A DNA stretch of 64,000 bases from Pseudomonas sp. FP453 (GTDB taxonomy: Bacteria > Pseudomonadota > Gammaproteobacteria > Pseudomonadales > Pseudomonadaceae). Below the pieces are notes generated by a model, which saw only the letters and a list, made by a program, of their open reading frames with translations, did no database searches and was not told where the DNA came from. Location: the NCBI RefSeq assembly GCF_030687495.1, contig NZ_CP117435.1, positions 2,732,501 through 2,796,500 on the forward strand, given 5' to 3'. Positions 1 to 64,000 of the stretch are shown here, piece after piece. How positions within the stretch are numbered: the first letter of the stretch is position 1; each line of letters begins with the position of its first letter. A program made the translations under genes and the position numbers.

Positions 1-134
1 TGCTGGTTGCCCGCAGCCTGGTTGACCATCAAGTTGCCGTTATAGGCTTTGCCGCTGTTGTTGATTACGGCAGTGTTGTCGGCCATCGCGCAGGCGCTTG
101 CCAGCAACGTAAGGATGAGCAGGGAGCGTTTCAT
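1..134 (-). CDS. Secreted protein, N-terminal part only (gene runs off the window)
   Basis: Only the first 44 codons are present. They give a classical signal peptide ([18 protein letters not shown], probable cleavage after AMA) followed by an Asn/Gly/Gln-rich mature start ([16 protein letters not shown]). Such Asn-rich 'NQAAG' stretches are seen in surface or amyloid-like adhesin proteins, but too little is visible to name a family. The start ATG overlaps the TGA of the upstream gene (ATGA), so the two are translationally coupled and probably act together outside the cytoplasm. Confidence 0.7.
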
Positions 135-568
135 TGTTTGCCCCCCAGCATGCCGCCAAGGTTGTTCAATGGCGCCATGCCACGCTGGATCGAGTCACTG
201 ATCTGCCCACCCATGCCGCCACTGCTTGCACCGCTGCGGCTGGCGGCTGCGCCAGCGCCGAGCGTGGACATGCTGTTTTGCGTGGCGCTCAAGCCGGAGA
301 GATTGCCGTTGGTCTGGAGGGAGCGGGTGATGCTCAAGCCGCTGCTGACGTTGCCGAAGTCGCGGTCGCTCAGTTCGCCGGAAAGGGCGTCATGGATTTC
401 GCGGCTGGGATTGACGTTGGCGGTTTGGGGGTAAGGATCAGGACCGAACGATGCGCGACCCGCCATGTGCGCTTGCACATTGCGACCGGTCACGATAATG
501 CCGTCGCCTGCCAGGGTCGGAGCACTGATGCCAACGCTGAGTACACAGCTGACCAACAGTACGTTCAT
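131..568 (-). CDS. Small exported protein of unknown function
   Basis: 145 residues if translation begins at MNVLLVS, which has an AAGG a few bases upstream; a GTG 24 bases earlier is open but has no clear ribosome site. Residues 1-21 form a signal peptide (APTLAG end). The rest is Ser/Gly/Asn-rich, with a low-complexity stretch rich in Ala, Ser and Gly near residues 105-125 and a Gly/Met/Leu-rich C-terminus. I do not recognise the family. It is the first gene of an ATGA-coupled pair with the partial gene at 1-134, and the Asn-rich partner suggests a surface or periplasmic role (inference). Confidence 0.7.
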
Positions 569-774
569 CGAACCTTGAGTGAATGTGATCACGGCGGCAT
601 TCCTTATTCTTCGCGCTGACCCTAAACAGCGCTGTAAGGGATAGAGCAGAAGCCGTGCCGCTTTTTAATTAGTGTTGTTATTCAACGGGTTGCCATTTAT
701 TCGTGAAAAATCCACGGCAACGCTGTTTCAGCGCTGAGACAGTCGCCGTTCAGCCGGGCATACCCGGCCACACC

Positions 775-786
775 TGAAGCGCTTCA
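775..786. promoter_or_regulatory. Perfect 12-bp palindrome, possible operator
   Basis: TGAAGCGCTTCA is its own reverse complement. It sits about 210 bases upstream of the exported-protein gene that starts at 568. No regulator can be assigned from sequence alone. Confidence 0.3.
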
Positions 787-892
787 CCTGGCTGTATCAG
801 TGGCGTAACACTGCCAATGACAAAATGATGAATCCGCCCAGCGTGGGCGGCACAGAGGAGAGGGTTGTTTCAAAAATGGACACCGCAGGCAC

Positions 893-920
893 AAAAAAGC
901 CCTCGCCTGCCGGCAGGGCT
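893..920 (-). terminator. Rho-independent terminator of fecR-like gene
   Basis: On the minus strand AGCCCT and AGGGCT arms enclose the palindrome CCTGCCGGCAGG and are followed by six T. It directly abuts the stop codon of the FecR-like gene. Confidence 0.75.
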
Positions 921-1916
921 TCAGCCTTTCGGCGTTTTACGTGGAATCGAATTGAGCACAGGATTGCCATCCTGGTTCTGCGTCAAATACACCGGCAGCA
1001 CCTTGGGCAACGAGGGGACGAGGTTGTTGACCTCATTGATGTTGTAGATACCGCCAATGCGGATCGTGCCGGTATTGGCATCGGCCAGCATCACCGCTTT
1101 TTTCAGGTAGCGGTTGATTAAAGGCAGTGCGTCGGCGAGTGCCAGGTTGTCGAGCACCAGTTTGCCCTGGCGCCAGGCCAGGGCTGTGTCATTGGGGTTG
1201 AATGCGTTGACCTGGGGGGTCGCATCTCCCTGGCGGTAACTGGCCTGCATCCCCGGCGTCAGTGGCACGCTGCCGTGCACCTGGTCGCTGGCGATCTGCA
1301 CCGAGCCTTCGAGCAGCATCACGCGCACCTGGTCTTCATACTTCCAGACGTTGAACTGCGTGCCCGTCACCCGTACCTGACCGTCGCCGGCCTGCACGAT
1401 AAACGGATGGGCGCTGTCATGGCTGACCTTGAAGAAGGCCTCGCCTTTTTTCAGGGTGACCCGACGCTGGTCCTTGTAGTTGCTGTAGACCAGCTCGGTG
1501 CCGAGGTTCAGTTCCACTTGGCTGCCGTCGTCCAAGGTCACTTGGCGCAACCCGGCGGGTGCCTCGAAGCGCTCATAGGAGCTCGGCAACCAACCCGCTT
1601 CCCAGCCGGTAAACGCCGCCAGTGGCAAGGCCGCCAGGCAGATTGCCGCCGCTACCGCGTAATTGCGCAGGCGGTGACGGGGAGCGAAGGGCACGACGAC
1701 CGACGCGGGTTCGTGGCGTGGCAGGTGGTCGGCAACGTCCCAGATCTCCAGCATCGCCGCGTATTCAAAGGCGTGCAGTGGATGGGAATCATGCCACTGT
1801 TCAAAAGCCTGACGCTCGACGGGTGTACAGTCGTGCGCATGCAAGCGCATGCACCAATGCGCGGCGGCGTCGGTGATGGCGTCATATTCGGCTTCTGAAA
1901 GAGACTTTTCTGTCAT
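921..1916 (-). CDS. FecR-family anti-sigma/transmembrane regulator, orphan
   Basis: 331 residues in the usual FecR layout. A DUF4880-type N-terminal segment spans about residues 14-57 (WCMRL, FEQWHDSHPLHAFEY). One membrane helix lies at about 86-105. The periplasmic FecR domain is at about 118-212 (VTLDDGSQVELNLGT, VRVTGTQFNVW). The C-terminal segment resembles the DUF4974/secretin-TonB-like tail. FecR proteins carry a signal from a TonB-dependent outer-membrane receptor to an ECF sigma factor. Normally the sigma gene lies directly upstream and the receptor gene downstream. Here neither is adjacent: upstream is a divergent PepSY gene and downstream the exported-protein pair. It is either an orphan or works with a distant sigma factor. 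Confidence 0.85.
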   Translation of the reverse strand: MTEKSLSEAEYDAITDAAAHWCMRLHAHDCTPVERQAFEQWHDSHPLHAFEYAAMLEIWDVADHLPRHEPASVVVPFAPRHRLRNYAVAAAICLAALPLAAFTGWEAGWLPSSYERFEAPAGLRQVTLDDGSQVELNLGTELVYSNYKDQRRVTLKKGEAFFKVSHDSAHPFIVQAGDGQVRVTGTQFNVWKYEDQVRVMLLEGSVQIASDQVHGSVPLTPGMQASYRQGDATPQVNAFNPNDTALAWRQGKLVLDNLALADALPLINRYLKKAVMLADANTGTIRIGGIYNINEVNNLVPSLPKVLPVYLTQNQDGNPVLNSIPRKTPKG

Positions 1917-2056
1917 TTAAACGTCCTGATTTCCCACATTCTAACCTCCCGAGGAGGGGGCGAGAACTGCCATCACCGTGATTGCACGACAATTGGAACT
2001 TATTCTCGTTTGAATGCACCTAAGCGTTTAGGACATTCCCACAATGGAGTACGAAA

Positions 2057-2326
2057 ATGCTGAAGAAAACCTTAGTCGCCCTGTGTGCAACTTCCGCGCT
2101 GCTCAGCGCTGGTGCGGCCCTGGCCGATAAGCCGGGGGCGGGCTGGATCACCATCGAAAAAGCCATTGAAGTGGCCAAGACCAAGGCCGGTTACGTTGAG
2201 GTCTATGCGGCCGAAGCGGACGACAATGGCTATTGGGAAGTCAAAGGGCGCAAAGCCGATGGCACCGTGTACGAAGCCCGTATCGATGGTGCCTCCGGCA
2301 ATATCCTGCGCGACCAGAAAGACTGA
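2057..2326 (+). CDS. PepSY-domain periplasmic protein
   Basis: 89 residues: a signal peptide (residues 1-23, ending ALA before DKPG) and a single PepSY domain (WITIEKAIEVAKTKAGY ... YWEVKGRKADGTVYEARID ... GNILRDQKD). PepSY domains occur as inhibitory or regulatory modules and in small periplasmic proteins of pseudomonads, often next to two-component systems. The exact role is unknown. A clear AATGGAGTAC ribosome-binding region precedes the ATG. It is divergent from the FecR-like gene, with 140 bases between the two starts that hold both promoters. Confidence 0.85.
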   Translation: MLKKTLVALCATSALLSAGAALADKPGAGWITIEKAIEVAKTKAGYVEVYAAEADDNGYWEVKGRKADGTVYEARIDGASGNILRDQKD

Positions 2327-2345
2327 TAGACCCCACGGGGCAGGG

Positions 2346-5300
2346 TCAGTCCAACTGCCTGCCCACGTGGGTAATCAGGTATGTCACCGAGTCCGCATTC
2401 GCCAGGATGATGTCCAGCCGGCGGTCCGGATCGCTCATGAACGTTTGCCGGGCATCGTCGAGTGTCCTTGCGCCTGTGAGGTGCAGTACCTTGTCACGGA
2501 CTTTGGCCGAGCCGGTCTGGCCAAGGTCCTCCCAGCGCTGGGATAAATCATCCCAGGACTTGAACAGCATGGTTGCAGGTGTCAGTACGGACAGCGCTGT
2601 GCTCTGGACGTTGCTGAGGGTCGTGTACTTTTTCAGGCTGTCTGGAGTGCCGCGGCTGATCAGATCCAGAAAGGGGTGCGGAGCGTCCATGTAGGCAATG
2701 TCTTCGGTCTGCGAGACCAGATGGCTCATCTCATGAATCAGGGTGGTGGCTCGTACGTGGTCATCGATGTCGAAAGGGGCGTTCAGGTTTCCCGCGTAGT
2801 AGCGGTTCATGCCCGGATCGAAGAACAGGTTCAGCAAATAGATATTCCGCTCGGCATCATCAGGTATTACAAAAGCCAGGGTTTTATTGGCGCTCCAGCG
2901 GGCTTCGCCACACACGAATCGGCCCGAATCCATCCTCAGCAGATCGTCGGCACTCAGCCCGTTCTCGATTTCCCTGACACGTGCACGTATTTTTTCCACT
3001 TGATCAGGGCTGAACATGAGAATCCCGAACATCTCGTTCAGAATGCGCCCAACCCTCGAATTGGGGTCGCGTCGGGGTGCAAAAGCGGCGAGGTTGCGCC
3101 CGCAGGTAATGGTGTAATACAGCGCGATGTTGAGTGCCCGGTCGATGTGCAGCCCTTTGTCCAGGTCCAACCCGCGAATGGCCGGCAGCCCTTGCGCTTC
3201 GATATTGATGGACGCCCCCAGGACTCGCCGGGTAACGGCCTGCTGGTGCAAGCGCGACAGCGTCGGCCCGAAACGCGGCTCACGCAGGGACAGGTCCAGC
3301 ACCCATTGGCCCTGTGCGTTGCGTTCGACATAGGGCCCCAACTCCCGGGCAAGGCTCACCCGCCAGTACCTGCCGCTTCTTGCGACCGGGTAGACCTTGC
3401 CCGCCACGGGCACATAAGTACGGTGGTTGACCGGTTGGGTGTACACCTGGGTGTGTGGGTCCAACGGCAGGTCTGTGAGCGCCACTGCCACATCCTCAAA
3501 CCGGCGCAGCTGCGTGCGCAGGGGATCTGTCATGTCCAGGCGGTCAGCCGTGATGGCCGGTGCGGGGCCTTCCGCAGCGGCGGGTGTGTCGGGCACAGGA
3601 TCAGGGGACATCGACTCATCGAGCTGCTTTCGCAGTGACGCCAGCGACGCGACACCCTGGATAAACAGGCGCAGGCCTTCGCCAAAGTGCTGCTCTTGCA
3701 ATTGCTCGGCAGAGGTTTGGAACAGTTTGTAGCTGCGCCACACCACCAACGGGTACATGAGCTTGCCTGCAATGAACTGCAGCGACACGGGAATGCCTTC
3801 GCGAAACAGGCTGATGATGCCATGCCACTGGTGCTTGCCGGCTTTTTCGAACTGGCAGGCAAGCATCCTGATCAACTGCTCGGCATTGTCGTGGAACACC
3901 TGTCGCAAGAGGTGGCCCCTGATCGGATTCGAGGCCAGGCCGATGCGTTCGGCGGCATCCTCTTTGTCTGCAGCGCCGCTTGCCGATGCCTGGAAAAAAT
4001 GGCGGAAGGTTGCCTGATCGGGATCGCCCATCTGGCTGATGACCCAGTCCTGCAACGGGCCGTCGCTGCTGATGTCTTCCAGGAGTTTTTCCGGCGTGCC
4101 GTACTCCTTTAGAACGTTCATCGGGGAGTACGGCGCGTAGAGTACCAACGGGCCCGTCGCACCGTCCTTCGGGCCTATTACGTAGACGCCGAGCACCTTC
4201 GAGGGCGTCGCTCCGGCCGTGATCATCAGTTCCAGGGGGCGGATCATCGCCGTGGCACCGCTGACGGCGTCCCGGGCAACGGCGTCGGGCATGTCGAAGA
4301 TCTGCTGGATAAACCCCCAGGCCGACACGCTCAGGCGTTCTTCGAGTTTTTCTTCATGGGCGTGGCGTAGCACCTGCCAGGGTAATTGCTGGCAAAACAG
4401 GTCGCGGCGCTTGCGGGCGTCGTCGGTGTCGGCGGTCAAGTGGGTGGTGAGCAGCGCACTGAAGGTTGTGCTGATATCCAACTGACGCACCAGTTGCACC
4501 ACCGCACTGCCATCCAATGATGTGGGTAAGGGCCTGCTGCCGCGCGCTTTGGGGGTGAGGTCATCGGGCCGCAGGTCTGGCAGGTGGCGCATGGCGAAAT
4601 CGGTCAGGCTTTGCGGGTGCCCATTGAGGACCACCCGTGCCGGGATCAGGATGTCTTCCGGGTCCAGCGCATCATCCGGGTAGCGCGCCTTGAGCAGCGC
4701 CGTCAGCGTGCCTGCCACGTGTTCGCGCAAGTTTGGCAGGCCATGCAGGTAGTCCTGGTTGTCCGGCGCGCTGAGGCGGTACTGCTCAAGCAGTTCGGCG
4801 TGCAGCAACTGGTCCCCGATCGAGGCCATCCCCAGCCACACCGGTAGCGTATGTTGCTGGACAATGGCGCTGGCGATGGCTTTTGCCCTGCCGATATTTG
4901 ACGGTGCCATTCGCCGCAACACGTCATCCAGGCGCTCCTGCAGTTGCGTCGGCGCCAGCGACATCGAGAGCCAGTGGTCGATGGCATCCAGGTCACGCCG
5001 GAAGTTGCTGTGCAGGCAGTGTTCGAGGAAATGCCCGTCGATGCGTTGCAGCGGCCCCAGGTGGTAGGTCTGATGGGGGGCGCCGAGGCTGATGGGCAAG
5101 TTCTGCAACAGGGCCATGCGCCGTTCACCGTGGTTCAGGCGCTGCTTGAGCGATTCAAGCAGGTCGGTCAACGAGGCGAACGGTTCATAGCCGGATTGAG
5201 GGGTCCACAGCACGACCGCGCCCGAGAGCTGGGGATCGAGGCCGCCGCGTTCAGTCAGTACAAAACAGTTGGCCAGGGGCTCGGGGGTTGGGTCCGCGTT

Positions 5301-7523
5301 GACGGTCAGTGTCAACTCGAAGGCGTCCGGCAGGAAGCCTTGATAACCGTGGCGCTTGTCGCGCGTCATGCTGTCGGGGCGCAGCACGGTGTCCAGAATC
5401 GCAAAGTGGTGCGGGCTCAGGGTGCGGTTGAGCAGGCGCAGTTCGGCTTCGCTGCGCAGTCCTTGCATCAGGGCGTTGATCATGTCCGCGCCATGACTGT
5501 CCAGAAACCGACGGGGCAGCGCACGCACATCGTGTTTCAAGAAGTCGCGGCGGACCTTGCCGATGATGGCTTCGAAGACACGGTCGTCCAGATTGTGCCA
5601 GCGCACGGAAACGCCTTTTTGGGGGGCGCGGTAATAGCCGATGCGCGGCGTTGTGCGAATCGCCCCGTCGGCGTCGGCCAGGTGCTGGATGAAATACTCG
5701 ACCATGTTCAGCGACGACTGCGGAGCACGATCCTCAAGGTCTCGCGCCTCGGTAGCGTAGGTGTTGACGTGGACGTCACTGGCATCCTGGTACAAGAACT
5801 GTGCCTTTATTTCTTCGTTCAAGGCTTTTGTGGCCATGCTGCGCAGGGTCGGGTGCCCGGCCCGTTGCGCGACCATGCGCTCTTCGTGCGGTTGCAGTGC
5901 GGCCAGGTGCAGTTTGGCGCGCTCGGCCTGCACGGTGGATGGCCGGCCATTGCCGCTGGTGACCGGGTGCAGGCTCCAGCGCCCGGCGGTGTCAAGCTTG
6001 AGCAGGCGGCTGTCGAGCATGTGGCGGATGTCCAGCGAACAGTCGAGCAACGCCGTCAGGTCCACCGTGCCATTGCTGCGGCGATAGAGCGCGAGTGCGT
6101 GCTCCAGGTTGCTCAGTTGCTTGGCGTGAATGTCGCTGACCATCTCGCCAAACACACTGCCCTCAAACGGCAGCCCGCGGATATGCAGGTTTTTCATGGC
6201 GAGGTACAGGCTGCGCTCGTCCAATGACAGGTAATTGAGCAACTCGTCCTGGTAGTGGGCAGCGTCAAGCATGCTCAACAAGGTTTTGTTCAGGTCGTCG
6301 ACGTCTTTGAGTACCTGCAACCCCCGCGATTGGGTGTAGAGGTACGCGTGCTGGTCGCTGATCAAGAGGGTTGCGGCCAGTTCCACAGAGTGCTGATAAG
6401 GCGCGGCAAGACTGACTTTTTCGATACGCAAGGTGTCATGCCACGCGCTGCGCTCAGCCTGGCTGGGGAGGAAGATGGCCAGCAGGTTGCGGGCTTCCGT
6501 GGCCGAGACAATCCCTTCGCGGCTCTGACGCTTGAGCAGCAGATCCTTGCGAAACTTATCGCTCATGACTTGGGTAAACAGGTCCATGCGCGACTGCCCC
6601 GAAGGCGACTTGTTTCGGCCGAGGGGTTCGTTCCACCAGGTCTGCAACAAGGCGTTGAGCAGTTTGGAGAGGATTCCGGCGGTTTGCTGGACCAGGCCCT
6701 CCCAGCGCGCCACGTCTGTTTTATGCTGGGCCTCGGTAAACCGGCTTTTGTCATGTTTCGGGTTGCTGAAGGTGCGCGTGCGGTTGGCCGGCCATGCCTG
6801 GTTCACGTAGTACTGCAGCACGGTTTCCCCCAGGCTTGCCGACTCAACCCAGCGCATGACACCGTTACCATTGTGATTCGTCGTCGGTATGAAACTGTTG
6901 ACCCGGGTGTCTCGATGGTCAAGGTCGGGGAAGTCGGCGAGCCTGAACACATCAAGCACTCCCTCCATCATTTCCGGCAGTGTCGGGATCGTGCGCAACT
7001 CGTCTAGCATGCGTTGCACGTTGTCCGCCTGGTTGGCCTCAAGGGTGGTTTCCTGGTCTTCGAATACCCCGCCTTTGATGGTTGCTGTGGTCAGGGTGAA
7101 GGGGCTGCCGTGGTCAAACGTGTTGCGCTGTTCTATTGATAAAAATCTAATTAATTCAGTATTTTGCGATGGTATTTTCAAGCGTTCTGTAATGTTTGAA
7201 AGGCATTCGGCCCGGTTGAGGAAAACCTCCAGGCCGGCGTAAGGCGTATAGAGGACCGCCTTCTTGTCGCCAGGGGTAGGGCTCATCATGAAAGCGCCGG
7301 CCAAGGGTATTTCCGGCATGCCCGGCCGACTTATATTCAGTGTCTCGACGACCATCGGTACGGTGCGGTCGCTGCGTCCTTCATGGCTTGCGGTATAGAC
7401 CGTGTCCAGCCAGTTGATATCTTCGAGGGCCAACCCCAGTGCGCGCTCCCGTTCGGTTGGTTGCTTTCTGGTAATCGGGCGTTGGTACTCATCAAAAAAA
7501 TACGGGGGGTTCAGGCTGGTCAT
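2346..7523 (-). CDS. Giant toxin-like protein, dermonecrotic-toxin (DUF6543) type, C-terminal HExxH
   Basis: 1725 residues from MTSLNPPYFF, chosen because GGAGAG lies upstream; the open frame extends 124 codons further without a credible start. Four diverged copies of one module are visible, each with a core like LYTPxxGLxVF and a downstream helical LLxxLS: about residues 86-137, 388-440, 770-820 and 1120-1175. This core is typical of proteins annotated as dermonecrotic toxin domain (DUF6543). Near the C-terminus HEMSH (1597-1601) is followed by TEDIAY (1606-1611). That resembles the M35/aspzincin layout, in which an Asp downstream of HExxH is the third zinc ligand; protease activity is an inference. 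No signal peptide and no secretion or immunity gene are adjacent. The gene is divergent from dpkA and converges on the PepSY gene. Confidence 0.75.
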   Translation of the reverse strand: MTSLNPPYFFDEYQRPITRKQPTERERALGLALEDINWLDTVYTASHEGRSDRTVPMVVETLNISRPGMPEIPLAGAFMMSPTPGDKKAVLYTPYAGLEVFLNRAECLSNITERLKIPSQNTELIRFLSIEQRNTFDHGSPFTLTTATIKGGVFEDQETTLEANQADNVQRMLDELRTIPTLPEMMEGVLDVFRLADFPDLDHRDTRVNSFIPTTNHNGNGVMRWVESASLGETVLQYYVNQAWPANRTRTFSNPKHDKSRFTEAQHKTDVARWEGLVQQTAGILSKLLNALLQTWWNEPLGRNKSPSGQSRMDLFTQVMSDKFRKDLLLKRQSREGIVSATEARNLLAIFLPSQAERSAWHDTLRIEKVSLAAPYQHSVELAATLLISDQHAYLYTQSRGLQVLKDVDDLNKTLLSMLDAAHYQDELLNYLSLDERSLYLAMKNLHIRGLPFEGSVFGEMVSDIHAKQLSNLEHALALYRRSNGTVDLTALLDCSLDIRHMLDSRLLKLDTAGRWSLHPVTSGNGRPSTVQAERAKLHLAALQPHEERMVAQRAGHPTLRSMATKALNEEIKAQFLYQDASDVHVNTYATEARDLEDRAPQSSLNMVEYFIQHLADADGAIRTTPRIGYYRAPQKGVSVRWHNLDDRVFEAIIGKVRRDFLKHDVRALPRRFLDSHGADMINALMQGLRSEAELRLLNRTLSPHHFAILDTVLRPDSMTRDKRHGYQGFLPDAFELTLTVNADPTPEPLANCFVLTERGGLDPQLSGAVVLWTPQSGYEPFASLTDLLESLKQRLNHGERRMALLQNLPISLGAPHQTYHLGPLQRIDGHFLEHCLHSNFRRDLDAIDHWLSMSLAPTQLQERLDDVLRRMAPSNIGRAKAIASAIVQQHTLPVWLGMASIGDQLLHAELLEQYRLSAPDNQDYLHGLPNLREHVAGTLTALLKARYPDDALDPEDILIPARVVLNGHPQSLTDFAMRHLPDLRPDDLTPKARGSRPLPTSLDGSAVVQLVRQLDISTTFSALLTTHLTADTDDARKRRDLFCQQLPWQVLRHAHEEKLEERLSVSAWGFIQQIFDMPDAVARDAVSGATAMIRPLELMITAGATPSKVLGVYVIGPKDGATGPLVLYAPYSPMNVLKEYGTPEKLLEDISSDGPLQDWVISQMGDPDQATFRHFFQASASGAADKEDAAERIGLASNPIRGHLLRQVFHDNAEQLIRMLACQFEKAGKHQWHGIISLFREGIPVSLQFIAGKLMYPLVVWRSYKLFQTSAEQLQEQHFGEGLRLFIQGVASLASLRKQLDESMSPDPVPDTPAAAEGPAPAITADRLDMTDPLRTQLRRFEDVAVALTDLPLDPHTQVYTQPVNHRTYVPVAGKVYPVARSGRYWRVSLARELGPYVERNAQGQWVLDLSLREPRFGPTLSRLHQQAVTRRVLGASINIEAQGLPAIRGLDLDKGLHIDRALNIALYYTITCGRNLAAFAPRRDPNSRVGRILNEMFGILMFSPDQVEKIRARVREIENGLSADDLLRMDSGRFVCGEARWSANKTLAFVIPDDAERNIYLLNLFFDPGMNRYYAGNLNAPFDIDDHVRATTLIHEMSHLVSQTEDIAYMDAPHPFLDLISRGTPDSLKKYTTLSNVQSTALSVLTPATMLFKSWDDLSQRWEDLGQTGSAKVRDKVLHLTGARTLDDARQTFMSDPDRRLDIILANADSVTYLITHVGRQLD

Positions 7524-7727
7524 GGGCTGCTCTCCGTCTGGGCCAAAGTGGCACTGGGTTGAGCGGCAGGTTAGGCGGGAGGGATGGCGGTGCGGGGGTA
7601 GATAACTGCTGCCAAAACCACCGGGCTGGCAAACGTCGATTGACAGCAGGCGGCGGGCGCGTTGTTTAATCACGGGCCTGGGTTTCTCGTCTTGTCGCGC
7701 CTTCCAATCATAAAATCGGAGCTTCAG

Positions 7728-8765
7728 ATGTCTACGCCGTCCAAGATAATCGAGGGTTCTCGTCTGTCCATCGCGTTCACTGAGTTGGCGCAGTTGCTGC
7801 AACAGGTGTTTGTGCACCACGGCACTTCGCCCGAGGTGGCCGCAATCCTCGCCCACAACTGCGCCAGCGCCGAGCGCGACGGCGCCCACAGCCATGGCAT
7901 TTTTCGTATTCCCGGCTATATCAGCACCCTGGCCAGCGGCTGGGTGAATGGTCGGGCAGTGCCCCAGGTCACGGATGTGGCCTCAGGATTTGTGCGGGTG
8001 GATGCCGGCAACGGTTTTGCCCAGGTGGCGCTTGAGGCTGCCCGCCCGTTATTGGTGGAAAAGGCCCGCAGCGCCGGTATCGCGCTGTTGGCGATCCACA
8101 ACTCCCATCATTTCGCCGCCTTGTGGCCGGATGTCGAACCCTTCGCCGAACAAGGCCTGGTGGCATTGAGCGTGGTCAACAGCATGACGTGCGTGGTGCC
8201 CCATGGCGCCGACCGGCCGCTATTCGGCACCAACCCGATTGCTTTCGCCGCGCCCCGTGCCGATGGCTTGCCGATCGTATTTGACCTGGCGACCAGTGCC
8301 ATCGCCCACGGGGATGTGCAAATCGCCGCGCGCAAAGGCGAGCGCCTGCCACCGGGCATGGGCGTCGATGGCCTGGGCCAACCGACGCAAGACCCTAAGG
8401 CGATCCTCGAAGGCGGTGCCTTGTTACCGTTTGGCGGGCACAAGGGCTCGGCGCTGTCGATGATGGTCGAGTTGCTGGCGGCGGCGTTGACGGGGGGCAA
8501 TTTCTCGTTCGAATTCGATTGGTCGGATCATCCCGGCGCGCGTACGCCCTGGACCGGGCAATTGCTGATCGTGATCGACCCCAGCAAGACCAGTGGCCAG
8601 GTGTTCGCCGAGCGCAGCCAGGAACTGGTGCGGCAGATGCATGCGGCGGGGTTGCGGAGGCTGCCGGGGGATCGGCGTCATCGCACGCGGGCGAAGTCCG
8701 AGCAAGAGGGGATTGTGGTGGATGCCGACGACTTGCACCGCCTGCGGGCGCTGGCAAGCGGCTAA
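7728..8765 (+). CDS. dpkA: Delta1-piperideine-2-carboxylate / delta1-pyrroline-2-carboxylate reductase (Ldh2 family)
   Basis: 345 residues starting at MSTPSKIIEG (CGGAG upstream; the open frame begins earlier without support). It belongs to the malate/L-lactate dehydrogenase (Ldh2/MDH2) family. It closely matches the Pseudomonas DpkA pattern I know: ERDGAHSHGIFRIPGY, SHHFAALWPDVEP, PHGADRPLFGTNPIAF, FGGHKGSALSMMVELLA, FEFDWSDHPGA. The family enzyme reduces cyclic imino acids with NADPH, giving L-pipecolate (D-lysine catabolism) or L-proline. SHHF carries the likely catalytic His. Length and ends fit the family, so it appears intact. It is the last gene before a convergent DUF883 gene. Confidence 0.85.
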   Translation: MSTPSKIIEGSRLSIAFTELAQLLQQVFVHHGTSPEVAAILAHNCASAERDGAHSHGIFRIPGYISTLASGWVNGRAVPQVTDVASGFVRVDAGNGFAQVALEAARPLLVEKARSAGIALLAIHNSHHFAALWPDVEPFAEQGLVALSVVNSMTCVVPHGADRPLFGTNPIAFAAPRADGLPIVFDLATSAIAHGDVQIAARKGERLPPGMGVDGLGQPTQDPKAILEGGALLPFGGHKGSALSMMVELLAAALTGGNFSFEFDWSDHPGARTPWTGQLLIVIDPSKTSGQVFAERSQELVRQMHAAGLRRLPGDRRHRTRAKSEQEGIVVDADDLHRLRALASG

Positions 8766-8791
8766 AAAAAGGCTGCGCCCAGGGCACAGCC
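8764..8791 (-). terminator. Rho-independent terminator of the DUF883 gene
   Basis: Stem GGCTG/CAGCC with inner GCCC/GGGC pairing; on the minus strand it is followed by a run of T. It lies between the convergent dpkA and DUF883 genes. Confidence 0.7.
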
Positions 8792-8799
8792 GGTTGTAC

Positions 8800-9120
8800 T
8801 CAGTTGCGACGGCCCAGCAGCAGGCCGACCACCAGGCCGAAGCCTGCGGAAATCGCCACGGTCTGCCAAGGGTGGCCACCGATGTAGGTTTCGGTGGCAT
8901 CCACCACCGGCTTGCTGCGCTCGCGCACGCTGGACACCGAGTCCAGGGCTTGCTTGAGCTTGATGGCGACCTGTTCGCGCAGGGTTTCACCTTCTTCACC
9001 CACCAGCGCGGCGCTGCTTTTCAGCAGTTTGTCCGACTCTTCGATCAACGCCGTCAGTTCACTGAAGGCTTGATCCTTGATTTGTTCCTCGACAGCTTGG
9101 GCGGCAGTTTTGCGGGCCAT
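8800..9120 (-). CDS. DUF883 (ElaB/YgaM/YqjD) inner-membrane, ribosome-associated type protein
   Basis: 106 residues. A long amphipathic helical region (about residues 8-75, with heptad-like Leu/Ala spacing) is followed by GGHPWQTVAISAGFGLVVG, a C-terminal membrane anchor ending in GRRN. This is the ElaB/YqjD layout. In E. coli these proteins are tail-anchored, bind ribosomes in stationary phase and are stress-induced; a similar role here is inferred. AAGGAG lies ahead of the ATG. Confidence 0.85.
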   Translation of the reverse strand: MARKTAAQAVEEQIKDQAFSELTALIEESDKLLKSSAALVGEEGETLREQVAIKLKQALDSVSSVRERSKPVVDATETYIGGHPWQTVAISAGFGLVVGLLLGRRN

Positions 9121-9283
9121 GGGGTGACTCCTTGCAAGTGAATGTGACAGTGAACAATGGAGTGTCGGGCGTCGGCAAAAGTTGCAGTTTTTTTCCCGGC
9201 CGGCGCTTTTGCGCTAAATCCGAATCAGGAAAATTCGACCTACAGTGTAAGATGTCGCCTATTTGTGCAGCAGGTAATTCAAC

Positions 9284-9538
9284 ATGAGCTTCAATCTGGC
9301 CAACAAGACCCTCGCCGAACGCGCCGAGCTGGAAGATGAAAAGTCCCGCCTCTATGACCTGTGGCAAACCAACCTGGGCAAGGCCAAGGGCGAAGCGGCG
9401 CGGTTGTTCGGCGAGCGCGCCAAGCGCAAGGGCAAGTGGGCCGAGTGGGTGCGCGCGGAACTCGACGGCATGTCGCCGCCGGAGTTCTCCAACATGGTGC
9501 GCAGTGAAGTCAACAAGTTGATGGCGGCGGCCAAGTAA
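9284..9538 (+). CDS. Conserved hypothetical protein, 84 residues
   Basis: Small, charged and soluble (MSFNLANKTLAERAELEDEK ... VNKLMAAAK). It is rich in Lys, Glu and Arg and predicted mostly helical, with no signal peptide or membrane segment. I do not recognise a function, though short proteins of this kind recur in pseudomonads. Its 3' end overlaps the convergent LysR gene by 29 bases. Confidence 0.7.
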   Translation: MSFNLANKTLAERAELEDEKSRLYDLWQTNLGKAKGEAARLFGERAKRKGKWAEWVRAELDGMSPPEFSNMVRSEVNKLMAAAK

Positions 9539-10424
9539 AGCTCGCCACGATCGCCTCACGCACCTTGCGCAACAGCGGGTCCAACTGCGCCTGGGTGCGC
9601 CAGCCCAACTCCACCGGGTAACGCGGCAGCGCCAGCGGGCAGGGCAATACCCGCAGGCCGGTCATTTCGGCGATGGCCTGGGCCGCATGCCCGGGAATGG
9701 TCGCCACGGCCTGGCTGCCCTTGAGCAGAAACGGCAACGCGGCGAAGTGGCTGGTGGAGGCGCAGACGTGCCGGCTCAACCCTTGCGCTGCCAGCCCCTC
9801 ATCGGTAATCCCGATAAAGCCGCCGGACGACACCAGCACATGCTCGCGCGTGACAAACTCGTCCAGGTCAATGCTTGCCTGGTCCGAGTCCAGCAGGCAA
9901 CGATAATCCCCTTCACCCAGCACCTGGCGGCTTAACCGACCCTGGGCAAAACCGCCCGCCGTAATTGCCAGGTCCAGGCTGCGGTCGAGCAGGGCGGCAG
10001 CGACGATCTGGCTGTGGGTCTGGCGGAAGATCACCCGCAGCTTGGGGGCCCGCTGTGCGATGGCCGCCATCAGCCGGCGCCCGTAGGCGATCTCGAAGTC
10101 ATCGGACAGGCCCAGCACCACCGACCGTCCCTCGTATTGCTGGTTATCCGGATTGACCATGGCCAGGCTCTGCCGGCAACGGGCCAGCGCCTCACTGATC
10201 ACCGGTCTCAACTGGTTGGCCCGCACGGTGGGCGCCAAGCCGCGCCCGGTGCGCACGAACAACGGGTCGCCATATACCACGCGCAAGCGCCGCAGCCCTG
10301 CGCTGATGGCCGATTGCGTCACCCCCAGGCGCAACGCCGCGCGGCTGGCGCTGGATTCATCGTGCAGGGCTTCGAAGGTTTTCAGCAGGTTGAGATCGAT
10401 CTTGTCGATATTCATTTGGCTCAT
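9510..10424 (-). CDS. LysR-family transcriptional regulator
   Basis: About 304 residues if it starts at [10 protein letters not shown]. Alternatives are a GTG four codons upstream and the ATG of MNIDKID; none has a strong ribosome site. The N-terminal winged helix-turn-helix is clear: [20 protein letters not shown], then [16 protein letters not shown] and [15 protein letters not shown]. The C-terminal substrate-binding fold follows. It is divergent from the nitrilase gene (82 bases between starts), the usual place for a LysR regulator of the neighbouring gene, so control of the nitrilase is the likely role (inference). Confidence 0.85.
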
Positions 10425-10506
10425 ATCATTCAGCACTGAAGTGGGCTTTATTCATGATCGCGGTGAGCGGGAGAATGGGCAACCCCCACCATCCGGAGTG
10501 ATCGAG

Positions 10507-11433
10507 ATGCCTGTTTCCACAGTAGCGGCCCTGCAAATCGGAGCCTTGCCCGGCGGCAAGGATGAAACCCTGGCGCAAATCCTCGGCTATGAAGACGAGA
10601 TCCTGCGCAGCGGCGCGCAACTGGTGGTGATGCCCGAGGCGTTGCTCGGTGGTTATCCCAAAGGCGAAGGGTTTGGCACGCAACTAGGTTATCGCCTGGC
10701 GGAAGGTCGTGACGCCTTTGCGCGGTATTTTGCCAACGCGGTGGATGTGCCGGGCGCCGAGACCCAGGCACTGGCCGGCCTGTCGGCACGCACCGGTGCC
10801 AGCCTGGTGATTGGCGTGATCGAGCGCAGTGGCAGCACGCTGTATTGCACCGTGTTGTATTTCGAGCCCACGGGCGGCCTGGTGGCCAAGCACCGCAAAC
10901 TCATGCCCACCGGCACCGAACGGCTGATCTGGGGCAAGGGCGACGGCTCGACCTTGCCCGTGCTCGACAGCGCAGTTGGGCGCATCGGCGGCGCGGTGTG
11001 CTGGGAAAACATGATGCCGCTGCTGCGCACGGCGATGTACGCCAAGGGCGTCGAGGTGTGGTGTGCACCCACGGTGGACGAGCGCGAGATGTGGCAGGTG
11101 AGCATGCGCCATGTGGCCCATGAAGGGCGCTGTTTTGTAGTGAGCGCGTGCCAGGTGCAGGCGTCGCCCGCGGCGCTCGGCGTGGAGATCGCCAACTGGC
11201 CGGCGCAGCGTCCGTTGATTGCCGGTGGCAGCGTGATTGTCGGGCCGATGGGCGATATTCTGGCGGGGCCGCTGGTGGGCGAGGCGGGGTTGCTGACGGC
11301 GCAGATCGACACCGATGAATTGGTGCGGGCGCGGTATGACTATGACGTGGTGGGGCACTACGCCCGGCCGGATGTGTTCGAGTTGGTTGTAGATGAACGC
11401 GCCAAACCGGGCGTGCGCTATATCACTGACTGA
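10507..11433 (+). CDS. Nitrilase-family carbon-nitrogen hydrolase
   Basis: 308 residues from [10 protein letters not shown]; the longer open frame upstream runs through the LysR promoter and is not used. The catalytic triad of the CN-hydrolase fold is present: Glu44 ([12 protein letters not shown]), Lys131 (KHRKLMPTG) and Cys165 ([12 protein letters not shown]). The [10 protein letters not shown] context and the GYPKG and [10 protein letters not shown] segments are typical of true nitrilases, which convert an organic nitrile to the carboxylic acid and ammonia, rather than amidases. The physiological substrate is unknown. It is divergent from the LysR regulator, and a REPIN follows 17 bases after the stop. 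Confidence 0.85.
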
Positions 11434-11449
11434 AACAGAGATTAAAAAA

Positions 11450-11537
11450 GTGGGAGCTGGCTTGCCTGCGATAGCGGTGTATCGGCCAAGGATGTGCAAG
11501 CTGACACACCGCTATCGCAGGCAAGCCAGCTCCCACA
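11450..11537. repeat. REPIN (inverted REP doublet)
   Basis: Inverted copies of TGGGAGCTGGCTTGCCTGCG ... GATAGC flank a short variable centre. The element lies between the convergent nitrilase and GNAT genes. Arms of the same type occur at nine other places in this window. Confidence 0.9.
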
Positions 11538-11545
11538 TTGGATTT

Positions 11546-12097
11546 TTATTGGCTGGGGGATTTGGATTCCAGCCATTGCTCGCGGGTCATCTCCCAAATG
11601 TCCCGCGGGAAGGTGCCTTCAACAAACTGCCCTTCATCCGTCCTGATAAGCCGCATCCCCTCACGCTCGGAAATCCGCCGCGACCCCAGGTTCGGCGCCG
11701 CCTTCGGCACCCGCAACAGCGGCCGCTCCAGCACGCCAAACCAATAGTCGGTCACCGCCGCACTGGCTTCGCTCATCAGGCCTTGCCCCTGCCACTGCGG
11801 GCCAAGCCAGAAGCCCCGATGGTTATCCACTTCATCCATCAGGCTGACATTGCCGATCAACTGCTCCGGCGCGCTTTTCAGGCGGATCGACCAGTGCCAT
11901 TCCTCGCCCCGGGCCATGGCGGGCAGGGCGACGTGTTGCAGGTAGTCGAGGGCACCATCGGCCGGGTAGGGCCAGGGCACCAGGGCGTTGAGGTAACGCA
12001 CCACTTCCCAGTGGGGGAACTGCTGCTGGATGCCCGCGGCGTCGTCCAGGGTCAGCGGGCGCAGGATCAGGCGTTCGGTGAACAAGGTGGGTTGCAT
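11546..12097 (-). CDS. GNAT N-acetyltransferase, RimJ/RimL type
   Basis: 183 residues. It opens with the characteristic TERLILRPLTLDDA of RimJ/RimL-like acetyltransferases. The acetyl-CoA site region reads GFWLGPQWQGQGLMSEA, matching the R/QxxGxG/A loop. These enzymes transfer acetyl from acetyl-CoA to an N-terminal amino group or a small amine; the substrate here is unknown. The start lies 5 bases after the stop of the LEA lipoprotein gene, so it is the last gene of a three-gene run NCS2 permease - lipoprotein - GNAT. Confidence 0.85.
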   Translation of the reverse strand: MQPTLFTERLILRPLTLDDAAGIQQQFPHWEVVRYLNALVPWPYPADGALDYLQHVALPAMARGEEWHWSIRLKSAPEQLIGNVSLMDEVDNHRGFWLGPQWQGQGLMSEASAAVTDYWFGVLERPLLRVPKAAPNLGSRRISEREGMRLIRTDEGQFVEGTFPRDIWEMTREQWLESKSPSQ

Positions 12098-12102
12098 GGC
12101 AG

Positions 12103-12564
12103 TTACCAGGTGGCGGTGTTCGGCAGGTCCAGGGTGCCACGGTCGACAAAGCGCAGGGTGCCAAACAGGCCGCCCGCCAGTTTGCCCCGCAGCACGTAGG
12201 GCAGGTTGTTCAGGCTTTGGGTCTGGCTCAGGCCCAGGGTCTGGCGCAACACGGAAAATGCGGAAACGCTGACAGGAACCAGCAGGACGGTTTCGGAAAA
12301 ACGCGCGATGCTCCCGGTCTGGTCACTCACGCCCGACGCCAGCGGGCGCCCGTTGACCTCCAGGTCCAGGGCCACGCCGGTGTAGTCGATTGCCGTTTCA
12401 TTGGGGTTCTGTACCCGCAATTTCACGGCAAAGCGCACTTCCAGGTCCTGGCTTTGCAGGGGCTCGATGCCCACCACATTGATATTCACCGGGTCACGGT
12501 TGGGGAACAGCGCGCAGGCGCTCAGGGTCAGCAGCAGTAACGATAGAACCATGAGCTTGCGCAT
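12103..12564 (-). CDS. LEA type 2 (LEA14/WHy) family lipoprotein
   Basis: 153 residues. A lipoprotein signal peptide ends in the lipobox LSAC, with Cys17 as the lipidation site. The mature part shows the LEA-14/WHy beta-sandwich pattern (VRFAVKLRVQNPNETAIDYTG ... LEVNGRPLASGVSD). Such proteins are periplasmic or membrane-anchored and linked to desiccation or stress tolerance; the molecular role is not established. It lies 12 bases after the NCS2 permease gene and 5 bases before the GNAT gene, so it is probably co-transcribed with both. Confidence 0.85.
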   Translation of the reverse strand: MRKLMVLSLLLLTLSACALFPNRDPVNINVVGIEPLQSQDLEVRFAVKLRVQNPNETAIDYTGVALDLEVNGRPLASGVSDQTGSIARFSETVLLVPVSVSAFSVLRQTLGLSQTQSLNNLPYVLRGKLAGGLFGTLRFVDRGTLDLPNTATW

Positions 12565-12576
12565 AAAACCTGTTCC

Positions 12577-14004
12577 TTATTTCGTGGCGTCCGGGTCCTG
12601 CATCACTTTGAGGGTAGAGGACTCTGGATCAAATTCATCTTCGTGCAGTTCTATGAACTCTTCCGGCAGGAAAATGTTCAGCAGGATTGCACAGAATGCG
12701 CCCACGGTGATCGGCGATTCGAAGATGTTGTGCAGCGCCTTGGGCAGGTCGCGCAGCACTTCCGGCACGGCGGCGACGCCCAGGCCCATGCCCAGGGAGA
12801 TCGCCACGATCAGCACGTTGCGCCGGTGCAGGCCGGCTTCGGCGAGGATCTTGATCCCGGCCACCGCGACGGTGCCGAACATGATCAGGGTGGCACCACC
12901 GAGTACCGGCTTGGGCATCAATTGCAGCACCGCGCCAATCATCGGGAACAGCCCCAGCAGCACCAGCAGGCCGGCGATAAAGTAGGCGACGTAGCGGCTG
13001 GCCACGCCGGTCAGCTGGATCACGCCGTTGTTCTGGGCGAAGGTGACCATCGGCAAACTGTTGAAGGTGGCGGCCATCGCCGAGTTCAGGCCGTCGGCCA
13101 ACAGGCCCGACTTGATGCGCTTGATATACAGCGGGCCCTTGACCGGCTGCTGGGAAATCATCGAGTTGGCCGTCAGATCACCGGCCGCTTCCAACGGCGA
13201 AATCAGGAAGATCACTGCCACCGGGATAAACGCTACCCAGTCGAACGAAAACCCGTACTTGAACGGCACCGGCACGCTGATCAACGGCACGTGCGGCAAT
13301 GCCGCCATGTCCACGCGGCCCATCATCCAGGCCACCACAAAGCCCAGGGTCAGGCCGATGACGATGGAGCCCAGGCGCAGGAACGGATTGCTGAAGCGGT
13401 TGAGGACCACGATGGTCAGCAGCACCAGGGCCGCGAGGCCCATGTTGCCGGCCGCACCCAGGTCGCTGGCGCCATAGCCGCCGGCCATGTCGGTGACCGC
13501 GACCTTGATCAGTGACAAGCCCATCAGGGTAATGATGGTGCCGGTGACCACCGGGGTGATCAGCATGCGCAGCTGGCCGATGAACTGGCTCAGCACCACT
13601 TCGATAAACGCGGCGAAAAAGCAGATGCCAAAGATCGTCGACAGGATCTCATCGGTGCCCCCGCCCCGGGCCTTGACCATGAACCCGGCGCTGAGGATCA
13701 CGCTGATAAACGAAAAACTGGTGCCTTGCAGGCACAACAGCCCCGAACCAATCGGCCCGAACTTGCGCGCCTGCACAAAGGTGCCCAGCCCCGACACAAA
13801 CAGCGCCATGCTCACCAGGTAGGGCACTTCGCTTTCCAGGCCCAGCACACCGCCGACGATCAGGGTGGGCGTGATGATGCCGACAAAACTGGCCAGCACG
13901 TGCTGCAACGCGGCAAAAATCGCGGCGGCAAAGTGCGGGCGGTCTTCCAGGCCGTAGATCAGGTCGGATTTATAACGGGGGCGGGGGGCTTGAGCGTCAG
14001 ACAA
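12577..14004 (-). CDS. NCS2-family nucleobase (xanthine/uracil) permease
   Basis: 475 residues with 12 to 14 hydrophobic segments. The NAT/NCS2 signature QNNGVIQLTGVASR is present, as are the GLEDRP N-terminus and the helix-8 SPLEAAGDLTAN segment with its conserved acidic residue. The family imports xanthine, uric acid or uracil with protons; the purine branch is more likely given the SPLEAAGD context, but the substrate cannot be fixed. The start appears to be a TTG, since no in-frame ATG lies near and the conserved N-terminus begins just after it. It heads the operon with the lipoprotein and GNAT genes. Confidence 0.85.
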   Translation of the reverse strand: MSDAQAPRPRYKSDLIYGLEDRPHFAAAIFAALQHVLASFVGIITPTLIVGGVLGLESEVPYLVSMALFVSGLGTFVQARKFGPIGSGLLCLQGTSFSFISVILSAGFMVKARGGGTDEILSTIFGICFFAAFIEVVLSQFIGQLRMLITPVVTGTIITLMGLSLIKVAVTDMAGGYGASDLGAAGNMGLAALVLLTIVVLNRFSNPFLRLGSIVIGLTLGFVVAWMMGRVDMAALPHVPLISVPVPFKYGFSFDWVAFIPVAVIFLISPLEAAGDLTANSMISQQPVKGPLYIKRIKSGLLADGLNSAMAATFNSLPMVTFAQNNGVIQLTGVASRYVAYFIAGLLVLLGLFPMIGAVLQLMPKPVLGGATLIMFGTVAVAGIKILAEAGLHRRNVLIVAISLGMGLGVAAVPEVLRDLPKALHNIFESPITVGAFCAILLNIFLPEEFIELHEDEFDPESSTLKVMQDPDATK

Positions 14005-14241
14005 AATGCGGGCTCGGGTCAGAAAATGGAGGCGCAGGATGCCAGAAACTGCCTAGCGTCAGAAGTGTAAAAAAATATTTATAAACACCCTGCATAAATC
14101 TGCCGAGCCTGCCGATACCTCGTATAGGCCCACATTCCAACCATAACAGTGGTGACCAAAGGTCCGTACGGCGCGTTGACGCTGGCTGATCGTTTCGCGG
14201 CAGGGACGCTCGCAAACACTACTTCTGAGAGCACCCCCCCT

Positions 14242-15867
14242 ATGTCACTTCGTCAGCTGAATATCGCCCCACGCGCGTTTCTCGGTTTCGCCTTCATTGC
14301 GTTGCTAGTGATTTTATTAGGGGTGTTTGCGGTCAACCGCATGACGCAGATACGCCAGTCTTCGGTGGACATGAGCGCCACGCAGCTACCCAGCGTCACG
14401 TCCCTGGGCATCATCACGGAAAACGTGCTGCGCCTGCGCATCCTGTCGTTTCGCGTGCTGGTCAACCGCGAGCCGGCCGCTTTGCAAGAAGCTGAAACCC
14501 GCATGAGCGCGCTGGGCGACAAGGTCAAGGCGGCCCAGGCCAGCTACGCGGCGCTGCCCGCCGGCCCCGAGGAAGCCGCGCTGTACAAAACCTTCGTCAC
14601 CACCCTGGACAACTACTTCAAGGCCCAGGCCGAAATGCTGGTTTTGTCCAAGCAAGGCAAGGTCGAGGACGTGCGCCTGTTGATCAATACGCGGATCAAG
14701 GACGGCACTGACCTGATGGGCGAGCAGTTGAACAAACTGATCGCTATCAACGCGGCCGACGCCAAGGATGCTGACGCTGAAGCCGAGCACAGTTATCAGG
14801 GCGCTATCACCGGGGTGATTGCCGTGTCGGTGGTTGCCGCCGTGCTCACGGTGTTGCTGGCCTGGCTGCTGACCCGCAGCATCGTCACGCCCTTGCGCAA
14901 AGCCGTGGAAGTGGCCGAAACCATCGCCAGTGGCAACCTGAGCAAAGTCATCGAAGACGATGGCAAGGACGAGCCGGCGCGCCTGCTCAGCGCCCTGGGC
15001 ACCATGCAGGCCAACCTGCGCCAGACCATCCAGCACATCGCCGGCTCGGCCACCCAGCTGGCCTCTGCGGCAGAAGAACTGAGCGCGGTCACCGAAGAGG
15101 CGTCCAAAGGCCTGCAACAACAGAACAACGAAATCGACCAGGCCGCCACGGCGGTCAACGAGATGACGGCGGCGGTGGAAGAAGTGGCGCGCAATGCGGT
15201 GTCCACCTCCGAGGCCTCCAGCCAGTCCAACCAGGCGGCGCGTGAAGGCCGCGACCGTGTGGTGGAAACCGTCGGCGCGATCCAGACCATGACCCAGGAT
15301 GTGCAAAACACCTCCGTGTTGATCGAAGGCCTGGCCACCCAAGGCCGTGATATCGGCAAGGTGCTCGACGTGATCCGCGCGATTGCCGAACAGACCAACC
15401 TGCTGGCGCTCAACGCCGCCATCGAAGCGGCGCGTGCCGGAGAAGCCGGGCGCGGTTTTGCGGTGGTGGCCGACGAGGTGCGGGCCCTGGCCCATCGCAC
15501 GGCGCAGTCGACCCAGGAGATCGAGAAGATGGTCGCCGGTATCCAGAACGGCACCGGTGAGGCCGTGCAATCGATGCAGCAAAGCAATCAGCGCACGCAA
15601 ACCACCCTGGAAATGGCCCGCGCCGCCGGTGTCGCGCTGGAGCAGATCACCCAGTCCATCAGCCTGATCAACGAGCGCAACCTGGTGATCGCCAGCGCTT
15701 CGGAAGAACAGGCCCAGGTGTCCCGCGAAGTGGACCGCAACCTGGTGAACATCCGCGACCTGGCGACTCAGTCGGCAGCGGGCGCCAACCAGACCAGCGC
15801 GGCGAGCCATGAGCTGTCGCGCCTGGCGGTGGATCTGAATGGGATGGTGGCCAGGTTCGTGATCTAA
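14242..15867 (+). CDS. Methyl-accepting chemotaxis protein
   Basis: 541 residues from [10 protein letters not shown]. Transmembrane helix 1 is at about 11-31, a helical periplasmic ligand-binding region (four-helix-bundle type) at about 35-185, and transmembrane helix 2 at about 187-211. A HAMP domain follows ([20 protein letters not shown]). The cytoplasmic signalling hairpin carries the invariant tip [20 protein letters not shown] and [15 protein letters not shown]. The protein senses a ligand and controls CheA through CheW. No C-terminal methyltransferase-binding pentapeptide is present, as is usual for many Pseudomonas receptors. The ligand is unknown. It is monocistronic and followed by a REPIN. 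Confidence 0.9.
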
Positions 15868-15885
15868 CCGCCACTGCATAACCCT

Positions 15886-15974
15886 TGTGGGAGCTGGCTT
15901 GCCTGCGATAGCAACCTGTCAGTCAATGCATCATTGACTGAACCACCGCTATCGCCGGCAAGCCAGCTCCCACA
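15886..15974. repeat. REPIN
   Basis: Inverted REP arms (TGTGGGAGCTGGCTTGCC and its complement) around a centre containing CAGTCAATG/CATTGACTG. It lies between the chemoreceptor gene and the convergent small gene at 15992. Confidence 0.9.
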
Positions 15975-15991
15975 GTTTTTACAGGGGTGTG

Positions 15992-16366
15992 TCAGGGCAT
16001 CCGTGGGTTCAGGTGCAACCGCAGAAATTCGCCTTTCGAGTTCGGCGTGCAGATTTTGTAATAGATCAGGTGCACGGTGTCGGCGAACAGGTGCAATAGC
16101 GCTGCGGGAACCGGAATCACGGTCTCTTTGTCGGCGTGGGTGACGGTGACCACAATCAGCGGCTTTTCATCGGGGCCGCCGATGCACAGGCCAATGGTAT
16201 CGCCGGGGGTTTGCCCTGCATAAACGGAGATGGTCACCGGCAAGGTGTTTTTATGCTGTCTGAGGTATTCATTGGTCACGCCAATCTGCGGAATACCCTC
16301 GGGAAGTATGACCTTGACCGGTGTTTCCAGCGTGGGTGCCTTTGCGACCTTTTTTGAAGTGGGCAT
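15992..16366 (-). CDS. Small protein, one copy of the beta-sandwich repeat found in the 21974-26182 proteins
   Basis: 124 residues, no signal peptide. The pattern LPVTISVYAGQTPGDTIGLC ... VTVTHADKETVIPVPAALL ... VHLIYYKICTP ... LRLHLN matches, in order and spacing, the repeat unit of the large proteins at 21974 and 24113. Those share alternating beta strands, an IPW/IPVP segment and a terminal [VL]xYxI strand. The protein thus appears to be a single free-standing unit of that domain. Function is unknown. AGGAG precedes the ATG. Its 3' end is 17 bases from a REPIN. Confidence 0.65.
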   Translation of the reverse strand: MPTSKKVAKAPTLETPVKVILPEGIPQIGVTNEYLRQHKNTLPVTISVYAGQTPGDTIGLCIGGPDEKPLIVVTVTHADKETVIPVPAALLHLFADTVHLIYYKICTPNSKGEFLRLHLNPRMP

Positions 16367-16487
16367 GTCATCTCGCTCCTGTTCAAAGGGATGTCAATGC
16401 CAATTGAAGCGAGGTTTACCAGGCCTCGCTACTGTCAGTTCTCACAGCTTGTCAGCTCTGCACAGTAGGTGTAGCGCCGCATAATCT

Positions 16488-16591
16488 TGTGGGAGCTGGC
16501 TTGTCGGGTCGCCGCACCGCTGCGATAGCAATCTGTCAGTCAGTACATCGCTGACTGAACCACCGCCATCGCAGGCAAGCCAGCTCCCACA
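16488..16591. repeat. REPIN, longer variant
   Basis: Inverted REP arms as elsewhere, but the left arm carries a short extra segment (GGGTCGCCGCACC) between the GGCTTG and CTGCGATAGC parts. It lies just downstream of kguD. Confidence 0.85.
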
Positions 16592-16614
16592 GTTTTTCAG
16601 CAGTGTGTCAGTGG

Positions 16615-17592
16615 TTATTGCTTCCAGGCTGCGCCGTTCACCAGGTTTTTCGGCCTTTCCCCGGCCAACGCTTGCAGCAGGTTATCCACCGCACACTTGG
16701 CCATCGCCTCCCGCGTCTCATGCGTCGCCGAGCCGATATGCGGCGTTGCCACCACGTTGTTCAAGCGCAGCAACGGTGAGTCGTGACTCAGCGGCTCACG
16801 CTCGAACACATCCAGCCCCGCCGCACGAATCGTGCGTTGTTGCAGGGCTTCCACCAGCGCGGCTTCGTCGACCACCTTGCCCCGCGAGATGTTGATGAAG
16901 ATCGTGTCCGGTCCCATCTGCGCGAACTCTTTGGTGCCGATGAGCTTTTCCGTTTCTGCCGTCAGCGGCAATGTCAGGCAGACAAAGTCCGCTTGTTGCA
17001 GCAAATCCGCGAGGCTGCGGTACTGTGCACCAAAGCGCTGTTCCACCAGCGGCTTGGGCGAGTGGCTGTGGTAGATCACCGGCATGCCAAAGCCAAAATG
17101 CCCGCGCTGGGCCAGGGCTTCGCCGATGCGGCCCATGCCGATGATGCCCAGGGTCTTGCCGTGTACATCGCTGCCAAAGTGCGCGGGGCCGATGTTTTTG
17201 TTCCATTGGCCGGCGCGCACCATGTCGGCCAGTTCGACCACACGCCGGGCGGTGGCGAGGATCAATGCGAAGCCGGTGTCGGCGGTGGTTTCGGTGAGCA
17301 CGTCGGGGGTGTTGCTGAGCAGGATGCCGCGTGCGGTCAGGTAGTCGAGGTCGTAGTTATCGACGCCTACCGATACGCTGGCCACCGCTTCCAGCTGCGG
17401 CGCAAGATCCAGCAGTTGTGCGTCCAGGCGCAGGCTGGCGCCGAGCAGGCCGTGGGCACCGGGCAGAGCGTCGCGCAGCTTGGCCAGGCCGCTGGCGTCC
17501 AGCGCTTCGATCAGGGTGACGTCGACCTGTTCATGCAGGCGGGCCATCAAGGGCGCGGAGAGTTTTTTGTACAACACGACAGACTTTTTCAT
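16615..17592 (-). CDS. kguD: 2-ketogluconate-6-phosphate reductase
   Basis: 325 residues, D-isomer-specific 2-hydroxyacid dehydrogenase family. The NAD(P)-binding motif GIIGMGRIG is at 149-157. Catalytic residues are Arg237 (NISRGKVVDE), the Glu of DVFEREP (261-267) and His285 (TPHIGSATHETR). In the kgu pathway it reduces 2-keto-6-phosphogluconate to 6-phosphogluconate with NADPH. The assignment rests on operon context (kguE-K-T-D behind ptxS). Elsewhere the same fold would be called glyoxylate/hydroxypyruvate or 2-ketogluconate reductase. Its ATG overlaps the kguT stop (ATGA). Confidence 0.9.
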   Translation of the reverse strand: MKKSVVLYKKLSAPLMARLHEQVDVTLIEALDASGLAKLRDALPGAHGLLGASLRLDAQLLDLAPQLEAVASVSVGVDNYDLDYLTARGILLSNTPDVLTETTADTGFALILATARRVVELADMVRAGQWNKNIGPAHFGSDVHGKTLGIIGMGRIGEALAQRGHFGFGMPVIYHSHSPKPLVEQRFGAQYRSLADLLQQADFVCLTLPLTAETEKLIGTKEFAQMGPDTIFINISRGKVVDEAALVEALQQRTIRAAGLDVFEREPLSHDSPLLRLNNVVATPHIGSATHETREAMAKCAVDNLLQALAGERPKNLVNGAAWKQ

Positions 17593-18881
17593 GCGGTCTT
17601 GGCCTTCAATTCGAGGGTTTGCACCGGAGCGCGGTCGCTGGCGCCGGGCTTGAGGAAAATCGTCAACACCACCGACAGCAGCAGTGCGCCGCTCATCAGC
17701 AGGTACGAGGCGCCGGGCGAGCCGGTGCTGCTATTGAGGTAACCCACCAGGTACGAACCGCCGAACGAGCCGAGGGCGCCCATGCTGTTGATCAGCGCCA
17801 TGGCGCCCCCGGCAACGTTGGCCGGCAGGATCTCCGGGACAATGGCAAAAAATGGGCCGTAGGGCGCATACATGCAGGCCCCGGCGATCACCAGCAGGGT
17901 GTAGGACCACCAGAAGTGTTCGGCGCCGAGTGCGTAGGAACCGTAGAAGGCGATGGAGGCGATCAGCAGCGGCGGCCATACAAAACGTTTACGTTTTTGC
18001 AGCTTGTCCGAGCCCCACGACACCACCAGCATGCCAATCACCGCCGCCAGGTAGGGCAGCGCCGACAGCCAGCCGGCCTCGACCATGTCCATCTGCAAGC
18101 CTTGCTTGAGGATCGACGGCAGCCAGAGCACAAAGCCGTACACGCCAATGCTCCAGCAGAAGAATTGCAGGGCCAGGATGATCACTTTGGGTGAGCGGAA
18201 TGCTTCAGCGTAGTTCTTCACCGCCTTGATCCCGACTTGCTCGGCGGCCAGCGCGGTTTCCAGGTCCTGTTTCTCAGTGGCGCTCAGCCACTTGGCATCC
18301 TTTGGACGCTCATCGGCCAGCTTCCACCAGATAAACGCCCACAGCACGGCCGGCAGACCTTCAATGATAAACATCCAGCGCCAGCTGAAATGCTGCACCA
18401 GGTAGCCCGACACCACCGACATCCACAGCATGGTCACCGGGTTGCCGAGGATCAGGAAGGTGTTGGCCCGCGAGCGTTCGGCACGGGTGAACCAGTGGCA
18501 CAGGTACACCAGCATCGCCGGCATCACGGCGGCTTCGACCACGCCGAGCATGAAGCGAATGACGATCAGCATGTAGGCGTTGGACACCACGCCAGTCAGC
18601 GTGGCCAAGCCGCCCCAGAGAATCAGGCTGACAAAGATCAGCTTCTTCACGCTGCGCTTTTGCGCGTAGATCGCCCCCGGCACCTGGAAGAAAAAGTAAC
18701 CGAGAAAAAACAGCGCCCCCAGCAACGACGACATGCCGGGGGTGATCATCAGGTCTTCGGCCATCCCGGAGGCGGCGGCGAAGCCGTAGTTGGCGCGGTC
18801 CAGGTAGGCCAGGCTGTAGGTGATAAATACGATGGGCATGATGTACCACCAACGGCGGGTGGCGAGTTTCACGGTTTCCAT
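17589..18881 (-). CDS. kguT: 2-ketogluconate transporter, MFS anion:cation symporter type
   Basis: 430 residues, twelve hydrophobic segments. It shows the MFS hallmark after helix 2 (FLGYFFFQVPGAIYAQKRSVKK) and the ACS-family feel of GudP/PhtA relatives (LDRANYGFAAASGM). It imports 2-ketogluconate from the periplasm, where glucose and gluconate are oxidised. It is translationally coupled to kguD and 45 bases downstream of kguK. Confidence 0.9.
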   Translation of the reverse strand: METVKLATRRWWYIMPIVFITYSLAYLDRANYGFAAASGMAEDLMITPGMSSLLGALFFLGYFFFQVPGAIYAQKRSVKKLIFVSLILWGGLATLTGVVSNAYMLIVIRFMLGVVEAAVMPAMLVYLCHWFTRAERSRANTFLILGNPVTMLWMSVVSGYLVQHFSWRWMFIIEGLPAVLWAFIWWKLADERPKDAKWLSATEKQDLETALAAEQVGIKAVKNYAEAFRSPKVIILALQFFCWSIGVYGFVLWLPSILKQGLQMDMVEAGWLSALPYLAAVIGMLVVSWGSDKLQKRKRFVWPPLLIASIAFYGSYALGAEHFWWSYTLLVIAGACMYAPYGPFFAIVPEILPANVAGGAMALINSMGALGSFGGSYLVGYLNSSTGSPGASYLLMSGALLLSVVLTIFLKPGASDRAPVQTLELKAKTA

Positions 18882-18926
18882 GGGGTTGCTCCTGAGCTTG
18901 TTGTAGTTGTGGCAACAGGTAGTGGG

Positions 18927-19868
18927 TTAGGCAACGGCTTGAACGGGTAACTCTGTGCGGGTAGGCAAACCTTCCATATCGCCGCGGCTTTGCACGGCGC
19001 GGCTGCCGATCCAGTTGCCGCGCTGCACGGCCGCGGGAAAGCTGAGGTTTTCCAGGAGGGCGCTGACCATGCCCACGGCAAAACCGTCGCCGGCGCCAAC
19101 GGTGTCGACGACCTTGGCCACGGGCACGGCGGCGATAAAACCCTGGTCCATGTGCGTGCGGTAGTAGGCGCCGTCGGCACCGAGCTTGATCGCCACGGCT
19201 TCGGCGCCTCGGTCGAGGTAGAACGCGGCGATATCCGCCGGGTCATCGAAGCCGGTGAGCAGGCGGCCTTCGCCCAGGCCCGGCAAGACCCAGTCGGCGA
19301 GGCTGGCGAGGGCGTTGATCTCGCGGATCATCTGCGCCTGGCTGGCCCACAGCGACGGGCGCAGGTTGGGGTCGAACGACACGCTGCGCCCGGCGCTGCG
19401 CATTTGTGTCATCAGTTCCACCGACAGCTCGCGGGTCGCCTCGGACAACGCCGGCGGAATCCCGGTGGCATGCAAGTGGCGAGCGTTGAGCAAGGTCGGA
19501 CTGATCGCCGCAACCGACAGGTGACTGGCCGCCGAGCCCTTGCGGAAGTATTCCACCTGCGGGTCGGCACCGGCTTCTTCGCGGGACTTGAACTGGAAGC
19601 CGGTCGGATGCAGGGGATCAACGGCGACGTGCGTGCAATCCAGCCCTTCGTTTTGCAACGTATCCACCACAAAGCGCCCGAGTGAGTCATTGCCCACGCG
19701 GCTCAGCCACGCCACGTTGAAACCCAGGCGTGACAGGCCGATGGCGACATTGCTGTCGGCCCCGGCAATGCGCTTGTGGAACTGCGCGACCTGGGCCAGA
19801 TCGCCCGTTTGCTCGGCGACAAACATCGCCATGGTTTCACCAAACGACAGAATATCGATCTCAGACAT
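18927..19868 (-). CDS. kguK: 2-ketogluconate kinase, PfkB family
   Basis: 313 residues from MSEIDILSFGE, chosen because GGAG lies 7 bases upstream; the open frame extends 9 codons further. PfkB ribokinase-type fold: N-terminal FGETMAMFV, substrate region AGADSNVAIGLSRLG, and the C-terminal signature DTVGAGDGFAVGMVSALL, whose GAGD Asp is the catalytic base. It phosphorylates 2-ketogluconate at C6 with ATP. The start overlaps the kguE stop by 8 bases. Confidence 0.9.
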   Translation of the reverse strand: MSEIDILSFGETMAMFVAEQTGDLAQVAQFHKRIAGADSNVAIGLSRLGFNVAWLSRVGNDSLGRFVVDTLQNEGLDCTHVAVDPLHPTGFQFKSREEAGADPQVEYFRKGSAASHLSVAAISPTLLNARHLHATGIPPALSEATRELSVELMTQMRSAGRSVSFDPNLRPSLWASQAQMIREINALASLADWVLPGLGEGRLLTGFDDPADIAAFYLDRGAEAVAIKLGADGAYYRTHMDQGFIAAVPVAKVVDTVGAGDGFAVGMVSALLENLSFPAAVQRGNWIGSRAVQSRGDMEGLPTRTELPVQAVA

Positions 19869-20643
19869 GGGCGTTCTCCGCACGCGGTTGGCCAAGTTGG
19901 GCGAGGGCAGCGACCTGTTGCGCGGTGACCGCGATCAGGTCAGCGCCTTGCAGCGGGAATTCCACCGCCCGGGTAATCCCTTGAGTCATGTGCTTGAGCA
20001 ATTGTTCCCACAGGTGCAGGTCGGTGGCGCCGGGCGGTTGGGCCACGAGTTTGCCGTCGGCGCGGCGAGCCACCGCCTTGCAGTGCAGGTAATCCACATG
20101 CCGGCCGAGCAGGCGCGCGGCGGTGAGGGCGGATTGGTCCTGCCACTGCCAGTTGCCGATGTCGAAGGTCATCTTCACCGGCAGGCCCAGGCGTTCGACT
20201 TCGGTAAAGAAACGCTGCATCGGCTCGATGCGCCCGCCGTGCAGGGTCTGGTCATTTTCCACCAGCAACCGGACCGGGTGGCGGTTGAGCAGGGCGTGCA
20301 GGCTGTCGAGGTCGTTGGTGTCGGTGAAGTAGCCGAGGGAGACTTTCAGCCAGCGCGCGCCGAACGCCTGGGCGCGGTCGAGGGTGGCAGCGAGTTCGCC
20401 GCTGGGCTGGGCGCGGCCGGCGACCCACAGTTCCAGAGGCGAAGAGAAGACCGATTGCAAGTCATGCTGCGCGGCGGCCTGGGCCAGTTCGGCGGGCTGT
20501 TCGTGGGTGAGCAGCTCTTCACGCCATTCGATGCGCTGGGCACCGGCAGCGGCGAGCAGTTCGACAAAACTCAATTGGCCTTGCTCGCGGACCAGGTCGG
20601 CGCCGTAGCTGGAAAGGCTGATGGAGACGGGGTATTTATGCAT
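19861..20643 (-). CDS. kguE: KguE, xylose-isomerase-like TIM-barrel protein of the 2-ketogluconate operon
   Basis: 260 residues with the sugar phosphate isomerase/epimerase (AP endonuclease family 2) pattern: strands ending in LLVENDQ and KMTFDIGNWQWQ, with metal-ligand-type Glu, Asp and His residues (VDYLHCKAV). KguE's biochemical step is not firmly defined; it is described as an epimerase-like protein of the kgu operon. It is the first gene of the operon, 14 bases after the PtxS operator at 20657-20670, and is followed by the overlapping kguK. Confidence 0.85.
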   Translation of the reverse strand: MHKYPVSISLSSYGADLVREQGQLSFVELLAAAGAQRIEWREELLTHEQPAELAQAAAQHDLQSVFSSPLELWVAGRAQPSGELAATLDRAQAFGARWLKVSLGYFTDTNDLDSLHALLNRHPVRLLVENDQTLHGGRIEPMQRFFTEVERLGLPVKMTFDIGNWQWQDQSALTAARLLGRHVDYLHCKAVARRADGKLVAQPPGATDLHLWEQLLKHMTQGITRAVEFPLQGADLIAVTAQQVAALAQLGQPRAENAHV

Positions 20644-20656
20644 TGTTGTTTACCTC

Positions 20657-20670
20657 TGAAACCGGTTTCA
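20657..20670. promoter_or_regulatory. PtxS operator of the kgu operon
   Basis: TGAAACCGGTTTCA, a perfect palindrome identical to the published PtxS recognition sequence. It lies 14 bases upstream of the kguE start, so bound PtxS would block kguEKTD transcription. 2-ketogluconate is the known inducer. Confidence 0.9.
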
Positions 20671-20684
20671 TTTTTAAGCGAAAA

Positions 20685-21728
20685 TCAAAATGTGGGAGCT
20701 GGCAAGCCAGCTCCCACAACGGATTGTGTTGAGCCTCGGATGATGAGTTCGGGCAGGAAATCCAGGGTGCGCGTCGGTTCGGTATCGCCGCGCAGGCGCT
20801 TGAGCAGGCACTCGAATGCGCTGGCGCCGATGGCTTCGGTGGGTTGGGCGAGGGCGGTAATGCCATTCCCTACCAGCGGGTACCAGTCCAGGTCATCCAG
20901 GGCGATCAGGCCGACATCGTCGAACAAGTTGCAGCCCAGGTTCTTGAGCGCGCGGGTGCAGGCCAGCGCGGCGACGCCGTTGGCGCAGAACAGCGCCTTG
21001 GGGCCGGGTTTGACGAGGAAGGTTTGCAGGTGATGTTCCAGTTCGCCGTCCAGTTCCACTACCGCACCGGTCAGCTGCGGGCGGCCCGCAATCTCAGCCT
21101 TGAAGCTGTCCAAGCGCTCCAACCGCGAACTGGTGCCATCGGTGGCTTCGCTCACCAGCAGCACGTCGCGATAACCCTGTTGCTCAAGATGCTCAACGGC
21201 CATGCGCACCGCCGCCGGGTTGTCCAAGCCCACCAGGTCGCTGTGCAGTGTCTCGACCTTGCGGTCCACCAGCACCAGGGGCATTTCCCGTTGCAGTTCC
21301 AGCAGTTGGTCGAGGTGATGGCCGAGGGTGTTCACGATCAGCCCTTCGATGTTGTACGAACGCAGCGCAGCAAGGTGCTGGCGTTCCTGTTCATCATCGC
21401 GGTCGGTGTTGCACACCACCAGGCTGTAGCCGTGCTGGCGGCAGGCGGTTTCGACGCCGTGCATCACGGCAATGGAATAGGGGTTGCGGATATCGGCGAC
21501 GAGCATGCCGATCAGGCGTGTGCGCCCACGTTTGAGGCCACGGGCCATTTGGTTGGGGCGGTAGCCAAGTTGTTCGATGGCTTGCTCGATGCGCAGGGCG
21601 ATGGCGTCGGAGAGCAGGGCGCGGTCGTCGCCGATAAAACGCGAGACGCTGGCTTTCGACACGCCGGCTCGCTCTGCCACATCAAGCATGGTTACGCGGC
21701 TACGCTGGGCGGCGGAAAATGAAGTCAT
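20685..21728 (-). CDS. ptxS: LacI-family repressor PtxS
   Basis: 347 residues. LacI-type helix-turn-helix at about 13-35 (VTMLDVAERAGVSKASVSRF, then hinge YRPNQMARGLKRGRT) and a periplasmic-binding-protein-like effector domain. Identity rests on two TGAAACCGGTTTCA operators, one before kguE and one before ptxS itself, and on the adjoining kguEKTD genes. It represses both units until 2-ketogluconate binds. Oddly, the last 11 codons (VVGAGLPAPTF) are read from a collapsed REP element, so the C-terminus is extended by repeat DNA. AAAGG precedes the ATG. Confidence 0.93.
   Translation of the reverse strand: MTSFSAAQRSRVTMLDVAERAGVSKASVSRFIGDDRALLSDAIALRIEQAIEQLGYRPNQMARGLKRGRTRLIGMLVADIRNPYSIAVMHGVETACRQHGYSLVVCNTDRDDEQERQHLAALRSYNIEGLIVNTLGHHLDQLLELQREMPLVLVDRKVETLHSDLVGLDNPAAVRMAVEHLEQQGYRDVLLVSEATDGTSSRLERLDSFKAEIAGRPQLTGAVVELDGELEHHLQTFLVKPGPKALFCANGVAALACTRALKNLGCNLFDDVGLIALDDLDWYPLVGNGITALAQPTEAIGASAFECLLKRLRGDTEPTRTLDFLPELIIRGSTQSVVGAGLPAPTF
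20691..20718. repeat. Collapsed REP doublet inside the 3' end of ptxS
   Basis: Two 13-base arms TGTGGGAGCTGGC and GCCAGCTCCCACA are separated only by AA. The REPIN centre present elsewhere is missing. It is translated as the final residues of PtxS. Confidence 0.85.
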
Positions 21729-21765
21729 GGCAGAGCCTTTCTTATTGTATGCGCTGGGATTGCGC

Positions 21766-21779
21766 TGAAACCGGTTTCA
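21766..21779. promoter_or_regulatory. PtxS operator, autoregulatory
   Basis: A second perfect TGAAACCGGTTTCA, 38 bases upstream of the ptxS start codon; it implies autorepression. Confidence 0.9.
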
Positions 21780-21973
21780 GAAGACATCAGCTACACGCAA
21801 TCGTCAAGTTAATCTTCGGTTTTTTATAGTCGCAGTTATCCCGCCAAGCCGACGAACGGGTCGTTAGCCTGTTAGTTCTGACAGTAGTCGAGTCGACTGG
21901 TTTGGCATTTACTTTCCTCATAGGCGAATAGCTGCCAGGCGTTTACGACCGGCCACGCATCAGGAGAAAGAAA

Positions 21974-23950
21974 ATGTCTGTATCCACACCTGCTCAGCCT
22001 CAACTAACACACAGTGGAACGGTCCTGGCACTTGGGCCGATGGAAATCCCGGGTGTTGATCCTCTCGACCCCGAAGGTTTGGTGCCCGTCCACCTGTTGC
22101 TGGCGGACTTGTTGGTGAGGGTGCCCATGTGGCTACCTGCGCCGGAGCCTGCAGACACCCCCCACAGGCTGTACCTCATCTGGCTGCGGGACGGTATCGA
22201 AAGGCAGGCCGATTTTGAACTCGTCAATGCGCCCCCCCCTCCGTTACCGCCCTTTATTGAAGTGCATGTGCCGTTGCTGATGCTGAGAGAGCGTTCAGGC
22301 ACCGTGGATTTGTTTTATCGAGTGGTCGATTCGGAAGGGCAGATGAGTGAGCTTGACCCGAAGGTCACCTTGACCATCGATATGGAAGGGCCGGAACTGC
22401 TTCGACCAGATGATCAACTGAGCTTCGTGACGCCACCTGTTACAGGTATCGATGAGCCCTATCTCGCGAGCAATGACCCGGTAAGGTTCAACGTGCCGCC
22501 TTATCTGAGGCGAAGTCGCCGAGACCGTATTGAAATGTTCCTATCCAATAGTCCAAACCCGCCAGCGGACGGGCCTGATGGCGTTCACATACTTGAAAAT
22601 ATTTCAGACCCGCTGGTGGTTGAGCTGGCAGCTGACGCGTTTCGTAGGCTGAACAATGGGCCAGCTTTTATCTTTTATCGGGTGTTCGATAGGGCCGGTA
22701 ACTTTAGTACACGCAGTGCCGGTTTGCCGTTTGTGTTGAACCTGATCGCGAGTCCGGGAGTACCGCTTGCAGCGCCTCGTATTCGGCCACCTGCCTACGA
22801 TGACAACCTCATCAAGCGTGATGATGCGAGGGCAGGGGTTGTGGTGCTGATTGATCCTTACCTGAACTGGGCCTCAAATGATCGCGCCAGGGTGTTCTGG
22901 GATGATCGGCCAGTCGCCGATGTACCGGTGCTCGATGGCGTGGTGACCGAGGTGCTGATCCCCTGGTTAACCATGCGTGGCCCGTCGCCTGATCTGGTGG
23001 CGGAGGAGGTGCGAGTTCGTTACGAGATCATTCGTGGCCTCTCGACCTTCCCTTCATTTGCGCGACGTATCCAGCAGGATTTCAGGGTTGCCGGGCAGGA
23101 TCATGCGGGAGCGCCCGCGCTGCTCAACCCCGACTTGCCGTTGGCTGAAGTGCGCGGCTTGGTGTCAGACGAACCCAATGTAGTCGATCATCGGGACCAA
23201 GACGTGGGGGCCCGTGCCCGTGTGTTTCTTTATGACGATCCACAGCCAGGGCAAGTGCTGCGGTTCTTTTGGAATGGTATCGGCCCCGTTGCAACCAAAA
23301 CGGTGCAGCTGGGGGAAGTAGGGGGCCAATTAGTGTTTTCCAGCGTTATTCCTTGGGCGGTCGTGGAGGGCATCATCAACCCCGCGTTGCCCGTGTATTA
23401 CACCACCGATAATGGCGTTAACCAGCAGCAGTCGGCAAACACCCTGGTCAATGTCAATACGGGCGCTGTGGCCAGTTTTCCTGCACCAGTTATTCGTCAC
23501 ACGCTTATCGGGGGGACAGGGACCTTCCTCACCTGCTGTTCCTCCCCGGAAATTTTTTTCGGCGTCACTTGGGAAGTGGTACCTCACACAGATTTTGCAC
23601 TGAACGATGAAATCCGGTTTTTTACCCACGGCTATAACAATAACGGTTGGAATGATCCGGTTGTGGAGGAAAGCCGGTTCGCCGAGCGTCAGTCTTTTAG
23701 CACCCCTATGGACTTGGCGAATGGGCTGAAATTTATCGTCTCCCCGTACGACCCTGTGGTGTATTCGTTGCGCCTTAGAGGCACTGCACAAGCCTGGTAT
23801 GAGGTGTGGCGCGGCCCATCGAAGATTGGTCAATCGGTCATTCGACGGTTCAGGGTTGATTTGGCTTACCCCTCCGGTGGGTTTTGCCAGGCGGGCGATG
23901 TCATCAACTGTTCGAGTGACGGTGTGCCGATGCTGATGGGACATAAGTAA
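21974..23950 (+). CDS. Large repeat protein with beta-sandwich (Ig-like) units, unknown function
   Basis: 658 residues, no signal peptide and no membrane helix. At least four diverged units of about 115-125 residues are visible. Each ends in a YRV/YEI/YYT strand: FYRVVD 114-119, FYRVFD 234-239, VRYEII 348-353 and VYYTTD 474-479. An IPW segment lies about 20 residues earlier in the third and fourth units (LIPWL, VIPWAV). The C-terminal 150 residues contain Cys pairs (FLTCCSSPE, FCQAGDVINCSSD). The fold is inferred from strand periodicity. AGGAGAAAG precedes the ATG. It is followed by a second protein of the same type at 24113 and then an autotransporter, which suggests a surface or interaction role (inference). 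The family is not one I can name. Confidence 0.7.
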   Translation: MSVSTPAQPQLTHSGTVLALGPMEIPGVDPLDPEGLVPVHLLLADLLVRVPMWLPAPEPADTPHRLYLIWLRDGIERQADFELVNAPPPPLPPFIEVHVPLLMLRERSGTVDLFYRVVDSEGQMSELDPKVTLTIDMEGPELLRPDDQLSFVTPPVTGIDEPYLASNDPVRFNVPPYLRRSRRDRIEMFLSNSPNPPADGPDGVHILENISDPLVVELAADAFRRLNNGPAFIFYRVFDRAGNFSTRSAGLPFVLNLIASPGVPLAAPRIRPPAYDDNLIKRDDARAGVVVLIDPYLNWASNDRARVFWDDRPVADVPVLDGVVTEVLIPWLTMRGPSPDLVAEEVRVRYEIIRGLSTFPSFARRIQQDFRVAGQDHAGAPALLNPDLPLAEVRGLVSDEPNVVDHRDQDVGARARVFLYDDPQPGQVLRFFWNGIGPVATKTVQLGEVGGQLVFSSVIPWAVVEGIINPALPVYYTTDNGVNQQQSANTLVNVNTGAVASFPAPVIRHTLIGGTGTFLTCCSSPEIFFGVTWEVVPHTDFALNDEIRFFTHGYNNNGWNDPVVEESRFAERQSFSTPMDLANGLKFIVSPYDPVVYSLRLRGTAQAWYEVWRGPSKIGQSVIRRFRVDLAYPSGGFCQAGDVINCSSDGVPMLMGHK

Positions 23951-24112
23951 TAACGTGACGATGAAGTGCTTGGGATAAAGCGACTTTACGAGATCTGAAA
24001 TCGGGAAGTGCTGTTTTTAGTCGGGTAAACAGTTGTAAAAAATGATCTGGGCTAATCGAATAGTATTATTGCTGTTGTTCGTCATTCCAGATAGGTCACT
24101 CAATGGAGATTA

Positions 24113-26182
24113 ATGATGAACAAAAAAACGCGAGACTATTTTGCCAAACTCAATGCGGCAAAAAATCCGCCGCCGGCGGTGTTGGCGGAACTGGAGGCGC
24201 CGGAGTTTGATTTTGTTCCAGGTTTTCCGGGTTTGATTTACCGGGAGCAGGCCTTGGCCGAAAATATGGAGCTGCGTTTGCCGCGCTGGGAAGACTTCAG
24301 CACCGATCCTAGCAACCCTGATACTGTACGTGTGTATATAAAACCTGCGGATGATGCTGAATACGGTGACCCGTTCATCACGTTCCAATTTAGTTTTGAT
24401 GCGACGCTTCCCCAAGACTTTGCCACCACGAATATCGTCCGAGGCAGGCGGCCCCCGGGCTTCTGGGACATAAAGTACGAGGTGTTTATCGTCCGTATTC
24501 CGAACTTGAGTGAGTCGGATCCGACGCGGCTGATTGTCGATACCGAAGCGCCTTATGCATCTTCTCCGAGTAACCCTCCCGCGGCCATTCGACCGGCCGG
24601 TGTGACACTGCCGATTGACTTGGCTGACTTCCCGGCCCCGCCCAATGATCGACTGTTTTTCTCGATTCCTGACTACGTTGCCCATGGGCGCGCACCAGGG
24701 GACACCCTGAGGCTGTATTACAATGGTTCTGATACTCCTTATGCACCTAATCCACCCTCTACCGATGTGGATTGGCCGGTTACAGATTTGAGGTTCCCAT
24801 TGCCCAAAAGTGTCGTAGAGGCGGGGCCGGACGGCTTCAATACTCTCCGGTATGAACTGCTGGATGCAGCACGTAACGTGAGTCGGCTCTCCTCAACGCT
24901 CTCGTTCGACGTGGCATTGATGCCGGGCCCACGAAACCTCAGAGCGCCATTGATCAACAGGGCGTTTCCGGGTGACGGCCTGTTTGACCGGGTCGACGCG
25001 TCCATTGACTTCGGGATGATTGTGCGGATCCCGGCCTATGATGATTTTCAGCGGGGCGATGACGGGGATTACTTTGATCTCACGCTTTCGACGAGTGTCG
25101 GTACTGAAACCATCAAGGGCACCCCACTAGGAAGCACCAGCTTTCCAGTCCCTATTCCGGTTCCCTTCCATACATTGGTCACCCTCTATGGTGCCTCGAC
25201 GGGGGACCTGCCGTTGACGGTTACGTACGTCATCAAACGTCGATCCGTTACGTATCCGCCTGCGCCGCCGACGCTGATCAATTTGAATCTGAAAGTGGTC
25301 GGCCCCGACCCAACGGACCCACCTGACCTGGTGAACACCGATCTGTACGCCGTCGTGATCAAAGGGGTGGATGCGAGCGGGGTCGAGGGTGATGACAATG
25401 AGTTATTGCCAATCCACGCCAACCGGCCAGCGAATGCCCATATCACGCTATGGGACGCAACGCCGACCCCTGACGCTGAAGATTTTGTCTTCCGACTTTT
25501 CTACGAGGGGGACCTGGCAGCCACGCGTACCATTACGGGGGGAATGGCCGGCCAGCCTGTCGTGCCACCGCTGCAGATTCCATGGGCGCTGATTGCCAAG
25601 CATGGTAATGCGCCGCCTCTGAAGCAGGTGTATTACACCATCAGCGCGCTAACCGGCACGAATCGGCAGGAGTCCGTTTTCACACTGGTGGATGTACAGG
25701 CCAATGTTCAGTCTCTCGCCCAGCCAGAGGTGCGCAACCTTGAGCTGGCTGGCGGTCCACCGGGCATCATCAACTGCAATACGGTGAGACCGTTGAACAC
25801 GGATGGGAATGTCACGGTGTATATCCCGCCATCGAGCTTGTTCGAGCCGTTTATGGTGGTCCGGGTGGACTGGAAAGGCTACAGCGACAACACCGGCACG
25901 ACTGAAGTAACGGCAGCCGCCGGTTTCACCAATTCCCTTCCGCTGACAGCGTCCATGATTGCGCTGGGGTTTGAGGTAAACCTGGGACCTTTCTCCACCA
26001 TCATGAAGTTGATCCAGCCTGACCAGGGAGCACGGTTGATGGGGGCGGCACGGATCAACTACACGATTCAATTGCCGTCGGGACCGTTGACATCCAGTGA
26101 CGCCTTGCACTTGTCGCGTGCGATCAAAGCCGGTGCTTCTCCCACCTACTGCGATAACACGCCGGTACCTGCGGCACCCTGA
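24113..26182 (+). CDS. Second large beta-sandwich-repeat protein, unknown function
   Basis: 689 residues, no signal peptide. It has the same repeat unit as the neighbour at 21974: YEVFI near 122, LRYELLD 245-251, and further YVIKR, VYYTISA and YTIQL strands, with an IPWALI segment in the fourth unit. The C-terminus ends in a Cys-containing tail (YCDNTPVPAAP), like the neighbour's. TGGAG lies upstream of the ATG. A second in-frame ATG follows directly. The two genes probably arose by duplication and divergence; the 162 bases between them hold no obvious terminator. Role unknown. Confidence 0.7.
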   Translation: MMNKKTRDYFAKLNAAKNPPPAVLAELEAPEFDFVPGFPGLIYREQALAENMELRLPRWEDFSTDPSNPDTVRVYIKPADDAEYGDPFITFQFSFDATLPQDFATTNIVRGRRPPGFWDIKYEVFIVRIPNLSESDPTRLIVDTEAPYASSPSNPPAAIRPAGVTLPIDLADFPAPPNDRLFFSIPDYVAHGRAPGDTLRLYYNGSDTPYAPNPPSTDVDWPVTDLRFPLPKSVVEAGPDGFNTLRYELLDAARNVSRLSSTLSFDVALMPGPRNLRAPLINRAFPGDGLFDRVDASIDFGMIVRIPAYDDFQRGDDGDYFDLTLSTSVGTETIKGTPLGSTSFPVPIPVPFHTLVTLYGASTGDLPLTVTYVIKRRSVTYPPAPPTLINLNLKVVGPDPTDPPDLVNTDLYAVVIKGVDASGVEGDDNELLPIHANRPANAHITLWDATPTPDAEDFVFRLFYEGDLAATRTITGGMAGQPVVPPLQIPWALIAKHGNAPPLKQVYYTISALTGTNRQESVFTLVDVQANVQSLAQPEVRNLELAGGPPGIINCNTVRPLNTDGNVTVYIPPSSLFEPFMVVRVDWKGYSDNTGTTEVTAAAGFTNSLPLTASMIALGFEVNLGPFSTIMKLIQPDQGARLMGAARINYTIQLPSGPLTSSDALHLSRAIKAGASPTYCDNTPVPAAP

Positions 26183-26204
26183 GTTGTTTTGGAAAAACGG
26201 CCAA

Positions 26205-26223
26205 GGAGCAGCCACGCTGCTCC
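26205..26223 (+). terminator. Hairpin after the repeat-protein gene, possible terminator
   Basis: Perfect stem GGAGCAGC-CAC-GCTGCTCC, 22 bases after the stop codon. The T tract behind it is weak, so termination is only probable. Confidence 0.45.
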
Positions 26224-26431
26224 CTGGTTTCGTGGTGTGACAGGCGAGGTCGAATCAACATCCTCAATCACACGTTCTCCATTGACTATTAGCAGAAGTA
26301 CTTAAGATTAATCCTACATAAACAGGGAACGACTCTGGGTAACTTGGCGCCGCTTGATTGGCAAGGTCCCACGCTCTTCGGTACCGGCCAATTTCTTCCT
26401 TCAAGGAATGCCAAACCCAGAGGTTCGTCCA

Positions 26432-28696
26432 ATGTCGTCAATTTTCAATTTTAAACTCAGCCCTTTAAGTGTTGCCTTGAAGGCAAACGCTGTCTCTTTG
26501 CTGGTCCTTATGGCGGGTATTGCTGAAGCCCGTGTGGTAACCGGCCCAAATGAAACGGTTCGCCCTGGCCCTCCGCCAGACAGCTTCGAACTGCGGTCTG
26601 GCTCCGGCCTGACGGTAGAAGGGGCAACCACCAAGCAAATTCGCGCGCAGTCTGCGACGTTGACGGTTACCGCGGGCAGCAAGACTCAAGACATCACTGC
26701 ATTCGATTCAAACGTAAGTCTCAGTGGCGCCGAGGTTACCGCGCGCGCCACGCAGCCCGCAGCGGTCTTCATGAGTGGCGGTACGCTTTCCATACAAAAC
26801 AGCACGCTCACTCACAGTAATGGCATCGGCTTGGTTGTTTCCCGCGGAGTCGGCGTTGATGAAGGCGCAACCGCCTCCGTATTCAATAGCCTTATCAAAG
26901 GCACTACGCGTGGCGCCAGTGTCAGTGGCAACAGCACGCTGGAACTCAACGGAGCCGAACTTGAAGGCACTGCTGTCAATGGCGTTGGCTTGTATCTGTT
27001 TGGCCAGGCCGTCGCGAACAATAGCCTGATCACAGGCGGTCAGAATGGCGTGCGGATGGATATGGACCGCAGCACCGATGCGCCCAATACGCTGGTACTC
27101 AATGGTTCGCATGTAGAGGGCAAAACCGGTGCTGCCATCCTGGTCGAAAGTTCAAAGGCCGGCGAGCTGGTTGATGCCGATATTCAGATTCGCAACGGTT
27201 CGACCCTCAAGGGCGGTAACGGCAATATCCTTGAAGTCACCGGCGGCTCCTCGGCCAACATGAACGTCGACCGGAGTTTCCTGGAGGGCGACATTGTCGC
27301 CGAAGAGGGCAGCACCGCCAAAGTACAACTCAACAACGGCTCCTGGCTGACTGGCCAGTTGAAAAACGTCGCCGAGTTGAGCGTTAACGAGGCATCCAAC
27401 TGGGTATTGGTGGGCGACAGCAATGTCGAAGCCTTGAAGATGGGCGGTGGTGCCGTGCATTTTGGTGGTGCAGACGAGTTCTACCAACTGGACGTGAAGA
27501 GCCTGGAAGGCGAAGGCACCTTCGTCATGCACACCGACTTCTCCACGCACCAGACCGACTTCCTCAACGTGGAAGGCAAGGCCGAGGGCAATCACAGCCT
27601 GCTGTTGGCTGCCACCGGCTCGGAGCTGGCCCGTGGCGAACCGATCAAGGTGGTTCACACCGAAGGCGGCGACGCGCACTTCTCCCTGCTGGGCGACACC
27701 GTGGACATCGGCGCCTTTGCCTACGGCTTGCAGAAGGACGGCACCGACTGGCTGCTCGACCCGACGCGCCGTGGTGCCAGCACCAGCGCCCGTTCGGTAC
27801 TGGCGTTGTTCAACAGCGCGCCGACCGTGTTGTACGGTGAGTCGTCCATCCTGCGTACTCGCATGGGTGAACTGCGCTTCAGCGAACACAAGGACAACGG
27901 CCTGTGGATGCGCAGCTACGGCAACAAGTATGAAGTGGCCGCCAACAAGAACGGCGCCGGTTATGCACAAACCCAGAAGGGCTTCACCATCGGTGCCGAT
28001 GCGCCGTTGTCCGGCGGTGACGGGCAGTGGATGGCGGGTGTGATGGCCGGTCACAGCACCTCGGACCTGGACCTGAACCGTGGCAGCAAAGCCGACGTCA
28101 AGAGCTACTACCTGGGTGCCTACGCCACCTGGTTGGATGATGAAAGCGGTCTGTACTTCGATGGTGTCGCCAAGCTCAACCGCTTGCACAACAACGTCGA
28201 CGTGACCATGAGCGATGGCAAGAAAGCCAAAGGCAACTATGCGCAGAACGCTGTCGGTGCCTCGGTTGAAGTGGGTCGTCATATCAAGCTGGATGACGGC
28301 TTCTTTGTCGAACCGTACTCGCAGCTGTCGGCGACCATCATCCAGGCCCAGAGCTACGACCTGGACAACGGTCTGCACGCCAAGGGTGACCGTTCGGCGT
28401 CGGTTGTCGGCAAAGTGGGCGTGACGGTGGGCAAGGACATCCAGCTGGACAGCGGCGGCGTGTTGCAGCCGTACCTGCGCACTGCGGTTGCCCATGAGTT
28501 CAACCACAGCAACCAGGTCAAGATCAACGATCAGACCTTCAACAACGACGTGTTTGGTTCGCGTGTCGAATTGGCCGCCGGTGTCGCCATGTCGGTATCG
28601 AAGAACGTCAAGCTGCATGCAGACATCGAAACCAGCAAAGGCAAGCAGATCGACCAGCCGTGGGGTGTCAACTTCGGCGTGCGCTACGATTTCTAA
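26432..28696 (+). CDS. Autotransporter (type Va) with pertactin-like passenger and C-terminal beta-barrel
   Basis: 754 residues from MSSIFNFKLS (GAGG upstream; another ATG lies 24 bases earlier). The signal peptide ends at GIAEA, about residue 33. Residues from about 40 to 450 form a parallel beta-helix passenger with repeated NG/GS turns (NSTLTHSNG, NNSLITGGQNGV, LNNGSWLTGQL). The autotransporter barrel covers about the last 280 residues, with MRSYGNKYEV, the SYYLGAYATW strand and the typical final aromatic strand WGVNFGVRYDF. The last residue, Phe, is the BAM recognition residue. The passenger has no protease triad or obvious enzyme motif, so adhesion or aggregation is most likely. Confidence 0.85.
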   Translation: MSSIFNFKLSPLSVALKANAVSLLVLMAGIAEARVVTGPNETVRPGPPPDSFELRSGSGLTVEGATTKQIRAQSATLTVTAGSKTQDITAFDSNVSLSGAEVTARATQPAAVFMSGGTLSIQNSTLTHSNGIGLVVSRGVGVDEGATASVFNSLIKGTTRGASVSGNSTLELNGAELEGTAVNGVGLYLFGQAVANNSLITGGQNGVRMDMDRSTDAPNTLVLNGSHVEGKTGAAILVESSKAGELVDADIQIRNGSTLKGGNGNILEVTGGSSANMNVDRSFLEGDIVAEEGSTAKVQLNNGSWLTGQLKNVAELSVNEASNWVLVGDSNVEALKMGGGAVHFGGADEFYQLDVKSLEGEGTFVMHTDFSTHQTDFLNVEGKAEGNHSLLLAATGSELARGEPIKVVHTEGGDAHFSLLGDTVDIGAFAYGLQKDGTDWLLDPTRRGASTSARSVLALFNSAPTVLYGESSILRTRMGELRFSEHKDNGLWMRSYGNKYEVAANKNGAGYAQTQKGFTIGADAPLSGGDGQWMAGVMAGHSTSDLDLNRGSKADVKSYYLGAYATWLDDESGLYFDGVAKLNRLHNNVDVTMSDGKKAKGNYAQNAVGASVEVGRHIKLDDGFFVEPYSQLSATIIQAQSYDLDNGLHAKGDRSASVVGKVGVTVGKDIQLDSGGVLQPYLRTAVAHEFNHSNQVKINDQTFNNDVFGSRVELAAGVAMSVSKNVKLHADIETSKGKQIDQPWGVNFGVRYDF

Positions 28697-28712
28697 GAAG
28701 CGCGGTCATTTG

Positions 28713-28742
28713 AAAGGGGAAGCTTCGGCTTGCCCTTTTTTT
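28713..28742 (+). terminator. Rho-independent terminator of the autotransporter gene
   Basis: Stem GGGGAAGC-TTCG-GCTTGCCC with a UUCG-type tetraloop, one mismatch, and a run of seven or more T. Confidence 0.85.
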
Positions 28743-28745
28743 GTT

Positions 28746-29387
28746 TCAGCCGAACAACCCGGCGGCGATATTGATCGAGAACCCCAGAATCGCTGTATTG
28801 AACAGAAACCCGATCAACGACTGCCCCAACACCACCTTGCGCATGCCCCGCGTGGCCACACCCACATCCGAAGTCTGCACCGCCACGCCGATGGTGAACG
28901 AGAAGTACAGGAAGTCCCAGTAATTGGGCGTCGTCAGGCCCTCGGCAAAACGCAGCGCCGGTTCCTTGCCGCCCCAGGTGTAATAAAGGCGCGCGTAGTG
29001 CACGCTGAAAATCACTCCGATCAGCAACCACGAACCGATCACCGTCAACCCGGTAAAACCGTAGTGCAGCAGGCGCGCGGTGGTGGGCAGGTCCTTGCTG
29101 CCGACCAGTTCGAAGGTGATCGTCGCCAGGCTGGCGATGGCCGCGATGCACACCATGAACAGCACCAGCCCGGCGTTTTCATCTTCGATTTCGGCGATGC
29201 GTTTGACGTCGGGGGCCTTGGCGCGGATGGTCAGCCACAGCATCAGTACCAGGTAGGTCCAGACGCCGGCGTTCCAGCCGATGAGGATTTTGCTGATGAG
29301 ACCGTCGGCGGGTGCCAGGATGCCGACAGCAAGGCCCAGCACGGCGGCGGTGGAAAGGCGTGGATGCGTGCGGACGAGAAAGGGCAT
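28746..29387 (-). CDS. DUF1345 family membrane protein
   Basis: 213 residues with five or so hydrophobic helices. DUF1345 features are visible: [13 protein letters not shown], an acidic [20 protein letters not shown] and [21 protein letters not shown]. That last segment resembles the pore region of some cation channels, but transport has not been shown for the family. It stands alone, converging on the autotransporter gene and followed upstream by a REPIN. Confidence 0.85.
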
Positions 29388-29432
29388 GAGGGCTCACAAA
29401 TAACCGTGTGTGAGCAGACTGTACCCGATCCC

Positions 29433-29535
29433 TGTGGGAGCTGGCTTGCCTGCGATAGCATCGACTCGCTATCCCAGATGTACCGAGTCGCCTGCATCGC
29501 AGGCAAGCCAGCTCCCACACAAGCCAGCTCCCACA
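29433..29535. repeat. REPIN with duplicated terminus
   Basis: Normal inverted REP arms, then a second copy of the right end (CAAGCCAGCTCCCACA) immediately repeated in tandem. It lies between the DUF1345 gene and the RND pump stop codon. Confidence 0.85.
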
Positions 29536-29537
29536 GG

Positions 29538-32500
29538 TTATCGGGTGTTCTTCCTGACCAGTTTCATGACCACCACGAAAAACACCGGCACAAACACCAC
29601 CGCCAGCGTCGCGGTGATCATCCCGCCAATCACCCCCGTACCAATCGCCTGCTGGCTCGCCGAGCTGGCCCCGGTGGCAATCGCCAACGGCACCACGCCA
29701 AGGATGAACGCCAGCGAGGTCATGATGATCGGCCGCAAGCGCAGGCGTGCCGCTTTCAATGTGGCGCTGATCAGGTCTTCACCCTGGTCATACAGGTCCT
29801 TGGCAAACTCGATGATCAGGATCGCGTTCTTCGCCGACAGGCCAATGATGGTGATCAAGCCCACCTTGAAGAACACATCGTTGGGCATGCCGCGCAAGCT
29901 CACCGCCAACACCGCGCCGAGCACGCCCAGCGGCACCACCAGCAACACCGAGGTCGGGATCGACCAGCTTTCATACAACGCGGCCAGGCAGAGGAACACG
30001 ATCAGCAACGACAGGCCCAACAGCAGCGGCGCCTGGGCACCGGACAAACGTTCCTGCAACGACAGCCCGGTCCATTCCTGGCCCAAACCCGCTGGCAACT
30101 GGTTGACCAGGCGCTGGATTTCATCCATCGCCTCGCCGGTGCTGTGGCCCGGTGCCGCTTCGCCGCTGATGGCGATGGCCGGGTAGCCGTTGTAGCGCGT
30201 CAACTGCGCCGGGCCCTGGGTCCACTTGGCTTCGACAAACGCCGACAGCGGCACCATCTTCCCGGCGTTGTTGCGCACATGGATCTTCATCAGATCGGCC
30301 ACCTGGCTGCGCTGGTCGCCTTCGGCCTGCACCACCACCCGCTGCATGCGGCCCTGGTTGGGGAAGTCGTTGATATAGGCCGAACCAATCGCCGAGGACA
30401 GCACGTTGCCCACATCCGCGAAGGACACCCCCAGTGCGTTGGCCTGTTTGCGGTCCACCTCCAACTGCACCTGCGGCGCTTCGGCCAGGGCGCTTTCGCG
30501 CACGTTGGCGAGGATCGGGCTCTTTTCCGCCGCCGCGAGCAACTCGGTACGCGCCGCCATCAGTGCGGCATGGCCGACGCCGCCACGGTCCTGCAAGCGG
30601 AACTCAAAGCCGCTGGAGGTGCCCAGGCCGTCGACCGGCGGCGGCAGGATGGCGTAGGCAATCGCATCCTTGAGCTCGCTGAACGCGGCGTTGGCGCGGT
30701 CGGCAATCGCCATCGCCGAATCCGCGCTGCCACGCGCCGACCAATCCTTGAGCGTGGTAAACGCCAACGCGGCGTTCTGCCCCGAACCGGAGAAGCTGAA
30801 GCCCATGATCATGGTGGTGTCGCCCACCCCCGGCTCGCCGGCGTTGTGCGCTTCGATCTGCTCGGCCACCTGCACCGTGCGGTTCTTGCTGGCGCCGGGC
30901 GGCAGCTGGATGTCGGTGATGGTGTAACCCTGGTCTTCCACCGGCAGGAACGAGGAGGGCAGGCGCGTGAACATCCAGCCCAGGCCCACCAGCAGCACCA
31001 GGTAAATCAGCAGGTAACGGCCGCTGCGCTTGAGGGCGTAGGCCACCCAGCCTTCATAACGGTCGGTGAGCTGCTCGAAACGCCGGTTGAACCAGCCGAA
31101 GAAACCGCCCTTGGCGTGGTGTTCGCCCTTGGCAATCGGCTTGAGCAAGGTGGCGCACAGCGCTGGAGTCAAGGTCAGGGCGAGAAACGCCGAGAACAGG
31201 ATCGAGGTGGCCATCGACAGCGAGAACTGCTGGTAGATCACCCCCACCGAGCCGGCCATGAACGCCATCGGCAGGAACACCGCCACCAGCACCAGGGTGA
31301 TGCCGACGATGGCGCCAGTGATCTGGCCCATGGCCTTGCGCGTGGCTTCCTTGGGCGACAGGCCCTCGGTGACCATGATGCGCTCGACGTTCTCCACCAC
31401 CACAATCGCGTCGTCCACCAGGATGCCGATGGCCAGCACCATGCCAAACATGGTCAGCACGTTGATCGAGAAGCCCAGCAACAGCATGGTGGCAAAGGTG
31501 CCCATCAGCGCAATCGGCACCACCAGCGTCGGGATCAGCGTGTAGCGCACGTTCTGCAGGAACAGGAACATCACCGCAAACACCAGCGCCATGGCCTCCA
31601 GCAAGGTGTAGACCACCTTGGTGATCGAGACCTTGACGAAGGGCGACGTGTCGTACGGAATCTTGTACTCCACGTTCGCCGGGAAGTAGCGCGACAGCTC
31701 GTCCATCTTCGCCCGCACCAGGGTCGCGGTGTTCAGCGCGTTGGCGCCGGGCGCCAATTGCACGCTGACGGCGGTGGACGGCTTGCCATTCAGGCGCGTG
31801 GAGAACTGGTATTCCTGGCTGCCGATTTCCACCCGCGCCACATCGCCGACGCGCACGGTGGAGCCGTCCGGGTTGGCCTTGAGCACGATGTCGGCGAATT
31901 CCGCCGGCGTCGACAGCTGGCCTTTGACCAGGATCGCCGCCGTGATTTCCTGGGTTTTGGTGCCCGGCAAATCACCGATGCTGCCGGCCGAGACCTGGGC
32001 GTTCTGCGCACTGATCGCCGCGTTGACATCGGCGGGCGTGAGGTTGAAGCCGATCAGCTTCTGCGGGTCGATCCAGATGCGCATCGCGCGCTCGGCGCCA
32101 TACAGCTGCGCCTTGCCCACACCGTCCAGGCGCTTGAGCTCGTTCATCACGTTGCGCGCCAGGTAGTCGCTGAGCGCAACGTCATCCAGCTTGCCGTCGT
32201 TGGACGTCAGCGTGACCAGCAACAGGAAGCCGGCGGAGACCTTCTCCACCTGCAAACCTTGCTGGGTCACCGCCTGCGGCAGGCGTGGCTCGACGGCCTT
32301 GAGGCGGTTCTGCACGTCCACCTGGGCCATCTCCGGGTCGGTGCCCGGCTGGAAGGTGGCGGTGATGGTGGCCGAACCGAGGCTGCTCTGGGATTCGAAA
32401 TACAGCAGGTGGTCGGCACCGTTGAGCTCCTGCTCGATCAGGCTGACCACGCTTTCATCCAGGGTCTGCGCCGACGCGCCAGGGTACACCGCATAGATTT

Positions 32501-32630
32501 CGACTTTCGGCGGTGCGACGTTGGGGTACTGCGCCACCGGCAACTGCGGGATGGCCAGCAGGCCGGCCAGCAGGATAAACAGGGCCACCACCCAGGCGAA
32601 GATCGGGCGGTCGATAAAGAACTGCGGCAT
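29538..32630 (-). CDS. RND (HAE1) multidrug efflux transporter, inner-membrane pump
   Basis: 1030 residues, full AcrB/MexB-type length with twelve membrane helices and two large periplasmic loops. Helix 4 carries the proton-relay pair in GILVDDAIVVVENVER. Other hallmarks are FFIDRPIFAWVVAL at the N-terminus, QNRLKAVEPRLPQ, and GLSAKNAILIIEFAKD in helix 10 with the conserved Lys. It exports amphiphilic drugs from the periplasm and inner membrane with an adaptor and an outer-membrane factor. The adaptor gene lies 6 bases upstream. No outer-membrane factor gene follows, so it must borrow one (OprM-like). The divergent two-component system probably controls it. Confidence 0.9.
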   Translation of the reverse strand: MPQFFIDRPIFAWVVALFILLAGLLAIPQLPVAQYPNVAPPKVEIYAVYPGASAQTLDESVVSLIEQELNGADHLLYFESQSSLGSATITATFQPGTDPEMAQVDVQNRLKAVEPRLPQAVTQQGLQVEKVSAGFLLLVTLTSNDGKLDDVALSDYLARNVMNELKRLDGVGKAQLYGAERAMRIWIDPQKLIGFNLTPADVNAAISAQNAQVSAGSIGDLPGTKTQEITAAILVKGQLSTPAEFADIVLKANPDGSTVRVGDVARVEIGSQEYQFSTRLNGKPSTAVSVQLAPGANALNTATLVRAKMDELSRYFPANVEYKIPYDTSPFVKVSITKVVYTLLEAMALVFAVMFLFLQNVRYTLIPTLVVPIALMGTFATMLLLGFSINVLTMFGMVLAIGILVDDAIVVVENVERIMVTEGLSPKEATRKAMGQITGAIVGITLVLVAVFLPMAFMAGSVGVIYQQFSLSMATSILFSAFLALTLTPALCATLLKPIAKGEHHAKGGFFGWFNRRFEQLTDRYEGWVAYALKRSGRYLLIYLVLLVGLGWMFTRLPSSFLPVEDQGYTITDIQLPPGASKNRTVQVAEQIEAHNAGEPGVGDTTMIMGFSFSGSGQNAALAFTTLKDWSARGSADSAMAIADRANAAFSELKDAIAYAILPPPVDGLGTSSGFEFRLQDRGGVGHAALMAARTELLAAAEKSPILANVRESALAEAPQVQLEVDRKQANALGVSFADVGNVLSSAIGSAYINDFPNQGRMQRVVVQAEGDQRSQVADLMKIHVRNNAGKMVPLSAFVEAKWTQGPAQLTRYNGYPAIAISGEAAPGHSTGEAMDEIQRLVNQLPAGLGQEWTGLSLQERLSGAQAPLLLGLSLLIVFLCLAALYESWSIPTSVLLVVPLGVLGAVLAVSLRGMPNDVFFKVGLITIIGLSAKNAILIIEFAKDLYDQGEDLISATLKAARLRLRPIIMTSLAFILGVVPLAIATGASSASQQAIGTGVIGGMITATLAVVFVPVFFVVVMKLVRKNTR

Positions 32631-32636
32631 GTCGGA

Positions 32637-33791
32637 TTATTCCTTTGCGAGCTGGCCGGAGGTGGGGCTGTTGTCCACCTCGACTTTTTCCCCGGGGCGG
32701 GCGTGTTGCAGGCCTTCGACGATGATGCGGTCGCCGGGCTTGAGGCCGTGGCTGACCACCCAGCGGTCGTCGATCACCGCGCCCAATTCCACCGGTTGCT
32801 GGCTGACGGTCTGCTCGGCGTCCAGCAGCAACACCATCGGGATACCCGCGCTGTCACGGGTAATGGCGCGTTGCGGCACGCTGATGCCTTGCCTGTCGAC
32901 GGCCTGTTCCAGGCGCACCCGCACAAAACTGCCGGGCAGCAGGTCGAGGTCCGGGTTGGGGAACTCGCTGCGCAGGATGATCTGCCCGGTGCCCGGGTCG
33001 ACGCTGATCTCGGCGAACAGCAACTTGCCCGGCAACGGGTAGAGGCTGCCGTCGTCCTCGATCAGCGTGGCCTTGGCCTGGTCCTGGCCGACCTGCTTCA
33101 AGCTGCCGGCGCGAAAGGCGCGGCGCAGGTCATTCAGCTCGCGGGTGGACTGGGTCAGGTCGGCGTGGATCGGGTCCAGTTGCTGGATGATCGCCAGCGG
33201 CGTCGCCTCGTTCTGGCCCACCAGCGCGCCTTCGGTCACCAGGGCACGGCCGATACGCCCGGAAATCGGCGCGGTCACGGTGGCGTAGCCCAGGTTCAAT
33301 TTGGCGCGCTCCACGGCGGCCTTGTTGGCGGCGACTTCGGCGTTGGTCTGGCGCAGTGCTGCGCGGGCGTTGTCGTAGTCCTGGCCGCTGATGGCCTTGT
33401 CGGCCACCAGTTGGCTGTAGCGCTGCTCTTGCAGGCGCGCCTGGAACGCGTTGGCCTCGGCCTTGCTCAGGTTGGCCTGGGCACTGTCGAGGTCGGCCTT
33501 GAACGGCGCTGGGTCGATGCGAAACAGCACGTCGCCCTGTTTGACGTCATGGCCTTCCTTGAACACCCGTTGCATCACCACGCCCGCCACCCGTGCCCGC
33601 ACTTCGGCGATGCGCGGGGCAGCGATCCGCCCGCTCAGCTCGCTGCTGATGGACAGCGGCTTGGCCTCAAGGGTTTCGATACGCACTTTGGCCAGGGGCA
33701 TCTGCGGTGCCTCGGCGGCGGACTGGTCACACGCGCTCAGGGCAAGGGTCAGGGCCAGCAGGCAAAACGGCGCAAACAGATTCTTCGACAT
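32637..33791 (-). CDS. RND efflux periplasmic adaptor (membrane fusion) lipoprotein
   Basis: 384 residues from MSKNLFAPFC. A lipoprotein signal ends at LSAC (Cys21). The barrel/lipoyl region begins VRARVAGVVMQRVFKEGHDV. A helical hairpin follows (DLDSAQANLSKAEANAFQAR and later KAAVERAKLNLGYATVTAPISG), then beta-barrel and membrane-proximal domains (AEISVDPGTGQIILRSEFPNPD). This is the AcrA/MexA layout. It links the pump to the outer-membrane channel. GGGATAAGAGC precedes the ATG. First gene of a two-gene operon with the pump. Confidence 0.9.
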   Translation of the reverse strand: MSKNLFAPFCLLALTLALSACDQSAAEAPQMPLAKVRIETLEAKPLSISSELSGRIAAPRIAEVRARVAGVVMQRVFKEGHDVKQGDVLFRIDPAPFKADLDSAQANLSKAEANAFQARLQEQRYSQLVADKAISGQDYDNARAALRQTNAEVAANKAAVERAKLNLGYATVTAPISGRIGRALVTEGALVGQNEATPLAIIQQLDPIHADLTQSTRELNDLRRAFRAGSLKQVGQDQAKATLIEDDGSLYPLPGKLLFAEISVDPGTGQIILRSEFPNPDLDLLPGSFVRVRLEQAVDRQGISVPQRAITRDSAGIPMVLLLDAEQTVSQQPVELGAVIDDRWVVSHGLKPGDRIIVEGLQHARPGEKVEVDNSPTSGQLAKE

Positions 33792-33945
33792 GCTCTTATC
33801 CCAATAATGACCGGTGCATCCTAAGGCCAGTGGGGCCAGGGTGCTGTGAAGCTGTGTAGGTCGTCTGTGAAGAAATGTAAGGTGCCGCCCACAGTCGGCA
33901 GCAGGCGTATATCCTTGCACAATCCTGCAAACACCAAAGATCCCA

Positions 33946-34034
33946 TGTGGGAGCGGGCTTGCCCGCGATAGCGGTGGGTCAGCCAAGCATATTTCAGCTG
34001 ATACACCGCTATCGCGGGCAAGCCCGCTCCCACA
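33946..34034. repeat. REPIN, 'gagcgggcttgcccgcg' subtype
   Basis: Both arms are of the GGGAGCGGGCTTGCCCGCG subtype, unlike most others in the window. It occupies the divergent promoter region between the adaptor and response-regulator genes, leaving only 43 bases before the regulator start. Confidence 0.9.
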
Positions 34035-34077
34035 TTGGATTTGTGTATGACTTTTAACCGTATTGATTGGAAACACC

Positions 34078-34779
34078 ATGCCCAACATCCTCCTGGTGGA
34101 AGACGACGCCGCACTCTCCGAGCTGATTGCCAGCTACCTGGAGCGCAATGGCTACCACGTCAGTGTGCTCAGCCGTGGCGACCATGTGCGTGAACGCGCG
34201 CGCCTCAACCCGCCGGACCTGGTGATCCTCGACCTGATGCTGCCCGGCCTCGACGGCCTGCAAGTGTGCCGCCTGCTGCGCGCCGATTCGGCGGGCCTGC
34301 CGATCCTGATGCTCACTGCCCGCGACGACAGCCACGACCAGGTGCTCGGCCTGGAAATGGGCGCCGACGACTACGTGACCAAACCCTGCGAGCCTCGCGT
34401 GTTGCTGGCGCGGGTGCGCACCTTGCTGCGGCGCAGCAGCCTGTCCGAACCGCAGGTGGCCAACGACCAGATCCTCATGGGCAACCTGTGCATCGACCTG
34501 TCGGAACGCACCGTGACCTGGCGCGAGCAGGTGGTGGAGCTGTCCAGCGGTGAATACAACCTGCTGGTGGTGCTGGCCCGGCACGCGGGCGAAGTGCTCA
34601 GCCGCGACCAGATCCTGCAACGCCTGCGCGGCATCGAGTTCAACGGCACCGATCGCTCGGTGGACGTGGCCATCTCCAAGCTGCGGCGCAAGTTCGACGA
34701 CCACGCCGGCGAAGCACGCAAGATCAAGACCGTGTGGGGCAAGGGCTACCTGTTCAGCCGTTCCGAGTGGGAATGCTGA
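34078..34779 (+). CDS. OmpR-family response regulator, RstA-like
   Basis: 233 residues from MPNILLVEDD. Receiver domain: acidic pocket EDD (8-10), phospho-acceptor Asp52 (LVILDLMLPG), conserved Thr in MLTARDD and Lys in DYVTKP. C-terminal winged helix: LSSGEYNLLVVLARHAGEVL, RSVDVAISKLRRK and KTVWGKGYLF. It forms an operon with the sensor kinase (3-base gap), resembling the RstAB pair. It is divergent from the RND operon, so it may control efflux. Confidence 0.9.
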   Translation: MPNILLVEDDAALSELIASYLERNGYHVSVLSRGDHVRERARLNPPDLVILDLMLPGLDGLQVCRLLRADSAGLPILMLTARDDSHDQVLGLEMGADDYVTKPCEPRVLLARVRTLLRRSSLSEPQVANDQILMGNLCIDLSERTVTWREQVVELSSGEYNLLVVLARHAGEVLSRDQILQRLRGIEFNGTDRSVDVAISKLRRKFDDHAGEARKIKTVWGKGYLFSRSEWEC

Positions 34780-34782
34780 CCG

Positions 34783-36084
34783 ATGTTTCGCGTACTCCTG
34801 CGGCTGTACCTGATCACCATCGTCACCTACAGCGCGGCGATCTTCCTGATTCCCAAGCTGGTGATCCAACTCTTCGAACACCGCTACATGGACTACAACG
34901 TCGAGCAGTCCCGCGGCATGCAGAAGCTCATCGTCAAGCAGTACCTGCGCGCGCCGGTGGAGCGTTGGTCGCAGTTGACCGAACAGCTGAGCGCCGACTT
35001 TGCGCCGCTCAAGGTGCAACTGTTGCTGCGCCAGGACGCCAGCTATACCCCCGCCGAGGCGCAACGGCTGGCCGAGGGCAAGCCGGTGATCCGCCTGGGC
35101 GAGTGGGGCTGGATGGAAGACATCAGCTCGCCGATCAACGAACAGTTCGTGGTCAAGCTGACCATTCCGCCGGACCCGTTGGACATGAACCTGCTGTACT
35201 GGTCGATGAACGTGCTGATCGGCGCCGCGTTGCTGGCGTGCCTGCTGGTGTGGTTGCGCCCCCATTGGCGTGACCTCGAACGCCTGAAAAGCACCGCCGC
35301 GCAATTGGGCCGGGGCAACCTGACGGAGCGCACACGCATCCCCCCCAGCTCCAACATCGGCAGCCTGGCGGCGGTGTTCGACACCATGGCCGATGATGTC
35401 GAACAGCTGCTCAACCAGCAGCGCGACCTGCTCAACGCCGTGTCCCATGAACTGCGCACGCCGCTCACGCGCCTGGATTTCGGCCTGGCCCTGGCGCTGT
35501 CCGACGACTTGCCCCAGGCCAGCCGCGAACGCCTGCAAGGCCTTGTTGCGCATATCCGCGAGCTGGATGAACTGGTGTTGGAACTGCTGTCCTACAGCCG
35601 CCTGCAAAACCCGGCGCAACTGCCTGAGCGGGTCGAAGTGGTGCTCGATGAGTTTATCGACAGCGTGCTGGGCAGCGTCGATGACGAGCTGGAAAACCCC
35701 GAGATCGTCATCGATGTGGCCCTCGACTGCGCCGTCGAGCGTTTCAACCTTGACCCGCGTCTCACTGCCCGCGTGTTGCAGAACCTGCTGCGCAACGCCA
35801 CGCGTTACTGCGATAAACGCATTCAGGTGGGCGTCAGGGTCGGCCCCGACGGCTGCGAGATCTGGGTGGATGACGATGGCATCGGCATCCCGCTGGACCA
35901 GCGGGAGCGCATCTTCGAACCGTTCTACCGCCTCGACCGCAGTCGCGACCGCGCCACCGGTGGATTCGGCCTGGGGTTGGCGATCAGCCGGCGCGCCATG
36001 GAAGCCCAGGGCGGCACCTTGGTCGCCCAAGCCTCGCCCTTGGGCGGCGCGCGGTTTCGCGTGTGGTTGCCCAGCGTGGCCTGA
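34783..36084 (+). CDS. Sensor histidine kinase, RstB-like
   Basis: 433 residues. Transmembrane helix 1 is at about 5-25, a periplasmic region of about 105 residues follows, and helix 2 is at about 140-158. HAMP follows (HWRDLERLKSTAAQLGRGN). HisKA has the phospho-acceptor His222 (NAVSHELRTPLTRL). HATPase has the N box LLRNATRYC, the G1 box VDDDGIGIP and the G2 box GGFGLGLAIS. It should phosphorylate the regulator encoded upstream. Its stop codon is directly followed by the stop of the convergent anti-sigma gene. Confidence 0.9.
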   Translation: MFRVLLRLYLITIVTYSAAIFLIPKLVIQLFEHRYMDYNVEQSRGMQKLIVKQYLRAPVERWSQLTEQLSADFAPLKVQLLLRQDASYTPAEAQRLAEGKPVIRLGEWGWMEDISSPINEQFVVKLTIPPDPLDMNLLYWSMNVLIGAALLACLLVWLRPHWRDLERLKSTAAQLGRGNLTERTRIPPSSNIGSLAAVFDTMADDVEQLLNQQRDLLNAVSHELRTPLTRLDFGLALALSDDLPQASRERLQGLVAHIRELDELVLELLSYSRLQNPAQLPERVEVVLDEFIDSVLGSVDDELENPEIVIDVALDCAVERFNLDPRLTARVLQNLLRNATRYCDKRIQVGVRVGPDGCEIWVDDDGIGIPLDQRERIFEPFYRLDRSRDRATGGFGLGLAISRRAMEAQGGTLVAQASPLGGARFRVWLPSVA

Positions 36085-36753
36085 TCAGAGCACCTTGACC
36101 GCGCGGCCAATCGCCTGGATCGGCCCCGTCGGTTTGCCGGTCGGCGAGCCGCGCGGGTCTTCCAGCGTCAGTTCGAACAGCTGGTTGGGCGACAGCGGCG
36201 GCAGCTTGTCCAGCGGCACCGACAGCGTCTGCCCCGGCTTGACCAGCCCCAGCGACACCGGGCCCTGCCAGCCATCGCCCTTGGTCCAGAATTGCAGGGC
36301 CTTGTCCGCCGGCACTTCCATCACCCCCAGCGGGATCAGCTGAATCTGCTGGTTGTTGCTGGCCTGGATTACCCAGCCCGGCGCCTGGTTCTGCGGGGCG
36401 ACCAGCACCACCACAAAGGTCGGTTCAAGGCTCGTTGGGCGGGTCAGCAACAGCGCGGCCAGGGCCAGCGTCGCCACCAGCCCAGCGCCGGCCAGGCCGC
36501 GCCACAGGGCCAGCAGGTCCCACCACGGCGTGCGCACGCCACTGAGGTTGCGCTCGATGCGCTGCCACAGCTGCGGTGGGGGCGTTACCGGTGCGGCCAA
36601 GGCGGTCAGGGGCAGCAGGCGCTGCTCCCAGGCGTCGACGGCCGCGCGCAGCTCGGGGTCGTGCGGGAGGCGTTGTTCCACCTCGGCGCGCTGTTCGCCG
36701 GGCAGGGTGCCCAGCACGTATTCACTGGCCAGTTCGTCCAGGGGGTTGCTCAT
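36085..36753 (-). CDS. Anti-sigma factor, RskA/zinc-less type
   Basis: 222 residues from MSNPLDELA, chosen for the ATGA overlap with the sigma-factor stop. The N-terminal anti-sigma part carries ASEYVLGTLPGEQRAEVEQRL and DPELRAAVDAWEQRLLPL, as in RskA-type proteins. There is one membrane helix at about 87-108 and a periplasmic RskA domain (VQASNNQQIQLIPLGVMEVPADKALQFW). It holds the ECF sigma factor inactive until a periplasmic signal triggers proteolysis (family knowledge). Confidence 0.88.
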   Translation of the reverse strand: MSNPLDELASEYVLGTLPGEQRAEVEQRLPHDPELRAAVDAWEQRLLPLTALAAPVTPPPQLWQRIERNLSGVRTPWWDLLALWRGLAGAGLVATLALAALLLTRPTSLEPTFVVVLVAPQNQAPGWVIQASNNQQIQLIPLGVMEVPADKALQFWTKGDGWQGPVSLGLVKPGQTLSVPLDKLPPLSPNQLFELTLEDPRGSPTGKPTGPIQAIGRAVKVL

Positions 36754-37256
36754 GCCATGCACTCCCGCAGCGCGGCGAGGCTACGTTTGATCCAGGCTTT
36801 GACGGTTCCCAACGGGGTGTCCAGTTTCCGGGCGATTTCGCTGTGGGAATAACCGTCGACATAGGCGTGCAGAATGCACGCGCGACGGGCCGGGTCGAGT
36901 TGTTCCAGGCAGGTGTGGATCTGCCCGGAGTGTGTGGCGAATTCGGGGCTGGCGATGGGCTCATGTTCGTCGCCCAGCGGCACTTCGCGGTAGCTGTTGC
37001 GCATCGCATTGAGGGCCAGGTGGCGGGTCACGCTGAACACCCAGCCACGGGCGGCGCCGCGCGCCGGGTCGAAACTGCCGGCACCGCGCCAGATCTTGAT
37101 AAAAGCGTCATGCACGACATCTTCGGCCAGGGCCTTGTCCCGGGTGATGCGCAAGGCCACGCCGAGCAAGTGGCTGCTGTCCTGTTCGTAGAGTTGGCGC
37201 AACGCGCGCTGGTCGCCACGGGCACAGGCCAGCAGACAGGTTTCGTAATCAAACAC
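36750..37256 (-). CDS. ECF sigma factor (SigK-like)
   Basis: 168 residues. Region 2: LYEQDSSHLLGVALRI, AEDVVHDAFIKIW and GWVFSVTRHLALNAMR. Region 4: LDPARRACILHAYVDGYSHS and LGTVKAWIKRSLAALR. The stop overlaps the start of the anti-sigma gene (ATGA). The pair is typical of SigK/RskA systems. The DUF3455 gene 66 bases upstream is the natural candidate target (inference). Confidence 0.9.
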   Translation of the reverse strand: MFDYETCLLACARGDQRALRQLYEQDSSHLLGVALRITRDKALAEDVVHDAFIKIWRGAGSFDPARGAARGWVFSVTRHLALNAMRNSYREVPLGDEHEPIASPEFATHSGQIHTCLEQLDPARRACILHAYVDGYSHSEIARKLDTPLGTVKAWIKRSLAALRECMA

Positions 37257-37322
37257 GTATGGCTACCCCCAATGGCAGAACAACGAATTCATCTGCACCG
37301 GGGGCAGCGTAGCCGAGTTTGC

Positions 37323-37841
37323 TCAGTTGGCCGCCCAGAAAATGTAGTCGGCCTGGTACTTCACCACTTCCTGCTTGCCTTTGTTGGCCGTGGTGCACTC
37401 GCTGCTCGGCGCCACGCCACCCTTGAGGGCTACGCGCTGGATGTAGCTCACGCCGCTCATCGCGCCCTTGCCTTCAGCCGGGTTGGCCTTGACCAGTTGA
37501 TACGGCAGGTTGCCCGGGCTCGATGGGGCCACGGCCAGCTGGGTGCCGGTGATCTTCGAACCGTCCTTGGCCTGCCAGGTCGCCGGTGGGCCAAAGTAGG
37601 TGCCCACTTGCTTGCCGCTGCGATCATTGAGCACCGCTTTAGGGCCGACGAAGGTCCATTCGGTCTGGCCGGCGGCGTTGGCTTTGTCCCGGCACTCGTA
37701 GGTGATTTCGCCGACGCCAGTGGTTTCCATGGCGACCTTATGGCCATCCGGCACTTTGATACTGTCGGGCAAACCGCTCTGGGCGAAAGCGGCCGGGGCG
37801 GCGAGCAGGGCAGTCAGGCAGAGCAATGCTTTGGCGTTCAT
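37323..37841 (-). CDS. DUF3455 family exported protein
   Basis: 172 residues from MNAKALLCLT. Signal peptide ends at AFA (about residue 20). The mature part has the DUF3455 pattern: GITYECR-type Cys segment (GEITYECRDKA), WTFVGPKAVL, TYFGPPATWQAKDGS and YIQRVALKGG, and the final Cys pairs with the first (SSECTTA). Function unknown. It lies upstream of the ECF sigma/anti-sigma pair on the same strand and is probably co-regulated. The open frame extends 34 codons upstream without a better start. Confidence 0.88.
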   Translation of the reverse strand: MNAKALLCLTALLAAPAAFAQSGLPDSIKVPDGHKVAMETTGVGEITYECRDKANAAGQTEWTFVGPKAVLNDRSGKQVGTYFGPPATWQAKDGSKITGTQLAVAPSSPGNLPYQLVKANPAEGKGAMSGVSYIQRVALKGGVAPSSECTTANKGKQEVVKYQADYIFWAAN

Positions 37842-37969
37842 GGGTGTTTCTCCATTGGGTAGAACAGCAGGGTTGCTGCAGGTACTACCCATGGGCACGG
37901 CAAATGGATGCAGGCATCGATAAATAAATCGAAGAAAAAACAAAACGATCTAAAGTCAGATCATATTGA

Positions 37970-37983
37970 TATAAGTCGTTATA
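37970..37983. promoter_or_regulatory. AT-rich inverted repeat before the TauE/SafE gene
   Basis: TATAA-GTCG-TTATA, 53 bases upstream of the exporter start, inside a strongly AT-rich 70-base tract. AT-rich sites of this look occur before sulfur-regulated (CysB) promoters in gammaproteobacteria; assignment to CysB is a guess from context. Confidence 0.3.
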
Positions 37984-38035
37984 AGAAAAATCGCTATCCT
38001 GCCGCCAGAAATTTATAAGGCCGCAGGTAGTTGTA

Positions 38036-38821
38036 ATGGATGTGGGTAATGTTGGTTTCGTCGTTGCTGGCCTGATTGTTGGTTTTATCGTGGGCATGAC
38101 CGGTGTGGGCGGGGGGTCGCTGATGACGCCGATCCTGTTGTGGTTCGGTATCAACCCGGCCACCGCCGTGGGCACTGACCTGTTGTACGCGGCGATCACC
38201 AAGTCCGGTGGCGTGCTGGTGCACAGCAAGAACAAGAACATCGATTGGACCATCACCGGTTGGCTGACCCTCGGCAGCGTGCCCGCCGTGCTGTTGACCC
38301 TGTGGTTCCTCGCCAGCCTGCACACCGACCCCAGCGCGATGAACGCGGTGATCAAGCAAGCCCTCGGCGTGGTGCTGTTGCTGACCGCCCTGGCGATCCT
38401 GTTCAAGAAACAGCTCCTGGCCTTCGCCCAGCGCCATGCCGGTGACGACTACCACATGAGCCCGCGCAACTTGAACGTGCTGACGGTGGTCACCGGCGCC
38501 ATCCTGGGCACCATGGTCGCGCTGACCTCCATCGGCGCCGGCGCCCTGGGCACCGTGGCGTTGTTTATCCTCTATCCGTTCCTCGCCACGCGCCGCCTGG
38601 TCGGCACCGAGATCGCCCACGCCGTGCCGCTGACCCTGGTGGCAGGCCTGGGTCATGCAAGCATGGGCAATATGGATTGGCACTTGCTGGGCTTTCTGCT
38701 GATGGGCTCGCTGCCCGGGATCTACATCGGCAGCCATATGACCGGCAAGCTGCCGGACGGCGTGCTGCGGCCGTGCCTGGCGGTGATGTTGATGGCCATT
38801 GGTTATAAATTGGCGTTTTAA
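38036..38821 (+). CDS. TauE/SafE (TSUP) family sulfite/organosulfonate exporter
   Basis: 261 residues with about eight hydrophobic helices. TSUP features: GFIVGMTGVGGGSLMTPILL at the N-terminus and the inverted copy VALTSIGAGALGTVALF in the second half. Family members export sulfite, sulfoacetate or related anions. Its position next to the SfnB-family and sfnG genes fits removal of sulfite made from organosulfur compounds (inference). A REPIN follows the stop. Confidence 0.88.
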   Translation: MDVGNVGFVVAGLIVGFIVGMTGVGGGSLMTPILLWFGINPATAVGTDLLYAAITKSGGVLVHSKNKNIDWTITGWLTLGSVPAVLLTLWFLASLHTDPSAMNAVIKQALGVVLLLTALAILFKKQLLAFAQRHAGDDYHMSPRNLNVLTVVTGAILGTMVALTSIGAGALGTVALFILYPFLATRRLVGTEIAHAVPLTLVAGLGHASMGNMDWHLLGFLLMGSLPGIYIGSHMTGKLPDGVLRPCLAVMLMAIGYKLAF

Positions 38822-38832
38822 CGCGATTCAAC

Positions 38833-38921
38833 TGTGGGAGCGGGCTTGCCCGCGATAGCGGTGGTTCAGCAAACATACTTTTGACTGACCCACCGCTATC
38901 GCAGGCAAGCCAGCTCCCACA
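38833..38921. repeat. Hybrid REPIN
   Basis: The left arm is the GAGCGGGCTTGCCCGCG subtype and the right arm the CGCAGGCAAGCCAGCTC subtype, so the arms are not fully complementary. Confidence 0.88.
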
Positions 38922-38941
38922 TTTTTTTACCGTGACTGGTC

Positions 38942-40180
38942 TTAGGTTTTTGCCGGGCCATTACCGATCTGCCACACAAACGGCGGCTCGGTCCCATTGA
39001 TCACCCAATCCCCGACAATCCGCGCCTTGTAGATCACCGGATTATGCGACGACACCGTACGCGCATTGCGCCAATGCCGGTCCAGGGATTTACCTTGGCG
39101 CACATCCGACGCCCCCAGTGCATTGAACAACTGGCTGGTGGCTCGCTGGATCAACTCCGACACCACCACCTGCGCCGTCGCCGATTCAATCTCGGCCGCC
39201 ACATTGGCGGCGCGCTCGGCGGCATCATCCCCACCAAACCGCGCCACGTAGGCTTGCTGTGCCGGCAGCGTGGCTTTCAACGCACTGGCTTCGGCAGCAT
39301 AGACCAGCGCCGCGACGTCACCCACCACCTGTTGTACCTGCGCATCCGCGCTGACGTGGGGCGCATTGCCATGGCTGTAGATGCGCTTGCGGCTGCGCAC
39401 CTGCTCGGCCACGTCGTTCAGCGCGGCGCGGCCGATCCCGGCCAGGCTGGCCAGTAACACCAGTTGGTAGAACGCCGTCTGGTATTTGAAGCGCGTGGCA
39501 AAGTCGATCACGTTGTCCGCTTCCACCACGGCGTTGGTAAAGCGCGAGGTGCCGCTGCCGGTGGTGCGCTGGCCGAAGCCGTCCCAGTCGTCGCTGTGCT
39601 CTACGCCGGGCTGGCGGGCGCGGGTGGCGGCGATCACATCGCCCTGGGTGTCGCTGCGCTGGGCGTACACGTCGATCCAGTCAGCGAAAATGCTGCCGGT
39701 GCTGTAGAACTTTTCACCGTTGAGTGTCCAGTTGTCGCCGTCGGGGCTGACTTGGGTGACGACATCGCCAATGGCGACATTACCGATTTCGGTCCAGGCA
39801 CAGCCGACGATATCGCCGTCGACAAAGCGCTTGAACCACAGGTCACGCCCGGCGCCGGGCGGTGCGTTGAGGCGGTCTTCGGCAAATGCAAAGTGCCCGC
39901 GCAATGCCTGGGGGATGTTGGAGTCGGCAGCGGCCAGTTCGATCAACAGCTCAAACAACTGTGGCAGGGACGCGCCGCCGCCGCCGTACTCCACCGGCAC
40001 GCGCACGGCGCCAAAGCCGGCGGCCTTGAGCCACTGGATCGGCTCATGGGGCAGGGTGCGGGTCTGTTCGCGCTGCACGGCGCCTGCGGCGATGCGTGCG
40101 AAGATCGGCCGGAAGCGCGCGGCCAGCGTGGGGTAATCGACGCCGATGGACAGCGGGTTGATGACGTGGTGTTCAGTCAT
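38942..40180 (-). CDS. SfnB-family (acyl-CoA dehydrogenase-like) sulfur acquisition oxidoreductase
   Basis: 412 residues from MTEHHVINPL (AGGAG upstream). Acyl-CoA-dehydrogenase/DszC-type flavoprotein fold: helical N-domain (WLKAAGFGAVRVPVEYGGGG), middle beta domain (GCAWTEIGNVAIGD, WTLNGEKFYSTGS) and C-terminal helical domain (LFNALGASDVRQGKSLDRHWRNARTVSSHNP). The lack of the acyl-CoA dehydrogenase Glu context and the DszC-like C-terminus point to a flavin-dependent oxidoreductase of the SfnB type, used under sulfate limitation. It is divergent from sfnG, and its start is 35 bases from a sigma-54 promoter. Confidence 0.85.
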   Translation of the reverse strand: MTEHHVINPLSIGVDYPTLAARFRPIFARIAAGAVQREQTRTLPHEPIQWLKAAGFGAVRVPVEYGGGGASLPQLFELLIELAAADSNIPQALRGHFAFAEDRLNAPPGAGRDLWFKRFVDGDIVGCAWTEIGNVAIGDVVTQVSPDGDNWTLNGEKFYSTGSIFADWIDVYAQRSDTQGDVIAATRARQPGVEHSDDWDGFGQRTTGSGTSRFTNAVVEADNVIDFATRFKYQTAFYQLVLLASLAGIGRAALNDVAEQVRSRKRIYSHGNAPHVSADAQVQQVVGDVAALVYAAEASALKATLPAQQAYVARFGGDDAAERAANVAAEIESATAQVVVSELIQRATSQLFNALGASDVRQGKSLDRHWRNARTVSSHNPVIYKARIVGDWVINGTEPPFVWQIGNGPAKT

Positions 40181-40214
40181 GGGGACGGCTCCTGTGGACA
40201 ATGCAGGGGTGATT

Positions 40215-40229
40215 GCACAGTCCGTGCCG
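40215..40229 (-). promoter_or_regulatory. Sigma-54 promoter of the SfnB-family gene
   Basis: On the minus strand CGGCACG-N4-GTGC. It keeps the -24 GG and -12 GC with exact spacing and matches 9 of 11 consensus positions. The ATG follows about 35 bases after the -12 element. Confidence 0.7.
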
Positions 40230-40268
40230 GGTGCACGAGCCCGTGTTTACGGGGCGCAGCCCGCCGCA

Positions 40269-40288
40269 ACTGTTGCCCTGGCAACAGT
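40269..40288. promoter_or_regulatory. Perfect palindrome, probable enhancer site for a sigma-54 activator
   Basis: ACTGTTGCC-CT-GGCAACAGT. It lies between the two divergent sigma-54 promoters, about 55 bases from one -12 element and 100 from the other. A second inverted repeat, GTCGC-N5-GCGAC, is at 40302-40316. SfnR is the known activator of sfnG in P. putida; its binding here is inferred. Confidence 0.6.
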
Positions 40289-40373
40289 GGTTCGACAAAC
40301 CGTCGCGATCTGCGACATCGCTGCGACGCCACGATTTCTGCGCAACCCGCCTGCTGCGGGCGTTTGCCAGGGC

Positions 40374-40388
40374 TGGCACGCTTGCTGC
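40374..40388 (+). promoter_or_regulatory. Sigma-54 promoter of sfnG
   Basis: TGGCACG-CTTG-CTGC matches the sigma-54 consensus at 10 of 11 positions with correct GG/GC spacing, 42 bases upstream of the sfnG ATG. sfnG is known to be sigma-54 dependent in P. putida. Confidence 0.85.
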
Positions 40389-40429
40389 TCAAGCTCTCGG
40401 TACATCCCATGTGTACGAGGTAGTGTCCG

Positions 40430-41515
40430 ATGAGTCAGCAGCCTGTGAAATTTGCCTACTGGGTGCCCAACGTCAGCGGTGGGTTGGTGGTCAGCAAGAT
40501 CGAGCAACGCACCCACTGGGGCATCGATTACAACCGCAAGCTGGCGCAACTGGCAGAAGCCGCCGGTTTTGAATACGGCCTGACCCAGATCCGTTTCACC
40601 GCCGGCTACGGCGCCGAGAACCAGCACGAGTCCGTGGCGTTCAGCCATGCCTTGCTGGCGGCGACCACCACCCTCAAGGTGATCGCTGCGATCCTGCCTG
40701 GCCCTTGGCAGCCGGCGCTGGCGGCCAAGCAACTGGCGACGATCGACCAGCTCACCAACGGCCGTATCGCGGTGAATATCGTCAGCGGCTGGTTCAAGGG
40801 CGAGTTCCAGGCCATTGGCGAACCCTGGCTGGAGCATGACGAACGTTACCGCCGTTCCGAGGAGTTTATCCGCGCCCTCAAAGGCATCTGGACCCAGGAC
40901 GATTTCACCTTCAAGGGCGACTTCTACCGCTTCAACAACTACACCTTGAAACCCAAGCCCCTGGGCCAACCGGAAGTGTTCCAGGGCGGCAGTTCACGGG
41001 CGGCGCGGGACATGGCCGCGCGCGTGTCGGACTGGTATTTCACCAACGGCAACACTCCCGAAGGGATCAAGGCGCAGGTTGACGACATCCGCGCCAAGGC
41101 GGCGGCCAACAACCATTCGGTGAAAGTCGGGGTCAACGCCTTTGTGATCGCCCGCGACACCGAAGAAGAGGCCCGCGCCGTGCTCGCCGAGATCATCGAC
41201 AAGGCCGATCCCGAAGCGGTCAACGCCTTTGGCGACGCCGCGAAACAGGCAGGCAAGGCGTCACCGGAAGGCGAGGGCAACTGGGCCAAATCCAGCTTTG
41301 AAGACCTGGTGCAGTACAACGACGGCTTCAAGACCAACCTCATCGGCACTCCGCAGCAAATTGCCGAGCGCATTGTTGCGCTGAAGGCGGTGGGTGTGGA
41401 CCTGGTGCTGGCGGGTTTCCTGCACTTCCAGGAAGAAGTCGAGTATTTCGGCAAGCGCGTGTTGCCACTGGTACGCGAGCTGGAAGCCAAGGCCGGGATC
41501 AAGCAGGTGGCGTAG
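40430..41515 (+). CDS. sfnG: FMNH2-dependent dimethyl sulfone monooxygenase
   Basis: 361 residues, luciferase-like flavin monooxygenase fold. It shows the SfnG N-terminus (MSQQPVKFAYWVPNVSGGLV), LPGPWQPALAAKQLATIDQL, GRIAVNIVSGWFKGEF (the family VSGW motif) and FQGGSSRAARDMAARVSDWY. It converts dimethyl sulfone to methanesulfinate and formaldehyde with reduced FMN from a partner reductase; no reductase gene is visible here. The gene is monocistronic behind a sigma-54 promoter. Its 3' end overlaps the convergent GNAT gene by 17 bases. Confidence 0.93.
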   Translation: MSQQPVKFAYWVPNVSGGLVVSKIEQRTHWGIDYNRKLAQLAEAAGFEYGLTQIRFTAGYGAENQHESVAFSHALLAATTTLKVIAAILPGPWQPALAAKQLATIDQLTNGRIAVNIVSGWFKGEFQAIGEPWLEHDERYRRSEEFIRALKGIWTQDDFTFKGDFYRFNNYTLKPKPLGQPEVFQGGSSRAARDMAARVSDWYFTNGNTPEGIKAQVDDIRAKAAANNHSVKVGVNAFVIARDTEEEARAVLAEIIDKADPEAVNAFGDAAKQAGKASPEGEGNWAKSSFEDLVQYNDGFKTNLIGTPQQIAERIVALKAVGVDLVLAGFLHFQEEVEYFGKRVLPLVRELEAKAGIKQVA

Positions 41516-41960
41516 GCAAGGGCTTTTCCAGGCGCAGGGCGCTGGTGTGGTCGGCGTAGTAGTCGTCGACCTGGGCAAAGCGCCGGTAGCCGTTGCGCTC
41601 GTACAAGCCCAGGGCGCCGGGGTTGTCAGTGCGCACTTCCAGGCGCAGGTGGGTGCAACGGTGCGCCACGGCGCAGGCCTCGATACGGGCCAGCAGTTGC
41701 TGGCCCAGGCCCATGCCGCGCGCCTGTTCGGCGATGGCGATGGAGTACAACCGCGCCCGCGTACTCCGGCGGCGCAACAGCAGCAAGGCATAACCGAGCA
41801 GTTGCCCGTCACGCGCCACCACCAGCAACTGGCCGTGGGCGCGGCTGACCATCCAGCGCACACTGCGCGGCGAGAGCCGATCACTGATAAAACATTGCTG
41901 CTCCAGCGCAATTAACGCGGGTATATCCGTGGTGCATGCAACGCGAAAGGAAAGAGCCAT
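41499..41960 (-). CDS. GNAT N-acetyltransferase, RimI type
   Basis: 153 residues. Acetyl-CoA-binding loop: LYSIAIAEQARGMGLGQQLL with the R/QxxGxG pattern. The C-terminal catalytic region is LRLEVRTDNPGALGLYERNGY, typical of RimI-like enzymes. The acceptor is unknown. It is divergent from the RimK-like ATP-grasp gene (94 bases between starts), a pairing that suggests common involvement in peptide or protein modification (inference). Confidence 0.88.
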   Translation of the reverse strand: MALSFRVACTTDIPALIALEQQCFISDRLSPRSVRWMVSRAHGQLLVVARDGQLLGYALLLLRRRSTRARLYSIAIAEQARGMGLGQQLLARIEACAVAHRCTHLRLEVRTDNPGALGLYERNGYRRFAQVDDYYADHTSALRLEKPLPTPPA

Positions 41961-42054
41961 ATAACCGCCGTAAAAGTTGCGTAACGAAACGGGACTTCTC
42001 TAAAAGATCGTGCTTAATAGAAAAGGTCGAGTTCTCTTAAGCGGATCAAATACT

Positions 42055-43643
42055 ATGTCAGCGGTACAAAGTCATTGGCGTGAAGTATCCGAGCAAAGTG
42101 TCGTGGCGACAATAACGTCCAACGGTTATTTTTCCGCGAGTTCCAAACCGTCCAGTCAAGTAGTGATCATCGTCGAGCGCCGGGAAGATTGGGCCTCCTA
42201 TTTCCCCAGCGAAGACATCGTCACCGCCCAGGAATACCTCGAACAAACCCGCGACAGCGACGTGGGCAAGCGCGTTCAGGTGATCAACCTGTGCCGCAGC
42301 TACAAGTACCTGGGCCACGGCTACTACTGTTCGCTGCTGGCCGAGGCGCGCGGGCACAAGGTGATTCCGTCGGTGCGCACCATCAGCGAACTGACGAAGA
42401 AGTCGTTATACGGGCTGGCCCTGGATAACTTGGACAAGACCCTGGATAAAGCCCTCAGTCATCATCTTTACAGCAATACCGAGGGCTTTACCCTGACCCT
42501 TTATTTTGGTCGGACCACGATTGAGCCATTACAGGATCTGGCCCGCGAGTTGTTTGAAACCTTTGCCTGTCCGATTCTATTAGTTGAATTCAAGAAGCAT
42601 AACGGCTGGCATATCGAAGGCGTCAAGTGCGGCGCATTGCATAAGTTGCGCGATGATCAGGAAGATCAATTCGCCCACGCCCTCGACAACTTCAGCCGCA
42701 AGATCTGGCGCCAGCCGCGCTCACGCCGGGTGGCCCGTTATGACCTGGCGATCCTCCACGATCCCCTGGAGCAATTGCCACCGTCCAACCCCAAGGCCCT
42801 GGAGCATTTCATCCGCGTGGGCAAGGGCCTCGGCATTGACGTGCAGTTGATCGAGCGCAAGGACTACGCGCGCCTGGCCGAATACGACGCCTTGCTGATC
42901 CGCGAGACCACCAGCGTAGACAACCACACCTACCGCTTCGCCAAGAAAAGCCGAAAGCGAAGGCCTGGTGGTGATGGACGACCCGGCGTCGATCCTGCGC
43001 TGTACCAACAAGGTCTACCTCGCCGACCTGCTCAACAGTCATCAGCTGGGCATGCCCGCCACCGAGTATCCTCTACAAGGAACGACCGGAGGATTTTGAA
43101 CGGGTTGGCGAGCGCCTGGGTTTTCCGTTGGTGCTGAAGATCCCCGACGGCTGCTTTTCCAAGGGCGTGATCAAGGTGGAAAGCCAGGAGGCCTTGCTCA
43201 AGGCCACCGCCGAGTTGTTCGAGCATTCGGTGCTGCTGCTGGCCCAGGAGTTTTTCTACACCGAGTACGACTGGCGCATCGGCGTGCTCAACCGCAAGCC
43301 GATCTTTGCCTGCCAGTACTTCATGTCCAAGGGCCATTGGCAGATCTACAACCACAAGGCCATCGGCCAGGCCATCAACGGCGAGTGCCGCACCCTGGCG
43401 GTCCATGAAGCGCCGAAGGCGGTGGTGGAGCTGGCGGTGAAGACCGCCAACCTGATCGGCGACGGCCTCTATGGCGTCGACCTCAAGCAGTCCGGCGACA
43501 AGGTGGTGGTGATCGAGGTGAACGACAACCCGAATATGGATGCGGGGATCGAGGATGCGTATTTGCAGGACGATCTGTATGGGTTGGTGCTGGAGGAGTT
43601 TGTGCGGCGTTTGGAACTCAAGCGCCAGGGCCAGGGTTGGTAG
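42055..43643 (+). pseudogene. RimK-like ATP-grasp protein with N-terminal RLAN domain, broken by two +1 insertions
   Basis: The reading frame shifts twice. An extra A in the run at 42946-42949 moves FAKK from AESEGLVVMDDPASI, and an extra T at about 43067 separates MPATE from ILYKERPEDFERVG. With both removed, the gene gives an intact 528-residue protein. The N-terminal RLAN-type domain (about 45-200: VVIIVERREDWASYFPS, SYKYLGHGYYCSLLAEARGH) is followed by an ATP-grasp domain (VLKIPDGCFSKGVIKV, AQEFFYTEYDWRIGVL, VVVIEVNDNPNMDAG). ATP-grasp ligases of this type join amino acids or peptides through an acyl phosphate. Either a recent pseudogene or sequencing errors; the intact flanking codons favour the latter or a very recent loss. 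Confidence 0.8.
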
Positions 43644-43663
43644 CACAGACGCCGAAGATCAAC

Positions 43664-43752
43664 TGTGGGAGCTGGCTTGCCTGCGATAGCGGTGGTCCAG
43701 TTAAAACAACAGTGACTGACCCACCGCTATCGCAGGCAAGCCAGCTCCCACA
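43664..43752. repeat. REPIN with degenerate extra terminus
   Basis: Inverted REP arms in the convergent space between the RimK-like and map genes. A further degraded end (CCAGTTCCCACA) follows to about 43770. Confidence 0.88.
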
Positions 43753-43777
43753 AAAAATCCAGTTCCCACAGGGGGAT

Positions 43778-44533
43778 TCAGGGCGTGGCTTGCAGCGTCA
43801 GCACCTCAAACCCCTGCGCAGTCACCGCCACCGTATGTTCCCATTGCGCCGACAAACTGTTGTCCTTGGTCACCACCGTCCAGCCATCCTTGAGGCTGCG
43901 CACTTTGGCGCCGCCCTGGTTAAGCATCGGCTCGACGGTAAACACCATGCCTTCACGCAGTTCCAGCCCGGTGCCGGGGCGGCCGAAGTGGAGGATCTGC
44001 GGTTCTTCATGCATCTGCCGGCCAATGCCATGGCCGCAGTACTCACGCACCACGCTGTAGCCGTTGGCCTGGGCGTGGCTCTGGATCGCGTGGCCGATGT
44101 CGCCCAGGCGCGCGCCGGGCTTGACCTGGCGGATGCCCGCCCACATCGCCTCGAAGGTCTGTTCCACCAGGCGCCGGGCCTTGGGCGGCACGTTGCCGAT
44201 CATGTACATCTTGCTGGAGTCGGCGATGTAGCCGCCTTTTTCCAGGGTGATGTCGATGTTGATGATGTCGCCGTCCTGCAACACATCCTTGGCACTGGGC
44301 ATGCCGTGGCACACCACCTCGTTGATCGAGGTGTTGATGGAGAAGGGGTAATCGTATTGGCCAAGGCTGGCGGGGCGGGCCTGCAAGTCGTTGCGGATGA
44401 AGGCTTCGACGGCGCTGTCCAGCGCCAGGGTGGAGCGGCCGGCGGCGACAAAGCCGTCGAGCATGTCGAACACCTGGGCCAGCAGGCGCCCGGATTCGCG
44501 CATCACGGCCAGTTGGGCGGCGGTCTTGATCAT
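43778..44533 (-). CDS. map: Methionine aminopeptidase, type I (second paralogue linked to a ParD-like gene)
   Basis: 251 residues from MIKTAAQLAV. All five metal ligands of type I enzymes are present: Asp94 (NIDIT), Asp105 (IADSSK), His168 (GHGIGRQMHEEP), Glu201 (FTVEPML) and Glu232 (QWEHTV), as is the substrate His76 (VVCHGMP). It removes N-terminal Met from nascent proteins. The usual housekeeping map sits beside rpsB/tsf; this copy instead follows a ParD-like gene with a 1-base stop/start overlap (TGATG), so the two are coupled. It is probably an accessory copy. Confidence 0.92.
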   Translation of the reverse strand: MIKTAAQLAVMRESGRLLAQVFDMLDGFVAAGRSTLALDSAVEAFIRNDLQARPASLGQYDYPFSINTSINEVVCHGMPSAKDVLQDGDIINIDITLEKGGYIADSSKMYMIGNVPPKARRLVEQTFEAMWAGIRQVKPGARLGDIGHAIQSHAQANGYSVVREYCGHGIGRQMHEEPQILHFGRPGTGLELREGMVFTVEPMLNQGGAKVRSLKDGWTVVTKDNSLSAQWEHTVAVTAQGFEVLTLQATP

Positions 44534-44733
44534 CAGCTGCGCCCCCGGATCAGGTCGGGCTTGTCCAGCAACAGTTTGTTGATCAGGTCGTTGTAGGCCA
44601 GGTTGGGATTGAGTTCGGCGAGCAGGCCGATCTTGATCCAGAACTCGGCCTGGGCGTTGATGGAGCGGTCCATCGCGGCGCTGGCCAGGCGCAATTGTTC
44701 GTGCAGTTGGTCGGTAATCTTGACGATGCCCAT
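44533..44733 (-). CDS. ParD-like antitoxin-family protein
   Basis: 66 residues from MGIVKITDQL. Ribbon-helix-helix-like N-terminus (IVKITDQLHEQLRLASAAM) followed by SINAQAEFWIKIGLLAELNP. This is the ParD_like family (Pfam describes it as a ParD-like antitoxin). No ParE or other toxin follows; the coupled partner is a methionine aminopeptidase. The promoter region carries repeated CGTATAT(C/G) boxes, consistent with autoregulation by a ribbon-helix-helix protein (inference). Confidence 0.85.
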   Translation of the reverse strand: MGIVKITDQLHEQLRLASAAMDRSINAQAEFWIKIGLLAELNPNLAYNDLINKLLLDKPDLIRGRS

Positions 44734-44753
44734 GGGGTTCACTGTGCTGGGTT

Positions 44754-44783
44754 GATATACAAAGCGTATATGTTTCGTATATC
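44754..44783. promoter_or_regulatory. Repeated GATATAC/GTATATC boxes, candidate operator of the ParD-like gene
   Basis: GATATAC (44754-44760) and GTATATC (44777-44783) form an inverted repeat, with a related GTATATG (44766-44772) between them. The boxes are spaced 11-12 bases, about one helical turn, as expected for cooperative ribbon-helix-helix binding. They lie 20-50 bases upstream of the ParD-like start. Confidence 0.5.
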
Positions 44784-44835
44784 GCAAGTAAACCTTTTGT
44801 TGACTCGTCCTGCCGTCGGCGGTTAGTTTCAGGCC

Positions 44836-44904
44836 ATGACTTATCCAACTGTCCGCACTCAGCCAAGCATGATTATTACCGCCATTCCTCATTTGGCGGG
44901 ATAG
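44836..44904 (+). CDS. Leader peptide of the threonine dehydratase attenuator
   Basis: A 22-codon open frame: MTYPTVRTQPS then MIITAIPHLAG, stop TAG. An internal ATG at 44869 would give only the last 11 residues. It contains four Thr and three Ile codons, with ATT-ATT-ACC-GCC-ATT at 44872-44886 directly before and within pairing segment 1. Ribosome stalling at these codons would sense charged tRNA-Ile and tRNA-Thr. Too short for routine gene calling. The ribosome site is weak (CAGG before the first ATG). Confidence 0.65.
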   Translation: MTYPTVRTQPSMIITAIPHLAG

Positions 44905-44949
44905 CGCACGGCTGTACCCAAACCCGCCCTAGAGGCGGGTTTTGTTTTT
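44879..44949 (+). promoter_or_regulatory. Transcription attenuator (segments 1-4) of the threonine dehydratase gene
   Basis: Four mutually exclusive arms: segment 1 CCGCC (44879-44883), segment 2 GGCGGG (44895-44900), segment 3 CCCGCC (44923-44928) and segment 4 GGCGGG (44934-44939). Pairing 1:2 gives the pause hairpin, 2:3 the antiterminator and 3:4 the terminator (AACCCGCC-CTAGA-GGCGGGTT followed by TTGTTTTT). A ribosome stalled at the Ile codons masks segment 1 and frees 2:3. This is the classical amino-acid attenuator layout. Confidence 0.75.
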
Positions 44950-44988
44950 CCGTCTCCAGGGCCCTTTGCACCACGCCAGGAGACACCC

Positions 44989-46011
44989 ATGAGCACCTGC
45001 ACCGCGCCCCACACCGCCGACACTGGGCTGCTTGAGCATTACGTGAAAAAAATCCTCGCCGCCCCGGTGTACGACCTGGCGGTGCGCACGCCCTTGCAAG
45101 CGGCGCCGGCGTTGTCGGCCTTGCTGGGCAATACCGTGCTGCTCAAGCGTGAAGACCTGCAACCGACGTTTTCCTTCAAGATCCGCGGCGCCTACAACAT
45201 GCTGGTGCAACTCAGTGACGTGCAAAAGGCCCGGGGCGTGGTGACGGCCTCGCCGGGCAACCATGCGCAAGGCGTGGCGCTGGCGGCCCGGGAATTGGGG
45301 ATCAAGGCGCGTATCGTCATGCCCGCCACCACCCCGGAACTCAAGGTGCTGGGCGTGCGCTCGCGGGGTGCCGAAGCGGTGCTGCACGGGGCGAGTTTTC
45401 CGTTTGCCCTGGCCCATGCGTTGCAACTGGCCGAGGCCTCGGGTTGCACCTTTGTCTCGCCCTTCGATGACCCGGAGGTGATCGCCGGCCAGGGCACGGT
45501 GGCCATGGAAATCCTGCGCCAGCAACAAGGCCCCCTGGACGCGATCTTTGTACCGGTGGGCGGCGGCGGGCTTATCGCCGGGATTGCCGCGTACGTCAAA
45601 TACCTGCGTCCCGAAGTGCGCATCGTCGGCGTCGAGCCCGAAGGTTCCAGTTGCCTGTTGGCGGCCCTGCGTGCCGGCGAGCGGGTGGTGTTGCCCAGTG
45701 TCGATGGGTTTGCCGATGGCACGGCGGTGGCGCAGGTCGGCGCGTTTGGGTTTGAAATCTGCCGCGATTGGGTGGACGAAGTCATCACCGTCAGCAACGA
45801 CGAACTGTGCAGCGCGATCAAGCTGATCTACGACGACACACGGTCCATCACCGAGCCTTCCGGGGCATTGGCGGTGGCCGGCATTCGCAAGTACGTCGCG
45901 CGCAGTGGTGTCGTTGGGCAGACCCTGGTAGCGATCAATTCCGGGGCGAATATCAACTTCGATAGTTTGCGACATGTTGCTGAAAGAGTGGCTGCCCAAG
46001 CGGTCGTTTAA
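44989..46011 (+). CDS. Threonine/serine dehydratase (catalytic domain only), PLP-dependent
   Basis: 340 residues. PLP lysine Lys64 (PTFSFKIRGAYNM), SPGNHAQGVALAARELG and the phosphate-binding GGGGLIAGIAAY loop identify a fold-type II threonine ammonia-lyase. It converts threonine to 2-oxobutyrate and ammonia, the first step to isoleucine. It lacks the C-terminal ACT-like domains of long biosynthetic IlvA, so feedback by isoleucine at the enzyme is unlikely. The upstream attenuator with Ile/Thr codons suggests control at transcription instead. Serine or catabolic (TdcB-like) use remains possible. Confidence 0.88.
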   Translation: MSTCTAPHTADTGLLEHYVKKILAAPVYDLAVRTPLQAAPALSALLGNTVLLKREDLQPTFSFKIRGAYNMLVQLSDVQKARGVVTASPGNHAQGVALAARELGIKARIVMPATTPELKVLGVRSRGAEAVLHGASFPFALAHALQLAEASGCTFVSPFDDPEVIAGQGTVAMEILRQQQGPLDAIFVPVGGGGLIAGIAAYVKYLRPEVRIVGVEPEGSSCLLAALRAGERVVLPSVDGFADGTAVAQVGAFGFEICRDWVDEVITVSNDELCSAIKLIYDDTRSITEPSGALAVAGIRKYVARSGVVGQTLVAINSGANINFDSLRHVAERVAAQAVV

Positions 46012-46080
46012 CTTGAATACGTAAGTTAAACGTTTAATCGCAGCCGTTCGCCGATGATTAAACGGGCGCTGTTCAAGTTA
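46009..46080. repeat. Nested inverted repeats after the threonine dehydratase gene
   Basis: Outer arms TAACTTGAA (46009-46017) and TTCAAGTTA (46072-46080) enclose inner arms CGTTTAATC (46031-46039) and GATTAAACG (46056-46064). A perfect 12-mer TTAAACGTTTAA (46026-46037) overlaps the inner left arm. The stop codon is part of the outer arm. No T run follows. Confidence 0.6.
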
Positions 46081-46244
46081 TATAACGCCGCAAGGGGCTT
46101 ATGAGGAAAGGTTACAACGCCAGCGGATTTTGCCGGGTAGGCTGGTGATTGCAAGCGTCTTCCAGGGTTGGCAAGACGTGGCAGGCCAGTGCCTGCCGGA
46201 TCCATAACAATCGATTGGCAGTCTCAGGAAAGGAGAGGTTGACC

Positions 46245-46511
46245 ATGCTTTCGGAACTGGAACTACGCAGCATTATTGAAACAAGTTTCCTGCCCAAGCG
46301 GTGCGAATGCACCAAAGCCGAAGACGCTTCGCTGACGATCAAGGTCTACGACGACCGCGACCGTGACCGGGTGGATTTGGAAGTCAAAGGCATCAACGCC
46401 GATAAACTCGACAGCAGCCGCGCCATTTGCAACCTGATCACCGGGTTGCGCGAAAACCTCAAGCACTCCCATGCACCCGCCCTGCAAAGAGCGGGCGGGC
46501 GTGCCTATTGA
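46245..46511 (+). CDS. DUF1652 family protein
   Basis: 88 residues from MLSELELRSI, with AAGGAGAGG upstream. DUF1652 pattern: LRSIIETSFLPKRCECT, LTIKVYD and VDLEVKGI...SSRAICNLI. A small cytoplasmic protein found almost only in pseudomonads; function unknown. The stop codon touches the stop of the convergent membrane-protein gene. The open frame extends upstream but the ribosome site fixes this start. Confidence 0.85.
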   Translation: MLSELELRSIIETSFLPKRCECTKAEDASLTIKVYDDRDRDRVDLEVKGINADKLDSSRAICNLITGLRENLKHSHAPALQRAGGRAY

Positions 46512-46910
46512 TCAGGCCGCCGTTTGAGGGGTTGGCACCGACGCCCTGTGGGCCTGGATAAACGCCAGGCCCAGCACGGTTTCCGTGGCCACCGCCAGCA
46601 GGATGCCCGGGCCGGCGTTGCCACTGATCCACTCGCTCAAACCCAACGCGGCCAAGACAAAACACCCGGCGATAAACCCGGTGGTGATGGCGCGGCGTGT
46701 GTCAGAGGGAGGTGCGTGGCGGGCGCGGTAGAACATGATGCCGAGGGCCAGGAACAGCGCGGCGTTACGCCGGGCCACCAAGCCCGTGGCGCTTGAATAT
46801 TCCACACTCCACAACCATAACAGCCAGTCGGGGCGCAGGCCCCACGTGAGTGCGAGGGCGAAGCAGAGCAGGGCGGTGAAGAGGGCGAGCGTATGAAAGC
46901 GCAGCGGCAT
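46512..46910 (-). CDS. Small four-helix membrane protein, unknown function
   Basis: 132 residues with four hydrophobic segments at about 5-25, 44-62, 73-92 and 98-117. The first is LALFTALLCFALALTWGL. It has short loops and a Thr/Pro/Ala C-terminal tail, with no catalytic or binding motif. I do not recognise a named family, though DUF4345-like small membrane proteins look similar. Monocistronic and convergent with the DUF1652 gene. Confidence 0.7.
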   Translation of the reverse strand: MPLRFHTLALFTALLCFALALTWGLRPDWLLWLWSVEYSSATGLVARRNAALFLALGIMFYRARHAPPSDTRRAITTGFIAGCFVLAALGLSEWISGNAGPGILLAVATETVLGLAFIQAHRASVPTPQTAA

Positions 46911-46991
46911 GACGAGTCCTTTCGGCCGGGTGATCAGCGCGCAAGGATAACCGTTCGCAAGCCAATACGCCGCCCTTTGTCAGCACGGTGC

Positions 46992-47246
46992 TCAATTCTG
47001 GGACAGGCAGGCTTCAGACAGCTTCTTGTAGCTTACGTACTGCTCGACACCGGCCTTGTCGAGAAACTTGATATCGGCCTTGACGACCTTGCATTCGCTG
47101 GTCTGCGGTTCGTTCATCGAGATGACTTTCTGCACATCCATGGGCATGCCGTAGCGGTAAGGCACCGGTTTTGAATCGGCTTGGGCCACGCCCGAAACGG
47201 CGGCCAGCGCCAAGGTGAGGCCGATCAGCAGGGTTTGGGTGTTCAT
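46992..47246 (-). CDS. DUF2790 family exported protein
   Basis: 84 residues from MNTQTLLIGL. Signal peptide ends at AQA (residue 23). The mature part has the DUF2790 pattern: PVPYRYGMPMDVQKVISM, then two Cys (SECKV and EACLSQ) that may form a disulfide. These are small periplasmic proteins of pseudomonads with unknown function, often induced by metals or stress. Confidence 0.85.
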   Translation of the reverse strand: MNTQTLLIGLTLALAAVSGVAQADSKPVPYRYGMPMDVQKVISMNEPQTSECKVVKADIKFLDKAGVEQYVSYKKLSEACLSQN

Positions 47247-47417
47247 GAAGGTTCTCCAACAGGGATTCGCTGGCCCATCGTGGTGATGGGCGGACGCGTT
47301 CACTGTTGTCCCCCGACATTAACCATTGATTAATTTTGGGGGTTCCTGACAAAAGCTTCATGTTCGAAAGCGATTACCTACATGATCGCCGAATTTCTCC
47401 TACATTTATCGCGATTT

Positions 47418-48356
47418 TCAGCCCAGTTGGTCGCGGTAGGGCAGGTCCGGGCCGGTCTTGCCGCAGGTCATGGCCGCGGCGCGAATGGCAAACCCCAGCA
47501 TGCGGTCGATCTGCTCGCGAGACAGCTGTTGCAGGCCTTCTACCGAGTCCAGCGCGTGCTCGGTCAGCCAGGCAATCAACGCCGCCTGGAAGGTATCCCC
47601 GGCGCCGACCGTATCGGCCATCACCACCTTGACCGCAGGTGCAGACCAGTGCCCATGCTGGCGGCTGAATACGCTGGCGCCGTCGCCACCGCGGGTGAGA
47701 AACACCAGCTGGCAACGGTGTTGCAGCCAACCTTGCAAGACGCTTTCCGGCGACTGTTCGGGGTAGAGCAGGTGCAGGTCTTCGTCGCTGACCTTGATCA
47801 AGTCGGCATGCTGCACCAGCTCGTCGATGCGCGCGCGCCACAGGTGGATGTCCGGTTGCGGGTTGAGACGCACGTTGGGATCGAGGCTGATCAGGCGCTT
47901 GCCGCTTTCACGCTTGACCAGGTGCAGCAGGGTGTCGCCCACCGGCTGCACCACCAGGGAAAACGAGCCGATATGCAGGCCGCGAATGTCAGCGCCGAGT
48001 GCCGGCAGATGGCTGGTCTGCAGCAGGCGATCCGCGCACCCGTCGCCGCGAAAGTTGTACTGCGGCGAACCATCGCTGCCCACCGCGACCATCGACAGGG
48101 TGGTCGGCGCGGCGAATTCCACCAGGAACTGTTCGCTCACGCCTTCGTCCCTGAGCACCTGCAACAGGCGCCGGCCGAGGAAGTCGGTGGACACGCCACC
48201 GAACAGTCCCGCCTCGACGCCCAGGCGGCGCAGACCCACGGCCACGTTGAACGGCGAGCCACCGGCAAGTGCCTTGTAGTTGACCTTGGAAGCCTGCCCG
48301 CTGGCATCCTCCTCGCTGAAAAAATCAAACAGCGCTTCACCACACACCAGATACAT
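47418..48356 (-). CDS. mtlZ: Fructokinase of the mannitol operon, PfkB family
   Basis: 312 residues. PfkB signatures: N-terminal CGEALFDFF, the GGSPFNVAVGLRRLG substrate loop, and DTVGAGDTFQAALIAWL with the catalytic Asp in GAGD. It phosphorylates fructose, the product of MtlD, to fructose-6-phosphate. Last gene of the mtl operon, 12 bases after mtlY. Operon order identifies it as mtlZ. Confidence 0.92.
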   Translation of the reverse strand: MYLVCGEALFDFFSEEDASGQASKVNYKALAGGSPFNVAVGLRRLGVEAGLFGGVSTDFLGRRLLQVLRDEGVSEQFLVEFAAPTTLSMVAVGSDGSPQYNFRGDGCADRLLQTSHLPALGADIRGLHIGSFSLVVQPVGDTLLHLVKRESGKRLISLDPNVRLNPQPDIHLWRARIDELVQHADLIKVSDEDLHLLYPEQSPESVLQGWLQHRCQLVFLTRGGDGASVFSRQHGHWSAPAVKVVMADTVGAGDTFQAALIAWLTEHALDSVEGLQQLSREQIDRMLGFAIRAAAMTCGKTGPDLPYRDQLG

Positions 48357-48368
48357 AGTCGTTCGCTC

Positions 48369-49850
48369 TTAAAGGGTGGCCACGTGCTGTTGATAGCGCT
48401 CGTAGGCCTGTTGATAGGCGCCGACACTGGCCGCCACCGGCAAGGTGCGGCTGGCCAGGTCAAGACTCACGCAGCGGTCGCACAAACGGGCCAGGGATTC
48501 GCCGGATTGGCTCCACGCCGCCTGGATCGCTGCGCCCAGTGCGGCAGCTTCCGGTTGTTCGGTACAGACCACTTCGGTGTTCATGATGTCGGCGACCATC
48601 TGCCGCCACAGCGGGCTTTTCGAACCGCCGCCGATCAAGCGGATGCTCTGGCTTTGCAGGCCGGTCTGGCGCAGCAGGTCAAGGCCGTAGCGCAGGCCGA
48701 AGGTGGTGCCCTCGACCACCGCGCGGCACAGGTTGGCGCGGGTCAGGTTGGTCATGGTCAGGCCGTGCAGGCTGCCGCTGGCGTGGGGCAGGGCAGGTAC
48801 ACGTTCGCCATTGAGGAACGGCAGCATGCTCACGCCCTCGGCGCCAATCGGGGCCTCGGCGACCAGGGTGTTGAACGCGGCGAGGTCCAGTTCGAACAGC
48901 TCGCGGATCACCCCGGTGGCGTTGGTCAGGTTCATGGTGCAGATCAACGGCAGCCAGCCGCCGCTGGATGAGCAGAACGTCGCCACTGAGGCCTGGGGGC
49001 TGACGTTGGGTTGGTCGGCAAATGCGTAGACGGTGCCCGATGAACCGAGGCTCATGGTGATCACGCCGGGGGCAATGTTGCCGGTGCCGAGGGCGCCCAT
49101 CATGTTGTCGCCGCCGCCGCTGGACACGATCGCGTTGGGGTTGATGCCCAGGCGTTCGGCGATGGCCGGCAGGATCGTGCCGACGGCTTGATCGGCCTCG
49201 ATCAATGGCGGCAAGGCGTTGACCAGGCGCCCAGTCGGATCGATGTGCTGCAGCAGCGCCACATCCCATTCGCGGCTGCGCACATTGAAATAGCCGGTGC
49301 CCGACGCATCGCCGTATTCGGCGACGGCACGCCCGGTGAGCCAGTAGTTGAGGTAGTCGTGGGGCAGCAGTACATGGGCGATCTGCGCGAATACGTCGGG
49401 GTGTTGCTCGCGGGTCCACAGCAGCTTGGACACGGTGTAGCCCGGCGCAATCGCCACGCCCAGGCGTTCCAGCGAGCCGCTTTCGCCGCCCAGATAATCC
49501 AGCAGTCGCTGGTTTTCGGCGGTGGTTTCGGTGTCGCACCACAGCTTGGCCGGGCGCAGGACCTGGCCGCCCTCATCGAGCAGCACCAGGCCGTGCTGCT
49601 GGCCGGAAACGCCGATGCCAAGGACGTCCTGGCCGTCCACGCGGGCCTGTTGCAAGGCGCGGTGGGTGGCGGCGGTAAAGGCGTCGAGCCATTGCTGGGT
49701 GTCTTGCTCGCGGCGGCCGTTGGCGCCGCTGATCAATGTGTGTGGAGCGTCGCCCTGGCCCAGCACCTTGCCGCTGGCAGCGTCGAGGACGATGGCCTTG
49801 GTGCCCTGGGTGCCGCAGTCGATGCCGAGGAACAGGTTTTGCTGGGTCAT
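48369..49850 (-). CDS. mtlY: Xylulokinase-type FGGY kinase of the mannitol operon
   Basis: 493 residues from MTQQNLFLGI. FGGY-family ATPase: phosphate-1 loop LGIDCGTQGTKAIVLD, QQHGLVLLDEGG, catalytic-Asp region and GDNMMGALGTG, and the C-terminal IRLIGGGSKSPLWRQMVADI. It phosphorylates D-xylulose, formed when MtlD oxidises arabitol. The upstream gap to mtlD is 142 bases and contains a REPIN; mtlZ follows closely. Confidence 0.92.
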   Translation of the reverse strand: MTQQNLFLGIDCGTQGTKAIVLDAASGKVLGQGDAPHTLISGANGRREQDTQQWLDAFTAATHRALQQARVDGQDVLGIGVSGQQHGLVLLDEGGQVLRPAKLWCDTETTAENQRLLDYLGGESGSLERLGVAIAPGYTVSKLLWTREQHPDVFAQIAHVLLPHDYLNYWLTGRAVAEYGDASGTGYFNVRSREWDVALLQHIDPTGRLVNALPPLIEADQAVGTILPAIAERLGINPNAIVSSGGGDNMMGALGTGNIAPGVITMSLGSSGTVYAFADQPNVSPQASVATFCSSSGGWLPLICTMNLTNATGVIRELFELDLAAFNTLVAEAPIGAEGVSMLPFLNGERVPALPHASGSLHGLTMTNLTRANLCRAVVEGTTFGLRYGLDLLRQTGLQSQSIRLIGGGSKSPLWRQMVADIMNTEVVCTEQPEAAALGAAIQAAWSQSGESLARLCDRCVSLDLASRTLPVAASVGAYQQAYERYQQHVATL

Positions 49851-49899
49851 GGTGGGGTGCTCAGCAGTATTGTTGTTTTGGATTGAAAACCCGATCAAC

Positions 49900-49988
49900 T
49901 GTGGGAGCTGGCTTGCCTGCGATAGCAATCTGTCAGTCACAACAGGGCTGACTGAACCACCGCTATCGCAGGCAAGCCAGCTCCCACA
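49900..49988. repeat. REPIN inside the mtl operon, between mtlD and mtlY
   Basis: Inverted REP arms with a CAGTCA/TGACTG centre, 5 bases before the mtlD stop. As RNA it could form a long stem and influence mRNA stability or readthrough into mtlYZ. Confidence 0.9.
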
Positions 49989-49992
49989 TTTT

Positions 49993-51468
49993 TCAAGCCG
50001 GTTTCTTCAGGAGGGTTTGCAGGGTTTGGGTGACACCGTGGTCACGCAAGCTCACAAAACACCGCTCGAACGCTGCCACAAACCCAGGCGAATTGGGAAT
50101 AGCCGTGCCAAAAATCTCTTCAACCCCCAACAGCCGCTGGCTGATCAATCCATCGTCACTGACCAGGCCCTGGCAGAACGCCGCACGCGGGTCCGGAATC
50201 GTGTAGCTCACGCCATTCTCATCCACACCCTTCAGATACAACGCCCACGCCGCCACCACCAGCGCCGCACGTTCCGTCTCGCGGCCATCGGCAATCAAGC
50301 GGTTGATGGTCGGCACGGTGAACTTCGGAAACTTCGACGAACCATCGGAGCACACGCGCTCCAACTGGTCGGCAATCGCCTGGTTGGAGAAACGATCCAC
50401 CAGGGTCTGCTTGTAGTGTGTCAAGTCGATGCCGGGCACGGGCGCCAGGTTGGGCGTGACGTCCAGGTCCATGTAGGCGCGCATATAGGCGACGAACAGC
50501 GGGTCGTTCATGGTCTCGTGGACAAACCGATAGCCCTTGAGGAAGCCCAGGTAGGTGAGGGCCAGGTGGCTGCCGTTGAGCAAGCCGATCTTCATCTCTT
50601 CGTAGGGCGTCACGTCATCGGTGAACTGCACGCCGACCGTTTCCCAGGCCGGGCGGCCGTTGACGAACTTGTCTTCCAGCACCCACTGCACAAAGGGTTC
50701 GCACACCACCGGCCAGGCATCGTCGATGCCGTGCACGTCATGCAGTTGCAGGCGGTGGGCGGTGCTGGTCATCGGCGTGATGCGATCGACCATGGCATTC
50801 GGGAAGCTCACATTCGTGGCGATCCAGTCATGCAGGTCGGCGTTGTGCAGGGCGGCGAACGCCAGCAGCGCCTTGCGCGTGACAGCGCCGTTGTGCGGCA
50901 GGTTATCGCAGGACATCACGGTAAACGCCGGGGTGCCGGCGGCGCGGCGTTGGGTCAGGGCCGCGCAGAGAAAACCGAACACGGTTTTCGGCGCCTTGGG
51001 GTGCGCGAGGTCATGCTGGATTTGCGGCAGGTGGGCCATGAACTCGCCGTTGCTGTCGTCGATGCAGTAGCCGCCTTCGGTGATGGTCAGCGAGAGGATG
51101 CGGATCTCGGGGCTGGCGAGCTTGTCGATCAACGCCTGGGCGCTGTCTTCGGCCAGCAGCATGTCGCTGATCGCGCCGATCACGCGCACTTCGGTGTCGT
51201 CGGTGTCGCCCAGTTCGTACAGGGTGAACAGATAATCCTGACCGGCCAGGTCGTCGCGGGCCTTGCGGTCCTCGCTGCGCAGGCCGACGCCGCAGATGCT
51301 CCAGTCCAGGCCAACGCCGGTGTTCATCAGCGCATCGGTGTAATACGCCTGATGCGCGCGGTGGAAACCGCCGACGCCGATATGGGCGATGCCCTGCGAG
51401 GTAGACGTATAAGTCGGCAGCTGTACTTCTGGCGCCAACCGCGTGAGGTTCTGTTTATTCAGTTTCAT
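49993..51468 (-). CDS. mtlD: Mannitol 2-dehydrogenase (polyol-specific long-chain dehydrogenase)
   Basis: 491 residues from MKLNKQNLTR, close to the 493 of the characterised P. fluorescens enzyme. Nucleotide site: HIGVGGFHRAHQAYY. Catalytic residues lie in KIGLLNGSHLAL: Lys293, Asn298 and His301, matching Lys295/Asn300/His303 of that enzyme. It oxidises mannitol to fructose with NAD and also acts on arabitol and sorbitol. The gene is 16 bases after mtlK. Confidence 0.94.
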   Translation of the reverse strand: MKLNKQNLTRLAPEVQLPTYTSTSQGIAHIGVGGFHRAHQAYYTDALMNTGVGLDWSICGVGLRSEDRKARDDLAGQDYLFTLYELGDTDDTEVRVIGAISDMLLAEDSAQALIDKLASPEIRILSLTITEGGYCIDDSNGEFMAHLPQIQHDLAHPKAPKTVFGFLCAALTQRRAAGTPAFTVMSCDNLPHNGAVTRKALLAFAALHNADLHDWIATNVSFPNAMVDRITPMTSTAHRLQLHDVHGIDDAWPVVCEPFVQWVLEDKFVNGRPAWETVGVQFTDDVTPYEEMKIGLLNGSHLALTYLGFLKGYRFVHETMNDPLFVAYMRAYMDLDVTPNLAPVPGIDLTHYKQTLVDRFSNQAIADQLERVCSDGSSKFPKFTVPTINRLIADGRETERAALVVAAWALYLKGVDENGVSYTIPDPRAAFCQGLVSDDGLISQRLLGVEEIFGTAIPNSPGFVAAFERCFVSLRDHGVTQTLQTLLKKPA

Positions 51469-51484
51469 CACAACTCTCGCAAAA

Positions 51485-52588
<1,104 letters not shown>

Positions 52589-52610
52589 GATGGGCCTCCG
52601 CTTGGAATTA

Positions 52611-53442
52611 TTATTTAACAGCGCCGAAGGACAAACCGCGCACCAGCTGTTTCTGGCTGACCCAGCCAAAGATCAGGATCGGCGCACAGGCGAGGGTCGA
52701 CACGGCGGACAATTTGGCCCAGAACAAGCCCTCGGGGGCTGGAGTAGGAGGCGATCAGCGCGGTCAACGGCGCGGCATTCGACGAGGTCAGGTTCAGCGA
52801 CCAGAATGCCTCGTTCCAGCACAGGATCAGCGACAGCAGCACTGTGGAGGCCAGGCCTCCCTTGGCAATCGGCAGCAGCACGCGGACCATTTCCTGCCAC
52901 AGGGTGGCGCCATCGAGGCGGGCGGCTTCGAGGATGTCCTTGGGGATGTCCTTGAAGTAGGTGTAAACCATCCACACCACAATCGGCAGGTTGATCAGGG
53001 TGTAGATGATGATCAGCGCGATACGTGTGTCCAGCAGGCCAAAGCTCTTGGCGAGCAGGTAGATCGGCATCAGCACGCCCACCGGTGGCAGCATCTTGGT
53101 GGACAGCATCCACAGCAGCGTGCCCTTGGTGCGCTGGGTTTCGTAGAAGGCCATGGAGTAGGCTGCCGGCACCGAGATCAGCAGGCACAAAGCCGTGGCG
53201 CTGAAGGAAATCACCACTGAGTTCCAGGCGTAGGCGAAGTAATTGCTGCGCTCGTTGATGTGCAGGTAGTTCTCCAGCGTCGGCGTGAAGATGAACTGCG
53301 GCGGCGTGGCGAACGCGTCGATTTCGGTCTTGAAGCTGGTCAGCACCATCCAGAAGATCGGGAAGAAGATCAGGATCGCGATGGCCCAGGCCAACGTGCC
53401 AAGCAACAGGCTTTGCAGGCGGCGGGATTGTTGAAGCGTCAT
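52611..53442 (-). pseudogene. mtlG: Mannitol ABC transporter permease MtlG, frameshifted near the 3' end
   Basis: An extra base in the G5 run at 52734-52738 shifts the frame after about residue 235. The shifted frame ends at 52615 with a foreign tail. Without it the protein is 276 residues and ends [16 protein letters not shown], as expected for a CUT1 permease. Six membrane helices and the EAA loop (EAARLDGATLWQEMVRVLLP) are intact. The lost part is the last helix region. A homopolymer indel next to intact mtlF and mtlK suggests sequencing error; if real, mannitol uptake by this system would be impaired. Confidence 0.88.
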
Positions 53443-53452
53443 GGCGCGGCCC

Positions 53453-54343
53453 TCAAGGCTTGTCAGTCAGGTTTTTGCCGATCATCCGCACCAGGATGAT
53501 CGCCGCGATATTGGCAATGACCACGGCAATCAAGCCGCCGGCCGAGGCCATGCCCACGTCGAACTGCACCAGCGCCTGGTTGTAGATCAGGTAGGCGAGG
53601 TTGGTGGACGCGTAGCCGGGGCCGCCGTTGGTGGTGGTGAAGATTTCGGCGAACACCGAGAGCAGAAAGATCGTTTCGATCATCACCACCACGGCAATCG
53701 GCCGGGCCAGGTGCGGCAGGGTCAGGTGCCAGAAGATCGCGATGGCGCCGGCACCGTCCAGGCGCGCGGCTTCCTTTTGTTCCTGGTCGAGGGACTGCAT
53801 GGCGGTCATCAGCAGCAGGATGGCGAACGGCAGCCATTGCCAGGAGACAATGATGATGATCGACAGCAACGGGTAGTGCGCGAGCCAGTCCACCGGTTCG
53901 GCGCCGAAGAACTTCCACACGGCGGCGAGAATCCCCGACACCGGGTGGAAAATCAGGTTCTTCCAGATCAGCGCACCGACGGTGGGCATGATGAAGAACG
54001 GCGAGATCAACAACACCCGCACCAGGCCGCGACCGAAGAACTCACTGGCTTCGAGCAGGGCGCTGATCAACACGCCCAGCACCACGCTGATCAGCAGCAC
54101 GCTGCCCACCAGCAACAAGGTGTTGGTGGCGCCGGGCAAGAAGCCCGAATCGGTGATGAAGTAGGTGAAGTTTTCCAGCCCGACGAATTGGTTTTCACCG
54201 GGGTAGAGCAGGTTGTAGCGGATCAGCGAAAAGTACAGGGTCATGCCCAGCGGCACGATCATCCACAACAGCAGCAGGGCCACCGAGGGGCTGACAAGGA
54301 ACCAGCCGGGGTTGGCCAGGCGGTTTTTGGGGGGTGTATTCAT
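53453..54343 (-). CDS. mtlF: Mannitol ABC transporter permease
   Basis: 296 residues, six membrane helices, MalF/UgpA-type. The EAA motif (QKEAARLDGAGAIAIFWHLTLP) contacts the ATPase. The ATG at 54343 is preferred over a TTG three codons upstream. It lies 10 bases before mtlG and is separated from mtlE by 180 bases that contain a REPIN. Confidence 0.92.
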   Translation of the reverse strand: MNTPPKNRLANPGWFLVSPSVALLLLWMIVPLGMTLYFSLIRYNLLYPGENQFVGLENFTYFITDSGFLPGATNTLLLVGSVLLISVVLGVLISALLEASEFFGRGLVRVLLISPFFIMPTVGALIWKNLIFHPVSGILAAVWKFFGAEPVDWLAHYPLLSIIIIVSWQWLPFAILLLMTAMQSLDQEQKEAARLDGAGAIAIFWHLTLPHLARPIAVVVMIETIFLLSVFAEIFTTTNGGPGYASTNLAYLIYNQALVQFDVGMASAGGLIAVVIANIAAIILVRMIGKNLTDKP

Positions 54344-54395
54344 GGTATTCAAGGCCAGTCGATTACAGGCGGAGCCAGCGTCGGAGCGCGGTCAA

Positions 54396-54486
54396 TGTGG
54401 GAGCTGGCTCGCCTGCGATAGTGGTGTGTCAGCAAACAGATTCATCCACTGACACACCGCTATCGCGGGCAAGCCCGGCTCCCACA
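54396..54486. repeat. Hybrid REPIN inside the mtl operon, between mtlE and mtlF
   Basis: Left arm GAGCTGGCTCGCCTGCG and right arm CGCGGGCAAGCCCGGCTC belong to different REP subtypes. A partial extra end (GCGGGTTCCCACA) follows to 54503. Confidence 0.88.
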
Positions 54487-54523
54487 GAAAGCGGGTTCCC
54501 ACATTTACAGGGGGGAGGCTGCT

Positions 54524-55834
54524 TTATTTGGGATAGCCGGCCCGCTTCATTTCCCGCTCGGTAGTGGTCTGCGCGGCAGTCAGTGCCGCATCCACCGTCT
54601 GCTGACCGGTCAGCGCCCCCGAGAAGAACTTGCCCACCTGGGTGCCAATCGCCTGGAATTCAGGAATGGTCACCAACTGGATGCCGATATACGGCACCGG
54701 CTTGAGCGTCGGCTTGGTCGGGTCCGCGACTTTCAGGGATTCCAGGGTCACCTTGGCAAACGGCGCGGCCTTCATGTACTCCTCGCTGTAGGTCGAAGTC
54801 CGGGTGCCCGGTGGGACATTGGCCACGCCATCGGTCTTGGCGACCAATGCGCCGTATTCCTTGGACGTGGCCCAGCTGGCGAACACCTTGGCGGCGTCCT
54901 TGGCCTTGGAGCTGGTGGGGATCGCCAGGCTCCAGGAGTACAGCCACGAAGTGCCCTTGTCGGTCTTCTCGTGGGGGGCAAACGTGAAGCCGACGTGGTC
55001 CGCCACCTTGCTCTGGGTTTTGTCGGTGACAAATGAGCCGGCCACGCTGGCATCGACCCAGATCGCACACTTGCCGCTGTTGAACAGCGCGAGGTTTTCG
55101 TTGAAGCCGTTGCTGGACGCACCCGGTGGGCCGGATTTCTTCATGTTGTCGACGTAGAAGTTCAGCGCGTCCTTCCACTCGGGGCCGTTGAATTCCGGCT
55201 GCCATTTCTCATCGAACCAGCGTGCGCCGTAGCCGTTGGCCAGGGTGGTGATCAGCGCCATGTTCTCGCCCCAACCGGCTTTGCCGCGCAGGCACAGGCC
55301 GTATTGTTCTTTGGTTTTATCGGTGAGTTTGCTGGCGAATTCGCCGATCTGCGTCCAGGTCGGGTGCTCGGGCATGGTCAGCCCGGCGTCCTTGAACAGG
55401 TCGGTGCGGTAATAGGTGATCGAGCTTTCGGCATAGAACGGCAGGGCGTACAGCGAACCCTTGACGGACAAGCCGTCACGCACCGAAGGGAATACATCAT
55501 CGAGGTCGTAGGAAGCCGGCAAGTCCTTCATCGGCTCCAGCCAGCCCTTGGCGCCCCACAGTGCGGCTTCGTACATGCCGATGGTCAACACGTCGAACTG
55601 CCCGCCCTGGGTGGCGATGTCGGTGGTCAGGCGTTGGCGCAGCACATTTTCTTCAAGCACCACCCAGTTCAGCTTGATCTCCGGGTGCTCGGCTTCGAAG
55701 GTTTTCGAGAGCTTTTGCATGCGGATCATGTCGCTGTTGTTGACGGTGGCAATGGTCAAGGTTTGCGCGCCAAGGCTGACGGCGCTGATAGTCAAGCAGG
55801 TAGAGGCAAGCAGAACTTTTGCTGTGAACTTCAT
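54524..55834 (-). CDS. mtlE: Mannitol/polyol ABC transporter substrate-binding protein
   Basis: 436 residues. Signal peptide ends at LGAQ (about residue 23). The mature protein is a family 1 sugar-binding protein (LTIATVNNSDMIRMQKLSKT, FDVLTIGMYEAALWGAKGWL, WLYSWSLAIPTSSKAKDAAKVF). It captures mannitol, sorbitol and arabitol in the periplasm. First gene of the operon, downstream of the candidate MtlR site. Confidence 0.93.
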   Translation of the reverse strand: MKFTAKVLLASTCLTISAVSLGAQTLTIATVNNSDMIRMQKLSKTFEAEHPEIKLNWVVLEENVLRQRLTTDIATQGGQFDVLTIGMYEAALWGAKGWLEPMKDLPASYDLDDVFPSVRDGLSVKGSLYALPFYAESSITYYRTDLFKDAGLTMPEHPTWTQIGEFASKLTDKTKEQYGLCLRGKAGWGENMALITTLANGYGARWFDEKWQPEFNGPEWKDALNFYVDNMKKSGPPGASSNGFNENLALFNSGKCAIWVDASVAGSFVTDKTQSKVADHVGFTFAPHEKTDKGTSWLYSWSLAIPTSSKAKDAAKVFASWATSKEYGALVAKTDGVANVPPGTRTSTYSEEYMKAAPFAKVTLESLKVADPTKPTLKPVPYIGIQLVTIPEFQAIGTQVGKFFSGALTGQQTVDAALTAAQTTTEREMKRAGYPK

Positions 55835-55954
55835 CGCGCACTCCGTTTCCGCGCCCAGGGGGCTACAGAAGGACAGTTATTGTTGTTGTGTCTTCCTACA
55901 GGGAGTCAGGAAGAGTGTGCGGTTGATTACAGCCTTGAAATGGGGTTGTGACAA

Positions 55955-55993
55955 ATCCTTGGGAGCACTAGGACTGATACTTTTTTGCACTCG
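55955..55993. promoter_or_regulatory. Candidate MtlR binding site before mtlE (direct repeat)
   Basis: Two copies of ATnCTTnnnnGCACTnG, at 55955-55971 and 55977-55993, are spaced exactly 22 bases (two helical turns), as expected for an AraC-type activator. They lie about 120 bases upstream of the mtlE start. Confidence 0.5.
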
Positions 55994-56078
55994 ACTCAAA
56001 GGCTTTTGCGGTAGATGCGTGCTCGTGCACGGAGGGGCGCAGGCGCTGCGCCCTGGTCCTTGGGGTATGCTGAAGTTG

Positions 56079-59000
56079 TCAACTCCCAATGGGTTGGGAC
56101 AACTTTTTAACGTCCTCTATCGCCCATTTCCGGTCGATGAGCGTGTTCTGATTGAAGACCGACACCCCATACAACGGTTTTGAGGGGGTTCCAAAATGGA
56201 CCTGACTTGTACCAATTGGGCCGTTCTTCAGGAGCTTGTTCACCCCAACCTTCATCGCCTTTTCAGAGTCGAACTTGGCAAGGCCATAGCTCGGTTCGTA
56301 AAAGTACCAGAGCTTTTTGCTTGTATTGGTGGGGTCTACCCTCACGCCCGCGACCATTGCGTGTTCATCCGAGCTGATGAGCCATGCGGTCGTACTCGTC
56401 GCCTTGCTCATCTTCTTGATGATGCCATCAACGGGGACGAGAGCCCCTGAAACACCATGCAGTTGTTCTTGGTACATCATCGTATTCTCGAGTTTCGTGA
56501 TGCTCTCGAGAAACGCGGCATTCGCGGGGAGGTTCGGTCTTGCAGCGGCAATGGCCAAATTATCGATCAATGTATTTTCCGTGCCATCCATTATTGCCAT
56601 AGCCATTGCGGTGGAAAGCCCGGCACATTCGCCAGGGGAGAAGATGTGTGCCAGGGCAAGATAAAGCGTCTGGGGCATAGGGCGAACCGTACCTCCAGCC
56701 GATTTCATTTCTTTCATGAAGCCCTCGGAAACTCTTTGAACGGTGTCCATTTTTATTCTCTCTCTTTGCCGCATCAAACTGCCTATCTGCTCAGCAGTGA
56801 AGTCGGAATCGGCAATGAGTTTCGCGATTGTTTTAGGCCCCATGTTTGGGGTGTAACCGGCTATGTTGTCGAGATTTAACGTGTCGTAGCCTTTTTGATA
56901 ACCTGGCTTTTTACGTGCTTCGATAACTTTATCTTCAAATCTTCCAATCAGCTCTTTTTGGGCCTGTCTCTCCTCGGGCGATGAGCCAAATAGAGGGTTC
57001 AGAGGGCTGTTGGTGGAACCTTCCGGCACAAAACCATTAAGCGCTGGGCCCTCGGCTTCTAGCGTCTTGGGGTTATAGGCGTGCCATTCATCATCTTGAA
57101 AAATAGCGCTGATCTTGGTTTTTCCCCCTGCGCTGGAGCTGGCGACGGAACCGTCAGCCACATTCTCCGGCGTCGTAACGTCGACAGCTGTGCCCTGCAG
57201 GCGGCTGGTTGCATTGACTGACTCAGAGGTGGTGGCGGTGGTCATGTCCCTGATCGCAATGCTTTCGGCCTCCTTAGCCCCAAACTTCTCTATAAACCCC
57301 GCACCGACCTTGGCTGCCGCCCAGGACGCCGCAGATTTTGCCAGGCCCCACAACTTGCCGGCGCCCTCGGTGGCAACAACGATAGCGACATCAATGGCAA
57401 GGTCTGCGCCCGCCTTCAGGAATTGGCCGTGATAAAGGTCTTCCAGGCTGCTGGCGCCGGGCAAGGAGCGCCACAGGGCTTTGAAGAAGTCACTGGGTTC
57501 TGTCGCTGTTTCAAGCGTATTGCTGGACCAATTGCGGTGAAGGTTCACAAACTCGGATTTATTCAGGTAGGTCGAATCGATCATGACTTTGGCAAGTTTG
57601 GAGAGTCTGCCGGCCACGTAGCTGGGAGAGAACGCATCGTCTTCCTTGTGGGCTGGGAAGTTGACTTCCAATGGCCAGGGTTCATTGTTGTCATCCAGCA
57701 GGTGTTGGTCGGTGGTGCGCAATACAACGTTGGTTTTAACTCCCGTCCTGGGCTCTTTGCCATTTTTGAAAGCATCGGCGTCGATTTCGAGTTCGACCAC
57801 TGTGTTCATCGGGGTGGACGGATCGATGTCAGCAATTCTTACAATCTGGCCCCACGTCGGATAAACCGCAAAATCTCTTCTGACCCCGTCGTAGACAGAC
57901 GTAATCACCATGCCGCTGCTACCACCGGGGCCTACAACATTTAAAAACTCTACGTTGCCATAGAGCAGGCTTTTGTATTCCTCCACTGGTAGCTTTTTCA
58001 GCATGTCCTCGAACAACGTCGTGGTATGCAGCCTGCGCTGGTTGAAGTCGGCCTTTATGGCCGTGTCGAACTCATCGTTGATAACCGGAAAGTCAGGCTC
58101 TTTGGCTTTTTTACGCAGGCTGTCGAAATCCACCTGATCGCCTTCCTGTCGCCAGTTTTCATCCAGCCTGCCGGCTTCATAGATTTCTACGAGGCTGTAG
58201 TGGCGGCCGCTGACAACACCACCGAGCTCGTTCTCCACCATGAATCGTTTTTCATAATCAATATCGGGGCCAAACTTTTCTCTTAGCACCTTAAGCGCCA
58301 TGTCCCTCCTGTTGGGCGCTGGCGTCGTGCGCAACCAGTTGATCGCTTGGGCGGTGTTACTGGCTTGCGCCTGGAGTTTTTCCTGGCTGTCTTTCAACTG
58401 TTCCAAGGTGTAGTTGTTCTTGTCGACCTTGTTGTTGAGGGCGGCCCAATCCAACAAAGGGTTCATCTGCGCGTAGCTCTGTATTTGCGATTCCAATTTT
58501 GAAATAGGCTGGATTTTGTAATTTTCCATTATCTGTTGGTAGGTCATGTTCGCGGTCGCTCCGGGTGCCGTCCATTCGATCCGGTTAACCGCCGCCGTAA
58601 AGTTGAACCACTCCGGGGAGCCGAGCGTCATTTTTTGCGGTGCATCTTTCACCAGCAGGTGTGGTGCAGCGCCGCGCATCAGCAGGTGCGAAACCGTCGA
58701 TACAAGGTTCGACGGAATGTTCTTCTTGGTCGTCAAGTATTGGTTAAACCGCTCACGGATAAAGCGCGTGCCGCGCCCGGCGTTATCAGCGCCCATCAAA
58801 TCCATACCGGCAACAGTCTTATGCTGCGTGCCGGCCGTTGGATCCAGCTCCAGCACCAACGCCGTCAATAGCCATTGCTTCAGGCTGGTTGGGGTTGTAG
58901 CCCCCTTCATCTGGGTTTGCAGATGACTGGCGAGTACAGACGCATCGTCGCTGGTGAGCAGTTGCTCCAGTGCGTGTTCAGGGTCGCTACTGAGGTTGGT

Positions 59001-61469
59001 AACCTTGCTACTCAGGTAATTGAGGAGGGTGTCACGGGTACCGATGCTTTTTTTTACCTCTGCGACCAATGCACCGCGCTGTTCGGTCGTCAGCGGCAGT
59101 TGCGTTGACAGGAAGCCCCAATAGTTGCCAAGGGGAGGGGAATGGGGAACCGGTGACTGCAAGGCTGCCAGCAGATTATCGTTGTCGGTATTTGATCGGA
59201 TGGGGTACCAGTCATTGTGCGCGAGGAATTCTGCAAGCTGCGTTACGCCTTTCGGTTGATGGCTTGAGTGCGGGTCAACCGCAAAGCGACTGAAGTCGCT
59301 GTTTTTATGCCCGGCTTTCAACAAGCGGATCAGCTGATAACGGTCGTTGCTATCACCCAATGCGGTTTTTTGCTGGTCCAGCCAGCCGACGATTTTTTGT
59401 GGGTCATCAGGTAGGCCTGGGAGCTGTTGGGTACTGCCCAACGACGCAGTCTGTTGGGCAAATAGTGGGCTGCTTGGGGCGTCGCTGAGGCCATAGAGGT
59501 TGGCCACCCATTGGTACGGCATGCCGCTGCCTTCGGCGTGAGCAAGGGCAATCGGTTGCCCGGGCGTGGCGAATGCCTGCGCGGCGGTTAATACAGGCGC
59601 GAGCACGTCAAAATGCTTGGGGTACTTTTGCGCAAAATCACTGATGGTAAAGCGCTGGTCAACGCCATTGACGCTGCCGATCAGCGCTTGGTCCGTGGGG
59701 TCATAGCGCAAAGAGTTCGGGGCAATATGCTGTTCCTTCATCCACTCGGTGAAACCACGCCCGTTGAGGGCTTTGACCAGGTAGGCCTGCCACTGGCCGG
59801 CGAAACTGTTGGCCGGTATTGGCTGGATGGTTTTCGCCGTGACTTGGTCGGGGTTGGCTTTCAGCTCAAGCATCGCACGATGTACGGTGGTTGCCAGTTC
59901 GCCTTCGGCGCTGGCTAACAGGTCTTCGGAGGACGGGAGGTTGGCCTTGACGGTGGTGGCCAGGGTTTCAAGTGACGATAATGATAGTGGCCTGTTTGCC
60001 AATTGTTTCGTCACGGCTTGCTGGCGCTGGCGTACCGCGAGGGATTCGGGGTCGCTGGGGTCTTCACCGACCAACGCTTTGAAACCATTATTCTGGTTCA
60101 TCTCGTCGATACGCTGCAGGGTGGACGCGAGCTGGCGTTGCTGCCAGTCGGGGTGTTGAGTGTCCTGCTCTTGGCGAGGCGGCGGTTCATTGTAAAAAGC
60201 CATGACTTTATACAGGCTGGCGGAGTTGCTGGAGGGGTAGGTGACATCCTCGTCGGAGCCCGCGGCCATCTGTTGCACCGCCTCTTTTATCTCGGTCCAG
60301 ACATCGTTCCAGCCAGACACATCGTTCAGGTTGAACGTGGTATCGACGCCCTTTACGGTGCCCGTCAACTCGCCGCTGACGGGGTTGATGCGTATGCTGG
60401 TGGGGTCGACGTTGTTCTCTTGGAAAAAGGTGGCGGCTGTTTTGCCCTGCAGCTTTTCCAACAGGTTTTCACGCACCAGACTGTAAGTTGAATACTTGGG
60501 AATGTCCTCTAGAGTGACCGATGTCTCGTATTCGGCCGTTTCTGGCAGCAGTTTCATCATCCCGCGGCTGACCAGTTGCGCCAGTGCCTGATCGTCTTGC
60601 TGAACCTTCTGCTTCACTGTCGAAGGTGCAAACTCTTCGAGCATCGAGGCGAGTGCCGGTGGTGATAAATCCACAATGCGTTGGCGGGCGTCTTTTTGTT
60701 TTTGTTTGATCGGCGCGTCGAGCGGGTCTGAGCTGCTTAGCGTCTTGAAACTGCCGTCGTGTAGAAGTTTGCCTGCGGTTTTGAGCCTATCGTTGGCATC
60801 GAGGCCGCTCAATGGTTGCCCGTAGAATTCGGCGACGTTGTGAGCCGATGCGTAGTCGCGACCATAGTACACAAGTGAGGGGTAGCCCTGACCCACCAGT
60901 TTTTTCACGGCGGCTAAAACGGCAGATGAGGCAGCTGCCCACTCGGGGTTTTTATGCGCGAAATAGTGGGTGATGCCTCCATCTTTACCTGTCACCGTCA
61001 GGCTGCCATCTGGATCGAAGACCAGCTGTGAAATATCAATCGACTGGGCTTCGGCAAACGACTTGAAAGGCTCCGATTCCAGTGCGTCAGCAAGCTCAGA
61101 CAACGCCTGGCCATAGCTGGAGTACGGCGGTACGGCGAGCTTGTACGCATCGTCGATTGATCCGCGGATGTTGGAAGGGCGTTCGCGACGAACCAAGGCC
61201 TTGCCGAGATTTATCGCCAGTTGCCCGTCATCCTTCTCAACCAAGGCATCGGCGAACTGGCGAACTGACACCTTGAGAGGGTCAGGCTCGGCGACCGGAT
61301 TCTGCAAGTCTCGACGCGACCGCGACAAGACAGGATCAAACTTGGGTGGGCTGGGCGGCGGGCTAGCGATTGCTTCCTGACTCGGCCGTGCGTGGGTTAT
61401 GTGCGGCTTGATTTCAGTCAGCGGCTGGTGTGTGACACGGTTGCCGGAAAACGGCGAGACATTGACCAT
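56079..61469 (-). CDS. Giant toxin-like protein with tandem repeats and a C58-like Cys/His C-terminal domain
   Basis: 1796 residues. Three tandem units of about 210-225 residues begin near 117, 328 and 555. Each contains a pattern such as S-I-R-x-[DN]P-x-x-x-x-L-x-G-x-V-x-G-V (FDPDGSLTV, INPVSGELTGTVKGV, YDPTDQALIGSVNGV). A hydrophobic stretch is at about 1345-1390. The C-terminal domain has Cys1615 (GECAGLS), His1703 (DEHAMVAGV) and Glu1725 (FYEPSYGLAKF), in the order of YopT/C58-type proteases, which usually have Asp in the last position (FDPNxG). Protease activity is inferred. No signal peptide; secretion route unknown. The Pro/Ser-rich first 60 residues resemble an effector N-terminus. 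It separates mtlR from mtlE. Confidence 0.7.
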   Translation of the reverse strand: MVNVSPFSGNRVTHQPLTEIKPHITHARPSQEAIASPPPSPPKFDPVLSRSRRDLQNPVAEPDPLKVSVRQFADALVEKDDGQLAINLGKALVRRERPSNIRGSIDDAYKLAVPPYSSYGQALSELADALESEPFKSFAEAQSIDISQLVFDPDGSLTVTGKDGGITHYFAHKNPEWAAASSAVLAAVKKLVGQGYPSLVYYGRDYASAHNVAEFYGQPLSGLDANDRLKTAGKLLHDGSFKTLSSSDPLDAPIKQKQKDARQRIVDLSPPALASMLEEFAPSTVKQKVQQDDQALAQLVSRGMMKLLPETAEYETSVTLEDIPKYSTYSLVRENLLEKLQGKTAATFFQENNVDPTSIRINPVSGELTGTVKGVDTTFNLNDVSGWNDVWTEIKEAVQQMAAGSDEDVTYPSSNSASLYKVMAFYNEPPPRQEQDTQHPDWQQRQLASTLQRIDEMNQNNGFKALVGEDPSDPESLAVRQRQQAVTKQLANRPLSLSSLETLATTVKANLPSSEDLLASAEGELATTVHRAMLELKANPDQVTAKTIQPIPANSFAGQWQAYLVKALNGRGFTEWMKEQHIAPNSLRYDPTDQALIGSVNGVDQRFTISDFAQKYPKHFDVLAPVLTAAQAFATPGQPIALAHAEGSGMPYQWVANLYGLSDAPSSPLFAQQTASLGSTQQLPGLPDDPQKIVGWLDQQKTALGDSNDRYQLIRLLKAGHKNSDFSRFAVDPHSSHQPKGVTQLAEFLAHNDWYPIRSNTDNDNLLAALQSPVPHSPPLGNYWGFLSTQLPLTTEQRGALVAEVKKSIGTRDTLLNYLSSKVTNLSSDPEHALEQLLTSDDASVLASHLQTQMKGATTPTSLKQWLLTALVLELDPTAGTQHKTVAGMDLMGADNAGRGTRFIRERFNQYLTTKKNIPSNLVSTVSHLLMRGAAPHLLVKDAPQKMTLGSPEWFNFTAAVNRIEWTAPGATANMTYQQIMENYKIQPISKLESQIQSYAQMNPLLDWAALNNKVDKNNYTLEQLKDSQEKLQAQASNTAQAINWLRTTPAPNRRDMALKVLREKFGPDIDYEKRFMVENELGGVVSGRHYSLVEIYEAGRLDENWRQEGDQVDFDSLRKKAKEPDFPVINDEFDTAIKADFNQRRLHTTTLFEDMLKKLPVEEYKSLLYGNVEFLNVVGPGGSSGMVITSVYDGVRRDFAVYPTWGQIVRIADIDPSTPMNTVVELEIDADAFKNGKEPRTGVKTNVVLRTTDQHLLDDNNEPWPLEVNFPAHKEDDAFSPSYVAGRLSKLAKVMIDSTYLNKSEFVNLHRNWSSNTLETATEPSDFFKALWRSLPGASSLEDLYHGQFLKAGADLAIDVAIVVATEGAGKLWGLAKSAASWAAAKVGAGFIEKFGAKEAESIAIRDMTTATTSESVNATSRLQGTAVDVTTPENVADGSVASSSAGGKTKISAIFQDDEWHAYNPKTLEAEGPALNGFVPEGSTNSPLNPLFGSSPEERQAQKELIGRFEDKVIEARKKPGYQKGYDTLNLDNIAGYTPNMGPKTIAKLIADSDFTAEQIGSLMRQRERIKMDTVQRVSEGFMKEMKSAGGTVRPMPQTLYLALAHIFSPGECAGLSTAMAMAIMDGTENTLIDNLAIAAARPNLPANAAFLESITKLENTMMYQEQLHGVSGALVPVDGIIKKMSKATSTTAWLISSDEHAMVAGVRVDPTNTSKKLWYFYEPSYGLAKFDSEKAMKVGVNKLLKNGPIGTSQVHFGTPSKPLYGVSVFNQNTLIDRKWAIEDVKKLSQPIGS

Positions 61470-61632
61470 GGTGACCCTTTACCTGTACGTCAGAAAAGCA
61501 TCGCCTTTCTAGCGAAAGCGCGATGATGCCTACACTGAGTAACGGGGCGGGATGATTGGGTTCCATGAGTGATGGGGGAGACGTTGCTGAGGTTTCGGTC
61601 TTCTTGTTGACGGTGTTGCGCGGGTGCCCGAG

Positions 61633-62538
61633 TCAAACCAGGTTCTGTTCCGTGAGCCGCTGTACAGCCAGACGTCGGTAATGAGAGGGGGTCATACCCT
61701 TGAGCTGCTGGAAGCGCCGGTTGAAGTTGGAGATGTTGTTAAACCCCGACTCGAAGCACACATCCGTCACCGCCTTGTCGCCATCGGCCAACAACTCGCA
61801 GGACTTGCTGATGCGCAACCGATTGACGAATTCGATAAACGTGCGCCCGGTGGCCTGTTTAAACACCCGCGAAAAATAGGTGGGCTTCATCCCCAGGTAC
61901 TCCGCCACTTCTTCCAGCGGCAACTCCCGTGCGTAATGGGCAAAGATGTAGTCCACCGCGCGGTTGGTGCGGTCGATGCTGTGTTCATCGGCCAGCTGCG
62001 GCGTCGTCGCACCCGACAGCAACTGGTAGTCCTCACACGCGCTCAACACTTCCAGCAGGATAAAGAAGTGCCCCAACCTTGCCATACCCTGGGCATCCTC
62101 GATGCGTTGCATCAAGGTCATCGCCTGGGCAATGGTGTGTTTGCAGCGAAATTCGATGCCGTACTGCGCGCGCTCCAGCAGCGGTGCCAGGCTTTTCAGT
62201 TCGGCGAAGATATGGCTGCCGCCCTCAAACAGCTCGTCGGTGAAGTTCACCAGCATGTCGCGCTTGGGCACCACCTCGTCTTCCTCCACCTGGCTGATCC
62301 AGTTGTGCGGCAGGTTGGGGCCGGTGAGGAACAGGCTTTCGGGGTAGAAGTTGCCGATATAGTCGCCGATAAACACCTTGCCGGAGCTGGCGACGATCAG
62401 GTGCAGCTCGTATTCCTTGTGGAAGTGCCAGCGCACCAGCGGGCAGGGGAAGCCATGTTGGCGATAGATGATGGACAGACCGTTGTGATCGTCCATCAGC
62501 TCGTAGGAAGGGTCGGTGATGCGCGCGGCTCGGGTCAT
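61633..62538 (-). CDS. mtlR: AraC-family activator of the mannitol operon
   Basis: 301 residues. N-terminal cupin-type sensing domain (FHKEYELHLIVASSGKVFIGDYIG, GPNLPHNWI) and C-terminal AraC double helix-turn-helix (LPLEEVAEYLGMKPTYFSRVFK, VTDVCFESGFNNISNFNRRFQ, GMTPSHYRR). Size and sequence pattern match P. fluorescens MtlR, which activates mtlE in response to mannitol, sorbitol and arabitol. It usually lies directly upstream of mtlE; here the giant gene at 56079 intervenes. Confidence 0.92.
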   Translation of the reverse strand: MTRAARITDPSYELMDDHNGLSIIYRQHGFPCPLVRWHFHKEYELHLIVASSGKVFIGDYIGNFYPESLFLTGPNLPHNWISQVEEDEVVPKRDMLVNFTDELFEGGSHIFAELKSLAPLLERAQYGIEFRCKHTIAQAMTLMQRIEDAQGMARLGHFFILLEVLSACEDYQLLSGATTPQLADEHSIDRTNRAVDYIFAHYARELPLEEVAEYLGMKPTYFSRVFKQATGRTFIEFVNRLRISKSCELLADGDKAVTDVCFESGFNNISNFNRRFQQLKGMTPSHYRRLAVQRLTEQNLV

Positions 62539-62610
62539 GCTGGCGTCGCTTTATTGTTGGTAGCGACCCGAATAATGCCCCTATGCGTGTAAGGCTGCCA
62601 GCGCCGATGT

Positions 62611-63900
62611 TTATACGGTGCGGTTTTTTGCCTCGATCCACTGCGACATGTATTGCGTACTTTTATGGGCGTGGTGGCGCAGCATGCTGCCGGTAAAGTT
62701 GTTCCGGCGATGGGCGGCCAGGTTTTCCCGGCATTGCTCAAGGCACGCCACCAGCGCCGGGGCATGACGGGCGTAGTCATAACGACGCGCAAGCAACTGG
62801 CGGCCCTGTTCCTGCGCCTCGGTCCAGCGCTCGCGGTCCTGATACAGCGCCACGGCGGCCGCGGCCAGTGCCGCTTCGCTCTGCTCGATGGCGCCCGGCC
62901 ACGGTTGCTCATCGCCCATGGCTTCGGCACCGATCGGCGTGGTGACATTTGGCGTGCCGCAAAGCATGCCATCCGCCAGCTTGCCCTTGATCCCTGCACC
63001 AAAACGCAACGGCGCCAGGCAGATGCGCGCGGTGCTCATGACCTGCAACGCATCCTCGGCCCAATTCATTACATGAAAGCCTTGCGCCGGGTTGTGCAGC
63101 GCCGTCGCCTTGGGCGGCGTGTAGGAACCGTAGATGTGCAGCTGGGCGCCCGGCAGTTGCTGGCGGATCAACGGCCACAGGCTGTTTTTCATCCACAGCA
63201 CCGCATCCCAGTTGGGCGCGTGGCGGAAGTTGCCGATGCTGAGAAAGTGCGCGCGGTCTTCAAACGGTGCGAAGGGCGCGGTGGGCACCTCCAGCATCAG
63301 CGGGCACCAGTGGAGCAGGACGGCGGGCACCTTGAACTGCTCGGTGAGCAGGCGGGCTTCCACATCGGAAATCATCAGGCTGATATCACAGCGGTAAATC
63401 GCCGCGATCTCGCGCTTGGCGATGTCGGTGTCGGCCATCAGCTCGAATTCTTCCTTGAGGGCCGGGGCAAAGAGTGCGCTGAAGTCGTCGCTGTCGGGGT
63501 GGGCTTTCAGATGGTTCTTCAGGCGCTGCTGGCGAGCGTCGCGCAGGCTTTGCAGGTCGCAGGTTTCCAGGACGCGCAGGGCGTCGGGGCAGTGCTTTTC
63601 GACGCGCCAGCCGAACTGTTCTTCCATCATGAAGCGGTCAAACAGCACAATGTCCGGGGCCAGTTCGCGGATGAAGTCATCGAAGCTGCTGTTATTGAGT
63701 TCGATGGCGCATTCGGCGATGCCCAGGGCTTGCAAGTCGGCCTTGTGCTCGCCCAGTGCGGCGGGGCTGCTGAAGGTAATGTCCCAACCTTGCGCAAGAA
63801 ACGTCTCGAGTATTTGCATCATATGCCCGCCCGCAGCCGAGGAGCGGGGTTCCGGCCAGACATAACCAATGACCAGGACTTTGGTGGCGGGTTGATTCAT
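62611..63900 (-). CDS. Glycosyltransferase, family 4-like (GT-B)
   Basis: 429 residues from MNQPATKVLVIG (AAGGA upstream). GT-B fold: N-terminal SSAAGGHMMQILETFLAQGW, linker ISDVEARLLTEQF, C-terminal SIGNFRHAPNWDAVLWM, LHIYGSYTPP and the donor site APLRFGAGIKGKLADGMLCGTPNVTT. It transfers a sugar from a nucleotide donor; acceptor unknown (surface polysaccharide or protein). No neighbouring polysaccharide genes are visible in the window. The 100 bases upstream of the start hold no other gene. Confidence 0.85.
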   Translation of the reverse strand: MNQPATKVLVIGYVWPEPRSSAAGGHMMQILETFLAQGWDITFSSPAALGEHKADLQALGIAECAIELNNSSFDDFIRELAPDIVLFDRFMMEEQFGWRVEKHCPDALRVLETCDLQSLRDARQQRLKNHLKAHPDSDDFSALFAPALKEEFELMADTDIAKREIAAIYRCDISLMISDVEARLLTEQFKVPAVLLHWCPLMLEVPTAPFAPFEDRAHFLSIGNFRHAPNWDAVLWMKNSLWPLIRQQLPGAQLHIYGSYTPPKATALHNPAQGFHVMNWAEDALQVMSTARICLAPLRFGAGIKGKLADGMLCGTPNVTTPIGAEAMGDEQPWPGAIEQSEAALAAAAVALYQDRERWTEAQEQGRQLLARRYDYARHAPALVACLEQCRENLAAHRRNNFTGSMLRHHAHKSTQYMSQWIEAKNRTV

Positions 63901-64000
63901 CAACAACGGTTTCCTTGAAGGAGGGGCGAAAAGCGCGCAATTAAACCACAACCACGTCGCATGACAATTTGTGTCTGGCGGTAGGTAGTCATCGCGCTTT

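Follow-up and report, generated by a model that had tools for sequence, protein, structure and literature searches.

Leader-peptide attenuators of the trp, his, thr, leu and ilv type in proteobacteria combine control codons, a set of pairing arms and a T run in front of a biosynthetic gene. In Pseudomonas, Rfam catalogs an RNA family, RF00624 (P9), under the type gene/sRNA and the description "Pseudomonas sRNA". Our search of the open-access literature returned no account of P9 function or of an ilvA/ilvA2 attenuator in Pseudomonas: the terms ilvA, PA1326, threonine and isoleucine are absent from the main text of a survey of P. aeruginosa 3′ ends (PMC8297930), and ilv, threonine and isoleucine are absent from the text searched in a study of premature terminators (PMC2965389). 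We analyzed a stretch of 64,000 nucleotides (the window) from Pseudomonas sp. FP453, the genome of which is a single contig of 6.28 Mb. RF00624 is the sole Rfam family above threshold in the window, with a plus-strand match at 44869-44943 (85.6 bits, gathering score 43) just ahead of ilvA, a gene for threonine dehydratase. The anatomy of this element, its conservation, the co-variation of two of its helices and its promoter-like spacing argue for a ribosome-mediated, isoleucine-responsive transcription attenuator that is predicted to control ilvA, a conclusion in which we place high confidence. The result is a proposed function for an RNA family that is widespread in Pseudomonas and that, although catalogued, had apparently gone unexplained. 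New here are a putative leaderless start of the leader ORF, a ribosome-binding site that can be masked, and related elements before genes for SnoaL-like proteins and P-loop kinases.

The features of the attenuator all lie on the plus strand. The leader ORF (MTYPTVRTQPSMIITAIPHLAG, 44836-44904) has 22 codons, four of them Thr and three Ile, closes with a TAG stop codon (44902-44904), and has a like frame and ending in relatives. The proposed control codons, Ile13-Ile14 (ATT ATT, 44872-44877), are kept in relatives and adjoin arm 1 (CCGCC, from 44879 to 44883). Arm 2 (GGCGGG, 44895-44900) is retained in frame-shifted leaders too. Arm 3 (AACCCGCC, 44921-44928) and arm 4 (GGCGGGTT, 44934-44941) are backed, like arm 1, by the pairing comparison described below, arm 4 also by a terminator scan; sequence and the same scan identify the T run (TTTTGTTTTT, 44940-44949) of an intrinsic terminator. 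An earlier, sequence-only reading of this DNA had described the leader ORF, the four arms, the T run and the contact between the Ile pair and arm 1, and each of these was found where it had been placed. The three pairings that it had proposed (1:2, 2:3 and 3:4) are likewise all possible. Folded in isolation, helices 1:2 and 3:4 reach -10.9 and -15.1 kcal/mol, and the segment 44889-44929, which would be accessible with a ribosome sitting on the Ile codons and arm 4 not yet synthesized, folds at -16.0 kcal/mol with arm 2 paired to arm 3. When arm 4 is included in the fold, the terminator is favored even with arm 1 blocked, so 2:3 has to win by timing. The antiterminator of the trp attenuator likewise wins by timing.

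An exact search of both strands of the window for the four-arm architecture gave a single site, the ilvA leader, and none of 20,000 dinucleotide shuffles of 44780-44988 contained the same architecture. The plain folding energy of 44820-45000 is mildly unusual (z -1.84, equalled by 11 of 200 shuffles). Divergent from the attenuator, the minus strand at 43778-44733 carries a gene for a ParD-like antitoxin (44533-44733) followed by one for a type I methionine aminopeptidase. Beyond this pair, the interval 43654-43760 gave sub-cut-off matches to several animal microRNA models on both strands and is probably a palindromic repeat.

In the mechanism that we propose, the first transcribed base would be the A of the leader's start codon or a base beside it, and ribosomes would begin translation on a leaderless mRNA. 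When charged Ile-tRNA is scarce, a ribosome would stall on Ile13-Ile14 and cover arm 1; arm 2 would then pair with arm 3, no terminator would form and ilvA would be transcribed. When isoleucine is plentiful, the ribosome would either reach the stop codon just past arm 2 or leave in such a way that 1:2 forms, and the resulting 3:4 terminator would release an RNA of about 110 nt, which we take to be the sRNA that Rfam calls P9. On the read-through mRNA, a hairpin just before ilvA could mask the ribosome-binding site and may lower translation.

The downstream gene suits such a signal. ilvA (44989-46011) encodes a protein of 340 aa that, judged by its domain, family and structure-sequence matches, is a threonine dehydratase. 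This enzyme makes the precursor of isoleucine. The protein matches PALP and no other Pfam family at E <= 0.001. It had been described as catalytic-only and lacking ACT domains, and in agreement with this Thr_dehydrat_C (ACT-like, PF00585) gave no match at that threshold. Among the 25 NCBIfam models listed, only TIGR01124 scored above its cut-off (476.3 vs 411.3 bits), and the match spans the first 318 of the 499 positions of the model. The source genome lies near the Pseudomonas fluorescens group, as IlvA of the window shares 98% identity with its counterpart in Pseudomonas sp. KBW05 and 92-93% with those in P. marginalis and P. simiae. FP453 also carries a full-length paralogue with Thr_dehydrat_C, upstream of which no such leader was found. 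The locus presents what is expected of a leader-peptide attenuator, with control codons before arm 1, mutually exclusive pairings, a terminator and a gene serving the amino acid that would be sensed.

To follow the leader through relatives, we picked 80 loci by IlvA protein similarity alone and then sought the leader by pattern, which matched in 57 of them. L147 has the element too, and L095 is truncated inside it. In 20 of the remaining 21 loci a long IlvA is present and neither leader nor terminator was found; the sequence of the 21st, L145, ends before the regulatory region. The pattern required Ile-Ile, so the set of ilvA leaders is selected for it, and leaders found by a covariance model provide a freer check. 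Ile-Ile stands next to arm 1 in 87 of 87 distinct ilvA leaders of this selected set, and the third Ile is kept in 86 of them; among 16 model-found leaders of genus g5, Ile-Met takes the place of Ile-Ile in 8. ATT accounts for 276 of 306 Ile codons in the leaders, as compared with 300 of 2,466 in the ilvA genes at those loci. In 81/87 leaders the frame ends with an AG-stop right past arm 2, and in the other 6 a shifted tail puts the stop one codon later. The N-terminal half is variable in sequence and nearly constant in length. Eight leaders (L053, L059, L107, L113, L114, L121, L123 and L124) have frame shifts past the Ile block and keep both Ile-Ile and GGCGGG, so pairing, and not the encoded peptide, is what preserves arm 2. 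A lack of conserved codons or arms among close relatives had been named as grounds for giving up the attenuator; both are instead conserved.

Relatives of the element also occur before other genes. With the covariance model, we found it in 84 of the family's 198 genomes, representing 7 of 19 genera, and, at the level of the order, in 13 of 194 genomes; loci were examined in 52 of the 70 family genomes outside the genus that had a hit. In seven of eight genomes outside the family, the block of the leader contains 3-5 Ile codons and reads IIIIIP (twice), IIIIP (three times), IILIIP or KIITIA. Downstream of these leaders (L300-L306) lies a kinase-like P-loop gene about 172-181 codons long. The eighth hit, L297 at 33.6 bits, was judged by eye to be due to chance. 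Two of the P-loop kinases were compared with Pfam and matched no family above cut-off; two were compared with NCBIfam and resembled 'DNA topology modulation protein' models at 82.8 and 88.6 bits, below the cut-off of 215. Within the family, a SnoaL-like gene lies between the element and ilvA in 9 of the 40 loci of a further set (L317, L318, L321-L325, L340 and L341) and in L290, and the element heads pairs of SnoaL-like and AAA_33 kinase genes in 6 of those 40 loci as well as in L293 and L307. The SnoaL-like protein matches Bacillus subtilis YybH (2gxf, E 7.4e-40). Within Pseudomonas, a motif-defined start allowed 23 of 30 kinase loci and 3 of 4 SnoaL loci to be examined, and 5 of these 23 kinase genes and all 3 SnoaL-like genes have the leader upstream. 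No such leader precedes the kinase homologue of the FP453 genome.

These leaders bear on which amino acid is sensed, as the sequence-only reading had called the element an Ile/Thr attenuator. Sensing of both amino acids would fit the presence of Thr15 after the Ile pair in 84 of 87 ilvA leaders and of Thr codons beyond position 15 in 76 of 87; in-family leaders before SnoaL-like genes also often read IITT (over arm 1), and L300 is the leader that reads KIITIA. The Thr15 codon, however, lies partly within arm 1 and could be maintained by pairing alone, as could other conserved Thr codons in this position, and the residue is replaced by Ile in two ilvA leaders, by Ser in one and by Ala in L296. 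Thr codons outside arm 1 drift, 11 of the 87 leaders having none other than that at position 15, and Thr is missing from the Ile block in six of the seven leaders from outside the family. Because of this drift we consider isoleucine the likelier signal and a double sensor unlikely. Of the two halves of the earlier proposal, isoleucine is thus the better supported, with the Ile pair kept throughout a set that was selected for it.

The sequence upstream of the leader suggests where transcription would begin. A -35-like element (TTGACT, 44800-44805), of which TTGAC is conserved upstream of ilvA leaders, and a -10-like element (TAGTTT, 44824-44829) are separated by an 18-nt spacer, and the latter lies 6 nt before the leader ATG; promoter spacing predicts a transcription start at the A of that ATG (44836). 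We compared 107 distinct 45-nt sequences upstream of ilvA leaders. TTGAC starts 35-38 nt ahead of the ATG in 104 of them, a TA-type hexamer (sought in the last 20 nt only) ends 6-8 nt ahead of it in all 107, and position -1 is occupied by C in 105 sequences and by T in 2. Such spacing suits a promoter whose start falls on the first base of the leader. A transcription start mapped past 44904 had been the other stated ground for giving up the attenuator; the conserved promoter-like signal lies ahead of the leader. Of 132 leaders (ilvA and other genes together), 4 have a Shine-Dalgarno 4-mer, vs 30 of 30 testable ilvA starts. With spacing that sets the start on the ATG and a Shine-Dalgarno sequence mostly lacking, the leader ORF is probably leaderless. 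A promoter scan that was not anchored on the ATG gave gaps spread over 2-30 nt, a mean score of 8.64 vs 7.02 in shuffles, and a median reached by 6.9% of shuffles; a strict promoter scan of the window found none. Read by eye, nine in-family leaders before SnoaL or kinase genes are without TTGAC, and the seven out-of-family leaders have TTGAC with A or T at -1.

Leaderless initiation depends on the state of the ribosome. This favors an explanation in which the attenuator reports any slowed early translation, whether caused by antibiotics or by leaderless initiation itself, and not isoleucine. In P. aeruginosa PA14, ilvA2 rises strongly under the ribosome inhibitor tobramycin (24.7-fold by RNA-seq and 7.68-fold by Ribo-seq, PMC8120321 Table 2), which would suit general slowing as well; it is indirect evidence that fits a ribosome-sensing attenuator, from one drug and with many genes changed. 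Against general slowing, Ile-Ile is kept (in a set selected for it) while the N-terminal half of the leader drifts, the out-of-family relatives carry runs of Ile codons, and the enzyme makes an isoleucine precursor. We therefore rate this explanation as improbable, somewhat more so than double sensing. ilvA2 has also been named as a putative target of the sRNA SrbA (PMC5542712).

A third explanation is that P9 acts chiefly as an sRNA in trans and that its position before ilvA is secondary. Rfam's own classification favors this, released attenuator RNA can act in trans, as described for Sinorhizobium rnTrpL (PMC7298713), and at L190 (G030, about 1100-1560) P9 and its leader precede an internally deleted ilvA remnant that retains little beyond its own start and the last portion of the catalytic part. 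The genomic distribution of P9 speaks against it. In Pseudomonas, P9 matches at E <= 0.001 in 109 of 149 genomes and above cut-off in 105 of 149, as compared with 0 of 14 control genomes, and the FP453 genome has one copy. Of the 108 above-cut-off copies, 89 are just upstream of (<=400 nt from) ilvA genes among the 150 best IlvA matches listed, and 16 of the other 19 precede further ilvA genes (one of them a remnant and one in pieces). The remaining three have other genes downstream and unchanged geometry. The leader codons, arms and promoter-like spacing are moreover conserved together, and we give a primarily trans-acting role only a slim chance.

Several weaker matches were considered in this survey. 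Further P9-like hits in the FP453 genome (the best at 26.1 bits, E 0.01, plus six weaker ones) were rejected; inspection by eye assigned six to terminators or coding sequence, and one weak hit is the same terminator on the opposite strand. Hits L046-L050 in the genus, at 28.7-34.5 bits, looked by eye like chance, and a minus-strand match to Hrs1 (21.9 bits vs a cut-off of 56.4) is probably the palindrome read backwards. In G007, contig C18, a second P9 match below cut-off (100632-100695 of the contig, in L043; 38.9 bits) begins 15 nt past the first. At L193 (G126), ilvA past P9 matches in separate pieces, and the stretch contains 188 N.

We assessed the pairing of the arms in an alignment of 27 sequences, 21 ilvA leaders and 6 leaders before other genes, with L113 left out. 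For 1:2 plus 3:4, 98.3% of cells are standard pairs, as against 33.6-60.7% in slid controls. Two-sided changes occur in three pairs; 5 of 500 shuffles had as many, and none of the 500 equalled the co-variation score. As read by eye from the alignment, six of the seven two-sided cells come from the six non-ilvA relatives; among ilvA leaders the arms are nearly invariant. In RNAalifold, helix 1:2 gains a sixth pair, which has three two-sided changes. Arms 2 and 3 can pair in 162 of 162 cells, and 2:3 forms in all 82 distinct ribosome-free segments that end at arm 3. In the 27 sequences, helix 2:3 has no co-variation and no two-sided change, and shuffles pair equally well, so the case for 2:3 rests on conservation. 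Co-variation of the arms, suggested earlier as a check, is therefore found for 1:2 and 3:4, with 2:3 conserved only. Together with leader conservation, frame and arm geometry, this supports the attenuator reading. There is next to no prospect that the strong intrinsic terminator between the inferred promoter and ilvA is constitutive, serving upstream or antisense transcription with no switch, since it lies downstream of a conserved promoter-like signal and ahead of the very gene that it would shut off, and arms 1 and 2 and the leader ORF are kept across genera.

Read-through transcripts may be subject to a further control. GTCTCC (44952-44957, plus strand), identified by folding and alignment, is the 5′ arm of a hairpin that could mask the Shine-Dalgarno sequence, and GGAGAC (44979-44984, plus strand), the ilvA Shine-Dalgarno itself, is the 3′ arm. 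We examined 92 distinct ilvA leaders with short spacing and GGAG ahead of the start codon. GGAG is fully paired in the minimum-energy fold of 90 of these, with a median z of -1.57 vs simple shuffles. In 25 aligned sequences, 82.7% of the hairpin's cells pair, which 4 of 500 shuffles reached and which compares with a slid maximum of 52.9%. Its co-variation score was matched by 14 of 500 shuffles and its two-sided cells by 19; its two-sided pairs were matched by 106 and its further pair types by 402. We regard these values as moderate support from co-variation for the hairpin. The idea that a freed arm 4 opens the hairpin was rejected, as at least three of the four bases stay paired in 91 of 92 leaders.

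The sequence-only reading had also supposed that, with the isoleucine-sensing ACT domains gone, control may have moved from the protein to the mRNA. To compare gene lengths we called an open frame of <440 aa short and any other long; PF00585 was scored by profile for the window gene and the paralogue in its genome, and all other genes were classed by length. Of the 150 best IlvA matches in the genus, 89 have P9 (64 short and 25 long) and 61 do not; all of the latter are long, and no short gene lacks P9. Elsewhere in the family, all 24 attenuated ilvA genes with a complete frame from genera g12, g9 and g6 are long, and in genus g5 they are short in 15 of 16 loci. P9 also precedes ilvA1-like genes in nine genomes (85-91% identity to the ilvA1 of FP453) and, in a tenth, an ilvA1-like gene whose IlvA match is in pieces. 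With 25 of the 89 attenuated ilvA genes listed for the genus being long, the supposed transfer of control does not hold as stated, and we rejected replacement of the ACT domain by the attenuator because full-length attenuated genes are common. That so many attenuated ilvA genes are long suggests that the attenuator is probably older than the domain loss, i.e., that it was there first and that the regulatory part was lost later in some lineages.

By parsimony, length state changes 3 times on a 51-row tree and 4 times on a 75-row tree, neither of which gives direction. P9 state changes 4 times on both, a count that includes mis-scored rows: L095, which has no sequence upstream of the terminator, was scored as P9-lacking in the 75-row tree, and L147 has the element yet was scored as lacking it on both. 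L084 was excluded from the trees because its ilvA frame ends at 248 aa. On this basis, short ilvA appears to have arisen about three times, always with the attenuator among the genes examined, although three losses are too few for strong statistics. These roughly three apparent losses, all in attenuated genes, offer a natural test of whether gene-level feedback can replace allosteric feedback.

Genes that share the attenuator point to possible new partners of threonine dehydratase, and the company they keep suggests that the SnoaL-like protein and the P-loop kinases could serve isoleucine or threonine metabolism. We speculate further that P9, rather than being an sRNA gene, is the founder of an order-wide group of mostly leaderless, Ile-sensing attenuators, reused as a small regulon (ilvA, P-loop kinases, and YybH/SnoaL-like genes, which lie between attenuator and ilvA in several genera), and that it enabled repeated loss of the allosteric domain. 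This is a tentative proposal that we hold to be somewhat short of an even bet. If it is true, the unexplained partners would belong to threonine deamination or to Ile-tRNA stress.

How, then, does the element compare with described systems? Like attenuators of the trp, his, thr, leu and ilv type, it has control codons by arm 1, the 1:2, 2:3 and 3:4 pairings and a stop codon near arm 2. Unlike these, P9 leaders are mostly without a Shine-Dalgarno sequence (the 4-mer in 4/132), the locus adds a hairpin able to mask the ribosome-binding site of the gene, and the element stands before ilvA alone or SnoaL-ilvA. In Sinorhizobium meliloti trpL, the attenuator RNA rnTrpL has its 5′ end at the leader ATG (PMC7298713), as predicted here, although that system concerns tryptophan in alphaproteobacteria and its 5′ end was reported, whereas ours is deduced from spacing. 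The ilvBNC attenuator of Corynebacterium glutamicum is likewise a branched-chain one with a short leader peptide, a terminator and an antiterminator, but it belongs to another gene and phylum and its control codons are for Leu and Val (PMC11857589). The polycysteine leaderless short ORFs described in mycobacteria are also amino-acid-responsive attenuators, with cysteine as the amino acid there. The closest counterpart is RF00624 itself, which is the same element, matched over the full length of its model at about twice the gathering score. It differs in that Rfam presents P9 as an sRNA, whereas we read it as an ORF-containing leader whose ATG has promoter-like spacing, and P9-related elements also stand before other genes.
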